Shown here in pieces: positions 1 through 43,249 of a stretch of DNA of 43,249 nt. The notes below the pieces were generated by a model. The model was not told the DNA's origin, searched no databases, and was given only the letters and a program-made list of their open reading frames with translations. Every line of letters begins with the position of its first letter. Within the stretch, counting starts at the first letter, position 1. Made by a program: the position numbers and the translations under genes. Source of the stretch: Candidatus Saccharimonadota bacterium (GTDB taxonomy: Bacteria; Patescibacteriota; Saccharimonadia; Saccharimonadales; Saccharimonadaceae); NCBI GenBank assembly GCA_017516075.1, contig JAFWDS010000007.1:1-43249 (forward strand), given 5' to 3'.

Positions 1-10
1 GCGTCATTCG

Positions 11-38
11 GAAAAAGAAAAGCAAGCTTTTCTTTTTC
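11..38. repeat. Perfect A/T-rich palindrome
   Basis: Two 13-base arms (11-23 and 26-38) are perfect reverse complements around a 2-base centre. A second hairpin of 8-base arms lies at 57-75. No gene is recognised in 1-93. These could be terminator remnants of a gene left of the window. Confidence 0.5.
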
Positions 39-93
39 ACTCGTTTCCTTGAAAGTGCGAACCCTTCGGGTTCGCCCTCCCGCCAGAGCCACA

Positions 94-139
94 AGATAAG
101 ATAAAAAATAAGCCCCAATGGGCTTGTTTTTTATCTTAT
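94..139 (-). terminator. Terminator downstream of tRNA-Glu
   Basis: A long inverted repeat with GGGC-rich core (arms near 96-114 and 119-137) is followed by T-rich sequence on both strands. It lies just past the 3' end of the minus-strand tRNA-Glu, so it probably ends that transcript and may work in both directions. Confidence 0.6.
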
Positions 140-142
140 TGA

Positions 143-216
143 TGATTCCGGCGGGAGTCGAACCCGCGATTTTCTGGATGAGAACCAGACGTCCTGGACC
201 ACTAGACGACGGAACC
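143..216 (-). tRNA. tRNA-Glu (anticodon CTC)
   Basis: Read on the minus strand, a 7-bp acceptor stem (GGTTCCG with CGGAATC, one G-T pair), the D-arm CGTCTAGTGGTCCAGGACG, an anticodon arm TCTGG-TTCTCAT-CCAGA and a T-arm CGCGGGTTCGACTCCCGC are all visible. The anticodon is CTC, which reads GAG glutamate codons. The discriminator is A and no CCA is encoded. The amino acid is also the substrate of gltX encoded about 2.5 kb away. Confidence 0.92.
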
Positions 217-226
217 AAATGAGGAA

Positions 227-379
227 TTTAAAACAAAACTTGTTTTGTTTTAAAGAACGAATGTCGGTTACAGTACGAGCGAAGCGAGTACGGAACCAAA
301 TCGAAACGAACACCCCCACACAACACAGACGCAAACCGTCCATATATCAAGTACGGACCTAAGGGGGGTTAGGTCCGTA
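227..379. repeat. Three intergenic inverted repeats
   Basis: Between tRNA-Glu and the DUF3048 gene are a perfect 13-base-arm A/T palindrome (227-254), a GTAC...GTAC hairpin (271-289) and a 10-base-arm hairpin with a GGGGGG loop (354-379). None has a good U-tract. The last one lies 23 bases past the stop of the DUF3048 gene on its downstream side and may protect or end its mRNA. No coding sequence is seen here. Confidence 0.5.
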
Positions 380-401
380 ACCCTATTATAGCACAAATAA
401 T

Positions 402-1628
402 TTAATATTCAATACCTCCATAGTTCGGAATTGCCGAAACAAACGTCTGCCCCGGTGCTAGTTTAATCTCTTCCCCGTCCTTATTAAAGAATTTAATCTG
501 ATCTTTTTGGGTATCTTTGCGCCAAGTTCCCTGCACCACATCGCCATTTTGGAAAATCACCACATTCCCCGTCCCCGAAGTCGTAATATCTTCATGATAA
601 TTATCAGAAGCGCGTTTTTCGTTCACTACCATCGCCACTACCACCGAAGGCGCCATCTGCTTTAGCTCGCATAGTCCCTCCGGATCTTTTTTGCCCAAAT
701 CTTCTTCTGGGCAGACATACACATCGTGCGCGTTGCCATTTCCGTAGCTCCGCATATATTTATTGCTTGCCACATCGTAATCATATTTCACATTAAAAGT
801 CGGCGAACTACCAAACCGCAGATTAATCACGCTCACCTTTGGCGTCAATTCGCTGGTATTTTTTTCGGTTCCCTGCAAAATATCCAACTTCTCGGTCACC
901 AGATTGTCCACCATCTGCTTGCGCGCCTCCCGCGGAGTCATACGATTAAATCCCTTGATATCTGAAGTCAAATACCCATGATTCGTATTAAATTGTTTCA
1001 AAAGCGTAGGCGTAGTAAATAAATTATTCCACCTTCTCTCTCCGTGCGTACCGCGATACATATAAGTATAATCTTCGGTCAAATCCCGGTATCCACCCCG
1101 AGAAACCGCTGCCAGCGCATCAGCAGCGCCACCAGCATGCACAATCGTACAATCAAAAGGCGTATCCCAGTCTAGATAATACATCCGAAGCGAGCGAATC
1201 GGCCCAATCACTGCACTAGTTGGCTCCTGATAAATCGCCGCAAAACGTGTAATCCCAGCCTCCGCAATCGCCTCAAAAATCACGCCAGCTTGGGTTAACC
1301 CCACTTGTGGTCGCGCCCCATCGGTGCCGTTTGGAGTCTGAATACAATAAGCTGGTAAATTCTTTTCAGTCGTACTTGCGACTAGCTCCCCGGTCAAATC
1401 ACTGTAGACCTCCGCTTCTGGGCTACTTGACGGAATTTTAGGAAAGGTCAATTCGGCTATTTCTGCCTCCGGCTTCAAAAGCCCGACTAGAAGGCACGCC
1501 ACTCCCCCCACCAAAAACACCAAGCCCAAAATAAAAAACACCAACCATTTTTTCTTGCCTTTTTCTTGCTCGACTTTTAAAGGAGCCACCACCGCGCCCC
1601 CGAGAGTTTGAGAAGTTTTCTCTTGCAT
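402..1628 (-). CDS. DUF3048 domain protein (YerB-like), membrane-anchored
   Basis: A 408-residue protein with one N-terminal membrane segment (about residues 28-51) and the rest probably outside the cell. The body matches the DUF3048/YerB family: 'ARPQVGLTQAGVIFEAIAEA' followed by GITRFAAIY and an IGPIRSLR segment is the characteristic core. The family has no firmly established function; in Bacillus YerB is a putative lipoprotein. This copy has a transmembrane anchor and no lipobox. The start is supported by an SD site, AAAGGAAG, 5 bases before ATG. It is divergent from the secreted-protein gene at 1739, and promoters for both lie in the A/T-rich 1629-1738 gap. Confidence 0.85.
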   Translation of the reverse strand: MQEKTSQTLGGAVVAPLKVEQEKGKKKWLVFFILGLVFLVGGVACLLVGLLKPEAEIAELTFPKIPSSSPEAEVYSDLTGELVASTTEKNLPAYCIQTPNGTDGARPQVGLTQAGVIFEAIAEAGITRFAAIYQEPTSAVIGPIRSLRMYYLDWDTPFDCTIVHAGGAADALAAVSRGGYRDLTEDYTYMYRGTHGERRWNNLFTTPTLLKQFNTNHGYLTSDIKGFNRMTPREARKQMVDNLVTEKLDILQGTEKNTSELTPKVSVINLRFGSSPTFNVKYDYDVASNKYMRSYGNGNAHDVYVCPEEDLGKKDPEGLCELKQMAPSVVVAMVVNEKRASDNYHEDITTSGTGNVVIFQNGDVVQGTWRKDTQKDQIKFFNKDGEEIKLAPGQTFVSAIPNYGGIEY

Positions 1629-1720
1629 TTTCGCTTCCTTTATAGATTAAATATTACAAACAAAAGTTTTTCCACTACTTTTTACAATTTTAACATAAAA
1701 AGTTTCATATTTTTAAAAAA

Positions 1721-1738
1721 GTGTGTTACAATAGGTTT
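1721..1738 (+). promoter_or_regulatory. Extended -10 promoter for a leaderless mRNA
   Basis: TGTGTTACAAT has its hexamer at 1727-1732 and ends 6 bases before ATG 1739, so transcription should start on the A of the start codon. The box reads in frame as C-Y-N, which makes a false 6-residue N-terminal extension possible. Confidence 0.7.
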
Positions 1739-2692
1739 ATGGTTAAACATGTTTCGAAGGTCATAATCGGATCGGTCTGCATTCTTGCTGTAGCATCAAC
1801 TGCTGGCGCGATGTCTACGCACGCAACCGAGCAAAATACAAATTTTCAAGTAAATGTTAGAGACTCGCTAGCGGTATCCATTACTACACCTTCAGAATGG
1901 GCGAGCGGCAACGTCAATACATTTCTATGCAATCAAGTCAGAGTGCAAGCTACCAGTAATGCGCCAGGCATCACTATGTCCATGCATTCCAAGTCCACTA
2001 GTACTTCGCTGACAAATACCAGCAAAAACACCGAGACTCTCCCGACTCTCGCCAGCAGTTCTACGCGCTCCAGCTTCCCAGCCAATTATTGGGGATTTTC
2101 TACCGATGACACAGATTGCGAGACCGGCACCAGTACTTATCAGCAAGTCAAAGCCTCCAACGAAACTCCATCCACACTATTTACTAGCAACGTAGCCACA
2201 ACGCACACTCAAAACGTCTACTTCGGTGCCAAGGCCGACATGGGCCAGGCTTCTGGCACCTACGCCGGTATCGTAGTTATTGATGTAGTCACTGGCGTAA
2301 TTGACAACAGCACCAACCCTGTCACTCCTACCAATCCAGCTCAGCCAAACAACTCTTACGAAGTTGCCACCTATAGACCTTCTCCGGTTGGTAACAGCTC
2401 TAGAGGTGTCACTACCTACACTTACCGCCGCACCGCCGGCTCGGGTTCTACTGCTACTACCACCACGACCACCGAAGTTAGCGAAGATAACAACGTTAGT
2501 GCCTATGCTGGCTACACTCCGCCTCAAGGTGTTGTCAACTCTACATCCTCATCCATTAGCGAAGGCTCGCCACTTGCTGCCGGTCTTGCCGCTACAGCAG
2601 GCGTAGCTGCCACCTCCGGCATCCTGTTCTTTGTCCTAGCCAAACGCCGTGATGACGACGACGAAGAAGATGGCCAAACCCCGCAGCAGTAG
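1739..2692 (+). CDS. Secreted protein with C-terminal membrane anchor
   Basis: A 317-residue protein. The N-terminus is a signal peptide (K-rich start, hydrophobic stretch to about residue 24, then A-rich cleavage region). The middle is a Thr/Ser/Asn-rich beta-type domain with two conserved Cys. A Pro/Asn linker (PVTPTNPAQPNN) and a low-complexity Thr run follow. The end is a hydrophobic segment (AAGLAATAGVAATSG...) and a tail KRRDDDDEEDG. This is the layout of a cell-surface anchored protein, although I see no LPxTG motif. It distantly resembles the N-terminal domain of the FISUMP proteins at 11423 and 35521, and is probably a surface adhesin or pilin-like subunit. ATG 1739 is preferred over an upstream GTG because the promoter occupies that stretch. 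Confidence 0.8.
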   Translation: MVKHVSKVIIGSVCILAVASTAGAMSTHATEQNTNFQVNVRDSLAVSITTPSEWASGNVNTFLCNQVRVQATSNAPGITMSMHSKSTSTSLTNTSKNTETLPTLASSSTRSSFPANYWGFSTDDTDCETGTSTYQQVKASNETPSTLFTSNVATTHTQNVYFGAKADMGQASGTYAGIVVIDVVTGVIDNSTNPVTPTNPAQPNNSYEVATYRPSPVGNSSRGVTTYTYRRTAGSGSTATTTTTTEVSEDNNVSAYAGYTPPQGVVNSTSSSISEGSPLAAGLAATAGVAATSGILFFVLAKRRDDDDEEDGQTPQQ

Positions 2693-2700
2693 ACATTAAT

Positions 2701-2718
2701 TGTGCTATAATATACTAC
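2701..2718 (+). promoter_or_regulatory. Extended -10 promoter of gltX (leaderless)
   Basis: TGTGCTATAAT with hexamer 2706-2711 and a 7-base gap to ATG 2719. No SD site is present. Confidence 0.7.
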
Positions 2719-4158
2719 ATGAAAGTAGTAACTAGATTTGCACCGAGTCCCACCGGTTATATTCACATTGGCAACGTTCGTTCAGCGATTTATCCCTATC
2801 TCCTAGCCAAACAAAACGCCGGCAAAATGATTTTGCGCATCGAAGATACCGATCGCGAGCGATACGTAGAGGGTGCCACCGAGCTCATCGAAGATACGCT
2901 AGAGTGGCTAGGTCTCAACTGGGATGAAGGCCCCATCATCGGCGGCCCACATGCCCCCTATTTTCAGAGCGAAAGAAAATCCATTTATCACGACTACGCT
3001 CGTAGACTAATCGAATCCGGTCGAGCCTACGCAGACCCCACTCCGTCGGAAGAAATCGCCAAATACCGCGAAAAATGCAGTAAAGAAAAAATCCCTTTCC
3101 TCTACCGCAATTTCCGCCCAGAAAACACTCCCGAGTGGGAGCCTGGTATTCCGCTTCGTTTCAAAGCCGAGCCCAAAGAATACGCTTGGCACGACGAAGT
3201 AATGGGCGACATGCATGCCGGCCCCGAAGTCCTGGATGACATTATTCTCATCAAAAAAGATGGCTACCCCACCTATAACTTTGCTCATATTGTTGACGAC
3301 GCCGAAATGGGCGTCACTCATGTCATGCGTGGCGTTGAATACCTTTCTAGCACACCTAATTATCTTGCTCTCTATGAAGCCTTGAATCTAGAGCGACCCA
3401 AGCTTGTTTCCCTGCCGCATATTTTGGCTCCCACCGGCAACAAAAAACTCGGCAAACGTGACGGCGCAAAATCCGTCACTGAGTATCGCGACGACGGCGT
3501 GCTCGCCGAAGCCATGCTAAACTACCTAGCATGTCTAGGATGGAATGATGGTACCGAGCAGGAAATCTACACCAAAGACCAGCTTATCAAGAATTTCTCC
3601 CTAGAGCGCATTCAGAGTTCCGGTGCGCGTTACGATGAGACCAAACTCCTCTGGTATAGTGGTCAATGGATTCGCAAAATCTTCGACGAACAAGGCGTGG
3701 ACGTTTTGTACGAAAGAACTGCTGGTTTTTGGCCAGAAGTCGCCGATAACTTCAACAATGATTACAAACGCCGAGTTCTCTCTATTATCTACGACAGATT
3801 AAAAACCCTATCTGATCTTCGCGAAATGACTGCATACTTCTTTGCTGCTCCCGCTATAGACATAGATATGCTTCTCCAGAACAAATTCCTGAAGAAACTC
3901 TCCGAGGCAGAATTAGAATCCACCCTCAAAACTGTGATATCTGAGCTCACCAAACTCGAAGATTGGAATGCCGATTCCTTGCAGAATACTCTTAATAATC
4001 TACTAGAACTCACCAACAAAAAGCCAGCTGAATTATTTAGCCTAATTCGCATAGCGGTGAGTTTTGCGCCATTTAGTCCCGCTCTTAATCTTACATTAGA
4101 GGTTTTGGGTCGTGATGAATCGCTCGCGCGTCTAAATAGTGTTGCAAGAGCCATCTAG
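2719..4158 (+). CDS. gltX: Glutamyl-tRNA synthetase
   Basis: A 479-residue class I aminoacyl-tRNA synthetase that charges tRNA-Glu in the cytoplasm. The HIGH-type motif is FAPSPTGYIHIGNVR (residues 7-21) and the KMSKS-type motif is KKLGKR (about 242-247, K-L-G-K-R in place of the usual K-L-S-K-R). Length is normal for bacterial GluRS. If the genome lacks GlnRS it may also charge tRNA-Gln for amidation, but the window does not show this. The mRNA appears leaderless. The gene is convergent with the membrane-protein gene ending at 4228, with a hairpin terminator between them. Confidence 0.97.
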   Translation: MKVVTRFAPSPTGYIHIGNVRSAIYPYLLAKQNAGKMILRIEDTDRERYVEGATELIEDTLEWLGLNWDEGPIIGGPHAPYFQSERKSIYHDYARRLIESGRAYADPTPSEEIAKYREKCSKEKIPFLYRNFRPENTPEWEPGIPLRFKAEPKEYAWHDEVMGDMHAGPEVLDDIILIKKDGYPTYNFAHIVDDAEMGVTHVMRGVEYLSSTPNYLALYEALNLERPKLVSLPHILAPTGNKKLGKRDGAKSVTEYRDDGVLAEAMLNYLACLGWNDGTEQEIYTKDQLIKNFSLERIQSSGARYDETKLLWYSGQWIRKIFDEQGVDVLYERTAGFWPEVADNFNNDYKRRVLSIIYDRLKTLSDLREMTAYFFAAPAIDIDMLLQNKFLKKLSEAELESTLKTVISELTKLEDWNADSLQNTLNNLLELTNKKPAELFSLIRIAVSFAPFSPALNLTLEVLGRDESLARLNSVARAI

Positions 4159-4186
4159 CACTATTTAGTAGCGTTTCTAACACCAA

Positions 4187-4216
4187 CAAAAAAGCGAGGC
4201 TCTAGACTACCCTCGC
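4187..4216 (-). terminator. Terminator between convergent genes
   Basis: GCGAGG (4194-4199) pairs with CCTCGC (4211-4216). On the minus strand a run of seven T follows directly, so it ends the 283-aa gene; it also lies 28 bases after gltX. Confidence 0.75.
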
Positions 4217-4227
4217 CTTAGTATTGT

Positions 4228-5079
4228 TTATAATGAAGTGGCAATCGAACGAATTTGTTTATTAGTAAGCGTTCCGGAAGTAGTCTTTATCTTGAACAGT
4301 ATTCCGCCATTCACCCAAGCGGCATCATTTCCGCTAATATAAATTGTTAGCCCTTGCTCGCGTACTATAGTGTAGTTCTCTCCAAAGGCATCTTTGACAT
4401 AATTAGTCAGTAAGGCATTGGAATCCCAAGACGATTTTTCTTCATAAAGTGAAAATGCGTCACCGGTGCTACTATTCGTGAAGTCCAAAGTCACCTGCCC
4501 CTCTTCAGAAGTAATACTAGAAATGGAATAATCCCTCGGCACAAAACCCGGATACGAGGCGTTGATGCCAGTTTGCATCGCCGCAACCTTCAAAGAAATA
4601 TCCGGCATATTGAGATTTACAAAATAAACAATTGCAAATACCGCTGCCGCTGCGCATCCCAGCGCCAACATCACGCGTCCAAATCCAAAATGCATCTTGG
4701 TTTTCTTTTTAGACTCCTGCATCTCTTCCTGATTAACAATGTTTGCTGATGCTAATGCTTTCTGGATGGCTTGCTCTTTTAGTTCGGTTGCAGTCAGTTT
4801 CTTTTGGATAGGCTGGCTCGCCGTCATGCGTTCGCGCATACGTGTACTTGCGGTCTGCTGCAACGGATGAACTGTGGCAGGCTCAATTGGCTGAGTGCCG
4901 ACCATAGTTCTCTTGCTACTCATCGGGGTATTAAAATGCTTCACTTGGGGACTCTTGGCAATTCCAGCTACTGTATTACATCTAGCCGGTTTCTTGACAT
5001 ACTTCCTATTTAGAGTTGTGGAAGTTTTTACCTTTCTACGCGCCACCATCGCTTGCTGATTGGATTCGCTCTTTTGCAT
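4228..5079 (-). CDS. Membrane protein with DUF4367-like C-terminal domain
   Basis: A 283-residue protein. Residues 1-130 are basic, Gln/Thr-rich and probably disordered in the cytoplasm. A single membrane segment covers about 134-154. The outer part (about 155-283) contains YPGFVPRDYSISSI and a terminal stretch with GLTIYISGNDAAWVNGGILF and IRSIATSL. This pattern, a one-pass protein ending in a W-x-N-G-x-x-Y/F strand, resembles DUF4367 domains, which are found at the end of some anti-sigma-like and envelope proteins. The function is unknown. The SD GAGGT lies 6 bases before ATG. It is divergent from the PEGA gene at 5190. Confidence 0.75.
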   Translation of the reverse strand: MQKSESNQQAMVARRKVKTSTTLNRKYVKKPARCNTVAGIAKSPQVKHFNTPMSSKRTMVGTQPIEPATVHPLQQTASTRMRERMTASQPIQKKLTATELKEQAIQKALASANIVNQEEMQESKKKTKMHFGFGRVMLALGCAAAAVFAIVYFVNLNMPDISLKVAAMQTGINASYPGFVPRDYSISSITSEEGQVTLDFTNSSTGDAFSLYEEKSSWDSNALLTNYVKDAFGENYTIVREQGLTIYISGNDAAWVNGGILFKIKTTSGTLTNKQIRSIATSL

Positions 5080-5150
5080 TTTTTACCTCGATTATTCTTA
5101 TTCAATAATACTATTGTTTTTTTAAAAAAGCAATAGCTAAATTAGACGTT

Positions 5151-5171
5151 TTTTGTGATATAATAATCATA
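5151..5171 (+). promoter_or_regulatory. Extended -10 promoter of the PEGA gene
   Basis: TTTTGTGATATAAT with hexamer 5159-5164. The predicted start near 5171 gives a 19-base leader without an SD site before ATG 5190. Confidence 0.6.
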
Positions 5172-5189
5172 GATATTTAAGCATATTTT

Positions 5190-6671
5190 ATGAACTCAGA
5201 AAAACGTCAAAAACGCCAAAGTCTTAGAATTATTGCTTCCGAAGTAATAATGGTCATTGCTGTCATTGCAATCGTATCAGTTTTGGCATTAATAGTTTCG
5301 GGATACTGGCTAAACTCTGATTTTACCGTAGAACGTCAGGGTCTGCTCCAAGTTTTTTCCGAGCCGACCGGTGCCGAAGTCCTGATAGACGGCAAATCAT
5401 CCTGGATGCAGCGCACCAACACTTCCAAAGTCCTTTCGAGCGGCGAGCACGAAGTATCGCTATCAAAAGAAGGCTACGACACCTGGTCCAAAACCATCAA
5501 TATCACCGAAGGATTATTATATCGTCTAAATTATCCCAGATTATTCCTCAAAGACCGCCGTCCAGAAAAAGCCCTGAATGCCACGAACGCCACTTTTGCT
5601 ACGATTTCCCCCGATCAAAACACCCTGCTCGTCACCAACAACACTACCGAGTGGCAAATCGTCAAAATAGACAACGACACTCTTTCGCCCAAGACTATCG
5701 ACATCTCGCCCTATTTTTCTGGAGTAAGTCTTGCCGAAGGCGCCACGGTGGGTTTGTTCAGTGGCACGATTCTCCAAGCTGATTGGGACGAAAATAATAG
5801 TCACATCCTTTTTAAAATTAGCAGTAGCGATGTTATCGAATGGGTTTTGCTCAATGTTGAAAAACCTACCGAAAGCATCAATCTCACCAAGGAGTTTGGT
5901 GCAGACTTCGCTTCAATAGACATTATTGACCATTCCGCCAATACTCTTCTAGCTGTTCGTAATCAAAATCTGCACAAGATTGACGTCCCTAGCAAAGCTA
6001 TCTCTTCAATTCTCGTAGAAAACATTATCTCCTACGACCATTTCGAAAACGAACTATTTTATATCGCAAAACAAAGCGCGGCCAAAACCTCCGAAACCTC
6101 CGAAGTGTCCGAAACCACCCAAACACCTAACGCCCCCGAGACTCCCGAAACCAACCCGCCTGCCTCGTATGTGTATGGGCTTACCAAGCTTGGTGGCTCT
6201 GAGATAAAAGAGCTAGCGACCACCATATCGCCAGCCAAAGTCGCCATCAGTAAGTTTTACGAAAACGAATATTTGACCACTATACAAGAAAACCAAATCG
6301 TTCTACACAACAAGCAAAACTACGACGACATCACCGAATATCAGCTAAGCTTCACGCCAGAACATGTCAAAGTCGGCTACCACGGCGAATTTATCCTGAT
6401 GTGGAATGGTTCTCAGATTGCTTCGCTAGATATGGAGTTAGGTCAAATTCGCGAGTGGCGAATAGAAAACGAGCACTTTGGTTGGTTGGATAACAACATG
6501 TTATATACGATGCAAGACGGGGATTTAATCGTCTATGATTTTGATGGTCTCAATCGTCGCACGCTCGCCAAGAACGTTTCCGGTCATTTTCCTGCCGGTA
6601 TCACCGACAATAAATGGCTCTATTATTTTAGTGATGGCGAATTAATGCGTGAATGGATAATTGAACACTAA
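5190..6671 (+). CDS. PEGA domain membrane protein
   Basis: A 493-residue protein with a short basic cytoplasmic start, one membrane segment (about 16-38) and a large outer part. A PEGA domain covers about 52-108: GLLQVFSEPTGAEVLIDG, then LSSGEHEVSLSKEGYDTWSK. PEGA domains are surface beta domains of unclear binding role. The rest (about 130-493) has repeated short beta-strand motifs such as TISPDQNTLLVTNN, ADWDENNSHILFKI and FGWLDNNMLYTMQDGDLIVYD, which suggest a beta-propeller. A Thr/Pro/Glu-rich linker occupies about 296-325. It may be an envelope-attached sensor or scaffold. It is convergent with the sortase gene at 6752, with an 8-base inverted repeat near 6693-6726 between them. Confidence 0.82.
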   Translation: MNSEKRQKRQSLRIIASEVIMVIAVIAIVSVLALIVSGYWLNSDFTVERQGLLQVFSEPTGAEVLIDGKSSWMQRTNTSKVLSSGEHEVSLSKEGYDTWSKTINITEGLLYRLNYPRLFLKDRRPEKALNATNATFATISPDQNTLLVTNNTTEWQIVKIDNDTLSPKTIDISPYFSGVSLAEGATVGLFSGTILQADWDENNSHILFKISSSDVIEWVLLNVEKPTESINLTKEFGADFASIDIIDHSANTLLAVRNQNLHKIDVPSKAISSILVENIISYDHFENELFYIAKQSAAKTSETSEVSETTQTPNAPETPETNPPASYVYGLTKLGGSEIKELATTISPAKVAISKFYENEYLTTIQENQIVLHNKQNYDDITEYQLSFTPEHVKVGYHGEFILMWNGSQIASLDMELGQIREWRIENEHFGWLDNNMLYTMQDGDLIVYDFDGLNRRTLAKNVSGHFPAGITDNKWLYYFSDGELMREWIIEH

Positions 6672-6751
6672 TTAATATACTATTGTTTTAATAAAAATAT
6701 TATGGATTTTTTGAGGCATCAAAAGGATAAATCCATTAGACTCAGTGTTTA

Positions 6752-7969
6752 CTATTGCCCGGTCAGGAAATTCCAAATCCCCTCAAAGAATGATGGTTCG
6801 TTTGCCGGCAATGCTACGTCTGTCTGCGGAGCCGGCTTGATTTCTTCCGCTTCTTCGGCTCCCTCGGTGCTCGGCGAAATTTGCTCTGCCGTCACTAGCA
6901 AACGATATCTAGAAGTCCCAAGCGGAGTACAAGTCACCAGAGTGAGCAAAGGCTTGTTGGTCTCAACTACCAATGCCGCAACATTAGAAGGGTCGACCAC
7001 TTCTTTTTTGGTCACGCGGTAAGTATAGCGTACTGAATTATAATTGACATAAATCAAATCGCCGTCTTCCAGTCTTTCTAGTCCAGAAAAGATGTATTTG
7101 TATGGATTGGAACTATAAACGTCGCCGGCCGAATGCCCAGTGATTACCAGATTGCCGATTTCACCCGGGTATGCGCTCGCCCCGGCAATACGGTAATGCG
7201 CCACGCCGTTATTCATCGCCGACATCACTTCGCTAAGAGCTATGCCAAAATGAACTGGTACGTCGATATTGAGCTTCGGAATAATCAACCGCGGTTCCGG
7301 GGAAACATCCTGGGTAATAGTCGGGTCAATCGCTTCGATTTGCGATGCCGGCGCATTCCCTGGCGACATATAAGCCATAATCGGCGCAAAAATCAAACGA
7401 TTGTATTGCAGAAAAAGAATCACTAACACCACTGCCACGCCAGCCAAGATCGGCGCCAAATGACGTTTGCGGCGTGTTTTTTTGGCGCTTTCAGTGGCTT
7501 TTTTTCGGATAATCTGGCGCAGTTTGCTCTCTCCTGCTATGCCTCTAGCAACCTCTTCCGCCGAATAATTTTCTTGCACGCTATGTCTAGTCCCCAGTGC
7601 TAGACCAGATTTTGCATCAATTTTTGCGCTCGATTTTGTGACCGAGCTAAGCAGTTCTTCTTCTTCGGCTTTTGCGCGCGCATCCTTCAGGCGCTCTTTG
7701 GCGATATAATCTCTAGCCGCCTGTGAATAATAGTCGCTGTAGTATTTTTGGTAGTAGTTTTGCCAAGCCGAATGGTATTTTTTCCATGACTCCGAATTGA
7801 TTTTCGAGGTAATTGGCTCGTCTTTCATGCGGGATGCGTTGCCGTTTGTGGTTTTCGCCGATTCATTTGCCGAACTAGCATAAGCAGCCAGAACTTTTTT
7901 TCTGGCTATTTGTGCTGCGGCTTGGCGAGCCAAGTCGGATGAAGACTGCCCACCATTTTCTGAATCCAT
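6752..7969 (-). CDS. Sortase family transpeptidase with long cytoplasmic N-terminus
   Basis: A 405-residue protein. Residues 1-168 are charged and rich in Ala, Lys and Tyr, probably cytoplasmic and partly helical. A membrane segment follows (about 171-188), then a sortase domain from LIIPKLNIDVPVHFG (228). Catalytic residues are visible: His279 in VITGHSAG, Cys347 in LLTLVTCTPLG and Arg354/356 in GTSRYRLLV. The TCTPLGTSRYRLLV signature is closest to class E or D sortases, which attach proteins to peptidoglycan or build pili. The 170-residue cytoplasmic extension is unusual, since most sortases have 10-40 residues there. Three candidate surface proteins lie in this window, but none shows a clear LPxTG signal, so the substrates are unknown. 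The mRNA is predicted leaderless. Confidence 0.92.
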   Translation of the reverse strand: MDSENGGQSSSDLARQAAAQIARKKVLAAYASSANESAKTTNGNASRMKDEPITSKINSESWKKYHSAWQNYYQKYYSDYYSQAARDYIAKERLKDARAKAEEEELLSSVTKSSAKIDAKSGLALGTRHSVQENYSAEEVARGIAGESKLRQIIRKKATESAKKTRRKRHLAPILAGVAVVLVILFLQYNRLIFAPIMAYMSPGNAPASQIEAIDPTITQDVSPEPRLIIPKLNIDVPVHFGIALSEVMSAMNNGVAHYRIAGASAYPGEIGNLVITGHSAGDVYSSNPYKYIFSGLERLEDGDLIYVNYNSVRYTYRVTKKEVVDPSNVAALVVETNKPLLTLVTCTPLGTSRYRLLVTAEQISPSTEGAEEAEEIKPAPQTDVALPANEPSFFEGIWNFLTGQ

Positions 7970-7986
7970 AGTATGATTATAGCATC
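7970..7986 (-). promoter_or_regulatory. Leaderless promoter of the sortase gene
   Basis: On the minus strand GATGCTATAAT ends 6 bases before the ATG (hexamer at plus positions 7976-7981). It is divergent from the tRNA-Leu promoter. Confidence 0.7.
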
Positions 7987-7998
7987 TTTTACCGATTT

Positions 7999-8010
7999 AT
8001 GCTATAATAT
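7999..8010 (+). promoter_or_regulatory. Extended -10 promoter of tRNA-Leu
   Basis: TATGCTATAAT with hexamer 8003-8008; the tRNA begins 8 bases later at 8017. Confidence 0.7.
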
Positions 8011-8016
8011 GTTAAG

Positions 8017-8101
8017 GCCCGAGTGGCGGAATTGGTATACGCGTTCGACTCAAAATCGAATGGAGTTATCCATGTGGGTTCAAGTCCCACCTCGGGCACC
8101 A
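8017..8101 (+). tRNA. tRNA-Leu (anticodon CAA)
   Basis: A class II tRNA of 85 bases. The acceptor stem GCCCGAG pairs with CTCGGGC. The anticodon arm is TTCGA-CTCAAAA-TCGAA, giving anticodon CAA (reads TTG). A variable arm with a short stem and a T-arm GTGGGTTCAAGTCCCAC follow, and CCA is encoded. It borders the accessory block at 8.1-11.3 kb, and tRNA 3' ends are common integration sites. I did not find a second copy of its 3' end at the other border. Confidence 0.95.
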
Positions 8102-8290
8102 AATCCGGACTTTTTGAAAAATCTTGCGCTTGAGGCGCATTTCTTATTGCCGAGCGTAGCTCGGAGCAAAGGCGAAAATGTGCTCGCGATGCGGGGGTCT
8201 TGGGGCCCATTTTCGTTTATTATCCGAGCGTCGCTCGGTGATAAAAAAGTCGCTTTGGTGAGCGCGGAAAATTTAAAACTAGTTCCGAAA
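8102..8290. other. Non-coding, hairpin-rich spacer after tRNA-Leu
   Basis: No convincing gene is present. Two related hairpins, CCGAGCGTAGCTCGG (about 8151-8165) and CCGAGCGTCGCTCGG (about 8227-8241), flank a central stem CGAAAATG / CATTTTCG (about 8172-8216). The three together can form a symmetrical cloverleaf. Base composition differs from nearby genes. The role is unknown. Confidence 0.5.
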
Positions 8291-8346
8291 TGGTGCAGTT
8301 TTATAATTCTGCTCGAACTTATTTTACTACTTATGATAAATAGATC
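8291..8346 (+). repeat. Left copy of a 56-bp inverted repeat
   Basis: This is the reverse complement of 11261-11316 at 54 of 56 positions. The two differences (8297 and 8310) pair with each other in a 4-bp stem, GCAG/CTGC here and GCGG/CCGC in the other copy. The repeats enclose 2.9 kb with four genes. Confidence 0.85.
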
Positions 8347-8411
8347 TTTATGATAAATACTCTATTTTTTTAGAAATAACTTTTATCGAACTCGGAGATA
8401 AATTGCATAAG

Positions 8412-8440
8412 TTGACAAATATTTTCTATTATGATATAAT
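8412..8440 (+). promoter_or_regulatory. Consensus sigma-70 promoter
   Basis: TTGACA (8412-8417), a 17-base spacer and TATAAT (8435-8440) preceded by TATGA. It serves the 124-aa gene, with a leader of about 34 bases. Confidence 0.8.
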
Positions 8441-8480
8441 GTAATGACATAATTATAGAAGGGGGTGAGCTTTAATTATT

Positions 8481-8855
8481 ATGCACATTAGGTTTCAGGA
8501 GGCTAAAAACATTCTTGAGAAAAAAGCGTACGATTGGGCCGTAAAAGAGCAAGAACGGATGGGTTGCATGGCGGAACCAATTTCGCTAAAATTCGATTCT
8601 GATTTTTTGACATCAGATAGAGACAGCTGCATCGTTTCGGTCTTTTACGATCAGGTAACCAAAAAGGCAATATTGAGACGCGATTGGCTTGACGACATGG
8701 GAATAAAATATAACATTCTCACAAATTTAGATGAAATCAAACAAGTTGCGCCAAAGTCTGCAGCACACATGCTAAGTAATGGCATGAAGTTATTTCGCTA
8801 TTATGATGGACATACTGGTGGAGTCACCAGAAAAATGGAAAAAGAATGGATTTAG
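8481..8855 (+). CDS. Hypothetical protein, 124 aa
   Basis: I do not recognise a family. The protein is soluble and mixed alpha/beta, with an N-terminal helix rich in Lys and Glu (EAKNILEKKAYDWAVKEQERMG), a strand pair SCIVSVFYDQVTKKAILRRDWLDD, and a C-terminus YYDGHTGGVTRKMEKEWI. There is no signal peptide or membrane segment. A strong SD site GGGGGTGAG lies 12 bases before ATG. It has its own consensus promoter and a strong terminator, so it is a single-gene unit. It is the first gene inside the inverted-repeat block and convergent with the 121-aa gene. It could be a mobile-element accessory gene; the function is unknown. Confidence 0.7.
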   Translation: MHIRFQEAKNILEKKAYDWAVKEQERMGCMAEPISLKFDSDFLTSDRDSCIVSVFYDQVTKKAILRRDWLDDMGIKYNILTNLDEIKQVAPKSAAHMLSNGMKLFRYYDGHTGGVTRKMEKEWI

Positions 8856-8885
8856 CAAAAAGGGCTCATTGGAGCCCTTTTCTTA
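8856..8885. terminator. Bidirectional terminator
   Basis: GGGCTC-ATTG-GAGCCC (8862-8877) with A5 before and T4 after. It serves the 124-aa gene on plus and the 121-aa gene on minus. Confidence 0.9.
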
Positions 8886-8895
8886 TTGCCTAATT

Positions 8896-9261
8896 TTATG
8901 CCGTCTTTCGCCAATTATCAGGTTCATTAGCTCTTGAATCTTCTGGTGTACTATGCATGAAGCCTTGAGAGTCTTGATAAACTCTACCGGCAGGTTTTTG
9001 CTCGATTTGCTCAGCCGGAAGCTCACTGGCACTCAGTGATTGACTACCAATTTTTTGAGCATTGCTTCTAGGCGTCGACTCATCATCCAGCTCGGATAAA
9101 AGTTTATCTAAAAGCGATTTTACCTCTTCAATTCGAGTTCTGATTTTTTCGTTATCAGGTTTCCTTTCCTGCTCAGATTCTAGTTGGCTTAGTTCGTCTA
9201 CTGACTGGTCAAAGGATTCCTCCCTGACCTCATCTACTGGTGATTTATTTATGTTTTCCAT
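8896..9261 (-). CDS. Hypothetical acidic coiled-coil protein, 121 aa
   Basis: I do not recognise a family. The sequence is strongly acidic and hydrophilic, with a predicted coiled coil around residues 40-62 (IRTRIEEVKSLLDKLLSEL) between disordered Ser/Glu/Pro-rich segments. No signal peptide or membrane segment is seen. On the minus strand a -10 box TATGATATAAT lies about 23 bases before a strong SD AAAGGAGA and ATG. It lies inside the inverted-repeat block, convergent with the 124-aa gene and sharing its terminator. Its composition fits a scaffold or phage-type accessory protein, but this is only a guess. Confidence 0.65.
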   Translation of the reverse strand: MENINKSPVDEVREESFDQSVDELSQLESEQERKPDNEKIRTRIEEVKSLLDKLLSELDDESTPRSNAQKIGSQSLSASELPAEQIEQKPAGRVYQDSQGFMHSTPEDSRANEPDNWRKTA

Positions 9262-9386
9262 TGTATTATCTCCTTTCTTATTAGAATTATATCATATAAG
9301 TGTCTAGCTACGATGATTAAACCACGCGACAATATCTCCATCCAGCCGCTCCAGAACCCCCTACTCAACCATACGGGGTTATTTTC

Positions 9387-9495
9387 TTGACTTTTTTAGA
9401 TGTTTATGTTATAATGAAAACATTGAGGTTGCCGCAATCATTGCCGCCCCTCAAAATATAGCGCCGGCGGGCCTAAAACGTAGGAGGTATAAACC
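9387..9495 (+). promoter_or_regulatory. Consensus promoter and structured leader of the 248-aa gene
   Basis: TTGACT (9387-9392), a 17-base spacer and TATAAT (9410-9415). The leader of about 74 bases begins with a hairpin TTGAGG...CCTCAA (about 9424-9457) that contains a direct repeat TTGCCGC, then a GCCGGCGGGC segment, and ends in AGGAGGT 8 bases before the TTG start. I do not recognise a known riboswitch class. Confidence 0.65.
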
Positions 9496-10242
9496 TTGAG
9501 TTTATACGGAAATTTTACACTTAAGGAATGGTTGGCTCTTCACTGCGCTACGAAGGATATCGACGATCTCTTTCGTAAAGCTCTGAGGGACAACGACGAA
9601 CCCATGGCAGTGCTTGCACTTGCCGAACTCATCAAACGTGGCGATATTGACCTCATCACATATGCCATCCAGGAGGCTACAGACGCCGGATATTTTGTCC
9701 TTGGTTCGCACTTCTCGACCGTTTTCGCAAATGCTTTAACGCAGTGCGGCGATCGTGATCCGATTCTGAGGCGTATCAGCAAAAATGTCCGCCGAAAGGG
9801 TTTCTGGCCCAGAACGGCGGCAGAATTGCTTGATGGCACTGATTTCGCAAATTGTGAACGTCCGACGACGAAGAACAACGTGCGCAGCCTCGACAGCAGG
9901 CTTGATCAGTTTCTGGAAAGCTTCATGCGGAACGGATGGTTCTCGGTAGAATTCGGTTTCTTTACCCCTGGTACCGAGTGGGACCCGCACTGTAAAGAGA
10001 TGGCCACCATCAATACTGGCGAGCACTACAATCTCGCCATCAAGGACGGATTCATCCTGAACAGAGAGGAAATCCCAAATGTCCTCGGCATTCTCGACGC
10101 AGCAGGCATCACAAATGCCCTCCCGGCGTTTAGAGGTAATGAGCTGGATCTCTACACTCTTGATGACGACGGGAACTGGGTAGGTTCTGAGGAAGCAAGA
10201 GAAGAGAATTTCTTCTACATGACTTTCTACTCCGCAGAGTAA
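9496..10242 (+). CDS. Hypothetical protein, 248 aa
   Basis: I do not recognise a family. The start is TTG, chosen because AGGAGGT is ideally placed 8 bases upstream. Residues 1-115 look all-helical and repeat-like (FTLKEWLALHC, AVLALAELIKRGDIDLITY, HFSTVFANALTQ), similar in feel to HEAT-type or phage regulatory helices. Residues 145-248 are beta-rich: RNGWFSVEFGFFTPGTEWDP, then an acidic end LYTLDDDGNWVGSEE. No signal peptide is seen. Codon choice (more GAC, ATC, CTC and AAC) differs from neighbouring genes. It has its own strong promoter, structured leader and terminator inside the inverted-repeat block, which suggests an acquired gene. Confidence 0.7.
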   Translation: MSLYGNFTLKEWLALHCATKDIDDLFRKALRDNDEPMAVLALAELIKRGDIDLITYAIQEATDAGYFVLGSHFSTVFANALTQCGDRDPILRRISKNVRRKGFWPRTAAELLDGTDFANCERPTTKNNVRSLDSRLDQFLESFMRNGWFSVEFGFFTPGTEWDPHCKEMATINTGEHYNLAIKDGFILNREEIPNVLGILDAAGITNALPAFRGNELDLYTLDDDGNWVGSEEAREENFFYMTFYSAE

Positions 10243-10277
10243 AACCATTCTTTAAGGTGTAGCACCTTGCAAAATGT

Positions 10278-10305
10278 CCCTGGCAGCCAGCCAGGGCTTT
10301 TTGTT
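10278..10305 (+). terminator. Terminator of the 248-aa gene
   Basis: CCCTGGC-AGCCA-GCCAGGG then CTTTTTG. It closely resembles in sequence the terminator at 11111-11141. Confidence 0.92.
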
Positions 10306-10352
10306 TACAGAGGTAATATTTGTTTTTTTTAGAAGAAAAGTGCTAATGTGTA

Positions 10353-10381
10353 TTGACAAATTAAAGCACTTATGCTATAAT
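10353..10381 (+). promoter_or_regulatory. Consensus promoter of the leader peptide and sigma-like gene
   Basis: TTGACA (10353-10358), a 17-base spacer and TATAAT (10376-10381) inside TATGCTATAAT. The leader to the main gene is about 170 bases. It starts with a TTGAGC...GCTCAA hairpin (about 10389-10408), like the leader of the gene at 9496. Confidence 0.85.
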
Positions 10382-10432
10382 ATAGTGTATTGAGCAATAG
10401 GGCTCAAATCTAACACCAAGGAGGTGAGTACA

Positions 10433-10501
10433 TTGAAAGTTTTAAGAAAGGAGAATTTTCTGTTTTTGGGCTTTTGCCCCTTATTTCCTATTTCATTTTA
10501 G
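10433..10501 (+). CDS. Putative 22-residue leader peptide
   Basis: A TTG start lies 7 bases after AAGGAGGTG. The 22 codons encode a basic start (MKVLRKEN) followed by a Phe/Leu/Pro-rich stretch, FLFLGFCPLFPISF, and TAG. Internal hairpin GGGC/GCCC (about 10468-10479) and a strong hairpin around the stop (10495-10515, ATTTTAGGC/GCCTAAAAT) follow. The arrangement looks like translation-dependent attenuation of the downstream sigma-like gene. The peptide might also act by itself as a small hydrophobic product. Confidence 0.5.
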   Translation: MKVLRKENFLFLGFCPLFPISF

Positions 10502-10515
10502 GCTACGCCTAAAAT
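10495..10515 (+). promoter_or_regulatory. Hairpin at the end of the leader peptide ORF
   Basis: ATTTTAGGC-TAC-GCCTAAAAT overlaps the leader stop codon. There is no U-tract, so it is not a simple terminator. A ribosome at the stop codon would melt it, a plausible translational switch. Confidence 0.5.
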
Positions 10516-10559
10516 TTCACATAGATTCACTTCGAACATAGTTTATGGAGGAAAAACAC

Positions 10560-11045
10560 TTGAAGAAACCATCAAACGAAGTATTGAAAATCGAAGATAG
10601 CACAAACAACGTTATTGTGGAGGTAGAAAACATGGCAAAAACTCAGAAGTCCCTATTTATCGACATTATGACTCTGTGCGTTTGGAGGCTTTATGCAGCT
10701 ATTCTTGGCTCATCACCGATAATGAGTCGCGAAGAACTCTTTTCCGGTGATAAACCAGCCGTCAGCAGCGATGAGTTTGAAAAACTGACAGCGATTATAG
10801 ACACTTTACCGATGAAGGCTCGAGTCGTATTGGTCTTGCGTTTCGGACTTATGGATGGGAAGGCTAGAAGCCTCGAAGACGTCGGCAAGGAGCTTAATAT
10901 TACTTGTGAACGCGCTAGGCAGCTCGAGGCGAAAGCCCTGAGGATAATGCGAAGCCCCAGTCGGCTATGCAAACTTCCGGCACTCTTCGGATTTGTTCCC
11001 CCAGTGGAACCAAAATCGGACATTGAAGATGTCAATGCTATATGA
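10560..11045 (+). CDS. Stand-alone sigma-70 region 4 protein
   Basis: About 161 residues. The C-terminal half is a clear sigma-70 region 4: [32 protein letters not shown], then [20 protein letters not shown], matching the housekeeping pattern 'LRFGL.DG..RTLEEVG...VTRER.RQ.E.KAL..LR.P'. In sigma factors this region binds the -35 element and the RNA polymerase beta flap. Region 2, which melts the -10 element, is absent, so the protein cannot act as a normal sigma factor. It may pair with a separate region 2 protein, modify polymerase, or inhibit. Three in-frame starts are possible: ATG 10545 without SD, TTG 10560 and ATG 10632, the last two each 8 bases after GGAGG. The segment before 10632 has no recognised homology. 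Confidence 0.75.
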
Positions 11046-11087
11046 CATTAGCATGGCGAAACGTTAACCCTCCCTTTCTTAAAATAA

Positions 11088-11141
11088 TTGCTCTTATTAT
11101 TTTAAGAGCAAAAAGTCCCCGGCAACCAGTCGGGGCTTTTT
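11088..11141 (+). terminator. Tandem hairpin terminator of the sigma-like gene
   Basis: A first hairpin TTGCTCTTA/TAAGAGCAA (11088-11111) is followed by AAAAGTCCCCG...CGGGGCTTTTT (11111-11141). Confidence 0.88.
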
Positions 11142-11260
11142 GCTATGGCAAGGGAAAATGTTTTTTTATTTTCTGGCAGGGCGAGCGGGGCGCCCTCAAG
11201 ACAAGCGAGTTCGGATTCAAGGATTTTCGAAGGCTAGGCGGGGGCAGCCTGCGAAAATCC
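11142..11260. other. Non-coding spacer with a 14-bp hairpin
   Basis: No gene is supported. A strong stem (GGATTTTCG-A-AGGCT against AGCCT-G-CGAAAATCC) spans 11221-11260, directly beside the right inverted repeat. Base composition is GC-richer than its surroundings. Confidence 0.5.
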
Positions 11261-11316
11261 GATCTATTTATCATAAGTAGTAAAATAAGTTCGAGCGGAA
11301 TTATAAAACCGCACCA
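11261..11316 (-). repeat. Right copy of the 56-bp inverted repeat
   Basis: Reverse complement of 8291-8346 with two differences that preserve a small stem. Identity stops sharply at both ends. Confidence 0.85.
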
Positions 11317-11322
11317 GATTTG

Positions 11323-11350
11323 AAAGAGCTACGGGCTCTTTAATTTTTTT
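11323..11350 (+). terminator. Terminator-like hairpin
   Basis: AAAGAGC-TACGG-GCTCTTT then AATTTTTTT. No gene directly precedes it, so it may insulate the surface-protein gene or mark the end of a transcript from the repeat. Confidence 0.7.
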
Positions 11351-11386
11351 GACAGAGGGACTCGTTAATATACTAAAACTACAATA

Positions 11387-11405
11387 GTGTGTTATAATAA
11401 GCTTA
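11387..11405 (+). promoter_or_regulatory. Extended -10 promoter of the FISUMP gene
   Basis: TGTGTTATAAT with hexamer 11393-11398; start near 11405, then an 18-base leader containing a weak SD AGGA before ATG 11423. Confidence 0.65.
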
Positions 11406-11422
11406 TACTAAACAGGACATAC

Positions 11423-12919
11423 ATGCCAATGGCAAAGACTAAAAAAGTAAACCCAAACAAAACTATCCTAGGCAGTCTATCTGTGGCTACTATTCTTTCT
11501 GGTCTAGCATTATCTTTTGCATTTGTTTCTGCCGATGACGTAATAGATGAGATTAACATCACTGTCCCAGTCTCCTGTTCCCTTTCTGGTGTTGGTATGA
11601 ATACTCATAATGCTACTATTAATAATGGACAATCTAACTCTGCTATTGGTGAAACTACTATCAAAGCTTTCTGTAATGATACTAATGGTTTTGCTATTTA
11701 TGTTATAGGCTATACAGATAATGAAGATGGTAAAAATGTTTTAACTAGCTCTACACTAGGTTCTGAGCATGATATAGCTACTGGTACTGCTACTTCAGGT
11801 AATACATCTAATTGGGCTATGAAACTATCTACTATCACCAGCCCAGCCCCAACCTACCCTATTATTATTGCTGGTAGTACCGATGATACCGACAAAGAGC
11901 AAGGTGACCCAGACTACAGCACTTTCCAGGCAGTCCCAGACGACTACGAAAAAGTTGCCTACCGTACATCAGCCACCGATACCGGCGCCAATGCCGAAGG
12001 AACTACTCTCACCACCACCTACCAAGCTTATATATCTAAAACCCAACCTGCCGGTACCTATACCGGCCAGGTTAAATACACCCTTATACATCCACATAAT
12101 GCAACCAAACCAATTAAACCAGTCACCATCGCTACCGCTGAATATCTCCAAGAAGTCAATTCTTGCCCAGCCGACCTCCCAGAAGAGCAAGTCTACACTT
12201 TGAAAGATTCCCGTGACGAGCAAGAATACAAAGTCGCTAAGCTAAAAGACGGCAAATGCTGGATGGTGGAAAATCTCAATATTGCTGGCGGCGCCGCTCT
12301 TTCTAGTGAAGATACTGACTTTGATTCTAGCTATGAACTTCCAACTTCGGATGGTTGGACCGTATCTAATAACACATTGATACTCCCAGATTCCGATACC
12401 CCAGGAACAGATCCAAGACCCTATGTCTATAATAGCAACAATGACGATTGCAGCAACAACCAACCATGTTATTCTTATTATTCATGGTTCGCTGCTACGG
12501 CTGGCTCGAATAGTACAATCAGTGTAGGTGCAAATGCCCCATTTAGTATTTGTCCTAAGGGGTGGCATTTGCCAAATATTGGAGTTGCCGATGATACTAC
12601 TAATCCATCAACTGATTTCGGCAATCTTGTTATTAGCTACGGTGGCTCTGCGGAAATTCCGTTTTATTATTCAGAAACCAATCCTACGGGTGCAGCGATG
12701 TATAACAATCTCGGTCCTGACTCTATTCCGAACTTTCAATTGGCCGGTGGTTACATGTTTGAGCAATTCCAAACAAATAACAGATATCAGTCTTCTACCA
12801 TGTCTTCAAATAATGGGGATATCACTAGGGTCCTTTCAATTGATGTCGACCATCTAAGCATTGCAAACAATTACAATTTCATGGCATTTCCAGTCCGCTG
12901 CCTCCTCAAAACCAACTAA
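11423..12919 (+). CDS. Secreted FISUMP-domain surface protein
   Basis: A 498-residue secreted protein. The signal peptide covers about residues 1-37, ending near FVSADD. An N-terminal beta domain (about 40-230) has a two-Cys pattern and the segment DIATGTATSGNTSNWAMK, which is identical to one in the protein at 33686-35521. The C-terminal half is a Fib_succ_major (FISUMP) domain: YTLKDSRDEQEYKVAKLKDG-KCWMVENLN, then ICPKGWHLPN, and a closing FPVRCL. FISUMP domains are common on CPR and Fibrobacter surface proteins; their ligand is unknown. No membrane anchor or LPxTG is present, so retention may be non-covalent. GC content and wobble use shift from A/T-rich at the start to GC-richer in the middle. 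Confidence 0.85.
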   Translation: MPMAKTKKVNPNKTILGSLSVATILSGLALSFAFVSADDVIDEINITVPVSCSLSGVGMNTHNATINNGQSNSAIGETTIKAFCNDTNGFAIYVIGYTDNEDGKNVLTSSTLGSEHDIATGTATSGNTSNWAMKLSTITSPAPTYPIIIAGSTDDTDKEQGDPDYSTFQAVPDDYEKVAYRTSATDTGANAEGTTLTTTYQAYISKTQPAGTYTGQVKYTLIHPHNATKPIKPVTIATAEYLQEVNSCPADLPEEQVYTLKDSRDEQEYKVAKLKDGKCWMVENLNIAGGAALSSEDTDFDSSYELPTSDGWTVSNNTLILPDSDTPGTDPRPYVYNSNNDDCSNNQPCYSYYSWFAATAGSNSTISVGANAPFSICPKGWHLPNIGVADDTTNPSTDFGNLVISYGGSAEIPFYYSETNPTGAAMYNNLGPDSIPNFQLAGGYMFEQFQTNNRYQSSTMSSNNGDITRVLSIDVDHLSIANNYNFMAFPVRCLLKTN

Positions 12920-12958
12920 CCACCATCCAGGCGCCAAATTGCCTACATTTTCCATAAA

Positions 12959-12975
12959 AGCGTTATAATACTCAC
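12959..12975 (+). promoter_or_regulatory. Leaderless promoter of the acidic 73-aa gene
   Basis: GCGTTATAAT with hexamer 12964-12969 and a 6-base gap to ATG 12976. Confidence 0.7.
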
Positions 12976-13197
12976 ATGGATCAATATACAATCGATGAAA
13001 TTGAAGAATTTGGCGTGGAAGACGGCACTTTTGATAAAGATAACAAAATGCCGTACGAGTCAAGCTTTGGCTCATCCGTAGATCTCTCCGACCTCACCGA
13101 CGAGCAGCTCGAAGTCTACAAAATGGGCTACGACGCCGGCGCCGGCGATTACGACCTTTACGGCCCCGACGATGATGAAGAAGAGGATGACTGGTAA
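12976..13197 (+). CDS. Small acidic protein, 73 aa
   Basis: I do not recognise a family. The protein is very acidic, starting MDQYTIDEIEEFGVEDG, with a central helix DLSDLTDEQLEVYKMGYDAGAGDY and ending in a run of Asp/Glu and a Trp (PDDDEEEDDW). No signal or membrane segment. The leaderless promoter and clean start argue that it is real. It is followed 15 bases later by a 36-residue zinc-ribbon gene on the same strand, so the pair may be one transcript. Possibly a regulatory or nucleic-acid-mimic protein, but this is inference only. Confidence 0.75.
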   Translation: MDQYTIDEIEEFGVEDGTFDKDNKMPYESSFGSSVDLSDLTDEQLEVYKMGYDAGAGDYDLYGPDDDEEEDDW

Positions 13198-13212
13198 ATA
13201 AGCTCTCTTTCT

Positions 13213-13323
13213 GTGAACGACACTTGCGACATCTGCGGCGCACCCCTCGCTCCCGAAGACAAACTAATTCACCTTTGCAAAATCTGCCAATCTATGCAAT
13301 TCGAAGATGAGCAAAACTCATAA
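13213..13323 (+). CDS. Small zinc-ribbon protein, 36 aa
   Basis: A GTG-started ORF of 36 codons encodes two CxxC knuckles: TCDICGAPLAPEDKLIHLCK and then CKICQSMQF. The C-x2-C-x13-C-x2-C spacing is typical of a small treble-clef or zinc-ribbon fold that binds one zinc ion. It is too short for most gene callers. There is no SD site, and expression may rely on coupling to the acidic gene 15 bases upstream. The acidic tail DEQNS resembles neighbours in charge. The fold assignment is inference from Cys spacing. Confidence 0.6.
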   Translation: MNDTCDICGAPLAPEDKLIHLCKICQSMQFEDEQNS

Positions 13324-13336
13324 TCCCATCAAACTC

Positions 13337-13374
13337 TTGACGGAATCTGCTACCATTATATATAATGGTAGCAG
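13337..13374 (+). promoter_or_regulatory. Promoter with a perfect 28-bp palindrome over the -10 box
   Basis: TTGACG (13337-13342), an 18-base spacer and TATAAT (13361-13366). Bases 13347-13374 are a perfect palindrome of two 14-base arms (first arm CTGCTACCATTATA) that covers the -10 box and the start site, so it is probably an operator for a dimeric repressor. Confidence 0.65.
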
Positions 13375-13460
13375 ATGGTAGGCCTAGTCTAGAATCCTAC
13401 CGTGATTGGATAAGTGGTTAGTCCTCGTTTTCTACGACGAGGACAACCTTTTTAGTTTTT
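13373..13460 (+). ncRNA. Putative small RNA of about 85 bases
   Basis: The predicted start is near 13373. A first hairpin GGTAGG...CCTACC (about 13377-13401) is followed by a linker and a strong terminator stem: GGTT-A-GTCCTCGT (13416-13428) pairs with ACGAGGAC-AACC (13437-13448), then TTTTTAGTTTTT. There is no ORF with an SD site in it. It is antisense to the 3' part of the small ORF at 13418-13504, so it could act as an antisense regulator. No known RNA family was recognised. Confidence 0.5.
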
Positions 13461-13504
13461 GGTTTGCGCCGTAATTTGAAATAAAAGTAAAACTCTAATT
13501 CCAT
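13418..13504 (-). CDS. Putative small basic peptide, 28 aa
   Basis: An ATG with an excellent SD (AAAGGAGGTGCGCT-ATG) opens 28 codons: an N-terminal aromatic stretch MELEFYFYFKL, a basic centre RRKPKTKK and a hydrophobic/acidic end VVLVVENED. The long minus-strand leader holds ACCTCCTTT (plus 13623-13631), a perfect 9-base complement of the SD. The plus-strand RNA at 13373-13460 overlaps its 3' end. This matches type I toxin-antitoxin architecture, but the peptide is not a classic membrane toxin, so the ORF remains tentative. Confidence 0.4.
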   Translation of the reverse strand: MELEFYFYFKLRRKPKTKKVVLVVENED

Positions 13505-13690
13505 AGCGCACCTCCTTTCTGTGTTTGTTTTTGCACCCCGGGAGGACGGCAGCCAAGGCGTATCTAGAAAACCAACGCATAAATCCCCCCTTTACGGAGC
13601 AGGCACACCGCACCAAAGCGTCAAAGGAGGTCGTTACCTGCTCACGTCATAGGGGAATCTATGATGTTCGCAAACTAAAACTTCTCCAAC
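13505..13690 (-). promoter_or_regulatory. Structured leader with anti-SD sequence
   Basis: On the minus strand it contains a hairpin CATAGATTCCCCTATG (13652-13667), a stem GAGCAGG/CCTGCTC (about 13596-13645) that holds the anti-SD ACCTCCTTT, and a GCGT/ACGC stem. A weak promoter-like pair, TTGCAA with TTAGAT 17 bases later, lies near 13695-13725. The rest of the stretch to 13842 shows no gene. Confidence 0.4.
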
Positions 13691-13842
13691 CCGCCACCAT
13701 CTAAACATACCCCGATAAATATTGCAACCCCAAATCCCTCAAAATGAAAGCATGAACAATTTGCCCTCTGTAAAATCACCTATTCCTCTCCCGTCTAATT
13801 AAACCACAACCTCATTCAAAACCACCACAATCGTAAACTAAT

Positions 13843-16185
13843 CTAAATCTCAAACACCCTCCACTGCCCACTCTTTCCATCCCCAAACTCATAATCCGCC
13901 TCACTATTTAAATAAAACACTCCATTCGCTACATTGATAATCCCACCAAACAAATTCAAATCATCATGTTCACTAATATACTTTTGCAACGCTCTCGCTT
14001 TCGGTCCAGCCTCCTCCGCTGTCCATCCGCTCTTCGTATCAAATATTCCCACACGACCATCTGCGAATTTCACGATATAATCCGGATAAAACGCTTTCCC
14101 ATAACTTTTTACATCATCACCGAGCTCATAATACTTCACCGCAAAATACTTATCCATCTTCTCGCCATTCTTATACCACCACTCAATTTTTTCCGACCCG
14201 TCAAGCGCCTTCTCGAACGGAATCTCCGTCGAAACCGGCGCATCCGCTTTACGATAATACGGTATCATAATATTCCTCGGCGCCAGCGCCTCGACATACC
14301 TATCGCTAAACTCATCCACCTGCGGAATACTAAAATCAAAAGTCTTATCCTCCCTCTGCCTCCGCTTAAACATCTCCTCACGGTTAATCTTGTCATACTG
14401 ATCAATCGCCCTGTCAAAAATATCACTAAACACCCTCTGATTCGTCTCCGAGCAAGTAAAAATTCTCTGTACTATTTCCCATTCAATCCCCGCCTTCCTA
14501 AACCATGGCTTCAAAGTCCCCACAATCTTCGTCTCGGAACGCGCAAAGTTCTTAAACTTCCCACAGTACCCCCTCAGCACGTCCCGAAATACCCTCTCGA
14601 TATTCGGTTTATCCATCGTCAAGTTAATCGTCTTCACTTCGTTTTGCTCCATCACATCGTCGATATTCTTTATCACCACGTCCGATATTACTGGAGTATC
14701 TAATTCCTCTGGATAAATCTCAAGCTTCTCGTCAATCTGCTCATGCCTCTTCTCTTTTGTATCCGGCTCGCCCACTCGGAAAGCTAGATCCAGCTCCCCT
14801 TCTAGCACCTGCTTGAAATTCGCTTTCAAATCTCCATAATCCGCTCGATGTACATAGACCGAATCCGGCAACACAATATTAGAAAACACTGGTTTAATAA
14901 AAGACTGCTTATACTTAATCAAATTCTTCGCATCGGTATCATCCTGATCCACCTTCACTGTCTTTCCACTATTCGTGTAAACATATGCACTATCTAGCAA
15001 ATCATCTCCATAATGCTTTGCCTCCGGCATTCTGAGAATCCGCCCCACCGTCTGAATTTGAAACGCTTCACTTTTAATCTCACGAAGCATCACCAGTACC
15101 TGCGCCCTCGGGCAATCCCATCCCAGTGCAATCGCCTGCTTAAAAATCAAAACTTCCACCATATTGTCATTATCGGTAATGCCATCCAAATTTTCCTTTT
15201 CCTCGGACAACCACACTGCAAGGTTCTTATTATAATATTCGTAACCCTGTTCAGACAAAATTTCCTCCGCAATTCCCTTCACCTTCGCATCCAGTTCGCT
15301 CAGCTCCTCCTTCTTTTCCGTTGGCAGTTGTACCACCATCAAAGGATTGATGTTCAGTCCTTGCATTTCATACTCGGTTTCCAGCTCATCCCTTTTACGA
15401 AGTCCCGCCACAATCGCCGTCTTAATCGCCTCGCGGTCGAGCTCCTCCGCAATCGATTCAATATCACCATTTATTATTACCTGTTTCTTGATTAACCCGC
15501 TTTCAATTACATCATCAGTCGTGACTTTAATCTTGCGATAAATATCACTCGTAGCATCGTTGTCAAAAAACTTTGGCGTCGCCGACGCCTCAATCACTAG
15601 CGCGGGTCTTATCACATCATGTACCAAGAGTTGAGAATTTAGCCCGTAGAAAGTCTGGTGACTCTCGTCTACGATGATGATAACTTTGAGCCCTGCTTCA
15701 TGCGTCGCTTCCATAATATCCTGAATGTTTCGCTCGTTCTCTCCTCGCCGTACCGCCACATTATTAAACTCCCCCTTCTTTATCCCCTTCTCCTCATCGT
15801 CTTTCGTCGCTCGCTTAAACACCTTCTCCCAGTTCGTAAAGATGATTGTATTTTCCTGTAAAGCTCCCGCTTCCAAAGATTCAATATCAATCAGCTTATA
15901 TTCTGTATCTGCCAAAATCTTTGCGAGTTTCTTCTGACTCTGCGCATGTAGCTTATTTGGCGCCGCCCATACATATACATAATGTTCAGACAAATCGCGC
16001 TCTTTGATCTCGCGTAGTATCTCCGCCAACATAATCGTCTTCCCAGACCCAGTGCAAGATTGCAACACAAAATGCGCCGGCGTTTCATCGCCCTTCTCCG
16101 CCCGATGATTTGCTATCTCAAGTAGTTCGTAAATATTGTTCACCGATTTACGAATCGTCTCGATTTGAAATTCCTTTAGTTCCAT
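13843..16185 (-). CDS. res: Type III restriction endonuclease, Res subunit
   Basis: A 780-residue ATP-dependent restriction subunit that acts with Mod to cut unmethylated DNA. The helicase part has Walker A SCTGSGKT (43-50), the Walker B box VDESH (172-176), motif III region VIEASATPKFF, and motif VI area IQTVGRILRMPEAK. The C-terminal nuclease has a PD-x(n)-D-x-K pattern: FYPDYIVKF then GRVGIFDTKSG (about 700-720). All core residues are present, so it should be active. The ATG directly follows the TAA of the 39-aa ORF; the SD AAGGAGG lies inside that ORF's last codons. It is part of the mod-39aa-res operon. Confidence 0.95.
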   Translation of the reverse strand: MELKEFQIETIRKSVNNIYELLEIANHRAEKGDETPAHFVLQSCTGSGKTIMLAEILREIKERDLSEHYVYVWAAPNKLHAQSQKKLAKILADTEYKLIDIESLEAGALQENTIIFTNWEKVFKRATKDDEEKGIKKGEFNNVAVRRGENERNIQDIMEATHEAGLKVIIIVDESHQTFYGLNSQLLVHDVIRPALVIEASATPKFFDNDATSDIYRKIKVTTDDVIESGLIKKQVIINGDIESIAEELDREAIKTAIVAGLRKRDELETEYEMQGLNINPLMVVQLPTEKKEELSELDAKVKGIAEEILSEQGYEYYNKNLAVWLSEEKENLDGITDNDNMVEVLIFKQAIALGWDCPRAQVLVMLREIKSEAFQIQTVGRILRMPEAKHYGDDLLDSAYVYTNSGKTVKVDQDDTDAKNLIKYKQSFIKPVFSNIVLPDSVYVHRADYGDLKANFKQVLEGELDLAFRVGEPDTKEKRHEQIDEKLEIYPEELDTPVISDVVIKNIDDVMEQNEVKTINLTMDKPNIERVFRDVLRGYCGKFKNFARSETKIVGTLKPWFRKAGIEWEIVQRIFTCSETNQRVFSDIFDRAIDQYDKINREEMFKRRQREDKTFDFSIPQVDEFSDRYVEALAPRNIMIPYYRKADAPVSTEIPFEKALDGSEKIEWWYKNGEKMDKYFAVKYYELGDDVKSYGKAFYPDYIVKFADGRVGIFDTKSGWTAEEAGPKARALQKYISEHDDLNLFGGIINVANGVFYLNSEADYEFGDGKSGQWRVFEI

Positions 16186-16305
16186 TTAAACCTCCTTCTT
16201 TGTGTCCTCACCATCACAATAAAGCTCTCTATACTCTGCCTCACCCATGTAATACAAAGCATCTGCTCTTTCCTGCTCTATTATTACATCGTCTTGCCAA
16301 CTCAT
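16186..16305 (-). CDS. 39-aa protein between mod and res
   Basis: A 39-codon ORF starting MSWQDDVIIEQERADALYYM and ending DTKKEV. The SD AAGGAGGTTTAAA before its ATG is made from the last codons of mod (KKEV-stop), and its own last codons (again KKEV-stop) form the SD of res. It is acidic and helical. Small ORFs in this position are known in some type III systems, but I do not recognise this one. A longer in-frame reading upstream overlaps mod and is rejected because the SD and spacing fit this start. Confidence 0.65.
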   Translation of the reverse strand: MSWQDDVIIEQERADALYYMGEAEYRELYCDGEDTKKEV

Positions 16306-16306
16306 T

Positions 16307-17974
16307 TTAAACCTCCTTCTTTCTAAAAATTTTTCTATAAACCTCAAGTACTGTTTCCGGGATCGAACACGCCGTCCATTCCAGCTTCGTACTCTCCGGA
16401 ATTTCCTCCTCGTTCGCATGCCGATTATAACTAAAATTATAGCAATGCACTGGCAGTTTCTCGGTGTTAAGCTCCTCAACCTTTTCCCAAGTTTCCGCAA
16501 TTGCGAACTGGTCAAAAATTATCGGTACAAACACTTTGTCATTTTTATAAAAGCGATATTCCGGCGCACTCGCTATATGCTCAAAAGCATTCTCTCGTAT
16601 CCGAATCATGTCCGAACACTCCATAATTAATGCTTCACGCGTATCATCAGTCGTCTTCCCCTTCTCCACGAAATCGGTTTTAAAATATCGTAGATTCGCC
16701 GGAATCCCATCGGAATATTTCGTCCCATCTGGCCGAACCCCAGTAATCACGGTCTTAATGCGCGGATAAGTCACCTTCTCGGCGATTCCTTCCGCTCCCG
16801 CATCGGTCTGACCATTTGCCTCATTGTTGGTTACCAGTATAAACTGCCGATGCCCGCCGTCTTCTTTATTGAGCTCCATCACCGCCTGCCCCGTCGTCCC
16901 CGACCCCGCAAAGAAATCCAATATTATACCATTTTCTGTGCTTTGGCTAATCAAAAACTTCATCAAATCAATAGGCTTTGGAAAATCAAATTTTTTCTCA
17001 TTACTAAAAATATTCATCAAATCAGATGTAGCCTTCCTAGATTGAAAAGTGCCAAGTTGTGTAGTAATCGGAAGACCCTCATTTGTATAATCATTAAAAA
17101 ACTTTTTTTGTAGAGGCGTTCCGTTTGGTTTACGCGGAAAAATCACTCTTCCTTCCTCAATCATTTTATCGATAGTTTCTTTCGAAAATGCCCACGCCCT
17201 GTTAAAGACATTACCGGTCTTTGGGTCTACTATTTCAAACGTCTTTTTTGAAATTGTAGACACTAAGGCTTCCTTTCGCCATAATCCTCTTGGATCGTTA
17301 TCCGGATTAGAAAAATCGTCAGTCGTTCTTTTTATCCCGAAAAACTTAAACCTAGACGATTTTTTTCCATAAACCAAAACATATTCATGGATACTTGTAA
17401 CCATTTGTACAGGCGGTACACCCTTACTTGCATTCTTTGTATTCCAAATCAAAGGGCATATAAAGTTCTCACTGCCAAAAATTGAATCACACAATAGTTT
17501 CAGAGTAGCATATTCATTATCGTCAATCGAAATAAAAATCACCCCATCATCCTTGAGCAAATTCTTCGCTAGCTCCAACCTCCTACTCATAAAAGACAAC
17601 CATTTCGAATGCCGAAATGTATCTTCCTTATCTACATAGCAATCATTATAAATGAAATCCTTATTACCCGTATTATACGGCGGATCAATATAGATGACAT
17701 CAATCTTGCCAGTATGCGTGTAATTCAGCACCGAAAGTGCGTGATAATTATCTCCCTCAATAATAATATTTGTCGGCTCACCCGCCTCATCACCAATTAC
17801 CTTCTCCTCAATTTCCTTCACTACCGGTATTTTCGTATCGCACTCTTCCACTACTTTTTCAGGCTTTATTTTTTCTTCCCACACTAACCCGTATCTTTTT
17901 CTTGCCTGTTGTTTTAATTCTTTGATATACTCTATGAGCTCCTCATGAGTATACTCCTCCAACCTTCGCCCCAT
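16307..17974 (-). CDS. mod: Type III DNA-methyltransferase, Mod subunit
   Basis: A 555-residue adenine-N6 methyltransferase that also provides sequence recognition for the restriction complex. Motif IV is IDPPYNTGN (DPPY at 97-100). Motif I comes later, ILDFFAGSGTTGQAV, so this is the beta-class order typical of type III Mod proteins. The stretch between them contains the target recognition domain, which is A/T-richer (16900-17450) than the flanks, a sign of exchange by recombination. ATG 17974 is chosen for its AGAGG site 9 bases upstream; a TTG 21 bases further up is less likely. The SD lies in the loop of a 10-bp hairpin (17973-17996). Confidence 0.95.
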   Translation of the reverse strand: MGRRLEEYTHEELIEYIKELKQQARKRYGLVWEEKIKPEKVVEECDTKIPVVKEIEEKVIGDEAGEPTNIIIEGDNYHALSVLNYTHTGKIDVIYIDPPYNTGNKDFIYNDCYVDKEDTFRHSKWLSFMSRRLELAKNLLKDDGVIFISIDDNEYATLKLLCDSIFGSENFICPLIWNTKNASKGVPPVQMVTSIHEYVLVYGKKSSRFKFFGIKRTTDDFSNPDNDPRGLWRKEALVSTISKKTFEIVDPKTGNVFNRAWAFSKETIDKMIEEGRVIFPRKPNGTPLQKKFFNDYTNEGLPITTQLGTFQSRKATSDLMNIFSNEKKFDFPKPIDLMKFLISQSTENGIILDFFAGSGTTGQAVMELNKEDGGHRQFILVTNNEANGQTDAGAEGIAEKVTYPRIKTVITGVRPDGTKYSDGIPANLRYFKTDFVEKGKTTDDTREALIMECSDMIRIRENAFEHIASAPEYRFYKNDKVFVPIIFDQFAIAETWEKVEELNTEKLPVHCYNFSYNRHANEEEIPESTKLEWTACSIPETVLEVYRKIFRKKEV

Positions 17975-17996
17975 TGCAGAAACCTCTTTCTGCAAT
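17973..17996 (-). promoter_or_regulatory. Hairpin presenting the mod SD in its loop
   Basis: Two perfect 10-base arms (ATTGCAGAAA and its complement) surround a GAGG loop that is the SD core of mod; the start codon begins in the closing arm. It may set translation efficiency or be a protein-binding operator for autoregulation. Confidence 0.55.
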
Positions 17997-18033
17997 ACAT
18001 TTTTTACTTAATAAAAAAATGGAACCCCCATAC

Positions 18034-18135
18034 GGTTTGCAATACACCAACGTAGCTTCCATAAATGGGGCCAAATTGGGCCGATGAGGGTCCCATTTTC
18101 CCTTTTATAGAAGCTATATTGGCGTATTGCCAAAC
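18034..18135. repeat. MITE-like inverted repeat in the mod leader
   Basis: About 30-base imperfect terminal arms (18034-18065 and 18104-18135, cores GCAATACACCAACGTAGCTT and GAAGCTATATTGGCGTATTG) flank a GC-rich inner stem GGGGCCAAATTGGGCC. Most arm differences still allow G-T pairing, so it would fold strongly in RNA. It lies between the mod promoter (-10 TGGTATAAT on the minus strand near 18163) and the mod start. Confidence 0.55.
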
Positions 18136-18195
18136 TGTTAATGTTGATGTATTGCCCCTTAATTATACCATCGCATCTCAAAAATCACAACAAAA

Positions 18196-18236
18196 AGAGG
18201 GTTTGGCCTCGCGCCTTCGGCACAATGTCACCCTCA
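18196..18236 (-). terminator. Terminator after the BRO-N gene
   Basis: On the minus strand GAGGGT...ACCCTC followed by TTTTTG separates the upstream accessory operon from the mod promoter. The loop is long and contains a second stem. Confidence 0.5.
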
Positions 18237-18287
18237 ATACCATAATTACAATACGTTTACTTCTTAAATTCAAGAAGCGCTTTTTTC

Positions 18288-18392
18288 TTAATTCTTTGCG
18301 TCCAGTCTTTCAGATAGAATAGACTTCATCTGTTTTGAAGTATATCTCACTCCGTTATCATCCTTTTCTCTTTTTTTCAAAAACGCAATCAA
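18288..18392 (-). CDS. 34-aa ORF or frameshifted tail of the BRO-N gene
   Basis: The reading frame overlapping the stop of the BRO-N gene continues as a good coding-looking stretch, IAFLKKREKDDNG then YTSKQMKSILSERLDAKN. A TTG (18392) overlaps the upstream TGA and has GAAGAGG just before it, so it may be translated by coupling. The frame is also open further upstream (SSEEELIAFL), so it could be the original C-terminus of the BRO-N protein cut off by a frameshift. Confidence 0.4.
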   Translation of the reverse strand: MIAFLKKREKDDNGVRYTSKQMKSILSERLDAKN

Positions 18393-19096
18393 TTCCTCTT
18401 CGGAACTAATTTCATATTGTCGGGCAGAGTTTCGTCCTTAACTATTTCCATAGTCTTATTGTCTCGAGAATCCCCTAGCAATTTTTTGTAGTTTTCTGAA
18501 GAAACTACCGGCTCACCAGTTTCCGTCTCAATTTCTTTTCTTGCGTTACCCGCTACCTTCCCGCCCCTCCTCGCTACCTCATATCCAATTCCCTTTTTCA
18601 CCCCACGCTCACTCCATTCACTAGTCAACTCATTCCGAATCTTAATTGACATCAATCTCTGACGAATCCATTCTTCGCTATAACCTTTCTTCGAATATGT
18701 CTCAAACGCACGGTCGATTGCTAATTCTGGATCGATAGTCTCCTCAATTCGTTCTCTTCCTACTTTTGCCAACCATAGCTTAAAAGGCTCTGCCTTTTTA
18801 GATGGCACCGACTGGATCAACCTCAATAATTGTTCAGTAGTCATTACGTCACTCAACCTTTTTTTGCCATCTTCTGCCACCATTTTCAACTGGTGACAAT
18901 TTGTCACCAGTTCGCTTCCTTCTTCTTTCAGCCTCTGTTTTAGCTTATTCCAATACTTCCTTGCAATCGTCTTATTCTCTTGTTCTGTCAAAATACTTAT
19001 CACATCCACTACCGAAAACCACCACTCCTCATTCTGCTCATCCCAAACCGCTCGAACTGGTTTGTCATCATACAATCTAATATCATCTTTATTCAT
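18389..19096 (-). CDS. BRO-N domain protein (antirepressor-like)
   Basis: A 235-residue protein. The N-terminal BRO-N domain covers about 1-115: IRLYDDKPVRAVWDEQNEEW, WFSVVDVISILTEQ, KYWNKLKQRLKEEG, TTEQLLRLIQSVPSKKAEPF-KLWLAKVG. BRO-N domains bind DNA and occur in phage antirepressors and mobile elements. The C-terminal part is charged, with EWSERGVKKGIGYEVARRGG, a motif seen in CPR and phage BRO relatives. The SD AAGGAGG lies 5 bases before ATG. It follows the HNH gene closely, so the two are probably co-transcribed. A possible frameshift near its end is described separately. Confidence 0.85.
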   Translation of the reverse strand: MNKDDIRLYDDKPVRAVWDEQNEEWWFSVVDVISILTEQENKTIARKYWNKLKQRLKEEGSELVTNCHQLKMVAEDGKKRLSDVMTTEQLLRLIQSVPSKKAEPFKLWLAKVGRERIEETIDPELAIDRAFETYSKKGYSEEWIRQRLMSIKIRNELTSEWSERGVKKGIGYEVARRGGKVAGNARKEIETETGEPVVSSENYKKLLGDSRDNKTMEIVKDETLPDNMKLVPKRN

Positions 19097-19123
19097 ATAA
19101 CCTCCTTTTATAAAATTAATAAT

Positions 19124-19408
19124 CTACCACACCACAATCCCCCTCCTCACCCGCATCAACATTATTCTCCGCCTATTATACCGAAGTAACCTCTCATACT
19201 CATCCGGCATAATATCGCTCTTTCGAGAGTTACACGACTTATGCGCCAATTGACAGTTCGAAATCTCTCGCTTCCCGCCCTTTGATATTGGTATAATATG
19301 ATCCACTGTCAAATCGTCCACGCTTTCAATCATCTTCCCGCAAATCGCACACCTTTTCCCATTCTCCCACAACAATCTCAATTTAATAGTATTATTCTTC
19401 GACGCCAT
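19124..19408 (-). CDS. HNH endonuclease
   Basis: A 94-residue HNH nuclease. A zinc knuckle C20-x2-C23 (RCAICG), the catalytic V-D-H-I-I-P (His37), Asn51 and the closing H56-x2-C59-N are all present, so the fold and active site are complete. Such small HNH proteins occur in phages, mobile elements and restriction loci. The SD AAAGGAGG precedes ATG. The gene sits between ImmA and BRO-N genes on the same strand. A role in restriction of foreign DNA or element mobility is inference from the context. Confidence 0.9.
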   Translation of the reverse strand: MASKNNTIKLRLLWENGKRCAICGKMIESVDDLTVDHIIPISKGGKREISNCQLAHKSCNSRKSDIMPDEYERLLRYNRRRIMLMRVRRGIVVW

Positions 19409-19506
19409 TTTACCTCCTTTTGTTTTAGTTTATCCTCCCCCACACCTAATTCCTATTCGTACTCACATTTTGTCCTGCCCTTCCGCCATAACCAAACCCC
19501 GCAACC

Positions 19507-20103
19507 CTAATTCAACCCGTAAATCACATCCCGCATCCTCCGATGAATCACCTGCTCCGATACTCTAAAAAACCTCCGCATACCTACCATTATTCTCCCA
19601 AGTTCCTCGCATCTCGTGCTAAAGTAGCTCCTTGCAAAACTCCCATCAAACCCTACGTTAAGAACTCTAATCAGCTCATTCTCTGGCGCCAATAAGCATC
19701 CCGCAAAATAATTTGCTTGGTATTCTGCAAAATAATTAGCGCTCTTGTAGGATGCCGCCCGCCATTCCCCAAAACTCTCCACTCTGCTTGAATAATATTC
19801 CCTATGCAGTATATAGTGCCCCAACTCATGTGCCACGCTAAAACGATACCTAGGGCTTTCGTCTTTGTATTTCTCAGCATCCACATAGATGGTTTTAAAA
19901 TCTGCTGATATATATGCATCTATCTGAAAACAATCAGTGAGCCCCGCCACCGGCAATATTGATATATCAAAATGATCACACATCCTCTCTACGTCCACCG
20001 GAAAAGCCCCATCCCAACATTCCTCAAGCAACTCGTCTACCCTACTTTTTATTTCGCTTTTACTAACAAATGGAATTTGCCCGTCTTCACCTAAATAAGC
20101 CAT
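19507..20103 (-). CDS. ImmA/IrrE family metallopeptidase
   Basis: A 198-residue zinc peptidase. The active-site motif AHELGHYILH (His92, Glu93, His96) and a third ligand in FAEYQANYFAG are present. The N-terminal segment KSEIKSRVDELLEECW and the conserved IYVDAEKY strand fit the COG2856 family. Family members cleave or inactivate a partner XRE repressor (ImmA with ImmR on ICEBs1) or act in toxin-antitoxin pairs. The partner is encoded directly upstream. The SD GAGGAGG overlaps the final Glu codons of that gene, so translation is coupled. Confidence 0.92.
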   Translation of the reverse strand: MAYLGEDGQIPFVSKSEIKSRVDELLEECWDGAFPVDVERMCDHFDISILPVAGLTDCFQIDAYISADFKTIYVDAEKYKDESPRYRFSVAHELGHYILHREYYSSRVESFGEWRAASYKSANYFAEYQANYFAGCLLAPENELIRVLNVGFDGSFARSYFSTRCEELGRIMVGMRRFFRVSEQVIHRRMRDVIYGLN

Positions 20104-20109
20104 ATATTT

Positions 20110-20508
20110 TTATTCCTCCTCCCCGGAATCTCTAGTCAAACTCTCATCCTTGGGACTTTTAATCAAACTCAGCAGCTTCTCTAGGTCTTCTTCGTCTAGC
20201 TCTTTATTCCGAAGCGTCCTATAAAACGCCGGCAGTACACTCGCCACCCGTTCATCATCTCGCAAATCTTCCGGCAACTCATTTTTTGCCACAGCGGCCA
20301 AGTCCATAAATTCTTGCCATTCGTCAGAGTCCTTAGCTATCTCTAAAGCCACAGCGAGCTTCGATAATTTCCCGCTATCCTTTGGCGGCAAAGTCACCCC
20401 ATTCTCTAATCTCGACACATACGCCACATCTAGCCCCGCCCGCTTCGCAAACTCCCGCACCGTACCAATCTCCATCCGTCTCTTTTTGAACATCTCGTGA
20501 AACTTCAT
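20110..20508 (-). CDS. XRE-family repressor, partner of ImmA
   Basis: A 132-residue protein with an N-terminal helix-turn-helix (TVREFAKRAGLDVAYVSRLE, about residues 17-36, followed by NGVTLPP) and a Glu-rich C-terminal part ending SGEEE. It probably represses its own promoter, whose -10 region carries three TTGT/ACAA half sites. Cleavage or release by ImmA would then switch on the downstream operon. SD AGGAGG precedes ATG. The gene heads the minus-strand accessory operon (XRE, ImmA, HNH, BRO-N). Confidence 0.9.
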   Translation of the reverse strand: MKFHEMFKKRRMEIGTVREFAKRAGLDVAYVSRLENGVTLPPKDSGKLSKLAVALEIAKDSDEWQEFMDLAAVAKNELPEDLRDDERVASVLPAFYRTLRNKELDEEDLEKLLSLIKSPKDESLTRDSGEEE

Positions 20509-20522
20509 AGCCCTCCTATGCT

Positions 20523-20573
20523 TTGTTGATTAATATATACAACAAGTATAATTCCGTTGTATAATTTTGTCAA
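20523..20573 (-). promoter_or_regulatory. Promoter and operator of the XRE-ImmA operon
   Basis: On the minus strand TTGACA (20568-20573), a 17-base spacer and TATACT (20545-20550). Inverted half sites TTGTTG/CAACAA (20523-20545) and ACAA/TTGT (20541-20559) overlap the -10 box and start site, as expected for autorepression. Confidence 0.75.
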
Positions 20574-20594
20574 CACTTTTCACGCAATTAATCC

Positions 20595-20623
20595 AAAAAA
20601 TACCAATAACAAACTATTGGTAT
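20595..20623 (-). terminator. Terminator of the two-component operon
   Basis: ATACCAATA/TATTGGTAT (20600-20608 and 20615-20623) followed on the minus strand by TTTTTT. Confidence 0.85.
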
Positions 20624-20648
20624 CTTGAGCACAACCAGAGTAAAACAC

Positions 20649-21584
20649 CTACCACCGCACCACAAACCTCGTAACCCCTTCCCCACTCTCGCAGCTTATC
20701 TTCCATCCATTTTGTTCGCAAAGTGCTTTCGCAATCGCCAGCCCCAGACCAGAGCCTTCGCGGGTCTTGTCGGTCTGATAGAATCTATCAAATATCTTCT
20801 CCAAATCCTCTTTTGCTACTATCGCTCCGTCATTTTCCACAATCAGCCCATCATCATTCAAAATTACTTTAATTTTCTTCTCCCCATATTTCGTCGCATT
20901 ATCGAGCAGTATCGAAAGCACCTGTACGAAATCCTGCCTCACCAGCTCTCGCTTTACATTTTCAGCCTTTTTCTCAAAACTAATCTTCCCCTCAAACTTC
21001 GGCTTAAATATCTCAATCTGCTCACGTATCACCGCATTCAAATCTACCTCCGAAACCTCGCTTTTTTCAACACTCCCTACATCCATCCTAGCCAGCTGCA
21101 ATAAATCCAGCACCAACTTATTCGCATGTGTGATTTCCGTCTCAATATTCTCCTTCCATGGCTCACTTGCTTTATCCACCTCCAAAGCCTCCATATTCGC
21201 CTCAATCACTGCAAGTGGCGTCTTGAGCTCGTGTGACGCATTTGCGATAAACATCTTTTGTTTTTCATACGAATCCTTTACCGGCGTCACAATCCTCTCC
21301 GACAAATAATAAGTCACTATAAATACGATTAATTCAACTCCTACCCCCACACTTAGCAAAGTAGCAAGCAGTCTCGTATTCCCCTCTTTCCTATCGTTTT
21401 TGATAAACAACTTCAATTCCTGATCATCAAATTCCGCCTCCACAATCTTAGGAGTCGGCAAATTCACTGGCTCCGGTCGCATGGTCGAAGAAAACATCAT
21501 GATAAGACATCCTGCCGCGATGAGTACCAACGTAGTAATTGCCATTGTGATGATAATAATCTTATTGCGCAGCTTCTGAAACAT
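20649..21584 (-). CDS. Sensor histidine kinase
   Basis: A 311-residue membrane kinase. Two membrane segments (about 9-31 and 72-94) flank a short outer loop of some 40 residues. The dimerisation/phosphoacceptor domain has ASHELKTPLAVIEANMEAL with His118. The ATPase domain has the N box ILLDNATKYG, a D-G-x pattern and GSGLGLAIAKALCEQ (G2 box). The outer loop is too small for a classic sensor domain, so it may sense the membrane or a partner. It lies 63 bases after the response regulator gene. SD GGAGGAGG precedes ATG. Confidence 0.93.
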   Translation of the reverse strand: MFQKLRNKIIIITMAITTLVLIAAGCLIMMFSSTMRPEPVNLPTPKIVEAEFDDQELKLFIKNDRKEGNTRLLATLLSVGVGVELIVFIVTYYLSERIVTPVKDSYEKQKMFIANASHELKTPLAVIEANMEALEVDKASEPWKENIETEITHANKLVLDLLQLARMDVGSVEKSEVSEVDLNAVIREQIEIFKPKFEGKISFEKKAENVKRELVRQDFVQVLSILLDNATKYGEKKIKVILNDDGLIVENDGAIVAKEDLEKIFDRFYQTDKTREGSGLGLAIAKALCEQNGWKISCESGEGVTRFVVRW

Positions 21585-21647
21585 CTACACCTCCTCCGCA
21601 AGACCCAAATCAACTAATCCGCGCATCGCAATAGTCAGCCCAGTCAT

Positions 21648-22307
21648 CTATCCCTCCGCCAGCTTATATCCTAGTCCACGCACTGTCACGATTTTCGCAC
21701 GGCTTTTTAACCCCTTTAGCGTTTTTCGAAGTCGCGAAATATAAGTCTCCACATAGTTTTCGTCGTAAATATTCTCCTCTCCCCAGATTTTTGCCAACAA
21801 ATGCTCTTTGCTAATCAATTTATCCGGATTCGTCATGAATTCGGTGATAATCTCCGCTTCTTTTGCGGTCAGTTGCACTTCATTCAAAGTCGCATTGTTC
21901 TTGTCGAGCACTAGATTGCTATAAGTAATCTGTCCAGTATCAACCTTTTTTGGACGACGCGCTACTGCCTTAATCCTAGCTACAAGTTCCGCCGTCTTAA
22001 AAGGCTTTGCTAGATAATCGTCCGCACCTTTGTCTAGGTGTCCCACTTTTGTTTCCACTTCCGATAACGCAGAAAGCATAATCACTGGCGTCTGTACATT
22101 TTTTTCACGCATGCGTTTCAGAATGTCTGTCCCCGACAACTTTGGTAGCATAATATCCAGCACCACGCAATCATAAATATCTTTCAACGCTTTATCCAAA
22201 CCTTCCTCACCATCGCGCGCCAAATCCACCATCATACCCTGTTTTTCAAGATTGTGCTTCACGGCTCCAGCTAGTAGTTCCGCATCCTCAACATACAATA
22301 TTCGCAT
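21648..22307 (-). CDS. OmpR-family response regulator
   Basis: A 219-residue regulator. The receiver domain has acidic pocket E7/D8, phosphoacceptor Asp51 in VVLDIMLPK, Thr/Ser in IMLSALSE and Lys101 in YLAKPF. The C-terminal winged helix has the usual LTAKEAEIITEFM and NYVETYISRLRKTL, then IVTVRGLGYKL. It is the partner of the kinase encoded downstream. SD TAGGAGA lies 5 bases before ATG. Target genes cannot be read from the window. There is no sign of a specific regulon site. Confidence 0.94.
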   Translation of the reverse strand: MRILYVEDAELLAGAVKHNLEKQGMMVDLARDGEEGLDKALKDIYDCVVLDIMLPKLSGTDILKRMREKNVQTPVIMLSALSEVETKVGHLDKGADDYLAKPFKTAELVARIKAVARRPKKVDTGQITYSNLVLDKNNATLNEVQLTAKEAEIITEFMTNPDKLISKEHLLAKIWGEENIYDENYVETYISRLRKTLKGLKSRAKIVTVRGLGYKLAEG

Positions 22308-22379
22308 ATATTCTCCTATTTAATTTATAGCTTAATTATGCGGTTCCAAACTCAAACCAACCTAAAAACCTTCCATCTA

Positions 22380-23345
22380 TTATTTATCCCACGGAAATTC
22401 GCGCCCATAGTGTCCGTACTCTGCGGTTTTTTCGTAAATCGGACGTTTTAAATCCAGATATTTAATAATACCGCGCGGAGTCAAATCGTATCCTTCGATT
22501 TCTTCTGGTTTGCCGTCAATAATTACGGTTTTTTCTAGAGGTTCCGCATAGCCAATCGCATAGGCTAATCGTACCAACACTTCGTGAGCCTTGCGTTTGC
22601 GGAGATAATCTACCGCGATTCTACGCGCCATATAGGCGGCAGAACGATCCACTTTTGACGGATCCTTGCCAGAATAGCATCCGCCGCCAATCGCAACCCT
22701 CGGCCCATAATTATCAACAATTAATTTACGTCCAGTGAGCCCTGTGTCTGCATCGAAGCCACCTTGGCTCCAGTCACCAGCTGGGTTAATGTGTAATTCC
22801 AATTTGCCATCTAATTTCTCGGTGGATATAAATTCTCGCACTATTTTCTCTAGCTCATCATGCGACACGTTTTGAAAGCTCGCCACAATTGAATCGATCG
22901 TTCCATCCGGAGCAATTGTGATTTGAGTCTTGCCATCAAAAGCATATTTGTTATAAATAAATTGATTAAGCTTCCGCGCTAACACTTCTTCCAAAGGCAA
23001 AAGTTCTGGCGTCTCATCACAGGCGTAACCAATCATGATTCCCTGGTCTCCAGCCCCACCAGTATCCACGCCGGCAGCAATTTCTGGTGACTGTTTCACG
23101 ATTTTGGTATGTACCTCTACATCTGATCCAGCAATCCGGTGAACAATCGCTGGGATATCTACTTCATCTGCTGTCGAAGTGATTTCGCCGGTCACAAAAA
23201 CCACGCCATGTCCGCCGCAAGTTTCTGCTGCCACGCGCGCATCCGGATCTTTCTTGAGGTACGCATCCAGAATTGCATCACTAATTCTGTCACATAATTT
23301 GTCTGGGTGTTTTGGAGAAACGCTCTCCGCTGTTCTGTAGAACAT
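22380..23345 (-). CDS. metK: S-adenosylmethionine synthetase, compact form
   Basis: A 321-residue enzyme making S-adenosylmethionine from ATP and methionine. Signature parts are SPKHPDKLCDRISDAILDAY, GGHGVVFVTGEI, GAGDQGIMIGYACDETPELL, then RKLIVDNYGPRVAIGGGCYS and GKDPSKVDRSAAYMARRIA. It is about 60 residues shorter than E. coli MetK (384), mostly in the region after residue 60 and the C-terminal end. Catalytic loops are intact. SD GAAAGGAAAG precedes the ATG and immediately follows the riboswitch aptamer, so control is likely at translation start. Confidence 0.96.
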   Translation of the reverse strand: MFYRTAESVSPKHPDKLCDRISDAILDAYLKKDPDARVAAETCGGHGVVFVTGEITSTADEVDIPAIVHRIAGSDVEVHTKIVKQSPEIAAGVDTGGAGDQGIMIGYACDETPELLPLEEVLARKLNQFIYNKYAFDGKTQITIAPDGTIDSIVASFQNVSHDELEKIVREFISTEKLDGKLELHINPAGDWSQGGFDADTGLTGRKLIVDNYGPRVAIGGGCYSGKDPSKVDRSAAYMARRIAVDYLRKRKAHEVLVRLAYAIGYAEPLEKTVIIDGKPEEIEGYDLTPRGIIKYLDLKRPIYEKTAEYGHYGREFPWDK

Positions 23346-23355
23346 ATCTTTCCTT

Positions 23356-23432
23356 TCTGGTCGGATTTACCACCTTGGCATATGCTAGGTTGGCAGGAGG
23401 TCAACGGGCCGTTCCCTCGCCCCTTCTTGATA
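23356..23432 (-). promoter_or_regulatory. SAM riboswitch (SAM-I/SAM-IV clan)
   Basis: On the minus strand the 77-base leader reads TATCAAGAAGGGG-CGAGGGA-AC-GGCCC-GTTGACCTCC-TGCCAACC, then a small stem TAGCATATGCCA, then AAGGTGGTAAATCC-GACCAGA. These are the conserved blocks of SAM-I type aptamers in order. The metK SD follows within a few bases and no terminator hairpin is seen, so it should act on translation. The promoter -10 TGCTATAAT is at plus 23447-23452. Confidence 0.9.
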
Positions 23433-23460
23433 CTAATAATGCTACGATTATAGCACGTTG

Positions 23461-23477
23461 CGTGGTAAAATAAAAAT
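23461..23477 (+). promoter_or_regulatory. Leaderless promoter of the glycosyltransferase gene
   Basis: TGGTAAAAT with hexamer 23466-23471 and a 6-base gap to ATG 23478; divergent from the metK promoter. Confidence 0.6.
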
Positions 23478-24713
23478 ATGAAGATTGCGATTTTCAGTGA
23501 TTGCTATTTAGATCTTACTGGGGGCATTACCAGCTCCATCAACGCCCAAAAGCAAGCTCTCGAAACACTCGGCCACAAGGTCTATATTTTTAGCACCGGT
23601 TACCCGCGCTCTAGTAGTGAAATCAAAAAACTCTCGACTCAAAACATTTTCCAAGTCCCCAGTTGCAAATTGTTCTTTCGTGGTGTCACACCGGTGCCGC
23701 GCCGTCCAGATATTATCGAAAAATGGCTCCTCCGTGAGCACCCCGAAATCAAGGAGTTTGATATTTTCTATGTTCACTACGAAGCCGGTTGTTCTATTGC
23801 TGGTCTTCGCCTGGGTAAAAAACTCCATATCCCCACGTTCCAGGTCATGCACGGACGCGAAGATATGGGTGCTACAAACATTATCCCATTCGGGTTTCGC
23901 ACCATCGTTGCAACACTGCTTAATTGGTTTCATTCTTGGTTTATTCCGCACGAAATTACTATTAGAAGAGATGATTATCTTGCCGATACCATCGCCAAAG
24001 CTAAAATGTGGACCATGATGGTAAATCACGCCAACTACGCTGATTATGTCATCTGCCCTTCGCATCATTTCGCTAAAAAACTCCAACATTACGGCGTCAA
24101 ACACCAAATCCACATCCTGCCAAATGGTTACAAAGATTCCAATTACCCCAGTCACCCTCCGCTTAAAACTTTGCATCAAGGTGAGTCACTCAAAATGATT
24201 TGGCACTCTCGTCTTTCGGGCGAAAAGCGCATCCTGCCGTTTTTGAAAACTCTCACTTTAGTTGCAGATAATTACCATCTAGATATTTACGGCGATGGCC
24301 CAGATTTTAAGAAAGCCCAGCGTTTTGCTAGGCGCCAGCATCTGAATGTCAAATTTCACGGCAACACCGACTTTGCTAAGTTCCAAACTACCCTTCAAAA
24401 CTCGCATTTGGATATTCTAGCCTCGTATAATTTCGATAACTATCCACTAACTCTCGTCGAAGCCGAAGCGCACGGCGTGCCGGTTTTTATTTGCGACAAA
24501 GATATGCAAGAAATCATTCCAAAAGGTAGCTTCGTGATGAGCTCTGGCCCTTCGCCCGCCGCCATGACCGCCGCTCTAAATGATTTGCTCGCTCATCCAG
24601 AACGCATCGAAAAAATGAGCCAAATTATGCTAAAGCATCGTGATGAAGTTTTGATTAGTAGCCGCATCAAAGAATTGCTAAGAATCTTTAATTCTGCGAT
24701 TTCGAAACCTTAA
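23478..24713 (+). CDS. GT4-family glycosyltransferase
   Basis: A 411-residue GT-B enzyme. The N-terminal domain begins MKIAIFSDCYLDLTGGITSS with the usual Gly-rich nucleotide-fold loop. The C-terminal domain has HILPNGY, HSRLSGEKRILPFLKTL, IYGDGPD and the donor-binding E-x7-E type segment TLVEAEAHGVPVF. It resembles 1,2-diacylglycerol 3-glucosyltransferases that make membrane glycolipids. A lipid role fits with the CDP-alcohol phosphatidyltransferase gene 22 bases downstream. It lacks a membrane segment and probably binds the membrane peripherally. The exact substrate is not shown by the sequence. Confidence 0.9.
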   Translation: MKIAIFSDCYLDLTGGITSSINAQKQALETLGHKVYIFSTGYPRSSSEIKKLSTQNIFQVPSCKLFFRGVTPVPRRPDIIEKWLLREHPEIKEFDIFYVHYEAGCSIAGLRLGKKLHIPTFQVMHGREDMGATNIIPFGFRTIVATLLNWFHSWFIPHEITIRRDDYLADTIAKAKMWTMMVNHANYADYVICPSHHFAKKLQHYGVKHQIHILPNGYKDSNYPSHPPLKTLHQGESLKMIWHSRLSGEKRILPFLKTLTLVADNYHLDIYGDGPDFKKAQRFARRQHLNVKFHGNTDFAKFQTTLQNSHLDILASYNFDNYPLTLVEAEAHGVPVFICDKDMQEIIPKGSFVMSSGPSPAAMTAALNDLLAHPERIEKMSQIMLKHRDEVLISSRIKELLRIFNSAISKP

Positions 24714-24718
24714 AAATT

Positions 24719-24735
24719 TCTGTTATAATTATCTT
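24719..24735 (+). promoter_or_regulatory. Leaderless promoter of the phosphatidyltransferase gene
   Basis: CTGTTATAAT with hexamer 24724-24729 and a 6-base gap to ATG 24736. Confidence 0.7.
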
Positions 24736-25389
24736 ATGAGATATTTAGCAGATTTATTAACCTTAATCAGATTCATTCTAAGTATTGTTTTGATAGCATT
24801 GGCTTTTGTCGGCTCGCCCGCCGAAAACGCCTTTATCGTCTTTCTGACCGCCGAGCTCACCGATACTTTCGATGGTACTTGCGCTCGCAAATGGCCATTT
24901 CCCAAAAACAAGGTGCCCAAATATCGCAAATACGCCGCCCAATACGACATGATTTCGGATGTCTTGCTCGCGGCCGGTCAGGTACTATTCTGCACTCTGC
25001 AAATCAACTGGATTGCCGGCCTCGTCGTGATCATCTACTATACGGTGGTTTGTGGTGCCTTGGAGCTCATTTTATACGGCAAATTCTTTGGCCATCCCGA
25101 TAATTGTACAGAAAATTCTCTTACTCGTCGCAACTTTCCACTCGCCAAAAAAATCGTCCTCGCACGCCGCTATCTTTATACAATTTGCCTCGGTATCATC
25201 AATGCTTTCATCCTCTTTGCAACTAGCTGGCCGCTACCGGTCAAAATCGGTCTATTCATCTTCGGCTGCTCTATCTTTGTGTTCATCTGGTTCTTCCTGC
25301 GCCAACGCCGCAAAAACGTCTCTCGCGACGCCGTCCACATCGAAAAAGAACTTTCAAATTCCGCCAAAAAATCATCAAAATCCAAATAA
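24736..25389 (+). CDS. CDP-alcohol phosphatidyltransferase (PgsA-like)
   Basis: A 217-residue integral membrane enzyme of the CDP-alcohol phosphatidyltransferase family, which joins a CDP-lipid to an alcohol to make phospholipids. About five to six membrane segments are visible. The family motif is present but changed: D43-x2-D46-G47-x2-A50-R51, then D71-x3-D75, with 15 residues instead of 8 before the position normally Gly, which is Ala67 here. The aspartates that bind metal and CDP are kept. The inserted stretch is basic (RKWPFPKNKVPKYRK). The tail is charged and Lys/Ser-rich. The gene is convergent with the 259-aa gene, one base apart. Confidence 0.85.
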   Translation: MRYLADLLTLIRFILSIVLIALAFVGSPAENAFIVFLTAELTDTFDGTCARKWPFPKNKVPKYRKYAAQYDMISDVLLAAGQVLFCTLQINWIAGLVVIIYYTVVCGALELILYGKFFGHPDNCTENSLTRRNFPLAKKIVLARRYLYTICLGIINAFILFATSWPLPVKIGLFIFGCSIFVFIWFFLRQRRKNVSRDAVHIEKELSNSAKKSSKSK

Positions 25390-25390
25390 A

Positions 25391-26170
25391 CTACTGAAAC
25401 ACCGCGCAGGCCGTCGCGTCTACTACTCTGCTTGGATTGTACAGATTCATTCCGGCGATTTTTGCCGCCATTTCTCCACTCCAAAGCATTAGCGGCGAGT
25501 AGCCGGATTTAGCTAGCGGCACCGCTTTTATCAGGCCGTTCCCCGCCACCAAAATCTGCTCATTATGTAGTGTTACGACGCACACCGGATAGCTCAATGT
25601 GAATTTATGCAATACCTCCACCACTTGCACCAGAGATTGAGACATCAAAAGCATTTTGGGATAATACACTGCGCGTAGCAATTTTTGTAATTGTGCCACC
25701 GAAGCAAAGATAATCAGATTCTCATTCATCAGCCATCTGTCTGGCTGATTCTCAACCAGTAAATCCACGCTGTCTCGCGTAATCAGTGTCATTTTTTCGG
25801 AACTTTTTACCGCGCTTGATAATCCCCGCCCAGTTACCGAATTTCGCGACAAATCTCCAATCACCAGATTAAAATCTGCCACATTAAACACATCAACTAG
25901 CTCCTGACTCTCATTAAACGACCCCGATTCGCTAGATGGCAAAAACTTAAAATTCGGCAAAACCGGCAATTTTCCCTTCAAAGCGTCCGGCAAAACCAGC
26001 CACACATCTTGTACTGGATAATTCGCAGCCATATACTCCGCCACTTTCACTTCTGTACGAAAATTTCCACTGCACCCCCCAATCACATTCATCGACCCCT
26101 GTTTTCTCTCTGGGATATTCCATTTAAGATCCTCGTATGGATTCTTATCTAGTTTTTCAAAAAAGTCCAT
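25391..26170 (-). CDS. Hypothetical protein, third gene of the smpB operon
   Basis: A 259-residue soluble protein I cannot place firmly. Visible parts are NVIGGCSGNFRTEVKVAEYM, DVWLVLPDALKG, ADFNLVIGDLSRNSVTGRGL, LWSGEMAAKIAG and VVDATACAVF. The order of a Gly-rich strand, LVIG-D/L-S and an end segment with GEMA resembles a degenerate ribokinase-like NAD(P)H-hydrate dehydratase (YjeF C-terminal) fold. Its expected catalytic G-D-x-L-A-G motif is missing. The SD GGAGG lies in the last codons of xth and the ATG follows its stop directly. Confidence 0.6.
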   Translation of the reverse strand: MDFFEKLDKNPYEDLKWNIPERKQGSMNVIGGCSGNFRTEVKVAEYMAANYPVQDVWLVLPDALKGKLPVLPNFKFLPSSESGSFNESQELVDVFNVADFNLVIGDLSRNSVTGRGLSSAVKSSEKMTLITRDSVDLLVENQPDRWLMNENLIIFASVAQLQKLLRAVYYPKMLLMSQSLVQVVEVLHKFTLSYPVCVVTLHNEQILVAGNGLIKAVPLAKSGYSPLMLWSGEMAAKIAGMNLYNPSRVVDATACAVFQ

Positions 26171-26956
26171 CTATACCTCCAATTCTATCGATATCGGGCA
26201 GTGGTCCGAACCCATCACGTCTTCATGAATCTCCGCCGACTTCAGCTTCGAAAGCAGCTTTTCTGATACAAAGAAATAATCAATCCTCCACCCTACATTA
26301 TTCTCGCGCGCATGCCCCCAGTGTGACCACCAAGTGTAACGTACAGATTCCGGATTTAGTTTCCGAAACGTATCTATAAGTCCAGCATTAATCATATTCG
26401 TAATCCCCTGTCTTTCCTCATCGGTAAACCCAGCCGAATGGTGATTGGTCTTGGGTCTCGCGATATCGATTTCCTCATGCGCGGCGTTAAAATCCCCGCA
26501 TACCACCACTGGTTTCGTTTTCTCTAATTCCTTCAAATACCTCAAGAACTCTGGGTCCCACTTTTTTTCGCGCAAGCCTAATCTCTCCAGTTCATTTTTA
26601 GAGTTTGGCGTATAGACATCCACCAAGAAAAACTCCTCAAACTCCGCCATCAAAACTCTCCCCTCCGTCAGAGGGTCGCCAAACTCATCCGCGAGTTTCA
26701 TCTCTGTCGGCAAATCATTCCTCACTGACAAAGGTTTAATTTTGGTAAATATCGCTGTCCCAGCATATCCTGGCCGCTCAGCCGAATTCCAAAGTTCTTC
26801 ATATTCCGGTAAATCAATCTCCGCCTGCCCCTGTTTTGCCTTAGTCTCTTGCAAACACAAAATATCCGGCTGGTATTTCTCAATAAACCCACCTAGAGCC
26901 CCCTTCCGTATCACCGCCCGGAGTCCATTCACATTCCACGAAAAAATCTTAAGCAT
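26171..26956 (-). CDS. xth: Exodeoxyribonuclease III
   Basis: A 261-residue AP endonuclease / 3'-5' exonuclease for base excision repair. All catalytic blocks are present: FSWNVNGLRA, LCLQETKA (metal-binding Glu), YTPNSK, CGDFNAAH (Asp and Asn), WRIDYFFVS and the closing SDHCPI (Asp-His pair). The start MLKIFSWN is chosen for the SD AGAGGTAGAT; a 13-residue upstream extension runs into smpB. The ATG overlaps the last 8 bases of smpB, so the two are translationally coupled. Confidence 0.95.
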   Translation of the reverse strand: MLKIFSWNVNGLRAVIRKGALGGFIEKYQPDILCLQETKAKQGQAEIDLPEYEELWNSAERPGYAGTAIFTKIKPLSVRNDLPTEMKLADEFGDPLTEGRVLMAEFEEFFLVDVYTPNSKNELERLGLREKKWDPEFLRYLKELEKTKPVVVCGDFNAAHEEIDIARPKTNHHSAGFTDEERQGITNMINAGLIDTFRKLNPESVRYTWWSHWGHARENNVGWRIDYFFVSEKLLSKLKSAEIHEDVMGSDHCPISIELEV

Positions 26957-27365
26957 ATCTACCTCTTTCAATATCTCTTTTCTTAATAGTCTCACGCTTG
27001 TCGTATTTCTTCTTACCTTTACCTACTGCAATCACTAGTTTGATATGCCGCGAGCCGCCGAGTAGTTTCACCGGCACAATCGTAGAGCCAGCCACCTTTT
27101 CTCGCTCCAGAGCGGTAATCTGTTTCCGAGTCGCGAGAAGCTTGATATTTCTCGCCGTATCTGCTCCCAGTGTCAAATTATTTAGCCACAGTTCCCCAGC
27201 TCGCACCGTCACAAAAGAGCCTTTCAGTTGTACATGATGGTCGCGAATCGCCCTCACCTCTGGCCCAGAGAGAACCATCCCCGCCGTCAGCTCATCGCCC
27301 AAAATATAATCGAACCTCGCCTTTCGATTCACAGTCACCATATCTGACACTTTTTTCTTCTTCAT
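26949..27365 (-). CDS. smpB: SsrA-binding protein SmpB
   Basis: A 138-residue RNA-binding protein that delivers tmRNA to stalled ribosomes. Typical elements are NRKARFDYILGDELTAGMVL, GPEVRAIR, GSFVTVRAGELWLNNL, a KLLATRKQI segment and the C-terminal GKKKYDKRETIKKRD tail that forms a helix in the mRNA channel. The mRNA is predicted leaderless: TGTGGTATAAT (hexamer 27372-27377 on minus) ends 6 bases before ATG. It is first in the smpB-xth-259aa operon. The tmRNA gene itself was not found in the window. Confidence 0.97.
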   Translation of the reverse strand: MKKKKVSDMVTVNRKARFDYILGDELTAGMVLSGPEVRAIRDHHVQLKGSFVTVRAGELWLNNLTLGADTARNIKLLATRKQITALEREKVAGSTIVPVKLLGGSRHIKLVIAVGKGKKKYDKRETIKKRDIERGRYA

Positions 27366-27382
27366 ACCTAGATTATACCACA
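27366..27382 (-). promoter_or_regulatory. Leaderless promoter of the smpB operon
   Basis: TGTGGTATAAT on the minus strand with a 6-base gap to the smpB ATG; it lies between the dnaE stop (27385) and smpB. Confidence 0.75.
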
Positions 27383-27384
27383 GG

Positions 27385-30300
27385 CTAACAGACCTTCACC
27401 TTGTCCTCTCCTACCAGCTCTTTCAAACCAGAGAGCAATTCTTCCGACACTTCCACCTTAAACGGCATCTTGAGCGGCCGTTTAGCTTCCCCCTCTTTCA
27501 TCACCAGCACCACCTCTTGCATCCCTAGATTCAAATCTGCGAGCCGCCGTATTCCCGTCAAAACCTCAGTATTCTCCATATCTTCAATTAAAACATACAA
27601 CCTCTCTTTGCGCGGGTCTTTCGGCGGCTCTTTCAAAATCCTCGGCGCCTCTGTATTCGGAGTTTCTTTCCGCGCTCCATTCCCACCATAAACCTTTTCT
27701 GCCGAACTAGTGAATCTCCGCCTTCTACCGCCATTATCAGCCGCTGCTACCGGAGCCCCCAGTTTTGTGCCGGTAGATTTATATGATTCCAGCGTTTCAT
27801 CTGATATCAGCTCAACACTCTCTGCCAATAATTTCACCTCCGAGCTAACTCTCCCATCCTTATCCTTCGCATTTACTCGCCCCTTCACCTTCACCACATT
27901 ATCTACCTCTAATTTTCCCCCAAACTCCGCAAACACCGACGGAAATACGATAAATTCCGCCTCGTCTGTCTTGTTTTCTATCTTTACGAACGCCATCTTG
28001 TCGCCTTTTTTGGTCAAAATCGACCTCACTGCTGTAATAATCCCTCCAATCGTCACAATTTTATTATCGTAGTCCGCTGATACCATGCTCATCGGGTGGG
28101 TTTGTTCCTCAAAATACGTATCGTATTTATCCAATGGGTGTGCCGAGAGGTATAGCCCCATCAAATCTCTCTCCCATAAGAGTTGCTCTTTCTCTGGGTG
28201 CTGCACTGGTGCTGTTTTAATTTCAACCTCAGGGACAACCCCAGCTTCACCCATCATGCCAAATAAATCCGTCTGCCCCGAACCAACATCCTTTTGTATT
28301 TTAGCTCCATACGCTTGAATTGCTTCGAGATTAAAGAGTAAATCCGACCTGGTTGCGCCAAAGCGATCAAACGCCCCAGTTTTAATAGCACCTTCCCAGG
28401 ATTTTTTATTGAATTTTGAAGAATCTACTCTTTTAGCGAAATCACAGACAGATTTAAATGGACCATTCTTGTCGCGTTCTGGAATTACCACTTCTTCTAC
28501 TAAAGCCTTCCCCATTCCCTTAATACCTGAAAGCCCAAACCGAATCGTTTTTTCGCCGCCCACGATACCGAAATCTCCATACGACTGGTTAATATCTGGG
28601 CCTAGGACCTTGAGCCCCATTTTCTTACATTCAGTCATTTCAATCGCCAGACGATCCGTCCACCGCATATCTGCGGTCATTAGCGCTGCCATAAAAGCAT
28701 CCGGGAAATGAGCTTTAAGATACGCCGTCCAATACGCAATTAAAGCGTAACACGCGGCGTGCGACTTATTGAAGCAGTAGTTTGCAAAATCTAGAAGCTG
28801 ACCCCAAAACGTCTCCGCAATTTCCTCGGTCGCTCCGCCAATCTCGACGGCGCCCTTAATAAACTCCGGCTTCACCTTTTTCATCAGATCGATCTTTTTC
28901 TTCCCCACGGCCTTACGCAGAGTATCCGCTTGCCCACCAGTGAATCCACACCATTCCTTAGAAATCTGCATGAACTGCTCTTGGTAAATCATGATTCCGT
29001 AGGTATTTTTCAAAGAGTTTTCAAGGCCTGGATGTAGATAAGTAATTGGTTCTTCGCCATGTTTACGCTTAATAAAAGAGTCAATAAACTGCATCGGTCC
29101 TGGACGATATAATGCCACCATAGCAATAATGTCTTCGAATGTTGACGCTTTCAAATCTTTCAAATATCGCTTCATTCCAGCAGATTCTAACTGAAATACG
29201 CCTGTTGTTTCCGCGCGCTGCAGTAGCGCATAAGTCTCTGGGTCGTCAAGTGGCAAATTCGATAAATCTATCTCGGTATTATATACTTTACGGATCATCC
29301 TTAGTGCATTATTAATTACTGAAAGGTTGGAAAGGCCTAGAAAATCCATCTTGAGAAGCCCCAACTCCTCCACTTGCCCCATCGGAAATTGTGCCGCAAT
29401 CGGACCCTTTGCTGATACTTCCAAAGGTAAAAACTTCACCAAATCATCTGGCGCAATAATCACCCCACAAGCGTGTACCCCATGGTTACGAATTGTTCCT
29501 TCGAGCCTTGATGCAAAACCAATCACTTCTTTTGAGGTTGGGTTAGTTTCGTACTCCTGTTTCAAATCCGGCACATCTTTGATGGCGTCAGATAGCTTAA
29601 CGTGATGCCCTTGCACTGGGTCTGGCACCATCTTGGCAAGCCTATCTGCCTCAGCGTATGGTACTTCCAGTACTCTCGCCACATCTCTTACTGCGTTTTT
29701 GGCCATCATTTTACCAAATGTCGCAATGTTAGACACCCTCGCCTCGCCATATTTATTAGTACAATACTCAATTACCTCATCACGTCTCGTGTCTTGAATA
29801 TCCGTATCGATATCTGGCATCGAAATCCTATCTGGGTTCAAAAATCTTTCAAAGAGTAAATCGTATTTCAAAGGGTCAAGCTCGGTAATTCTTAGCGCAT
29901 AGGCCAAAATCGCACCAGCTGCTGAGCCACGACCTGGTCCATACACGATTCTCTGAGACTTACCCCAGTTAATAAAATCCTGCACAATCAAGAAGTAACC
30001 ATTGTAGCCCATATGATCTACTACGGATAACTCATAATCAATTCTTGGCAATACTTTATGTTCTTCATCTCTCTCCGCGTCTACTTTTTCCAACATCTTT
30101 CGACACTCTTCCACCGATAAATCGACGGTTTCCTCAAGTTTTTTCCCGCCATAACGATAGACTAAACCCTGGAATACTAGCTTGTCTAGATAAGACTTCT
30201 CATCTTCGCCATCTGGCACTGGAAACTTCGGAATCAAAATCCTCCCCAGCTGCAAATCCACATCGCATCTTTCTGCAATTCGTTTGGTGTTCAGTATTGC

Positions 30301-31116
30301 TTCTGGGCAAGTGTCTTCCCAATGTGAGATTATTTCCTCAGCAGGTATGACATGCAAATCGTAATCTTTCAGCGACATGCGATTAGTATCGGACAAATAA
30401 GCCGCGGTCCCAATACAGAGCAGCACCTCATGCGCATCCTGGTCTTCGTGCTTCAAATAGTGCGCATCGCAGGTCACCACCAGAGGTAGCCCCAACTCTT
30501 CCGCGTGCGCCATCAGCCAGTCATTAACTTTCTTCTGCTCCGCAGAATGCGTAGATGATTTCGGATGCCCATGGTCCTGCATCTCTAGATAAAACCGGTC
30601 TTTAAACACATTCCGATACCAATCTATGAGAGACAAAGCGCGCTTGTCATCTCCGGCCCGAATCGCCTCTGCAATCTCCGACCCCATACAGCCAGATAGG
30701 CAAATAATCCCCTCATTGTATTTTTCAAGTTCATCGTGGTCGGTGCGGGGTTTGTAATACTTACCATGCTCTTCGGCGTTCGACATGATACGGCACAGAT
30801 TCTCATACCCCTTATTATTCATCGCAAGTAGTGTAATGTGGAACCTCTGTTTGTCGTGTGCAGGGTCTCGGTCGGTCATTTTGCGTGCAGCTACATATGC
30901 CTCCAGCCCCAAAATCGGCTTCACTCCAGCGGCATTACATTCCTTATAAAGCTCCACTAGTCCAGACATTGTGCCGTGATCTGTCACCGCCACCGCTTCC
31001 ATACCATCCTCTTTGACAAAATTCACTAGTTCTGGTATCTTAGTCAAACCATCCAAAAGCGAATAATGCGTATGGTTATGCAAATGCACAAAATCACTAG
31101 CCTTCAAACTCGTCAT
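27385..31116 (-). CDS. dnaE: DNA polymerase III alpha subunit
   Basis: A 1243-residue replicative polymerase. It has an N-terminal PHP domain (VHLHNHTHYSLLDG, VTDHGTMSG), the C-family palm with PDIDTDIQD catalytic aspartates, FNKSHAACYALIAYWTAYLK in the fingers, a helix-hairpin-helix area, and an OB-fold (VTIGGIITAVRSILTKKGDK) near residue 1000. The tail after about 1085 is a low-complexity linker and a small C-terminal domain. Length is close to E. coli DnaE (1160). The start is MTSLKASDF; an apparent 6-residue extension (MCYNFY) is the promoter read in frame. The mRNA should be leaderless. Confidence 0.97.
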   Translation of the reverse strand: MTSLKASDFVHLHNHTHYSLLDGLTKIPELVNFVKEDGMEAVAVTDHGTMSGLVELYKECNAAGVKPILGLEAYVAARKMTDRDPAHDKQRFHITLLAMNNKGYENLCRIMSNAEEHGKYYKPRTDHDELEKYNEGIICLSGCMGSEIAEAIRAGDDKRALSLIDWYRNVFKDRFYLEMQDHGHPKSSTHSAEQKKVNDWLMAHAEELGLPLVVTCDAHYLKHEDQDAHEVLLCIGTAAYLSDTNRMSLKDYDLHVIPAEEIISHWEDTCPEAILNTKRIAERCDVDLQLGRILIPKFPVPDGEDEKSYLDKLVFQGLVYRYGGKKLEETVDLSVEECRKMLEKVDAERDEEHKVLPRIDYELSVVDHMGYNGYFLIVQDFINWGKSQRIVYGPGRGSAAGAILAYALRITELDPLKYDLLFERFLNPDRISMPDIDTDIQDTRRDEVIEYCTNKYGEARVSNIATFGKMMAKNAVRDVARVLEVPYAEADRLAKMVPDPVQGHHVKLSDAIKDVPDLKQEYETNPTSKEVIGFASRLEGTIRNHGVHACGVIIAPDDLVKFLPLEVSAKGPIAAQFPMGQVEELGLLKMDFLGLSNLSVINNALRMIRKVYNTEIDLSNLPLDDPETYALLQRAETTGVFQLESAGMKRYLKDLKASTFEDIIAMVALYRPGPMQFIDSFIKRKHGEEPITYLHPGLENSLKNTYGIMIYQEQFMQISKEWCGFTGGQADTLRKAVGKKKIDLMKKVKPEFIKGAVEIGGATEEIAETFWGQLLDFANYCFNKSHAACYALIAYWTAYLKAHFPDAFMAALMTADMRWTDRLAIEMTECKKMGLKVLGPDINQSYGDFGIVGGEKTIRFGLSGIKGMGKALVEEVVIPERDKNGPFKSVCDFAKRVDSSKFNKKSWEGAIKTGAFDRFGATRSDLLFNLEAIQAYGAKIQKDVGSGQTDLFGMMGEAGVVPEVEIKTAPVQHPEKEQLLWERDLMGLYLSAHPLDKYDTYFEEQTHPMSMVSADYDNKIVTIGGIITAVRSILTKKGDKMAFVKIENKTDEAEFIVFPSVFAEFGGKLEVDNVVKVKGRVNAKDKDGRVSSEVKLLAESVELISDETLESYKSTGTKLGAPVAAADNGGRRRRFTSSAEKVYGGNGARKETPNTEAPRILKEPPKDPRKERLYVLIEDMENTEVLTGIRRLADLNLGMQEVVLVMKEGEAKRPLKMPFKVEVSEELLSGLKELVGEDKVKVC

Positions 31117-31134
31117 ATAAAAATTATAGCACAA
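31117..31134 (-). promoter_or_regulatory. Leaderless promoter of dnaE
   Basis: TTTTTGTGCTATAAT on the minus strand, hexamer 31123-31128, 6 bases before ATG 31116. The T-tract of the preceding terminator runs directly into this -10 box. Confidence 0.75.
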
Positions 31135-31158
31135 AAAGACCTCGCATTATTCGAGGTC
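31132..31158 (-). terminator. Terminator of the galU operon
   Basis: GACCTCG/CGAGGTC (31138-31158) followed on the minus strand by TTTTTG, which merges with the dnaE promoter. Confidence 0.88.
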
Positions 31159-31168
31159 TTTCGGCTCG

Positions 31169-31432
31169 CTATTTTGTAGCCTTGGCCGTCTTTTCAGTCT
31201 TTTTAGCGACCTTTTTTGCTTCTGCTTTAGTTTCTTCAGCTTTTTCCTTGACTTCTTCTTTAAAATCTTCCAAATTTTCTTCCAAATCATCGACTCTGTC
31301 TTCGATTTCTTCTTCGTCATCATCGTCACACATCTTCTTTGATACAAATTTCCCCGCAATCGCTCCAGCAATCGCGCCAAGCGCTGCTCCTAAGAAAAAC
31401 TTGCCAGCTCCACTTTTATTTTTTTCCGTCAT
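31169..31432 (-). CDS. YtxH-like small membrane-associated protein
   Basis: An 87-residue protein. A Gly/Ala-rich hydrophobic segment (FFLGAALGAIAGAIAGKFVS) near the start is followed by an acidic stretch MCDDDDEEEIEDR and a long Lys/Glu/Ala helix ending in repeats of K-K-x-E-K-T-A. This is the layout of YtxH/gas-vesicle-like stress proteins, which have an N-terminal membrane helix and an amphipathic coiled coil. The start MTEKNKSG has SD GGAGG and overlaps the preceding gene by 17 bases. Confidence 0.75.
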   Translation of the reverse strand: MTEKNKSGAGKFFLGAALGAIAGAIAGKFVSKKMCDDDDEEEIEDRVDDLEENLEDFKEEVKEKAEETKAEAKKVAKKTEKTAKATK

Positions 31433-31709
31433 CTTTTTTCTCCTCCTTCTTTTCTTTAGACTTTTCTTTGAGTTTCGGGTTAATATATTTATCCACGAAC
31501 ATTTCGATAGTCCCACCGATAGAGGTCATTCCCTTGAGGTTTGAGGCGATGCCATTGGCATTTTTGGCGATATCCTGCCCCTCAACCACTATTTTTTCAA
31601 TCTCTTTGCTAAGATTGATTAATTTGATAATAAGCGCAATTGCCAGAATCAAAAGTAGAAGCAATGTCGTACTTAAGATTGCAACAATTATCCATTCTGC
31701 TACATTCAT
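31416..31709 (-). CDS. Small membrane protein, DUF948-like
   Basis: A 97-residue protein with one strongly hydrophobic N-terminal segment (about residues 6-30) and a coiled-coil-like region EIEKIVVEGQDIAKNANGIA, ending in a Lys/Glu/Asp-rich tail. Such one-helix proteins with a heptad region resemble DUF948 and YtxH-partner proteins of Gram-positive bacteria. The SD AAGGAGG is formed by the last codons of galU (FKED-stop). It overlaps the YtxH-like gene downstream. Confidence 0.7.
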   Translation of the reverse strand: MNVAEWIIVAILSTTLLLLLILAIALIIKLINLSKEIEKIVVEGQDIAKNANGIASNLKGMTSIGGTIEMFVDKYINPKLKEKSKEKKEEKKDDGKK

Positions 31710-31711
31710 TT

Positions 31712-32587
31712 TTAATCCTCCTTAAAACGATTATACACCATTTCTCGCACGTCGTCAGCATAATCAGTGTGAGAAAGTACATATTCTAGGTGGGCGAGGA
31801 AATAATTCTTCGGGTCGCCCGTGGTAATCCACTTGCCTTTGCTTCTCGCCACGATCACATCGCCTTGCTCTGCGAGCTTTGTAATGGCGTCCACTGTCCA
31901 GAGTTCACCGTCTAGCCCGGTGTTTGTCGGAATTAAATATTCAAAAACCTCAGGTGTGAGTAAATATCTTCCGTAACTGGTAAGATTGCTCGGCGACAAA
32001 TCCGGAGTCTTGGGCTTCTCGACAATATGGCTGAGCGTGCCGTTATCTTTTAGTGCTATCATTCCGTACTTATTCCAAACTTCTTCTGGCATTTCCTGCG
32101 CCGCGATTACTGCCTTGGCGCCAGGGTGAGCTTTGTATTCTTCAATTAAGGTCTTTACGTCGCTAGTCCCTAGAATCAAATCGTCGCTATATAGCACCAC
32201 GAATGCTTCATCGTCTTTCACAAAATCCTTAGCCGAGACAATCGGCGAGCCATTGCCGTATGGTAAGCTAGCGTCCTGCTCAATCACAGTGATTTTTGGG
32301 AATTGCAAAACTTTCTCTACAGGCTCAAATCTTTCGCTTTTGCCCTGTTTGTCTAAAAGAGCCTTCACGTTCTCAGACGGATTATGGAAATAATCGTCGT
32401 AAATTTCTTTAGATTTGGTATTTGGCGTCGCCACGATGATGATTTCATCAATCCCCGCCTCTGCGCATTCTTCCACGCAAAGTTGCATCACTGGCTTCGC
32501 GCCAATCGGAATCATGGCTTTTGGAATAGTTTTTGTAATAGGTAGATAGCGGCTAGCAAACCCCGCATCTGTAATTATAGCTTTCAT
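31712..32587 (-). CDS. galU: UTP-glucose-1-phosphate uridylyltransferase-like protein
   Basis: A 291-residue sugar nucleotidyltransferase making UDP-glucose, the donor for glycolipids and wall glycans. Matching parts are SRYLPITKTIPKAMIPIGAKP, ECAEAGIDEIIIV, VVLYSDDL (metal-binding Asp), KYGMI, VEKP and GELWTVDAI. The N-terminal G-x-G-T-R loop of the family reads AGFASRY here, an unusual form, so the exact nucleotide should be taken with caution. Start MKAIITD has SD AAGGAGAA; an upstream extension covers a promoter (TATGTTATAAT). It is first in a three-gene operon. Confidence 0.88.
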   Translation of the reverse strand: MKAIITDAGFASRYLPITKTIPKAMIPIGAKPVMQLCVEECAEAGIDEIIIVATPNTKSKEIYDDYFHNPSENVKALLDKQGKSERFEPVEKVLQFPKITVIEQDASLPYGNGSPIVSAKDFVKDDEAFVVLYSDDLILGTSDVKTLIEEYKAHPGAKAVIAAQEMPEEVWNKYGMIALKDNGTLSHIVEKPKTPDLSPSNLTSYGRYLLTPEVFEYLIPTNTGLDGELWTVDAITKLAEQGDVIVARSKGKWITTGDPKNYFLAHLEYVLSHTDYADDVREMVYNRFKED

Positions 32588-32645
32588 AAGTTCTCCTTGA
32601 GACTTAATTATAACATAGAATAATCGAAAAAGACACAAAACTCAC

Positions 32646-32680
32646 TTGACTATTGTATTACATTGTCATACAATAATAGT
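32646..32680 (+). promoter_or_regulatory. Leaderless promoter of the antitoxin-fic operon
   Basis: TTGACT (32646-32651), a 17-base spacer, TACAAT (32669-32674) and a 6-base gap to ATG 32681. A short inverted arrangement TATTG...CAATA spans the spacer and -10 box and could be the operator for the antitoxin. Confidence 0.75.
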
Positions 32681-33043
32681 ATGAGTACAACGACCACAAC
32701 TAAAACCACCAACAATCTAATTCAAGTTCGCGTTTCTGCCGATTTGAAGGAGCGCACCGCCAAGCTTTTTGAAAAACTCGGCACTAACACGTCCGACGTC
32801 ATCCGTCTCATGTTGATGCGCGCCGACGAAACCCAATCTATTCCTTTCCCTATCCGCACCGAAGCCTACCCTATCTCCGCCAATCAGCGAATTGAAGAAA
32901 TCAAAGCTACTTTCGCTCTAGAAGGCATGCCACTTGACGAGCAAGACGTTAAGGATTTGCAAGATATCGAACTCGGTCGCACCACTACCGAGGCAGTCCG
33001 TCAGCGTATTCTGAAAGAAATCAAAGAAAGGCATAGCAAATAG
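32681..33043 (+). CDS. Antitoxin: RelB/DinJ-like DNA-binding domain with Fic-inhibitory motif
   Basis: A 120-residue protein. Residues 12-58 match ribbon-helix-helix RelB/DinJ antitoxins: IQVRVSADLKERTAKLFEKL, then SDVIRLMLMRADETQSIPF. Residues 70-112 resemble the VbhA-type antitoxin helix: ATFALEGMPL carries T77-x3-E81-G82, the Fic-inhibitory motif (S/T)-x3-E-(G/N), whose Glu pushes into the ATP site of the toxin. One protein may therefore neutralise Fic and repress the operon. The gene ends one base before fic. An upstream 6-residue extension is promoter sequence. Confidence 0.85.
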   Translation: MSTTTTTKTTNNLIQVRVSADLKERTAKLFEKLGTNTSDVIRLMLMRADETQSIPFPIRTEAYPISANQRIEEIKATFALEGMPLDEQDVKDLQDIELGRTTTEAVRQRILKEIKERHSK

Positions 33044-33044
33044 T

Positions 33045-33617
33045 ATGCAAGATCCTTATTGTTATTCTGATTCCCATGTCCTCAAGAATAAATTAGATAT
33101 TTGCAATCCAGACGAACTCTGTATGACCGAACGTCGTCTCAGCAAGCTCCGCGCCGAAGAATTGTTTTACAACCCCATCAACGCCAATTTCGATTTCGAC
33201 CATATCAAAAAAATCCACGCCTATCTCTTCCAGGATATCTATGATTGGGCTGGCGAAGTCCGCACTGTAGATATTGCCAAGGGTAATCTGTTTTGTAGGT
33301 ATTTTGCCATTGATTCTGAAGCCGAGCGGATTTTTACCGAATTAAAAAAGGAGCAGTATTTAAGGGGCTTAAGCATTGGTGATTTTGCTCGGCGCCTCGC
33401 CTACTATCTTGCCGAGATTAATGCTTTGCATCCTTTCCGCGATGGCAATGGCCGCGCTCAACGCGAATTCATTCGCCAACTCGCCTTCCAAAATAATCTG
33501 TTTCTGTCTTTCGCTGGTATCACCCAAGACGAAATGATAGCAGCCTCCAAAGCTTCATTCAAACTTGATTATGCTCCGCTCGAGCAGCTCATCCTCACCC
33601 ATCTCCGCCCGTTCTAG
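33045..33617 (+). CDS. fic: Fic-domain toxin (AMP transferase)
   Basis: A 190-residue Fic protein. The active loop is complete: HPFRDGNGRAQR (His129 to Arg140), so it should transfer AMP or another nucleotide part to a target protein. The flap region DWAGEVRTVDIAKGN precedes it. There is no internal inhibitory motif in the N- or C-terminal helices that I can see, which fits a class I Fic controlled by a separate antitoxin, encoded one base upstream. It lacks signals for export, so it probably acts inside the cell. Targets are unknown. Confidence 0.93.
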   Translation: MQDPYCYSDSHVLKNKLDICNPDELCMTERRLSKLRAEELFYNPINANFDFDHIKKIHAYLFQDIYDWAGEVRTVDIAKGNLFCRYFAIDSEAERIFTELKKEQYLRGLSIGDFARRLAYYLAEINALHPFRDGNGRAQREFIRQLAFQNNLFLSFAGITQDEMIAASKASFKLDYAPLEQLILTHLRPF

Positions 33618-33685
33618 CAATTAGCATTAATCCAGCCAACAATATTCAGATAGAATGATAAAACCTAGACTCGAATTCAATCGCG

Positions 33686-35521
33686 CTACGCACCAGAGGC
33701 TAAGCAGCGAATACTCCCTCCGTAGTACTTGTAGTTGTTGCCCGTGCCTGGGTAAACGCCGCTACCATAGAAGTTCATGTAGTAGGCGTTGCTGCCAGAG
33801 TAAGCCGTAGACGACCAATAGTGGCCGAAGTACCCACGATTGTACACCGAACCGTTGCCAACGCTGCCGGAATAAACGAAATTGCTAGGGTAAGCCCTCA
33901 GAACATTAGAAGCATCAGTTCCTTCCGGAGTACCTGTATAATATGGAGATGTTTGCGAATCATAGTTAGCTGGTTTTGCACCAATTAATGCTTCTGTAAA
34001 TGCTAGGAATTCATTATTAGCTGTGTTTTGTTTATTACCACCCTTTGGCAAATACCAGCCAGTAGGACAAATAGAAGTGCTAGTGACAGATTGGTTATTA
34101 GTGGTATAGTTGGTAGTATCCGCAATAGCTGCTGCCCAAGTGTAATAGTTACCATAACTATACATACCAGCATTAGTGGAGCTGTTTGTAGATGAATTAG
34201 TAGTTGGATTACTTGGTCTATCAATGTCGCTAATTGGAGTATTTACGTTGTTGTAGCGCGGGAATCTATTGTATTGTTCGCTGCCCGAAATAGTCTTACT
34301 AGTAGAACCATCCGTACTATATAGCAAATTAGCCGTTGTAGTACTGGTTAAGAGAGAGGCAGCTTCTGAATCAGCCAGCCCAGCAAAGCTCGCATTGTAG
34401 CCCTGTGCTAGTGAGCCAATAGTATTATCAGTTCCAGTATTTTCTAAGCGCATATTTTCAATCATCCAACAATTACCATCAGCAAGTTTAGCTACAGCGT
34501 AGGTTTCGTTGTCGCGTTGGTCAGTAAGGGCTGTGACTGCGCCACTTTGTAAGCTAGAACAACCAGTCCAGCCTTGGAGATTGCCGGCCGATTTAATCCA
34601 TCTAGCGTAGAGCGAAAGCCCAGAATTAGAACCACTATATTGTCCATTTTCATAAGTAATGTATTCCTGCGGACCTAGAAAACCATCCAGATCAGAATAA
34701 TCATAAGTTTTACTCCATCCAGCAAAACCATAGCCTTCTCTACTATAATTTGAGGCCAGCAATACAGCGGAAGTCTTAGAAACACCATCAACGGCACTAG
34801 AAGATGTAGGTATCGTTTGGCACCCCATCGTACCCTCTACATTTTTGCCGTTCGGATAATAGCAAATCTTACCTGCTTGAGTTAATTGTGGTTGCAACGG
34901 CGTTTCACTCATTGGATGCACCATAGTGTATTTCACTTTCCCATTATAACTTCCAGCCGGTTGATCTGATTTTACAAAAGCCGCATAAGTAGAAGTAATA
35001 GAAGAACCAGTAGAAGTATCGGTATTAGAAGCATACTGAGCTACTTTAGTATAAGTAGCTGGCACATCATGATAGCTGCCAAAACTATTCTGAATTGCAG
35101 GAGCATATGCACCACTTACGGCGTCGACTTTCATCGCCCAATTACTAGTGTTTCCGCTTGTAGCGGTGCCAGTAGCTATATCGTATGCAGGACTCAGTGT
35201 TCCTCCGAGACTCGCTAGTAGTTTATTATTCCCAAATTCATTATTAGCATTTCCAACTGCATAGATAGCGTATCCGCTAGCATCATTACATATCACCTTG
35301 AGAGTAGTCTGTCCAATTTCACTTACATATTGTCCAGGATTAACCATAGCAGAATGCGCCGAATCTACCATAGCGGTCATGGTGCAAGCTTCGGCTACTG
35401 TCACCGTAGCGTTAGCGGAAGTAGTCTCAGCATGAGATACCGAGCTCATTAGCCCCACCGCACAAAAACCCACCACTCCTATCATCCCCCCAATTATTCC
35501 AAATTCAATGCGTCGCTGCAT
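33686..35521 (-). CDS. Secreted surface protein with InlB-type repeat and FISUMP domain
   Basis: A 611-residue secreted protein. The signal peptide (1-31) ends near SHAE. An N-terminal beta domain (about 35-210) includes DIATGTATSGNTSNWAMK, shared with the protein at 11423. Next is a Listeria-Bacteroides type repeat, EGYGFAGWSKTYDY ending LSLYARWI. The C-terminal half is a FISUMP domain: YAVAKLADGNCWMIENMRLE, ICPTGWYLPK, and a Tyr/Gly/Ser-rich end HYWSSTAYSGSNAYYMNFYG then GSIRCLASG. It is probably an adhesin or surface-layer component. SD GAGAGGG precedes ATG. It follows the HdeD-like gene by 18 bases. Confidence 0.88.
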   Translation of the reverse strand: MQRRIEFGIIGGMIGVVGFCAVGLMSSVSHAETTSANATVTVAEACTMTAMVDSAHSAMVNPGQYVSEIGQTTLKVICNDASGYAIYAVGNANNEFGNNKLLASLGGTLSPAYDIATGTATSGNTSNWAMKVDAVSGAYAPAIQNSFGSYHDVPATYTKVAQYASNTDTSTGSSITSTYAAFVKSDQPAGSYNGKVKYTMVHPMSETPLQPQLTQAGKICYYPNGKNVEGTMGCQTIPTSSSAVDGVSKTSAVLLASNYSREGYGFAGWSKTYDYSDLDGFLGPQEYITYENGQYSGSNSGLSLYARWIKSAGNLQGWTGCSSLQSGAVTALTDQRDNETYAVAKLADGNCWMIENMRLENTGTDNTIGSLAQGYNASFAGLADSEAASLLTSTTTANLLYSTDGSTSKTISGSEQYNRFPRYNNVNTPISDIDRPSNPTTNSSTNSSTNAGMYSYGNYYTWAAAIADTTNYTTNNQSVTSTSICPTGWYLPKGGNKQNTANNEFLAFTEALIGAKPANYDSQTSPYYTGTPEGTDASNVLRAYPSNFVYSGSVGNGSVYNRGYFGHYWSSTAYSGSNAYYMNFYGSGVYPGTGNNYKYYGGSIRCLASGA

Positions 35522-35539
35522 GGACTACCCTCTCAAGAG

Positions 35540-36193
35540 TTATTTCCGCTTTTTTTCTTTCGCGCCAGATTTCGCGCCGGTTTTCTTCCCAGATTTCTTA
35601 ACGACCTTCGCACTAGAAGCGACTTCTCTTCTCGCAATGATATCCTCGGTATTCTGTGCGCGGTTGTGTACGCCATAAATCAAACTTGCCACCGCCACAA
35701 TCAGCATATACGAGCCGAAGAACCGGATAAATGTCATCACTTCAAAAGTTCCGGCGTTCAAAATCACTGCCCCCATCACACATCCACAGATGCCCGCCAG
35801 AATCCTAATGAATCTATCAGTCGGGTCGACCGTAGAAATAAACCCATGGAACAAATCAATCACGCCAGATAGCGCCGTATAAACAGAAATTATAATTAGG
35901 CTTGTCACCAAATCGCTCTTCGCAAAAAACAATAATAATATCGCAGTGACCACATCAATCCCCGCATCAATAATTGAATTAAACCAACCACGTTTTTTGG
36001 TGGAATTATATAATGCGCTCGTCGCGTCTACGATCCCCATAAATAGCAGAAAAACACTAATCATCGCAATTACGCCTTCGATACTATTCAGTCTCCCAAA
36101 CAGCATCAAAAAACCAAACACCCCCGCGAGAATCCCGCGAATAATAAATACAAACCAGTGTTTATCAATATATCTTCTATTAATATGTGCCAT
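35540..36193 (-). CDS. HdeD-like (DUF308) membrane protein
   Basis: A 217-residue protein with six predicted membrane segments in three pairs, the pattern of the HdeD/DUF308 family: WFVFIIRGILAGVFGFLMLF, VIAMISVFLLFMGIVDATSA, then ILLLFFAKSDLVTSLIIISV and ILAGICGCVMGAVIL. Family members are linked to acid resistance in E. coli, but their biochemical role is unknown. The C-terminal tail is Lys-rich (KKSGKKTGAKSGAKEKKRK). Promoter TGTGTTATAAT on the minus strand lies 24 bases before ATG, with SD AAAGGAA. It is first in a two-gene unit with the FISUMP protein. Confidence 0.88.
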   Translation of the reverse strand: MAHINRRYIDKHWFVFIIRGILAGVFGFLMLFGRLNSIEGVIAMISVFLLFMGIVDATSALYNSTKKRGWFNSIIDAGIDVVTAILLLFFAKSDLVTSLIIISVYTALSGVIDLFHGFISTVDPTDRFIRILAGICGCVMGAVILNAGTFEVMTFIRFFGSYMLIVAVASLIYGVHNRAQNTEDIIARREVASSAKVVKKSGKKTGAKSGAKEKKRK

Positions 36194-36245
36194 ATAATTC
36201 CTTTATTACTTATGCTTATTATAACACATTTTTTTAAAAATCAAA

Positions 36246-37256
36246 TCATACGTGGCGTTTTTTCTTGCGCGCAGTTTCAATCAGCTTGGTTACTTGATAT
36301 TTCGCCGGTTTCAAAACCAAATCATGCGCCGGTGTATACCGTAACTCCTCGCATCCAAACGAACGCTTGAATTCGCTCACGCCATAAAACCGATGTGAAG
36401 TCTCGTCCGGCTCCACAATCCCCCACAAATTATACCGAATACATCCCCGTTTTCTCGCCTCGCGCATCGCCTCCATGTGTAGAAGTGGCGCCGCCGAATA
36501 TTTAGTACCAAGCTCGCTCGATACTCCATAATGATAACTCGCCTCCGGCCCATAGAAAATCATAAAATTCTGCGCCAGAATCTCTCCATCTTTCCTAGCG
36601 GTATAAATCAGCACTTCATCATGCTCGCGAAACGCTTCAAATTGCCGAGTCAAAAACGATTCCGAAAACGCCACATATTTCTGTCTCTCAGCATGTTTTT
36701 TCTCCAAAGCACAGAATGCCTTAATAGATTCATCATCTGTATCGGCGGTGATCTCAATCTCGTTTTTCTCTGCCTTACGTAACTTCCGGCGAAAACCTTG
36801 CGAAGCTCCAGCCAGTATTTCCTCTTCCGACTTATTCAAATCCAAAACCCCAGCGAACTCCACCGACAAATACATCGGCGCTCGTTTCAATCCCAGCTCG
36901 CTCATCAACTTCAAAGATTTGTCCGATAGCTCCAGCTGTGGTCGCACTCTTACAAACGCGCAATTATACTTATTCCCTTGCTCGCGAATATCTTGAAAAA
37001 CACTATTTACTAACTCGCGGTTCCCCCAATCCAATATTGGACCACCCGCAATTGCCATATACGTGCCACGCTTTGCGGTTTCTACCACTCCAGCATATGC
37101 CCCAATAATCTTGTCGCCATCCATCATTAGTCGCCGAACTACCTTCTTGCCGCGCAACTTATGGAATTTATAAAAATCCCACGACTGCAAGAAATTAGAC
37201 TCCGGATGCGATTTAACAAACCCATCCCATATTTCGCGGTCCTCACCATCTATCAT
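36246..37256 (-). CDS. FemAB-family peptidyltransferase (second copy)
   Basis: A 336-residue member of the FemAB/FemX family, which adds amino acids from aminoacyl-tRNA to the peptidoglycan stem peptide. Typical segments are SNFLQSWDFYKFHKLRGKKV, GGPILDWGN, CAFVRVRPQLEL, LSVEFAGVLDL, GFRRKLRKAEKN, EILAQNFMIFYGPEASYHYG and RYNLWGIVEPDETSHRFYGV. It has the double GNAT fold without the coiled-coil arm of FemA. It overlaps the preceding FemAB gene by 4 bases (ATGA) with SD AAGGAGG. Two differing copies suggest a two-residue bridge or two acceptor positions. Confidence 0.92.
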   Translation of the reverse strand: MIDGEDREIWDGFVKSHPESNFLQSWDFYKFHKLRGKKVVRRLMMDGDKIIGAYAGVVETAKRGTYMAIAGGPILDWGNRELVNSVFQDIREQGNKYNCAFVRVRPQLELSDKSLKLMSELGLKRAPMYLSVEFAGVLDLNKSEEEILAGASQGFRRKLRKAEKNEIEITADTDDESIKAFCALEKKHAERQKYVAFSESFLTRQFEAFREHDEVLIYTARKDGEILAQNFMIFYGPEASYHYGVSSELGTKYSAAPLLHMEAMREARKRGCIRYNLWGIVEPDETSHRFYGVSEFKRSFGCEELRYTPAHDLVLKPAKYQVTKLIETARKKKRHV

Positions 37257-38227
37257 AAATGCCTCCTTTTCTTGCGTGCTTTTTCTACGACAAGGTCTTT
37301 CAAGTATCCTACGCGTGAAATCACTAAATCGTGCGCCGGAACATACTCTACAATACTCCCACCAAACCCGGTCTTAAATGTTGTCACCCCAGCATAACGA
37401 TGATTCGGCTGCCCTGGTGGGGCAATTCCCCAGAGATTGAATCTCTCATATTCTTCTCTCTTCAAATCTCGCATCGTCTGCCAAAGCAAAGCATACGCTC
37501 CTGGCAACTTGCGATTGAGAAGCGTCGAAGCGGCCTCGTAATAATCTCCCTCGCGCCCGTCCTTAATAATTAGCCCGTACGCGATTCTTTCCCCTTCGCT
37601 AGTCTCAGCCACATAAATTCTGGCATTTTCACCAAATGCTTCCATTTCGGCTAACAAAACCTTAAGCGACGGCGGCACAAATCCCTGTCTCTTCGCTGTA
37701 TCAGCTTGTACCTGATGGAATTCTTTAAATAGCTCCTCTGAATTATCATGAAAAACTTTGATCCCTAATTTCTCGGCTCGTCTCACCTCATAACGCGTCT
37801 GTCTGCGCATATTCGCCATTAATTCTTCTTCCGATAGACTTAAATCAATCATTACGGTGTGCTCCGCCGCGAGATGCATTGGTGATTCCTTTAAATCTAG
37901 TCCAGAAAGAAGCTCCATATTCTCGTAAGTTTTCATTAGCTGTGGTCGCACTCTCACGAACACACACTTCTCACTTTTAGCAATCTCTTTAATTCGCTCA
38001 AAAACTTTTTTCACAATCTGAGCATCTTTCCAATCTATCAATGGTCCGCAAGGAATCTCCAGATAGCGTCCCCGTTTTGCGTCTCTTACCACCATCAAAG
38101 CGTGGCCTTTTCCTCCGAAATCCTCTGTTATGGTCTTGGCGCCGAGTAATTCGTTCATCTTTGCGTAGCATGGTGACTGCAAAAAATTCGCTTCACCAAA
38201 TTTTTTGACCACTTCATTCCATTTCAC
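37253..38227 (-). CDS. FemAB-family peptidyltransferase (first copy)
   Basis: A 324-residue FemAB-type protein, paralogous to the next gene. Matching segments are EANFLQSPCYAKMNELLGAK, GPLIDWKD, CVFVRVRPQLMK, HTVMIDLSLSEEELMANMRR, IAYGLIIKDGREGDYYEAAS, RFNLWGIAPPGQPNHRYAGV and GGSIVEYVPAHDLVISRVGY. GTG start overlaps the stop of the aminotransferase gene (GTGA). It is the fourth gene of a five-gene wall operon. The amino acid donor cannot be read from sequence. Confidence 0.92.
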   Translation of the reverse strand: MKWNEVVKKFGEANFLQSPCYAKMNELLGAKTITEDFGGKGHALMVVRDAKRGRYLEIPCGPLIDWKDAQIVKKVFERIKEIAKSEKCVFVRVRPQLMKTYENMELLSGLDLKESPMHLAAEHTVMIDLSLSEEELMANMRRQTRYEVRRAEKLGIKVFHDNSEELFKEFHQVQADTAKRQGFVPPSLKVLLAEMEAFGENARIYVAETSEGERIAYGLIIKDGREGDYYEAASTLLNRKLPGAYALLWQTMRDLKREEYERFNLWGIAPPGQPNHRYAGVTTFKTGFGGSIVEYVPAHDLVISRVGYLKDLVVEKARKKRRHL

Positions 38228-39414
38228 GCTTCTTCCTCCAAGTATTTTTTAATAATTTTGAGCGCCGGCGTCAAGTCCCGCCTAGTATAATAAATCGGCA
38301 AATTAATAATATGTTCTGCCACGTAGCAGGCATTTTGGCAATTCATTTCATCAAAATGCACATTTTTGTAATATCTTTCCGGCGAAACCGGTTTTTCGTA
38401 CCAAAATCCCCCAAAATAGTACCCTTTTCTCTTTAACTCTTTCAAGCATTTATCCCTGTCATGGACAAAACAGAATTCCCGAATCGGCGCCTCACCATTT
38501 TTGCGAAGTCTCTTTAGTTGCTTTAAGGCAAGTTTGGCCTCAAACTTGCTACAGCGCCGACTAGTATCCAATTTGTTATCTGCCGAACGTTCCACCCAGT
38601 GAATCTTGACTAGGCACCTCATCACTGCACCACCGATACCGACATAGGTCAAGGTTCGCGTCAGCGCCCCAAACATCGGATAAAACCTCGCTCTGAGGTG
38701 ATCTGATGGTCTCGGCGGTTTTTGAGGCGAAGTTTTTATCAAATCCGAGGGGGTTCGGAGCGCGGCAGCGCGAGAGGTAGCGCCGGCCGCCCGTGGCGAC
38801 GGGCCGGCCGGACGCGCCCCGAGGTTTGATAAAAATTCGCCACGGAATATCACCGCACCACCAGAAACCGTATCAATCGACTTCTCTTTACCAAACGACA
38901 GCACTGTCGCGACTCCTACTGTGCCAACTTCTCTGCCGTCGCTATAATGCACGCCAGCGCAATGCGCTAAATCCTCGACAATCTTTAAATCATACTTCTC
39001 CGCCAGGTTTTCAATCGCGCCGATATCCGTCGGATTTCCCAGAGTATTCTGCACGATTATACCTCTGACGCGAGAATTTTCCAAAATCGCATTCAGCTTC
39101 TCAATGTCAAAATTCAAATCTTCTCTTGAAATATCCGCAAATATTGGCGTGAGTCCAGCCTCTTTCACGGCCTCATATACTGCATAGCAAGTGAATCCAT
39201 TCACAATCACCGCGTCTCCCGGCTCGAAATTAGCTTTTAGGGCCAGCGTCAAACTAGAGCGCCCATTTTTGCAAAGCATCGCCTCGCCTTGATATCGTTT
39301 GCTTAGATAGTTCTCCAGGTTTTTCAAATCTCGTTTTCTGCCGACAGTCAAAAGATGCTTCAGCCATTCACCGCCCGCATATTCTTGTGCCATCCCTAGA
39401 AAGTAATGCTTCAC
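38224..39414 (-). CDS. DegT/DnrJ/EryC1-type aminotransferase with an inserted segment
   Basis: A 396-residue PLP enzyme of the sugar/amino aminotransferase family. Visible sites are NGRSSLTLALK (phosphate loop), VEDLAHCAG (Asp148 to the pyridine) and SFGKEKSIDTVSGG (Lys178, Schiff base). After FRGEFL a stretch of about 39 residues (192-230), rich in Arg/Ala/Pro, is encoded by a GC-rich palindromic element (38726-38841) that kept the frame open. Homologues normally pass straight to FYPMFGAL-like sequence. GTG start overlaps the hydrolase stop (GTGA). It may make an amino sugar or amino acid used by the FemAB pair or lipid carrier. Substrate unknown. Confidence 0.85.
   Translation of the reverse strand: MKHYFLGMAQEYAGGEWLKHLLTVGRKRDLKNLENYLSKRYQGEAMLCKNGRSSLTLALKANFEPGDAVIVNGFTCYAVYEAVKEAGLTPIFADISREDLNFDIEKLNAILENSRVRGIIVQNTLGNPTDIGAIENLAEKYDLKIVEDLAHCAGVHYSDGREVGTVGVATVLSFGKEKSIDTVSGGAVIFRGEFLSNLGARPAGPSPRAAGATSRAAALRTPSDLIKTSPQKPPRPSDHLRARFYPMFGALTRTLTYVGIGGAVMRCLVKIHWVERSADNKLDTSRRCSKFEAKLALKQLKRLRKNGEAPIREFCFVHDRDKCLKELKRKGYYFGGFWYEKPVSPERYYKNVHFDEMNCQNACYVAEHIINLPIYYTRRDLTPALKIIKKYLEEEA
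38726..38841. repeat. GC-rich palindromic element inserted in a coding sequence
   Basis: Outer arms of 21 bases (38726-38746, starting GGCGAAGTTTTTATCAAA, and 38821-38841) are near-perfect inverted copies. Between them a very GC-rich hairpin core (38780-38813, CCGGCCGCCCGT...ACGGGCCGGCC) contrasts with the A/T-leaning gene. It lies in frame in the aminotransferase gene, like Rickettsia palindromic elements. Confidence 0.65.
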
Positions 39415-40091
39415 TTTTGTATCCTCTTCACTAATGTCAATATTGCGCGCGCCAATCCCTCAGGGTCAGAAATATATGGTGCATGAGTCCAACTAGCGTA
39501 AAACTTCAACTCCGCATGCGGTAGTTTCTCGTACATCATAGTCGCCTGTCTTGGCGGCGTAGTGGTATCCTTTTTACCCCACAAAATAAACGTCGGTGTC
39601 TCGACCTTGCTAAAATCCAGATTTTTGTCCGAAGCCAGCATATTTGCCAGAGTCACCTTCATATTTTCTGGCGCTCGAGAGTAATCGGTCGAGCCCGTAA
39701 TCTTGTGAAATGCCTTGTCGATGATTGGCACTTTTTTCAGCGGTTTCCCAATTTTTGCCATTTTTTCGACAAACTTTTTCTTGGCTGACGGCTCATATAT
39801 TCCAGCCGCATCAAGCAAAACCAAATGCTTCAACTTCTCTGGCTTCTGGGAGCACAAATTAAGCAAAATGCGCCCGCCATTCGAATGCCCTAGCGCCACG
39901 GCGCCATCTGGTATCTCCGAATCTGCCCATTTCACGTAATCTTCAATCGTGTAGACTTTATCTGACGGCTCCGTTAGCCCCGGTACGTGTAGCATCTTGA
40001 CACTAAGCCCATTATCGCGGAGCATCGCCAAAGTATTCTTCCATGGCTCCACCGTGTAAGTCCACCCATGTATGATATATAAATCCGCCAC
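39411..40091 (-). CDS. Alpha/beta hydrolase
   Basis: A 226-residue alpha/beta hydrolase. The nucleophile elbow is GHSNGG (Ser70), the acid is in ILWGKKDTTTP and the catalytic His in SWTHAPY. The oxyanion region is IIHGW. It resembles lipases and esterases of general type; there is no signal peptide, so it acts in the cytoplasm. Start is GTG with SD AAGGAGGG. It is second in the wall operon, 17 bases after the MurF-like gene, and overlaps the aminotransferase. It might remove a protecting or acyl group from a wall precursor; this is inference. Confidence 0.9.
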   Translation of the reverse strand: MADLYIIHGWTYTVEPWKNTLAMLRDNGLSVKMLHVPGLTEPSDKVYTIEDYVKWADSEIPDGAVALGHSNGGRILLNLCSQKPEKLKHLVLLDAAGIYEPSAKKKFVEKMAKIGKPLKKVPIIDKAFHKITGSTDYSRAPENMKVTLANMLASDKNLDFSKVETPTFILWGKKDTTTPPRQATMMYEKLPHAELKFYASWTHAPYISDPEGLARAILTLVKRIQK

Positions 40092-40108
40092 CTAGTTCCC
40101 TCCTTTCA

Positions 40109-41380
40109 TTATGAATCTAGCCCCCAACTTTTACGACGCGCCACTGCACCCCTGTCGCGTCGGCATAGTTTTTTAGCATCCTTCGGATTTTCGAGCAACT
40201 TCTCAATTATCCACTCCAAGTACTGGCTACCCTTAAAAACCAGCGTCTCCTTTCCGGTCGTTCTTCTTTCTAGGTATTCCAAAGCTTTGCGCGGATCCAG
40301 AGTTGCCACTGCTGACACTCCGAGTTTTTTTAGCTCCGGTGCCGTGTACTCTTTAGTCCTTTTGCCAACCAATACTACTTTCTCCGGCTTTACATCAGCA
40401 ATCAGATGTGCTAGCTTTTTGTGCTCCTCTCCAGTAATCGACCCCTGATCCACGATATCTCCAATCACCAACCATTTATGATCTGCGTGCATTCTCCTGG
40501 TCATATCTAAAATCGAAGCAACGGATATTAGATGCGCATTATAACTACTATCTACGATATCAACCCCTTTCTTCCCCTTAAAATACGAGCATCTCCCAGG
40601 CGCCATCTTGATGTCCGAAAAATCCGCATTAAATGGTAGCTTCAAATATTTCATCAAATCCTTCAACACTAACAGATGAAACGCAATATCTTTCGGCTCA
40701 GGATGGTTAAAATGAAAAGTTGTGTCTCCATAAGTAAAATCTGTCGAATCAGGATAAACCACATATTTTTTAATGTCGGTCTTCTTAATTGGTACTACTT
40801 TGGCTTTAATTCCCTCTGTCGCTACCTTCATCAGCTTGGAATCTGCATCAATATACACCCGCTTGGAAGTATTCTTTGGCAGATTCGCAAACTCCGCTGC
40901 AATCGCTTCGTCTAGACTCTTAAATTTTCCCTCTTCCACTACTTTTTCGAACTGCACAGCGTGCGAACGCCCCACCGACACCCAGACAGTTACCTCTGGT
41001 TTTAGCCACTTCGCCAAAAATTCCGCCTCGTGTGGCCTTTCACCATCAATCTCTACCACATAAAACTTCTCTTTGTGCCGACAAAACCAAGATTTAAGCG
41101 GCGCCGCAATGATGAGGTAAATCCATTTCAGCTTATTACCATGAATCCCCTTGAGGCCCAAGATATCGAAAGACACGCCAAAAGCCGAATTTGCGTCGTG
41201 CGAATAGTGGGCTTTTTTGCCCATTTCGTGCTCAACTAGATGTAGCATCGTAGTCTTGCCAGCCGAGCCAGTAATCGCAATCACTCGCGGCTGCCACCTC
41301 TGTAATGCGCGGTCGGCAAAATGCCTAAAATACTTAGCTGCCACGAAATAAAAACGCTTCTTGAATTTAGCAAAGCTCAT
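40109..41380 (-). CDS. MurF-like Mur ligase family protein
   Basis: A 423-residue ATP-dependent ligase. P-loop VIAITGSAGKTT (33-44), VVEIDGERPHEAEFL (metal-binding Glu), VWVSVGRSHAVQFE (His) and the C-terminal DSSYNAHLISVASILDM with WLVIGDIVDQG match the Mur central and C-terminal domains in MurF order. The N-terminal substrate domain of MurF is mostly missing, so the peptide acceptor is uncertain. Start MSFAKF is chosen because TGTGATATAAT lies 7 bases upstream (leaderless); a longer reading covers the promoter. It leads a five-gene operon with FemAB genes. Confidence 0.9.
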   Translation of the reverse strand: MSFAKFKKRFYFVAAKYFRHFADRALQRWQPRVIAITGSAGKTTMLHLVEHEMGKKAHYSHDANSAFGVSFDILGLKGIHGNKLKWIYLIIAAPLKSWFCRHKEKFYVVEIDGERPHEAEFLAKWLKPEVTVWVSVGRSHAVQFEKVVEEGKFKSLDEAIAAEFANLPKNTSKRVYIDADSKLMKVATEGIKAKVVPIKKTDIKKYVVYPDSTDFTYGDTTFHFNHPEPKDIAFHLLVLKDLMKYLKLPFNADFSDIKMAPGRCSYFKGKKGVDIVDSSYNAHLISVASILDMTRRMHADHKWLVIGDIVDQGSITGEEHKKLAHLIADVKPEKVVLVGKRTKEYTAPELKKLGVSAVATLDPRKALEYLERRTTGKETLVFKGSQYLEWIIEKLLENPKDAKKLCRRDRGAVARRKSWGLDS

Positions 41381-41399
41381 AACATCCATTATATCACAG
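41381..41399 (-). promoter_or_regulatory. Leaderless promoter of the wall operon
   Basis: TGTGATATAAT on the minus strand (hexamer at plus 41388-41393) with a 7-base gap to ATG 41380. Confidence 0.65.
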
Positions 41400-41531
41400 C
41401 TTGACATATAACGAAATATATGGTCTAATATAAAAACATGACTTGAGCTATCTGAATTTGCCAATAAAAATCACGCAGATTGCCTTTCGAGGAATTGAAA
41501 CGCGTCCCATTATTTTCTACGAAATCCTTAG

Positions 41532-41622
41532 AAAAAACCCGCTAGATTGGTATTTTCTCCGAGTGAAGCGCGTCTATCGACGAGCGAAGGAGGAAAATGC
41601 CAGTATAGCGAGTTTTAATAAG
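41532..41622 (-). terminator. Long two-part terminator of rpsJ
   Basis: On the minus strand ACTCGCTA pairs with TAGCGGGT, enclosing a second stem GGCATTTTCCTCC / GGAGAAAATACC, then TTTTTT. The stem-loop is about 80 bases, unusually long for a terminator. No gene is seen from 41400 to here. Confidence 0.7.
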
Positions 41623-41626
41623 AATT

Positions 41627-41953
41627 TTACATCTTAATCTCGGCGTCTACCCCTGCAGGAAGAGAAAGATTTTGTAAACTTTCAATCGTTTTTGGCGTAG
41701 CATTAGAGATGTCAATTAGTCTCTTGTGTACCTTCATCTCAAATGCTTCACCGCCAGTCTTATAAACGTGTGGAGACTTCACCACAGTAAAAGTGCTTCT
41801 CTTAGTAGGCAGAGGGATTGGCCCACTGATTGTGGCGCCAGTTCTAATAGCGGTATCCACAATTTGTCTTGCACTCTGATCGATCACGCGATGATCATAG
41901 GCTTTAAGTCTAATGCGGATTTTGAGACCCTCATCTTTTTTGACTTCTGTCAT
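41627..41953 (-). CDS. rpsJ: 30S ribosomal protein S10
   Basis: A 108-residue ribosomal protein that also takes part in transcription antitermination. Matching segments are [59 protein letters not shown] and [11 protein letters not shown]. It is followed by its own terminator and not by rplC, so the S10 operon is split. An SD AAAGGA precedes ATG, with promoter TGTGCTATAAT at plus 42028-42038, giving a leader of about 70 bases. A tuf remnant lies upstream, in the usual tuf-rpsJ order. Confidence 0.97.
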
Positions 41954-42027
41954 TTTATCCTTTCCCGCCCGATAACCTCACAAGACACGAGTTTTTCAGG
42001 CTTGATAATTTATGATATTGTCTCCCC

Positions 42028-42038
42028 ATTATAGCACA
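42028..42038 (-). promoter_or_regulatory. Extended -10 promoter of rpsJ
   Basis: TGTGCTATAAT on the minus strand. As at dnaE, the T-tract of the upstream terminator runs into this box. Confidence 0.7.
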
Positions 42039-42067
42039 AAAAACCTCTCCCGTAAAGGAGAGGTTTT
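42037..42067 (-). terminator. Terminator of the tuf remnant
   Basis: CCTCTCC/GGAGAGG (42044-42063) with AAAA before and TTTTTTG after on the minus strand. It would have ended the original tuf transcript. Confidence 0.9.
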
Positions 42068-42082
42068 AATCAAGTCTATTGA

Positions 42083-42199
42083 CTACTTGATAACCTTAGT
42101 AATCACACCAGAACCGACGGTCTTGCCACCTTCACGGATAGCGAAACGATCCTGATCATTCATAGCCACAGGTGCCAAGAGTTTTTGTAAGAAAGTGAC
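42083..42199 (-). pseudogene. tuf: 3' remnant of tuf (elongation factor Tu)
   Basis: On the minus strand the last 30 or so codons of EF-Tu are intact: [20 protein letters not shown] then [13 protein letters not shown] and a stop. Matching stops near 42199, where the expected G-D-N-V-T context is lost and unrelated sequence begins. Only about 8% of the gene remains. Because EF-Tu is essential, an intact copy must exist elsewhere, possibly at the other end of the element that starts here. The fragment keeps the normal place upstream of rpsJ and its terminator. Confidence 0.85.
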
Positions 42200-42231
42200 A
42201 ATAAACTTACCTTCATAAAAGAAAAAAGGAG

Positions 42232-42244
42232 TATAATAAAAGGT
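42232..42244 (+). promoter_or_regulatory. Promoter at the edge of the inserted element
   Basis: GAGTATAAT with hexamer 42232-42237, 27 bases before ATG 42265. It points away from the tuf remnant. Confidence 0.5.
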
Positions 42245-42264
42245 AAGAAGATTAAGATAACCAT

Positions 42265-42558
42265 ATGGATTTCGAAATAGATGCCAATTTAAATACGGAG
42301 TGGAAAAAGACGGATACTCCTATTCAAATTAACGATATTTGCTATATAATCCCGCTCCAACAGGAATTTATCTGCGGGTATGTTATTCCATATGGGCAAT
42401 TTGAATACCTCTATTTTAATGACTGGGATTACGAACACTTTGTTTTTGCGATACAGAAAAAAGTAGATGGGCATAATTACGCCAGAGTCTTAGACAAGAA
42501 ATCGGAAAAAGTTCACGCATTACATATACTCAGAAAGGCAAAACCGTATGAATCATAG
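42265..42558 (+). CDS. Hypothetical protein, 97 aa
   Basis: I do not recognise a family. The protein is small and aromatic-rich, with beta-strand-like segments ([40 protein letters not shown]) and a basic C-terminus [16 protein letters not shown]. No signal peptide or clear membrane helix. It is the first gene after the tuf remnant and overlaps the repeat-protein gene by 11 bases, so the two are probably one operon and may work together. Lower GC content than the core genes supports acquisition. Confidence 0.65.
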
Positions 42559-43249
42559 TTATGAACCATCACTATCTCCAGTACAAGATAATCTAGAAAG
42601 AATTAACGATAATTCGCCCCACGAATCATCCACATATCCCACTAATACTAAATGGGATGATCTAAAAACAATCAATCATGTGGCGGAAAACACCGATGAT
42701 GAAGTACATGAAAAAATCTTAGACGCAATGAACGAACAAAAGACTAAAGGAAAGTCGCAAAAAGTAGGTAAGAAAACGCTCGCAACTTTATTTAAGGACA
42801 AAAAAAATACAACGCAATTAGCTCAAGATCTTGGCATCAATCATCCTGATATTAGTGCCTTACTTGAGATGGAAGGATACGAAAAATGCGGAATAAGACT
42901 GGGGAAAAGCATTTATTTTACTGAAGAAGATGAGGAGACAATCTCAGCTTTCTTTAAGGATAGAAAGATGACAACGCAACTAGCTGAGAAGCTTAGTGTC
43001 AATTATAGTGACATCTGTGCCCTCCGTAAGACGAAAGGATATGAGGATTGTGGGATAAAGCTAGCTAAAGGTATTTATTTTACCGAAGAAGATGAGAAAA
43101 AAATCGCTACATTCTTTAAGGATAAAAAGACAACGAAACAATTAGCTGAGGAAATCGGTATCAATCCTATTGACATTAGTGCTCTCATCAATACGGAAGG
43201 ATATGAGGATTGCGGAATAAAGCTAGATCATGGTATTTATTTTACTGAA
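42548..43249 (+). CDS. Tandem 54-residue repeat protein, helix-turn-helix-like (partial)
   Basis: The ORF starts at ATG 42548 and stays open to the window end (234 codons seen). After a Ser/Asn/Asp-rich start of about 77 residues come 54-residue repeats: units start near LATLFKDKKN, ISAFFKDRKM and IATFFKDKKT. Each unit has a helix-turn-helix-like core such as TTQLAQDLGINHPDISALLE, a turn MEGYEKCGI, and the strand-like end SIYFTEEDEE. DNA repeats of 162 bases are still similar. Such arrays suggest sequence-specific DNA binding or a scaffold, but no family was recognised. The C-terminus is outside the window. Confidence 0.75.
   Translation, partial: MNHSYEPSLSPVQDNLERINDNSPHESSTYPTNTKWDDLKTINHVAENTDDEVHEKILDAMNEQKTKGKSQKVGKKTLATLFKDKKNTTQLAQDLGINHPDISALLEMEGYEKCGIRLGKSIYFTEEDEETISAFFKDRKMTTQLAEKLSVNYSDICALRKTKGYEDCGIKLAKGIYFTEEDEKKIATFFKDKKTTKQLAEEIGINPIDISALINTEGYEDCGIKLDHGIYFTE

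Follow-up and report, generated by a model that had tools for sequence, protein, structure and literature searches.

The repeat array that runs off the end of the stretch of DNA analyzed here probably belongs to a free-standing homing endonuclease, which would read its site by a row of winged helix-turn-helix (HTH) units and has been inserted behind tuf, the gene for elongation factor EF-Tu. The stretch (the window, 43,249 nucleotides) is the entire contig C36 of a 924-kb genome assembled in 37 contigs, and the array gene appears to continue at the end of another contig, C13. A first-pass annotation made from the window alone had proposed a modular DNA-reading protein; the nuclease domain encoded on C13, invisible to that reader, turns the protein into a probable modular nuclease.

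Array gene probably shared by two contig ends

The 5′ part of the array gene occupies positions 42548–43249 on the forward strand as a reading frame open to the contig end. The repeat array in it is confirmed, Tandem Repeats Finder giving a single array in the whole window (42911–43249, period 162, score 419). Read in the phase helix 1–HTH–wing, it holds three full units followed by the initial residue of a fourth, exactly as the first-pass annotation had counted. In the phase adopted for the present analysis, the 54-residue units U1 (42806–42967) and U2 (42968–43129) are complete and U3 (43130–43249), cut by the contig end, retains 40 of its 54 residues; all three, on the forward strand, were delimited as winged HTH units by unit comparison and an AlphaFold model. 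Ahead of unit 1, a helix is encoded at 42758–42805 on the same strand (model residues 2–12 helical). Of the frame described as fixed across the units, IYFTEEDE is invariant and GYEDCGIKL nearly so. The view that the array expanded recently is upheld in part: such an expansion inside the window is rejected, the units there being just 70–76% identical to each other at the DNA level; to the C13 units, U3 is up to 88% identical and U2 97% identical over 108 nt.

A whole-genome search for units revealed no array beyond those at the ends of the window and of C13, the latter on the opposite strand. The open frame on C13 (375 aa) encodes three more units, full or partial, then a last unit that is degenerate, and finally a C-terminal domain. 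The gene order on C13 is fusA, a surface-protein gene, and the complete tuf; 58 bp beyond the stop codon of this tuf lies the array gene's 3′ end. On the window side the order is array gene, a small gene, a 96-bp tuf 3′ end, and rpsJ. We infer that the window array and the C13 part are probably one gene; both contig ends are explained by one insertion between tuf and rpsJ, since these genes are adjacent or one gene apart in relatives. The join itself is not beyond doubt, because C36 and C13 end on mutually shared repeats: 98 nt of the window (43022–43119, forward strand) recur without change at the very start of the C13 gene part, and the last 79 nt of the contig (43171–43249, forward strand) recur likewise within one of the C13 units. 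Strains may differ, one having the four-unit array U1-U2-U3-last and another the five-unit array U1-U2-Uy-Uz-last, with the last unit counted; alternatively, a single gene copy may contain seven or more units.

Insertion between tuf and rpsJ

The flanking host gene on the window side is rpsJ, for ribosomal protein S10 (41627–41953, reverse strand), a reading frame that comes after tuf in relatives. Near it, at 42083–42178 on the reverse strand, the final 96 bp of tuf (31 codons and the stop codon) are present as a displaced second copy. Its identity with the corresponding end of the complete tuf on C13 is 87.5%, with nearly all changes synonymous; the 12.5% difference is at the between-species level in the genus. 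Assuming that C13 joins the window contig, the layout is a complete tuf with one end and a displaced second end past the endonuclease gene, which runs antisense to its host gene. The element has a G+C content of 0.35–0.39, compared with 0.44 in its surroundings. In genomes G298 and G228, tuf and rpsJ are adjacent, and in G222 and G297 they are separated by one other gene; no second tuf end is present in four relatives carrying other DNA between tuf and rpsJ (with rpsJ inverted in G289). The sequences reveal an insertion with a duplicated tuf end here and empty sites in relatives, and it is in this specific form that the earlier suggestion of a probable mobile element is supported. Judged from comparison with relatives, either of the two tuf ends may be the foreign one. 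A tuf 3′ fragment in G299, considered as a second insertion, was rejected, the fragment being a contig end.

A tuf 3′ end that is both restored and duplicated is reminiscent of the att sites of integrated elements, and the insertion could be of the integrase type familiar from tRNA genes, the array nuclease being simply carried along. We regard this as very improbable: no integrase is encoded in the 1071 bp on the window side or the 1186 bp on the C13 side, although such a gene is possible in the unassembled middle, and the similarity of the two copies (87.5% identity) extends over 96 bp instead of being confined to a short, perfectly matching core. As to introns, a scan of L001 and L003, between them spanning both ends of the element, gave no Rfam family at the gathering score, and so no group II intron.

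The tuf–rpsJ interval may be a general insertion spot, other DNA being present there in relatives. A defence or self/non-self nuclease carried as cargo in this variable spot, its array recognizing foreign DNA, would be in keeping with the other single genes that other genomes carry between tuf and rpsJ, and with the location of the relative L059 in a cassette-like cluster whose equivalent in the present genome holds other small genes. However, PADLOC returned nothing for the C13 protein and HTH-type matches only for L059, and the duplicated tuf end is unique to this insertion among those examined; a role in defence is accordingly judged unlikely.

Upstream gene and relatives

Upstream of the array gene, and overlapping its start by 11 bp, is a small gene of 97 aa (42265–42558, forward strand), 38–42% identical to the small genes upstream of L059 and L060. 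Strong matches to it occur in 3 of 174 genomes of the genus, and the array nuclease is present in all three. A weak relative of the small gene (E 8e-7, one stop) at 230–496 of L120 (G722:C15) has no nuclease alongside.

The closest named relatives of the array gene are in Ca. Saccharibacteria genomes. L059, a full-length relative from goat jejunum, and L060, cut near its very end, both encode six units of about 66 aa and the nuclease in a single gene, with the small gene directly upstream; relatives of this type occur in gut Saccharibacteria. Among further relatives, L062 combines at least three units with the nuclease, L061 carries mTERF repeats with the same nuclease, and in L063, from Bacilli, the nuclease comes with different repeats, with a DUF4379 domain, and with a NUMOD-like tail. 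Nuclease versions with DUF4379 arrays were found in 13 of the 295 family genomes searched and, with a homologous nuclease domain, also in Listeria phages. No viral relatives were detected by tblastn in the viral_contigs scans, and the phage and plasmid matches span the nuclease domain only.

Several observations were made beside these. The 563-aa protein of L111 (914–2602, G754), encoded between miaA-like and thrS-like genes, has an uncharacterised N-terminal region besides its four HTH units and shows no nuclease domain, and L124 (G838) encodes an SF2 helicase with a C-terminal array of HTH units resembling those of L059. In L074 (G000:C23, 6074–9863), small genes are separated by copies, about 100 bp each, of the ychF promoter and first codons; the junction of one copy folds into a long hairpin (z −4.8), but the true ychF start does not. 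This ychF-start region (with 4255–4360 in L059) looks like the result of repeated insertions, and the same place in L059 holds the array nuclease. In L048, direct repeats of non-coding DNA (8508–8666 and 10417–10564), about 159 bp long and 82% identical, lie on either side of a DUF4379 nuclease gene close to tRNA-Val and prfA, and L041 and L060 have nuclease genes in this same neighbourhood.

Fold of the units and variation among them

Each 54-residue unit is predicted to be a winged HTH. In the AlphaFold model of the window array (mean pLDDT 71, from a six-row alignment), the units fold as helix-helix-helix-strand-strand, with the second helix at unit positions 2–9, the third at 13–22, and the wing strands at 30–32 and 35–38; the units of L059 are likewise modeled as winged HTH. 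VIA-align superposed a unit on DNA-bound RacA (Z 7.5, 2.0 Å, 61 of 67 residues), a Z value in the range that possibly means a common arrangement only. The initial reading of the repeats as helix-turn-helix is supported by the model and this superposition. With Foldseek alone, neither model matched a PDB entry at E ≤ 0.001. In Pfam, L059 and L060 match HTH models strongly; the matches of the window and C13 proteins are all weak and include HTH models. A TALE-type repeat (33–35 aa, two helices) was rejected, the units being of 54 aa with three helices and a two-strand wing.

Among the six available units, few and mutually related as they are, nonsynonymous differences per codon comparison amount to 0.49 at positions 7–23, which comprise the HTH turn and recognition helix, and to 0.18 elsewhere, a density about 2.8 times that of the rest of the unit, while synonymous differences are flat (0.14 in both parts). 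Positions 7–23 were picked post hoc, after inspection of the data; for the segment 11–23, the permutation p is 0.02. The most variable positions are 13 and 14, at the start of the third (recognition) helix, and position 33 in the wing turn is also variable. Variation had been described as limited to the presumed recognition helix; it is enriched there but not confined to it, extending to the end of the preceding helix and to the wing turn. Entropy clustering alone is weak: the best 12-residue window has p 0.056 in the window-type units and 0.84 in L059; in L060 it has p 0.051 and falls outside the HTH. The concentration at positions 7–23 is suggestive, and the units may read DNA in a sequence-specific manner. 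It is a tentative proposal, which we hold to be possible but doubtful, that the units make up a modular system with one short sub-site per unit, the sub-site depending mainly on positions 13–14 and on the wing turn at 33–34, so that the array might be readable as a code like those of TALEs.

C-terminal nuclease domain

The C-terminal domain of the C13 protein is probably an EDxHD/Vsr/MTES_1575-like nuclease, homologous to I-Bth0305I and Vsr, as judged from family alignments. A profile of 14 members searched against the PDB gave one match at E ≤ 1, the homing endonuclease domain 3r3p (‘Mobile intron protein’), which is marginal at E 0.0027; a profile built from only two nuclease sequences gave no sensible PDB match. 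Pfam MTES_1575 is weak in single members but matches 10 of the 14 when aligned, and DUF559 matches 3 of 14. Residues S1, P3, E38, D40, E56–G59, H63, K72, and E88 are invariant in the 14 members and D69 is nearly so, these numbers being family alignment positions; they may include counterparts of the active-site E, D, H, and D of I-Bth0305I. For L059, AlphaFold modeled much of the domain poorly (pLDDT near 30), and the assignment consequently rests on sequence.

Arrays of HTH units without this nuclease, as in L111 and on the SF2 helicase L124, would suit a transcription regulator or structural DNA-binding protein, with the nuclease-like domain either inactive or part of another gene. Against this stand the acidic, His, and Lys positions of the family, which are intact in the C13 protein, and the identical order of parts within the single genes L059 and L060; such a role seems to us highly unlikely.

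Discussion

Binding of DNA by the units, cutting, and mobility are what we infer for the putative homing endonuclease. In the proposed mechanism, the array of winged HTH units would bind a long DNA site, each unit contacting a few base pairs through its recognition helix and wing, and the C-terminal nuclease domain would cut at the bound site, expected in or near the tuf 3′ end. Repair from an element-bearing copy would then bring the small gene, together with that for the nuclease, to a position behind tuf. EF-Tu would remain intact because the incoming copy brings its own tuf 3′ end, the old end being left beside rpsJ. Taken as a whole, the first-pass reading is partly upheld, in its HTH units and, in specific form, its mobile element, but not in the restriction of variation to the recognition helix.

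If this reading is right, a group of ultrasmall bacteria has a nuclease of its own in which similar DNA-binding modules are strung together, nature's near equivalent of the engineered modular nucleases; its likely target can be named (the tuf 3′ end), so that recognition is directly testable. The route that selfish genes take in fungal mitochondria, lodging at an essential gene's end and leaving the gene unbroken, would also extend to these bacteria. Should the modular code hold true, the module would serve several enzymes, given the arrays on the helicase and those without this nuclease.

The general kind of protein, a module array followed by an EDxHD/Vsr-like nuclease, is already recognized: phage group II intron homing endonucleases consist of three to five modules of about 60 aa, after which comes a C-terminal nuclease (about 100 aa) with a distant relationship to EDxHD/Vsr (NAR 2025, PMC12350094). 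The present protein shares that order of parts. Their modules, however, are distantly CapR/DUF4379/DUF723-like and they reside in group II introns, whereas here the units are winged HTH and the gene lies behind tuf with no Rfam intron. The winged HTH modules and the tuf 3′-end site appear to be new; no description of winged-HTH arrays on such nucleases was found in the literature searched, mostly outside subscription journals. I-Bth0305I (PDB 3r3p), the sole solved structure matched by the nuclease profile, has its nuclease tethered to a long multi-part DNA-binding region (reviewed in PMC3943268) and resembles the present protein in this extended region, here predicted; the similarity is marginal, and the present array is of like units in tandem, in a gene belonging to no recognized intron. 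The DUF4379 zinc-ribbon array nucleases of Saccharibacteria and Listeria phages also combine a homologous nuclease domain with a tandem array, but their modules are zinc ribbons, often on both sides of the nuclease, whereas the winged HTH units precede it. Related candidate-phyla bacteria are known to carry homing endonucleases of another family, LAGLIDADG, in their rRNA genes (PMC11270868).

With TALE, STAR, and pTERF proteins (PMC11417379), the present array has in common tandem units proposed as piecewise DNA readers. Prokaryotic mTERF-like repeats bind specific DNA sequences (PMC11417379), and L061 pairs mTERF-like repeats with the same nuclease; the fold here is different, with winged HTH units of 54–66 aa and a code only proposed. 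Finally, the duplicated-gene-end layout is the same as that of mobile ORFs in fungal mitochondria (Allomyces, Glomus), where the host gene end is duplicated and restored and the endonuclease gene lies between the new and displaced ends (PMC3630166). Those ORFs sit in organelle genes and encode LAGLIDADG enzymes in the described atp6 case, whereas the element described here carries a different nuclease family and is antisense to its host gene.
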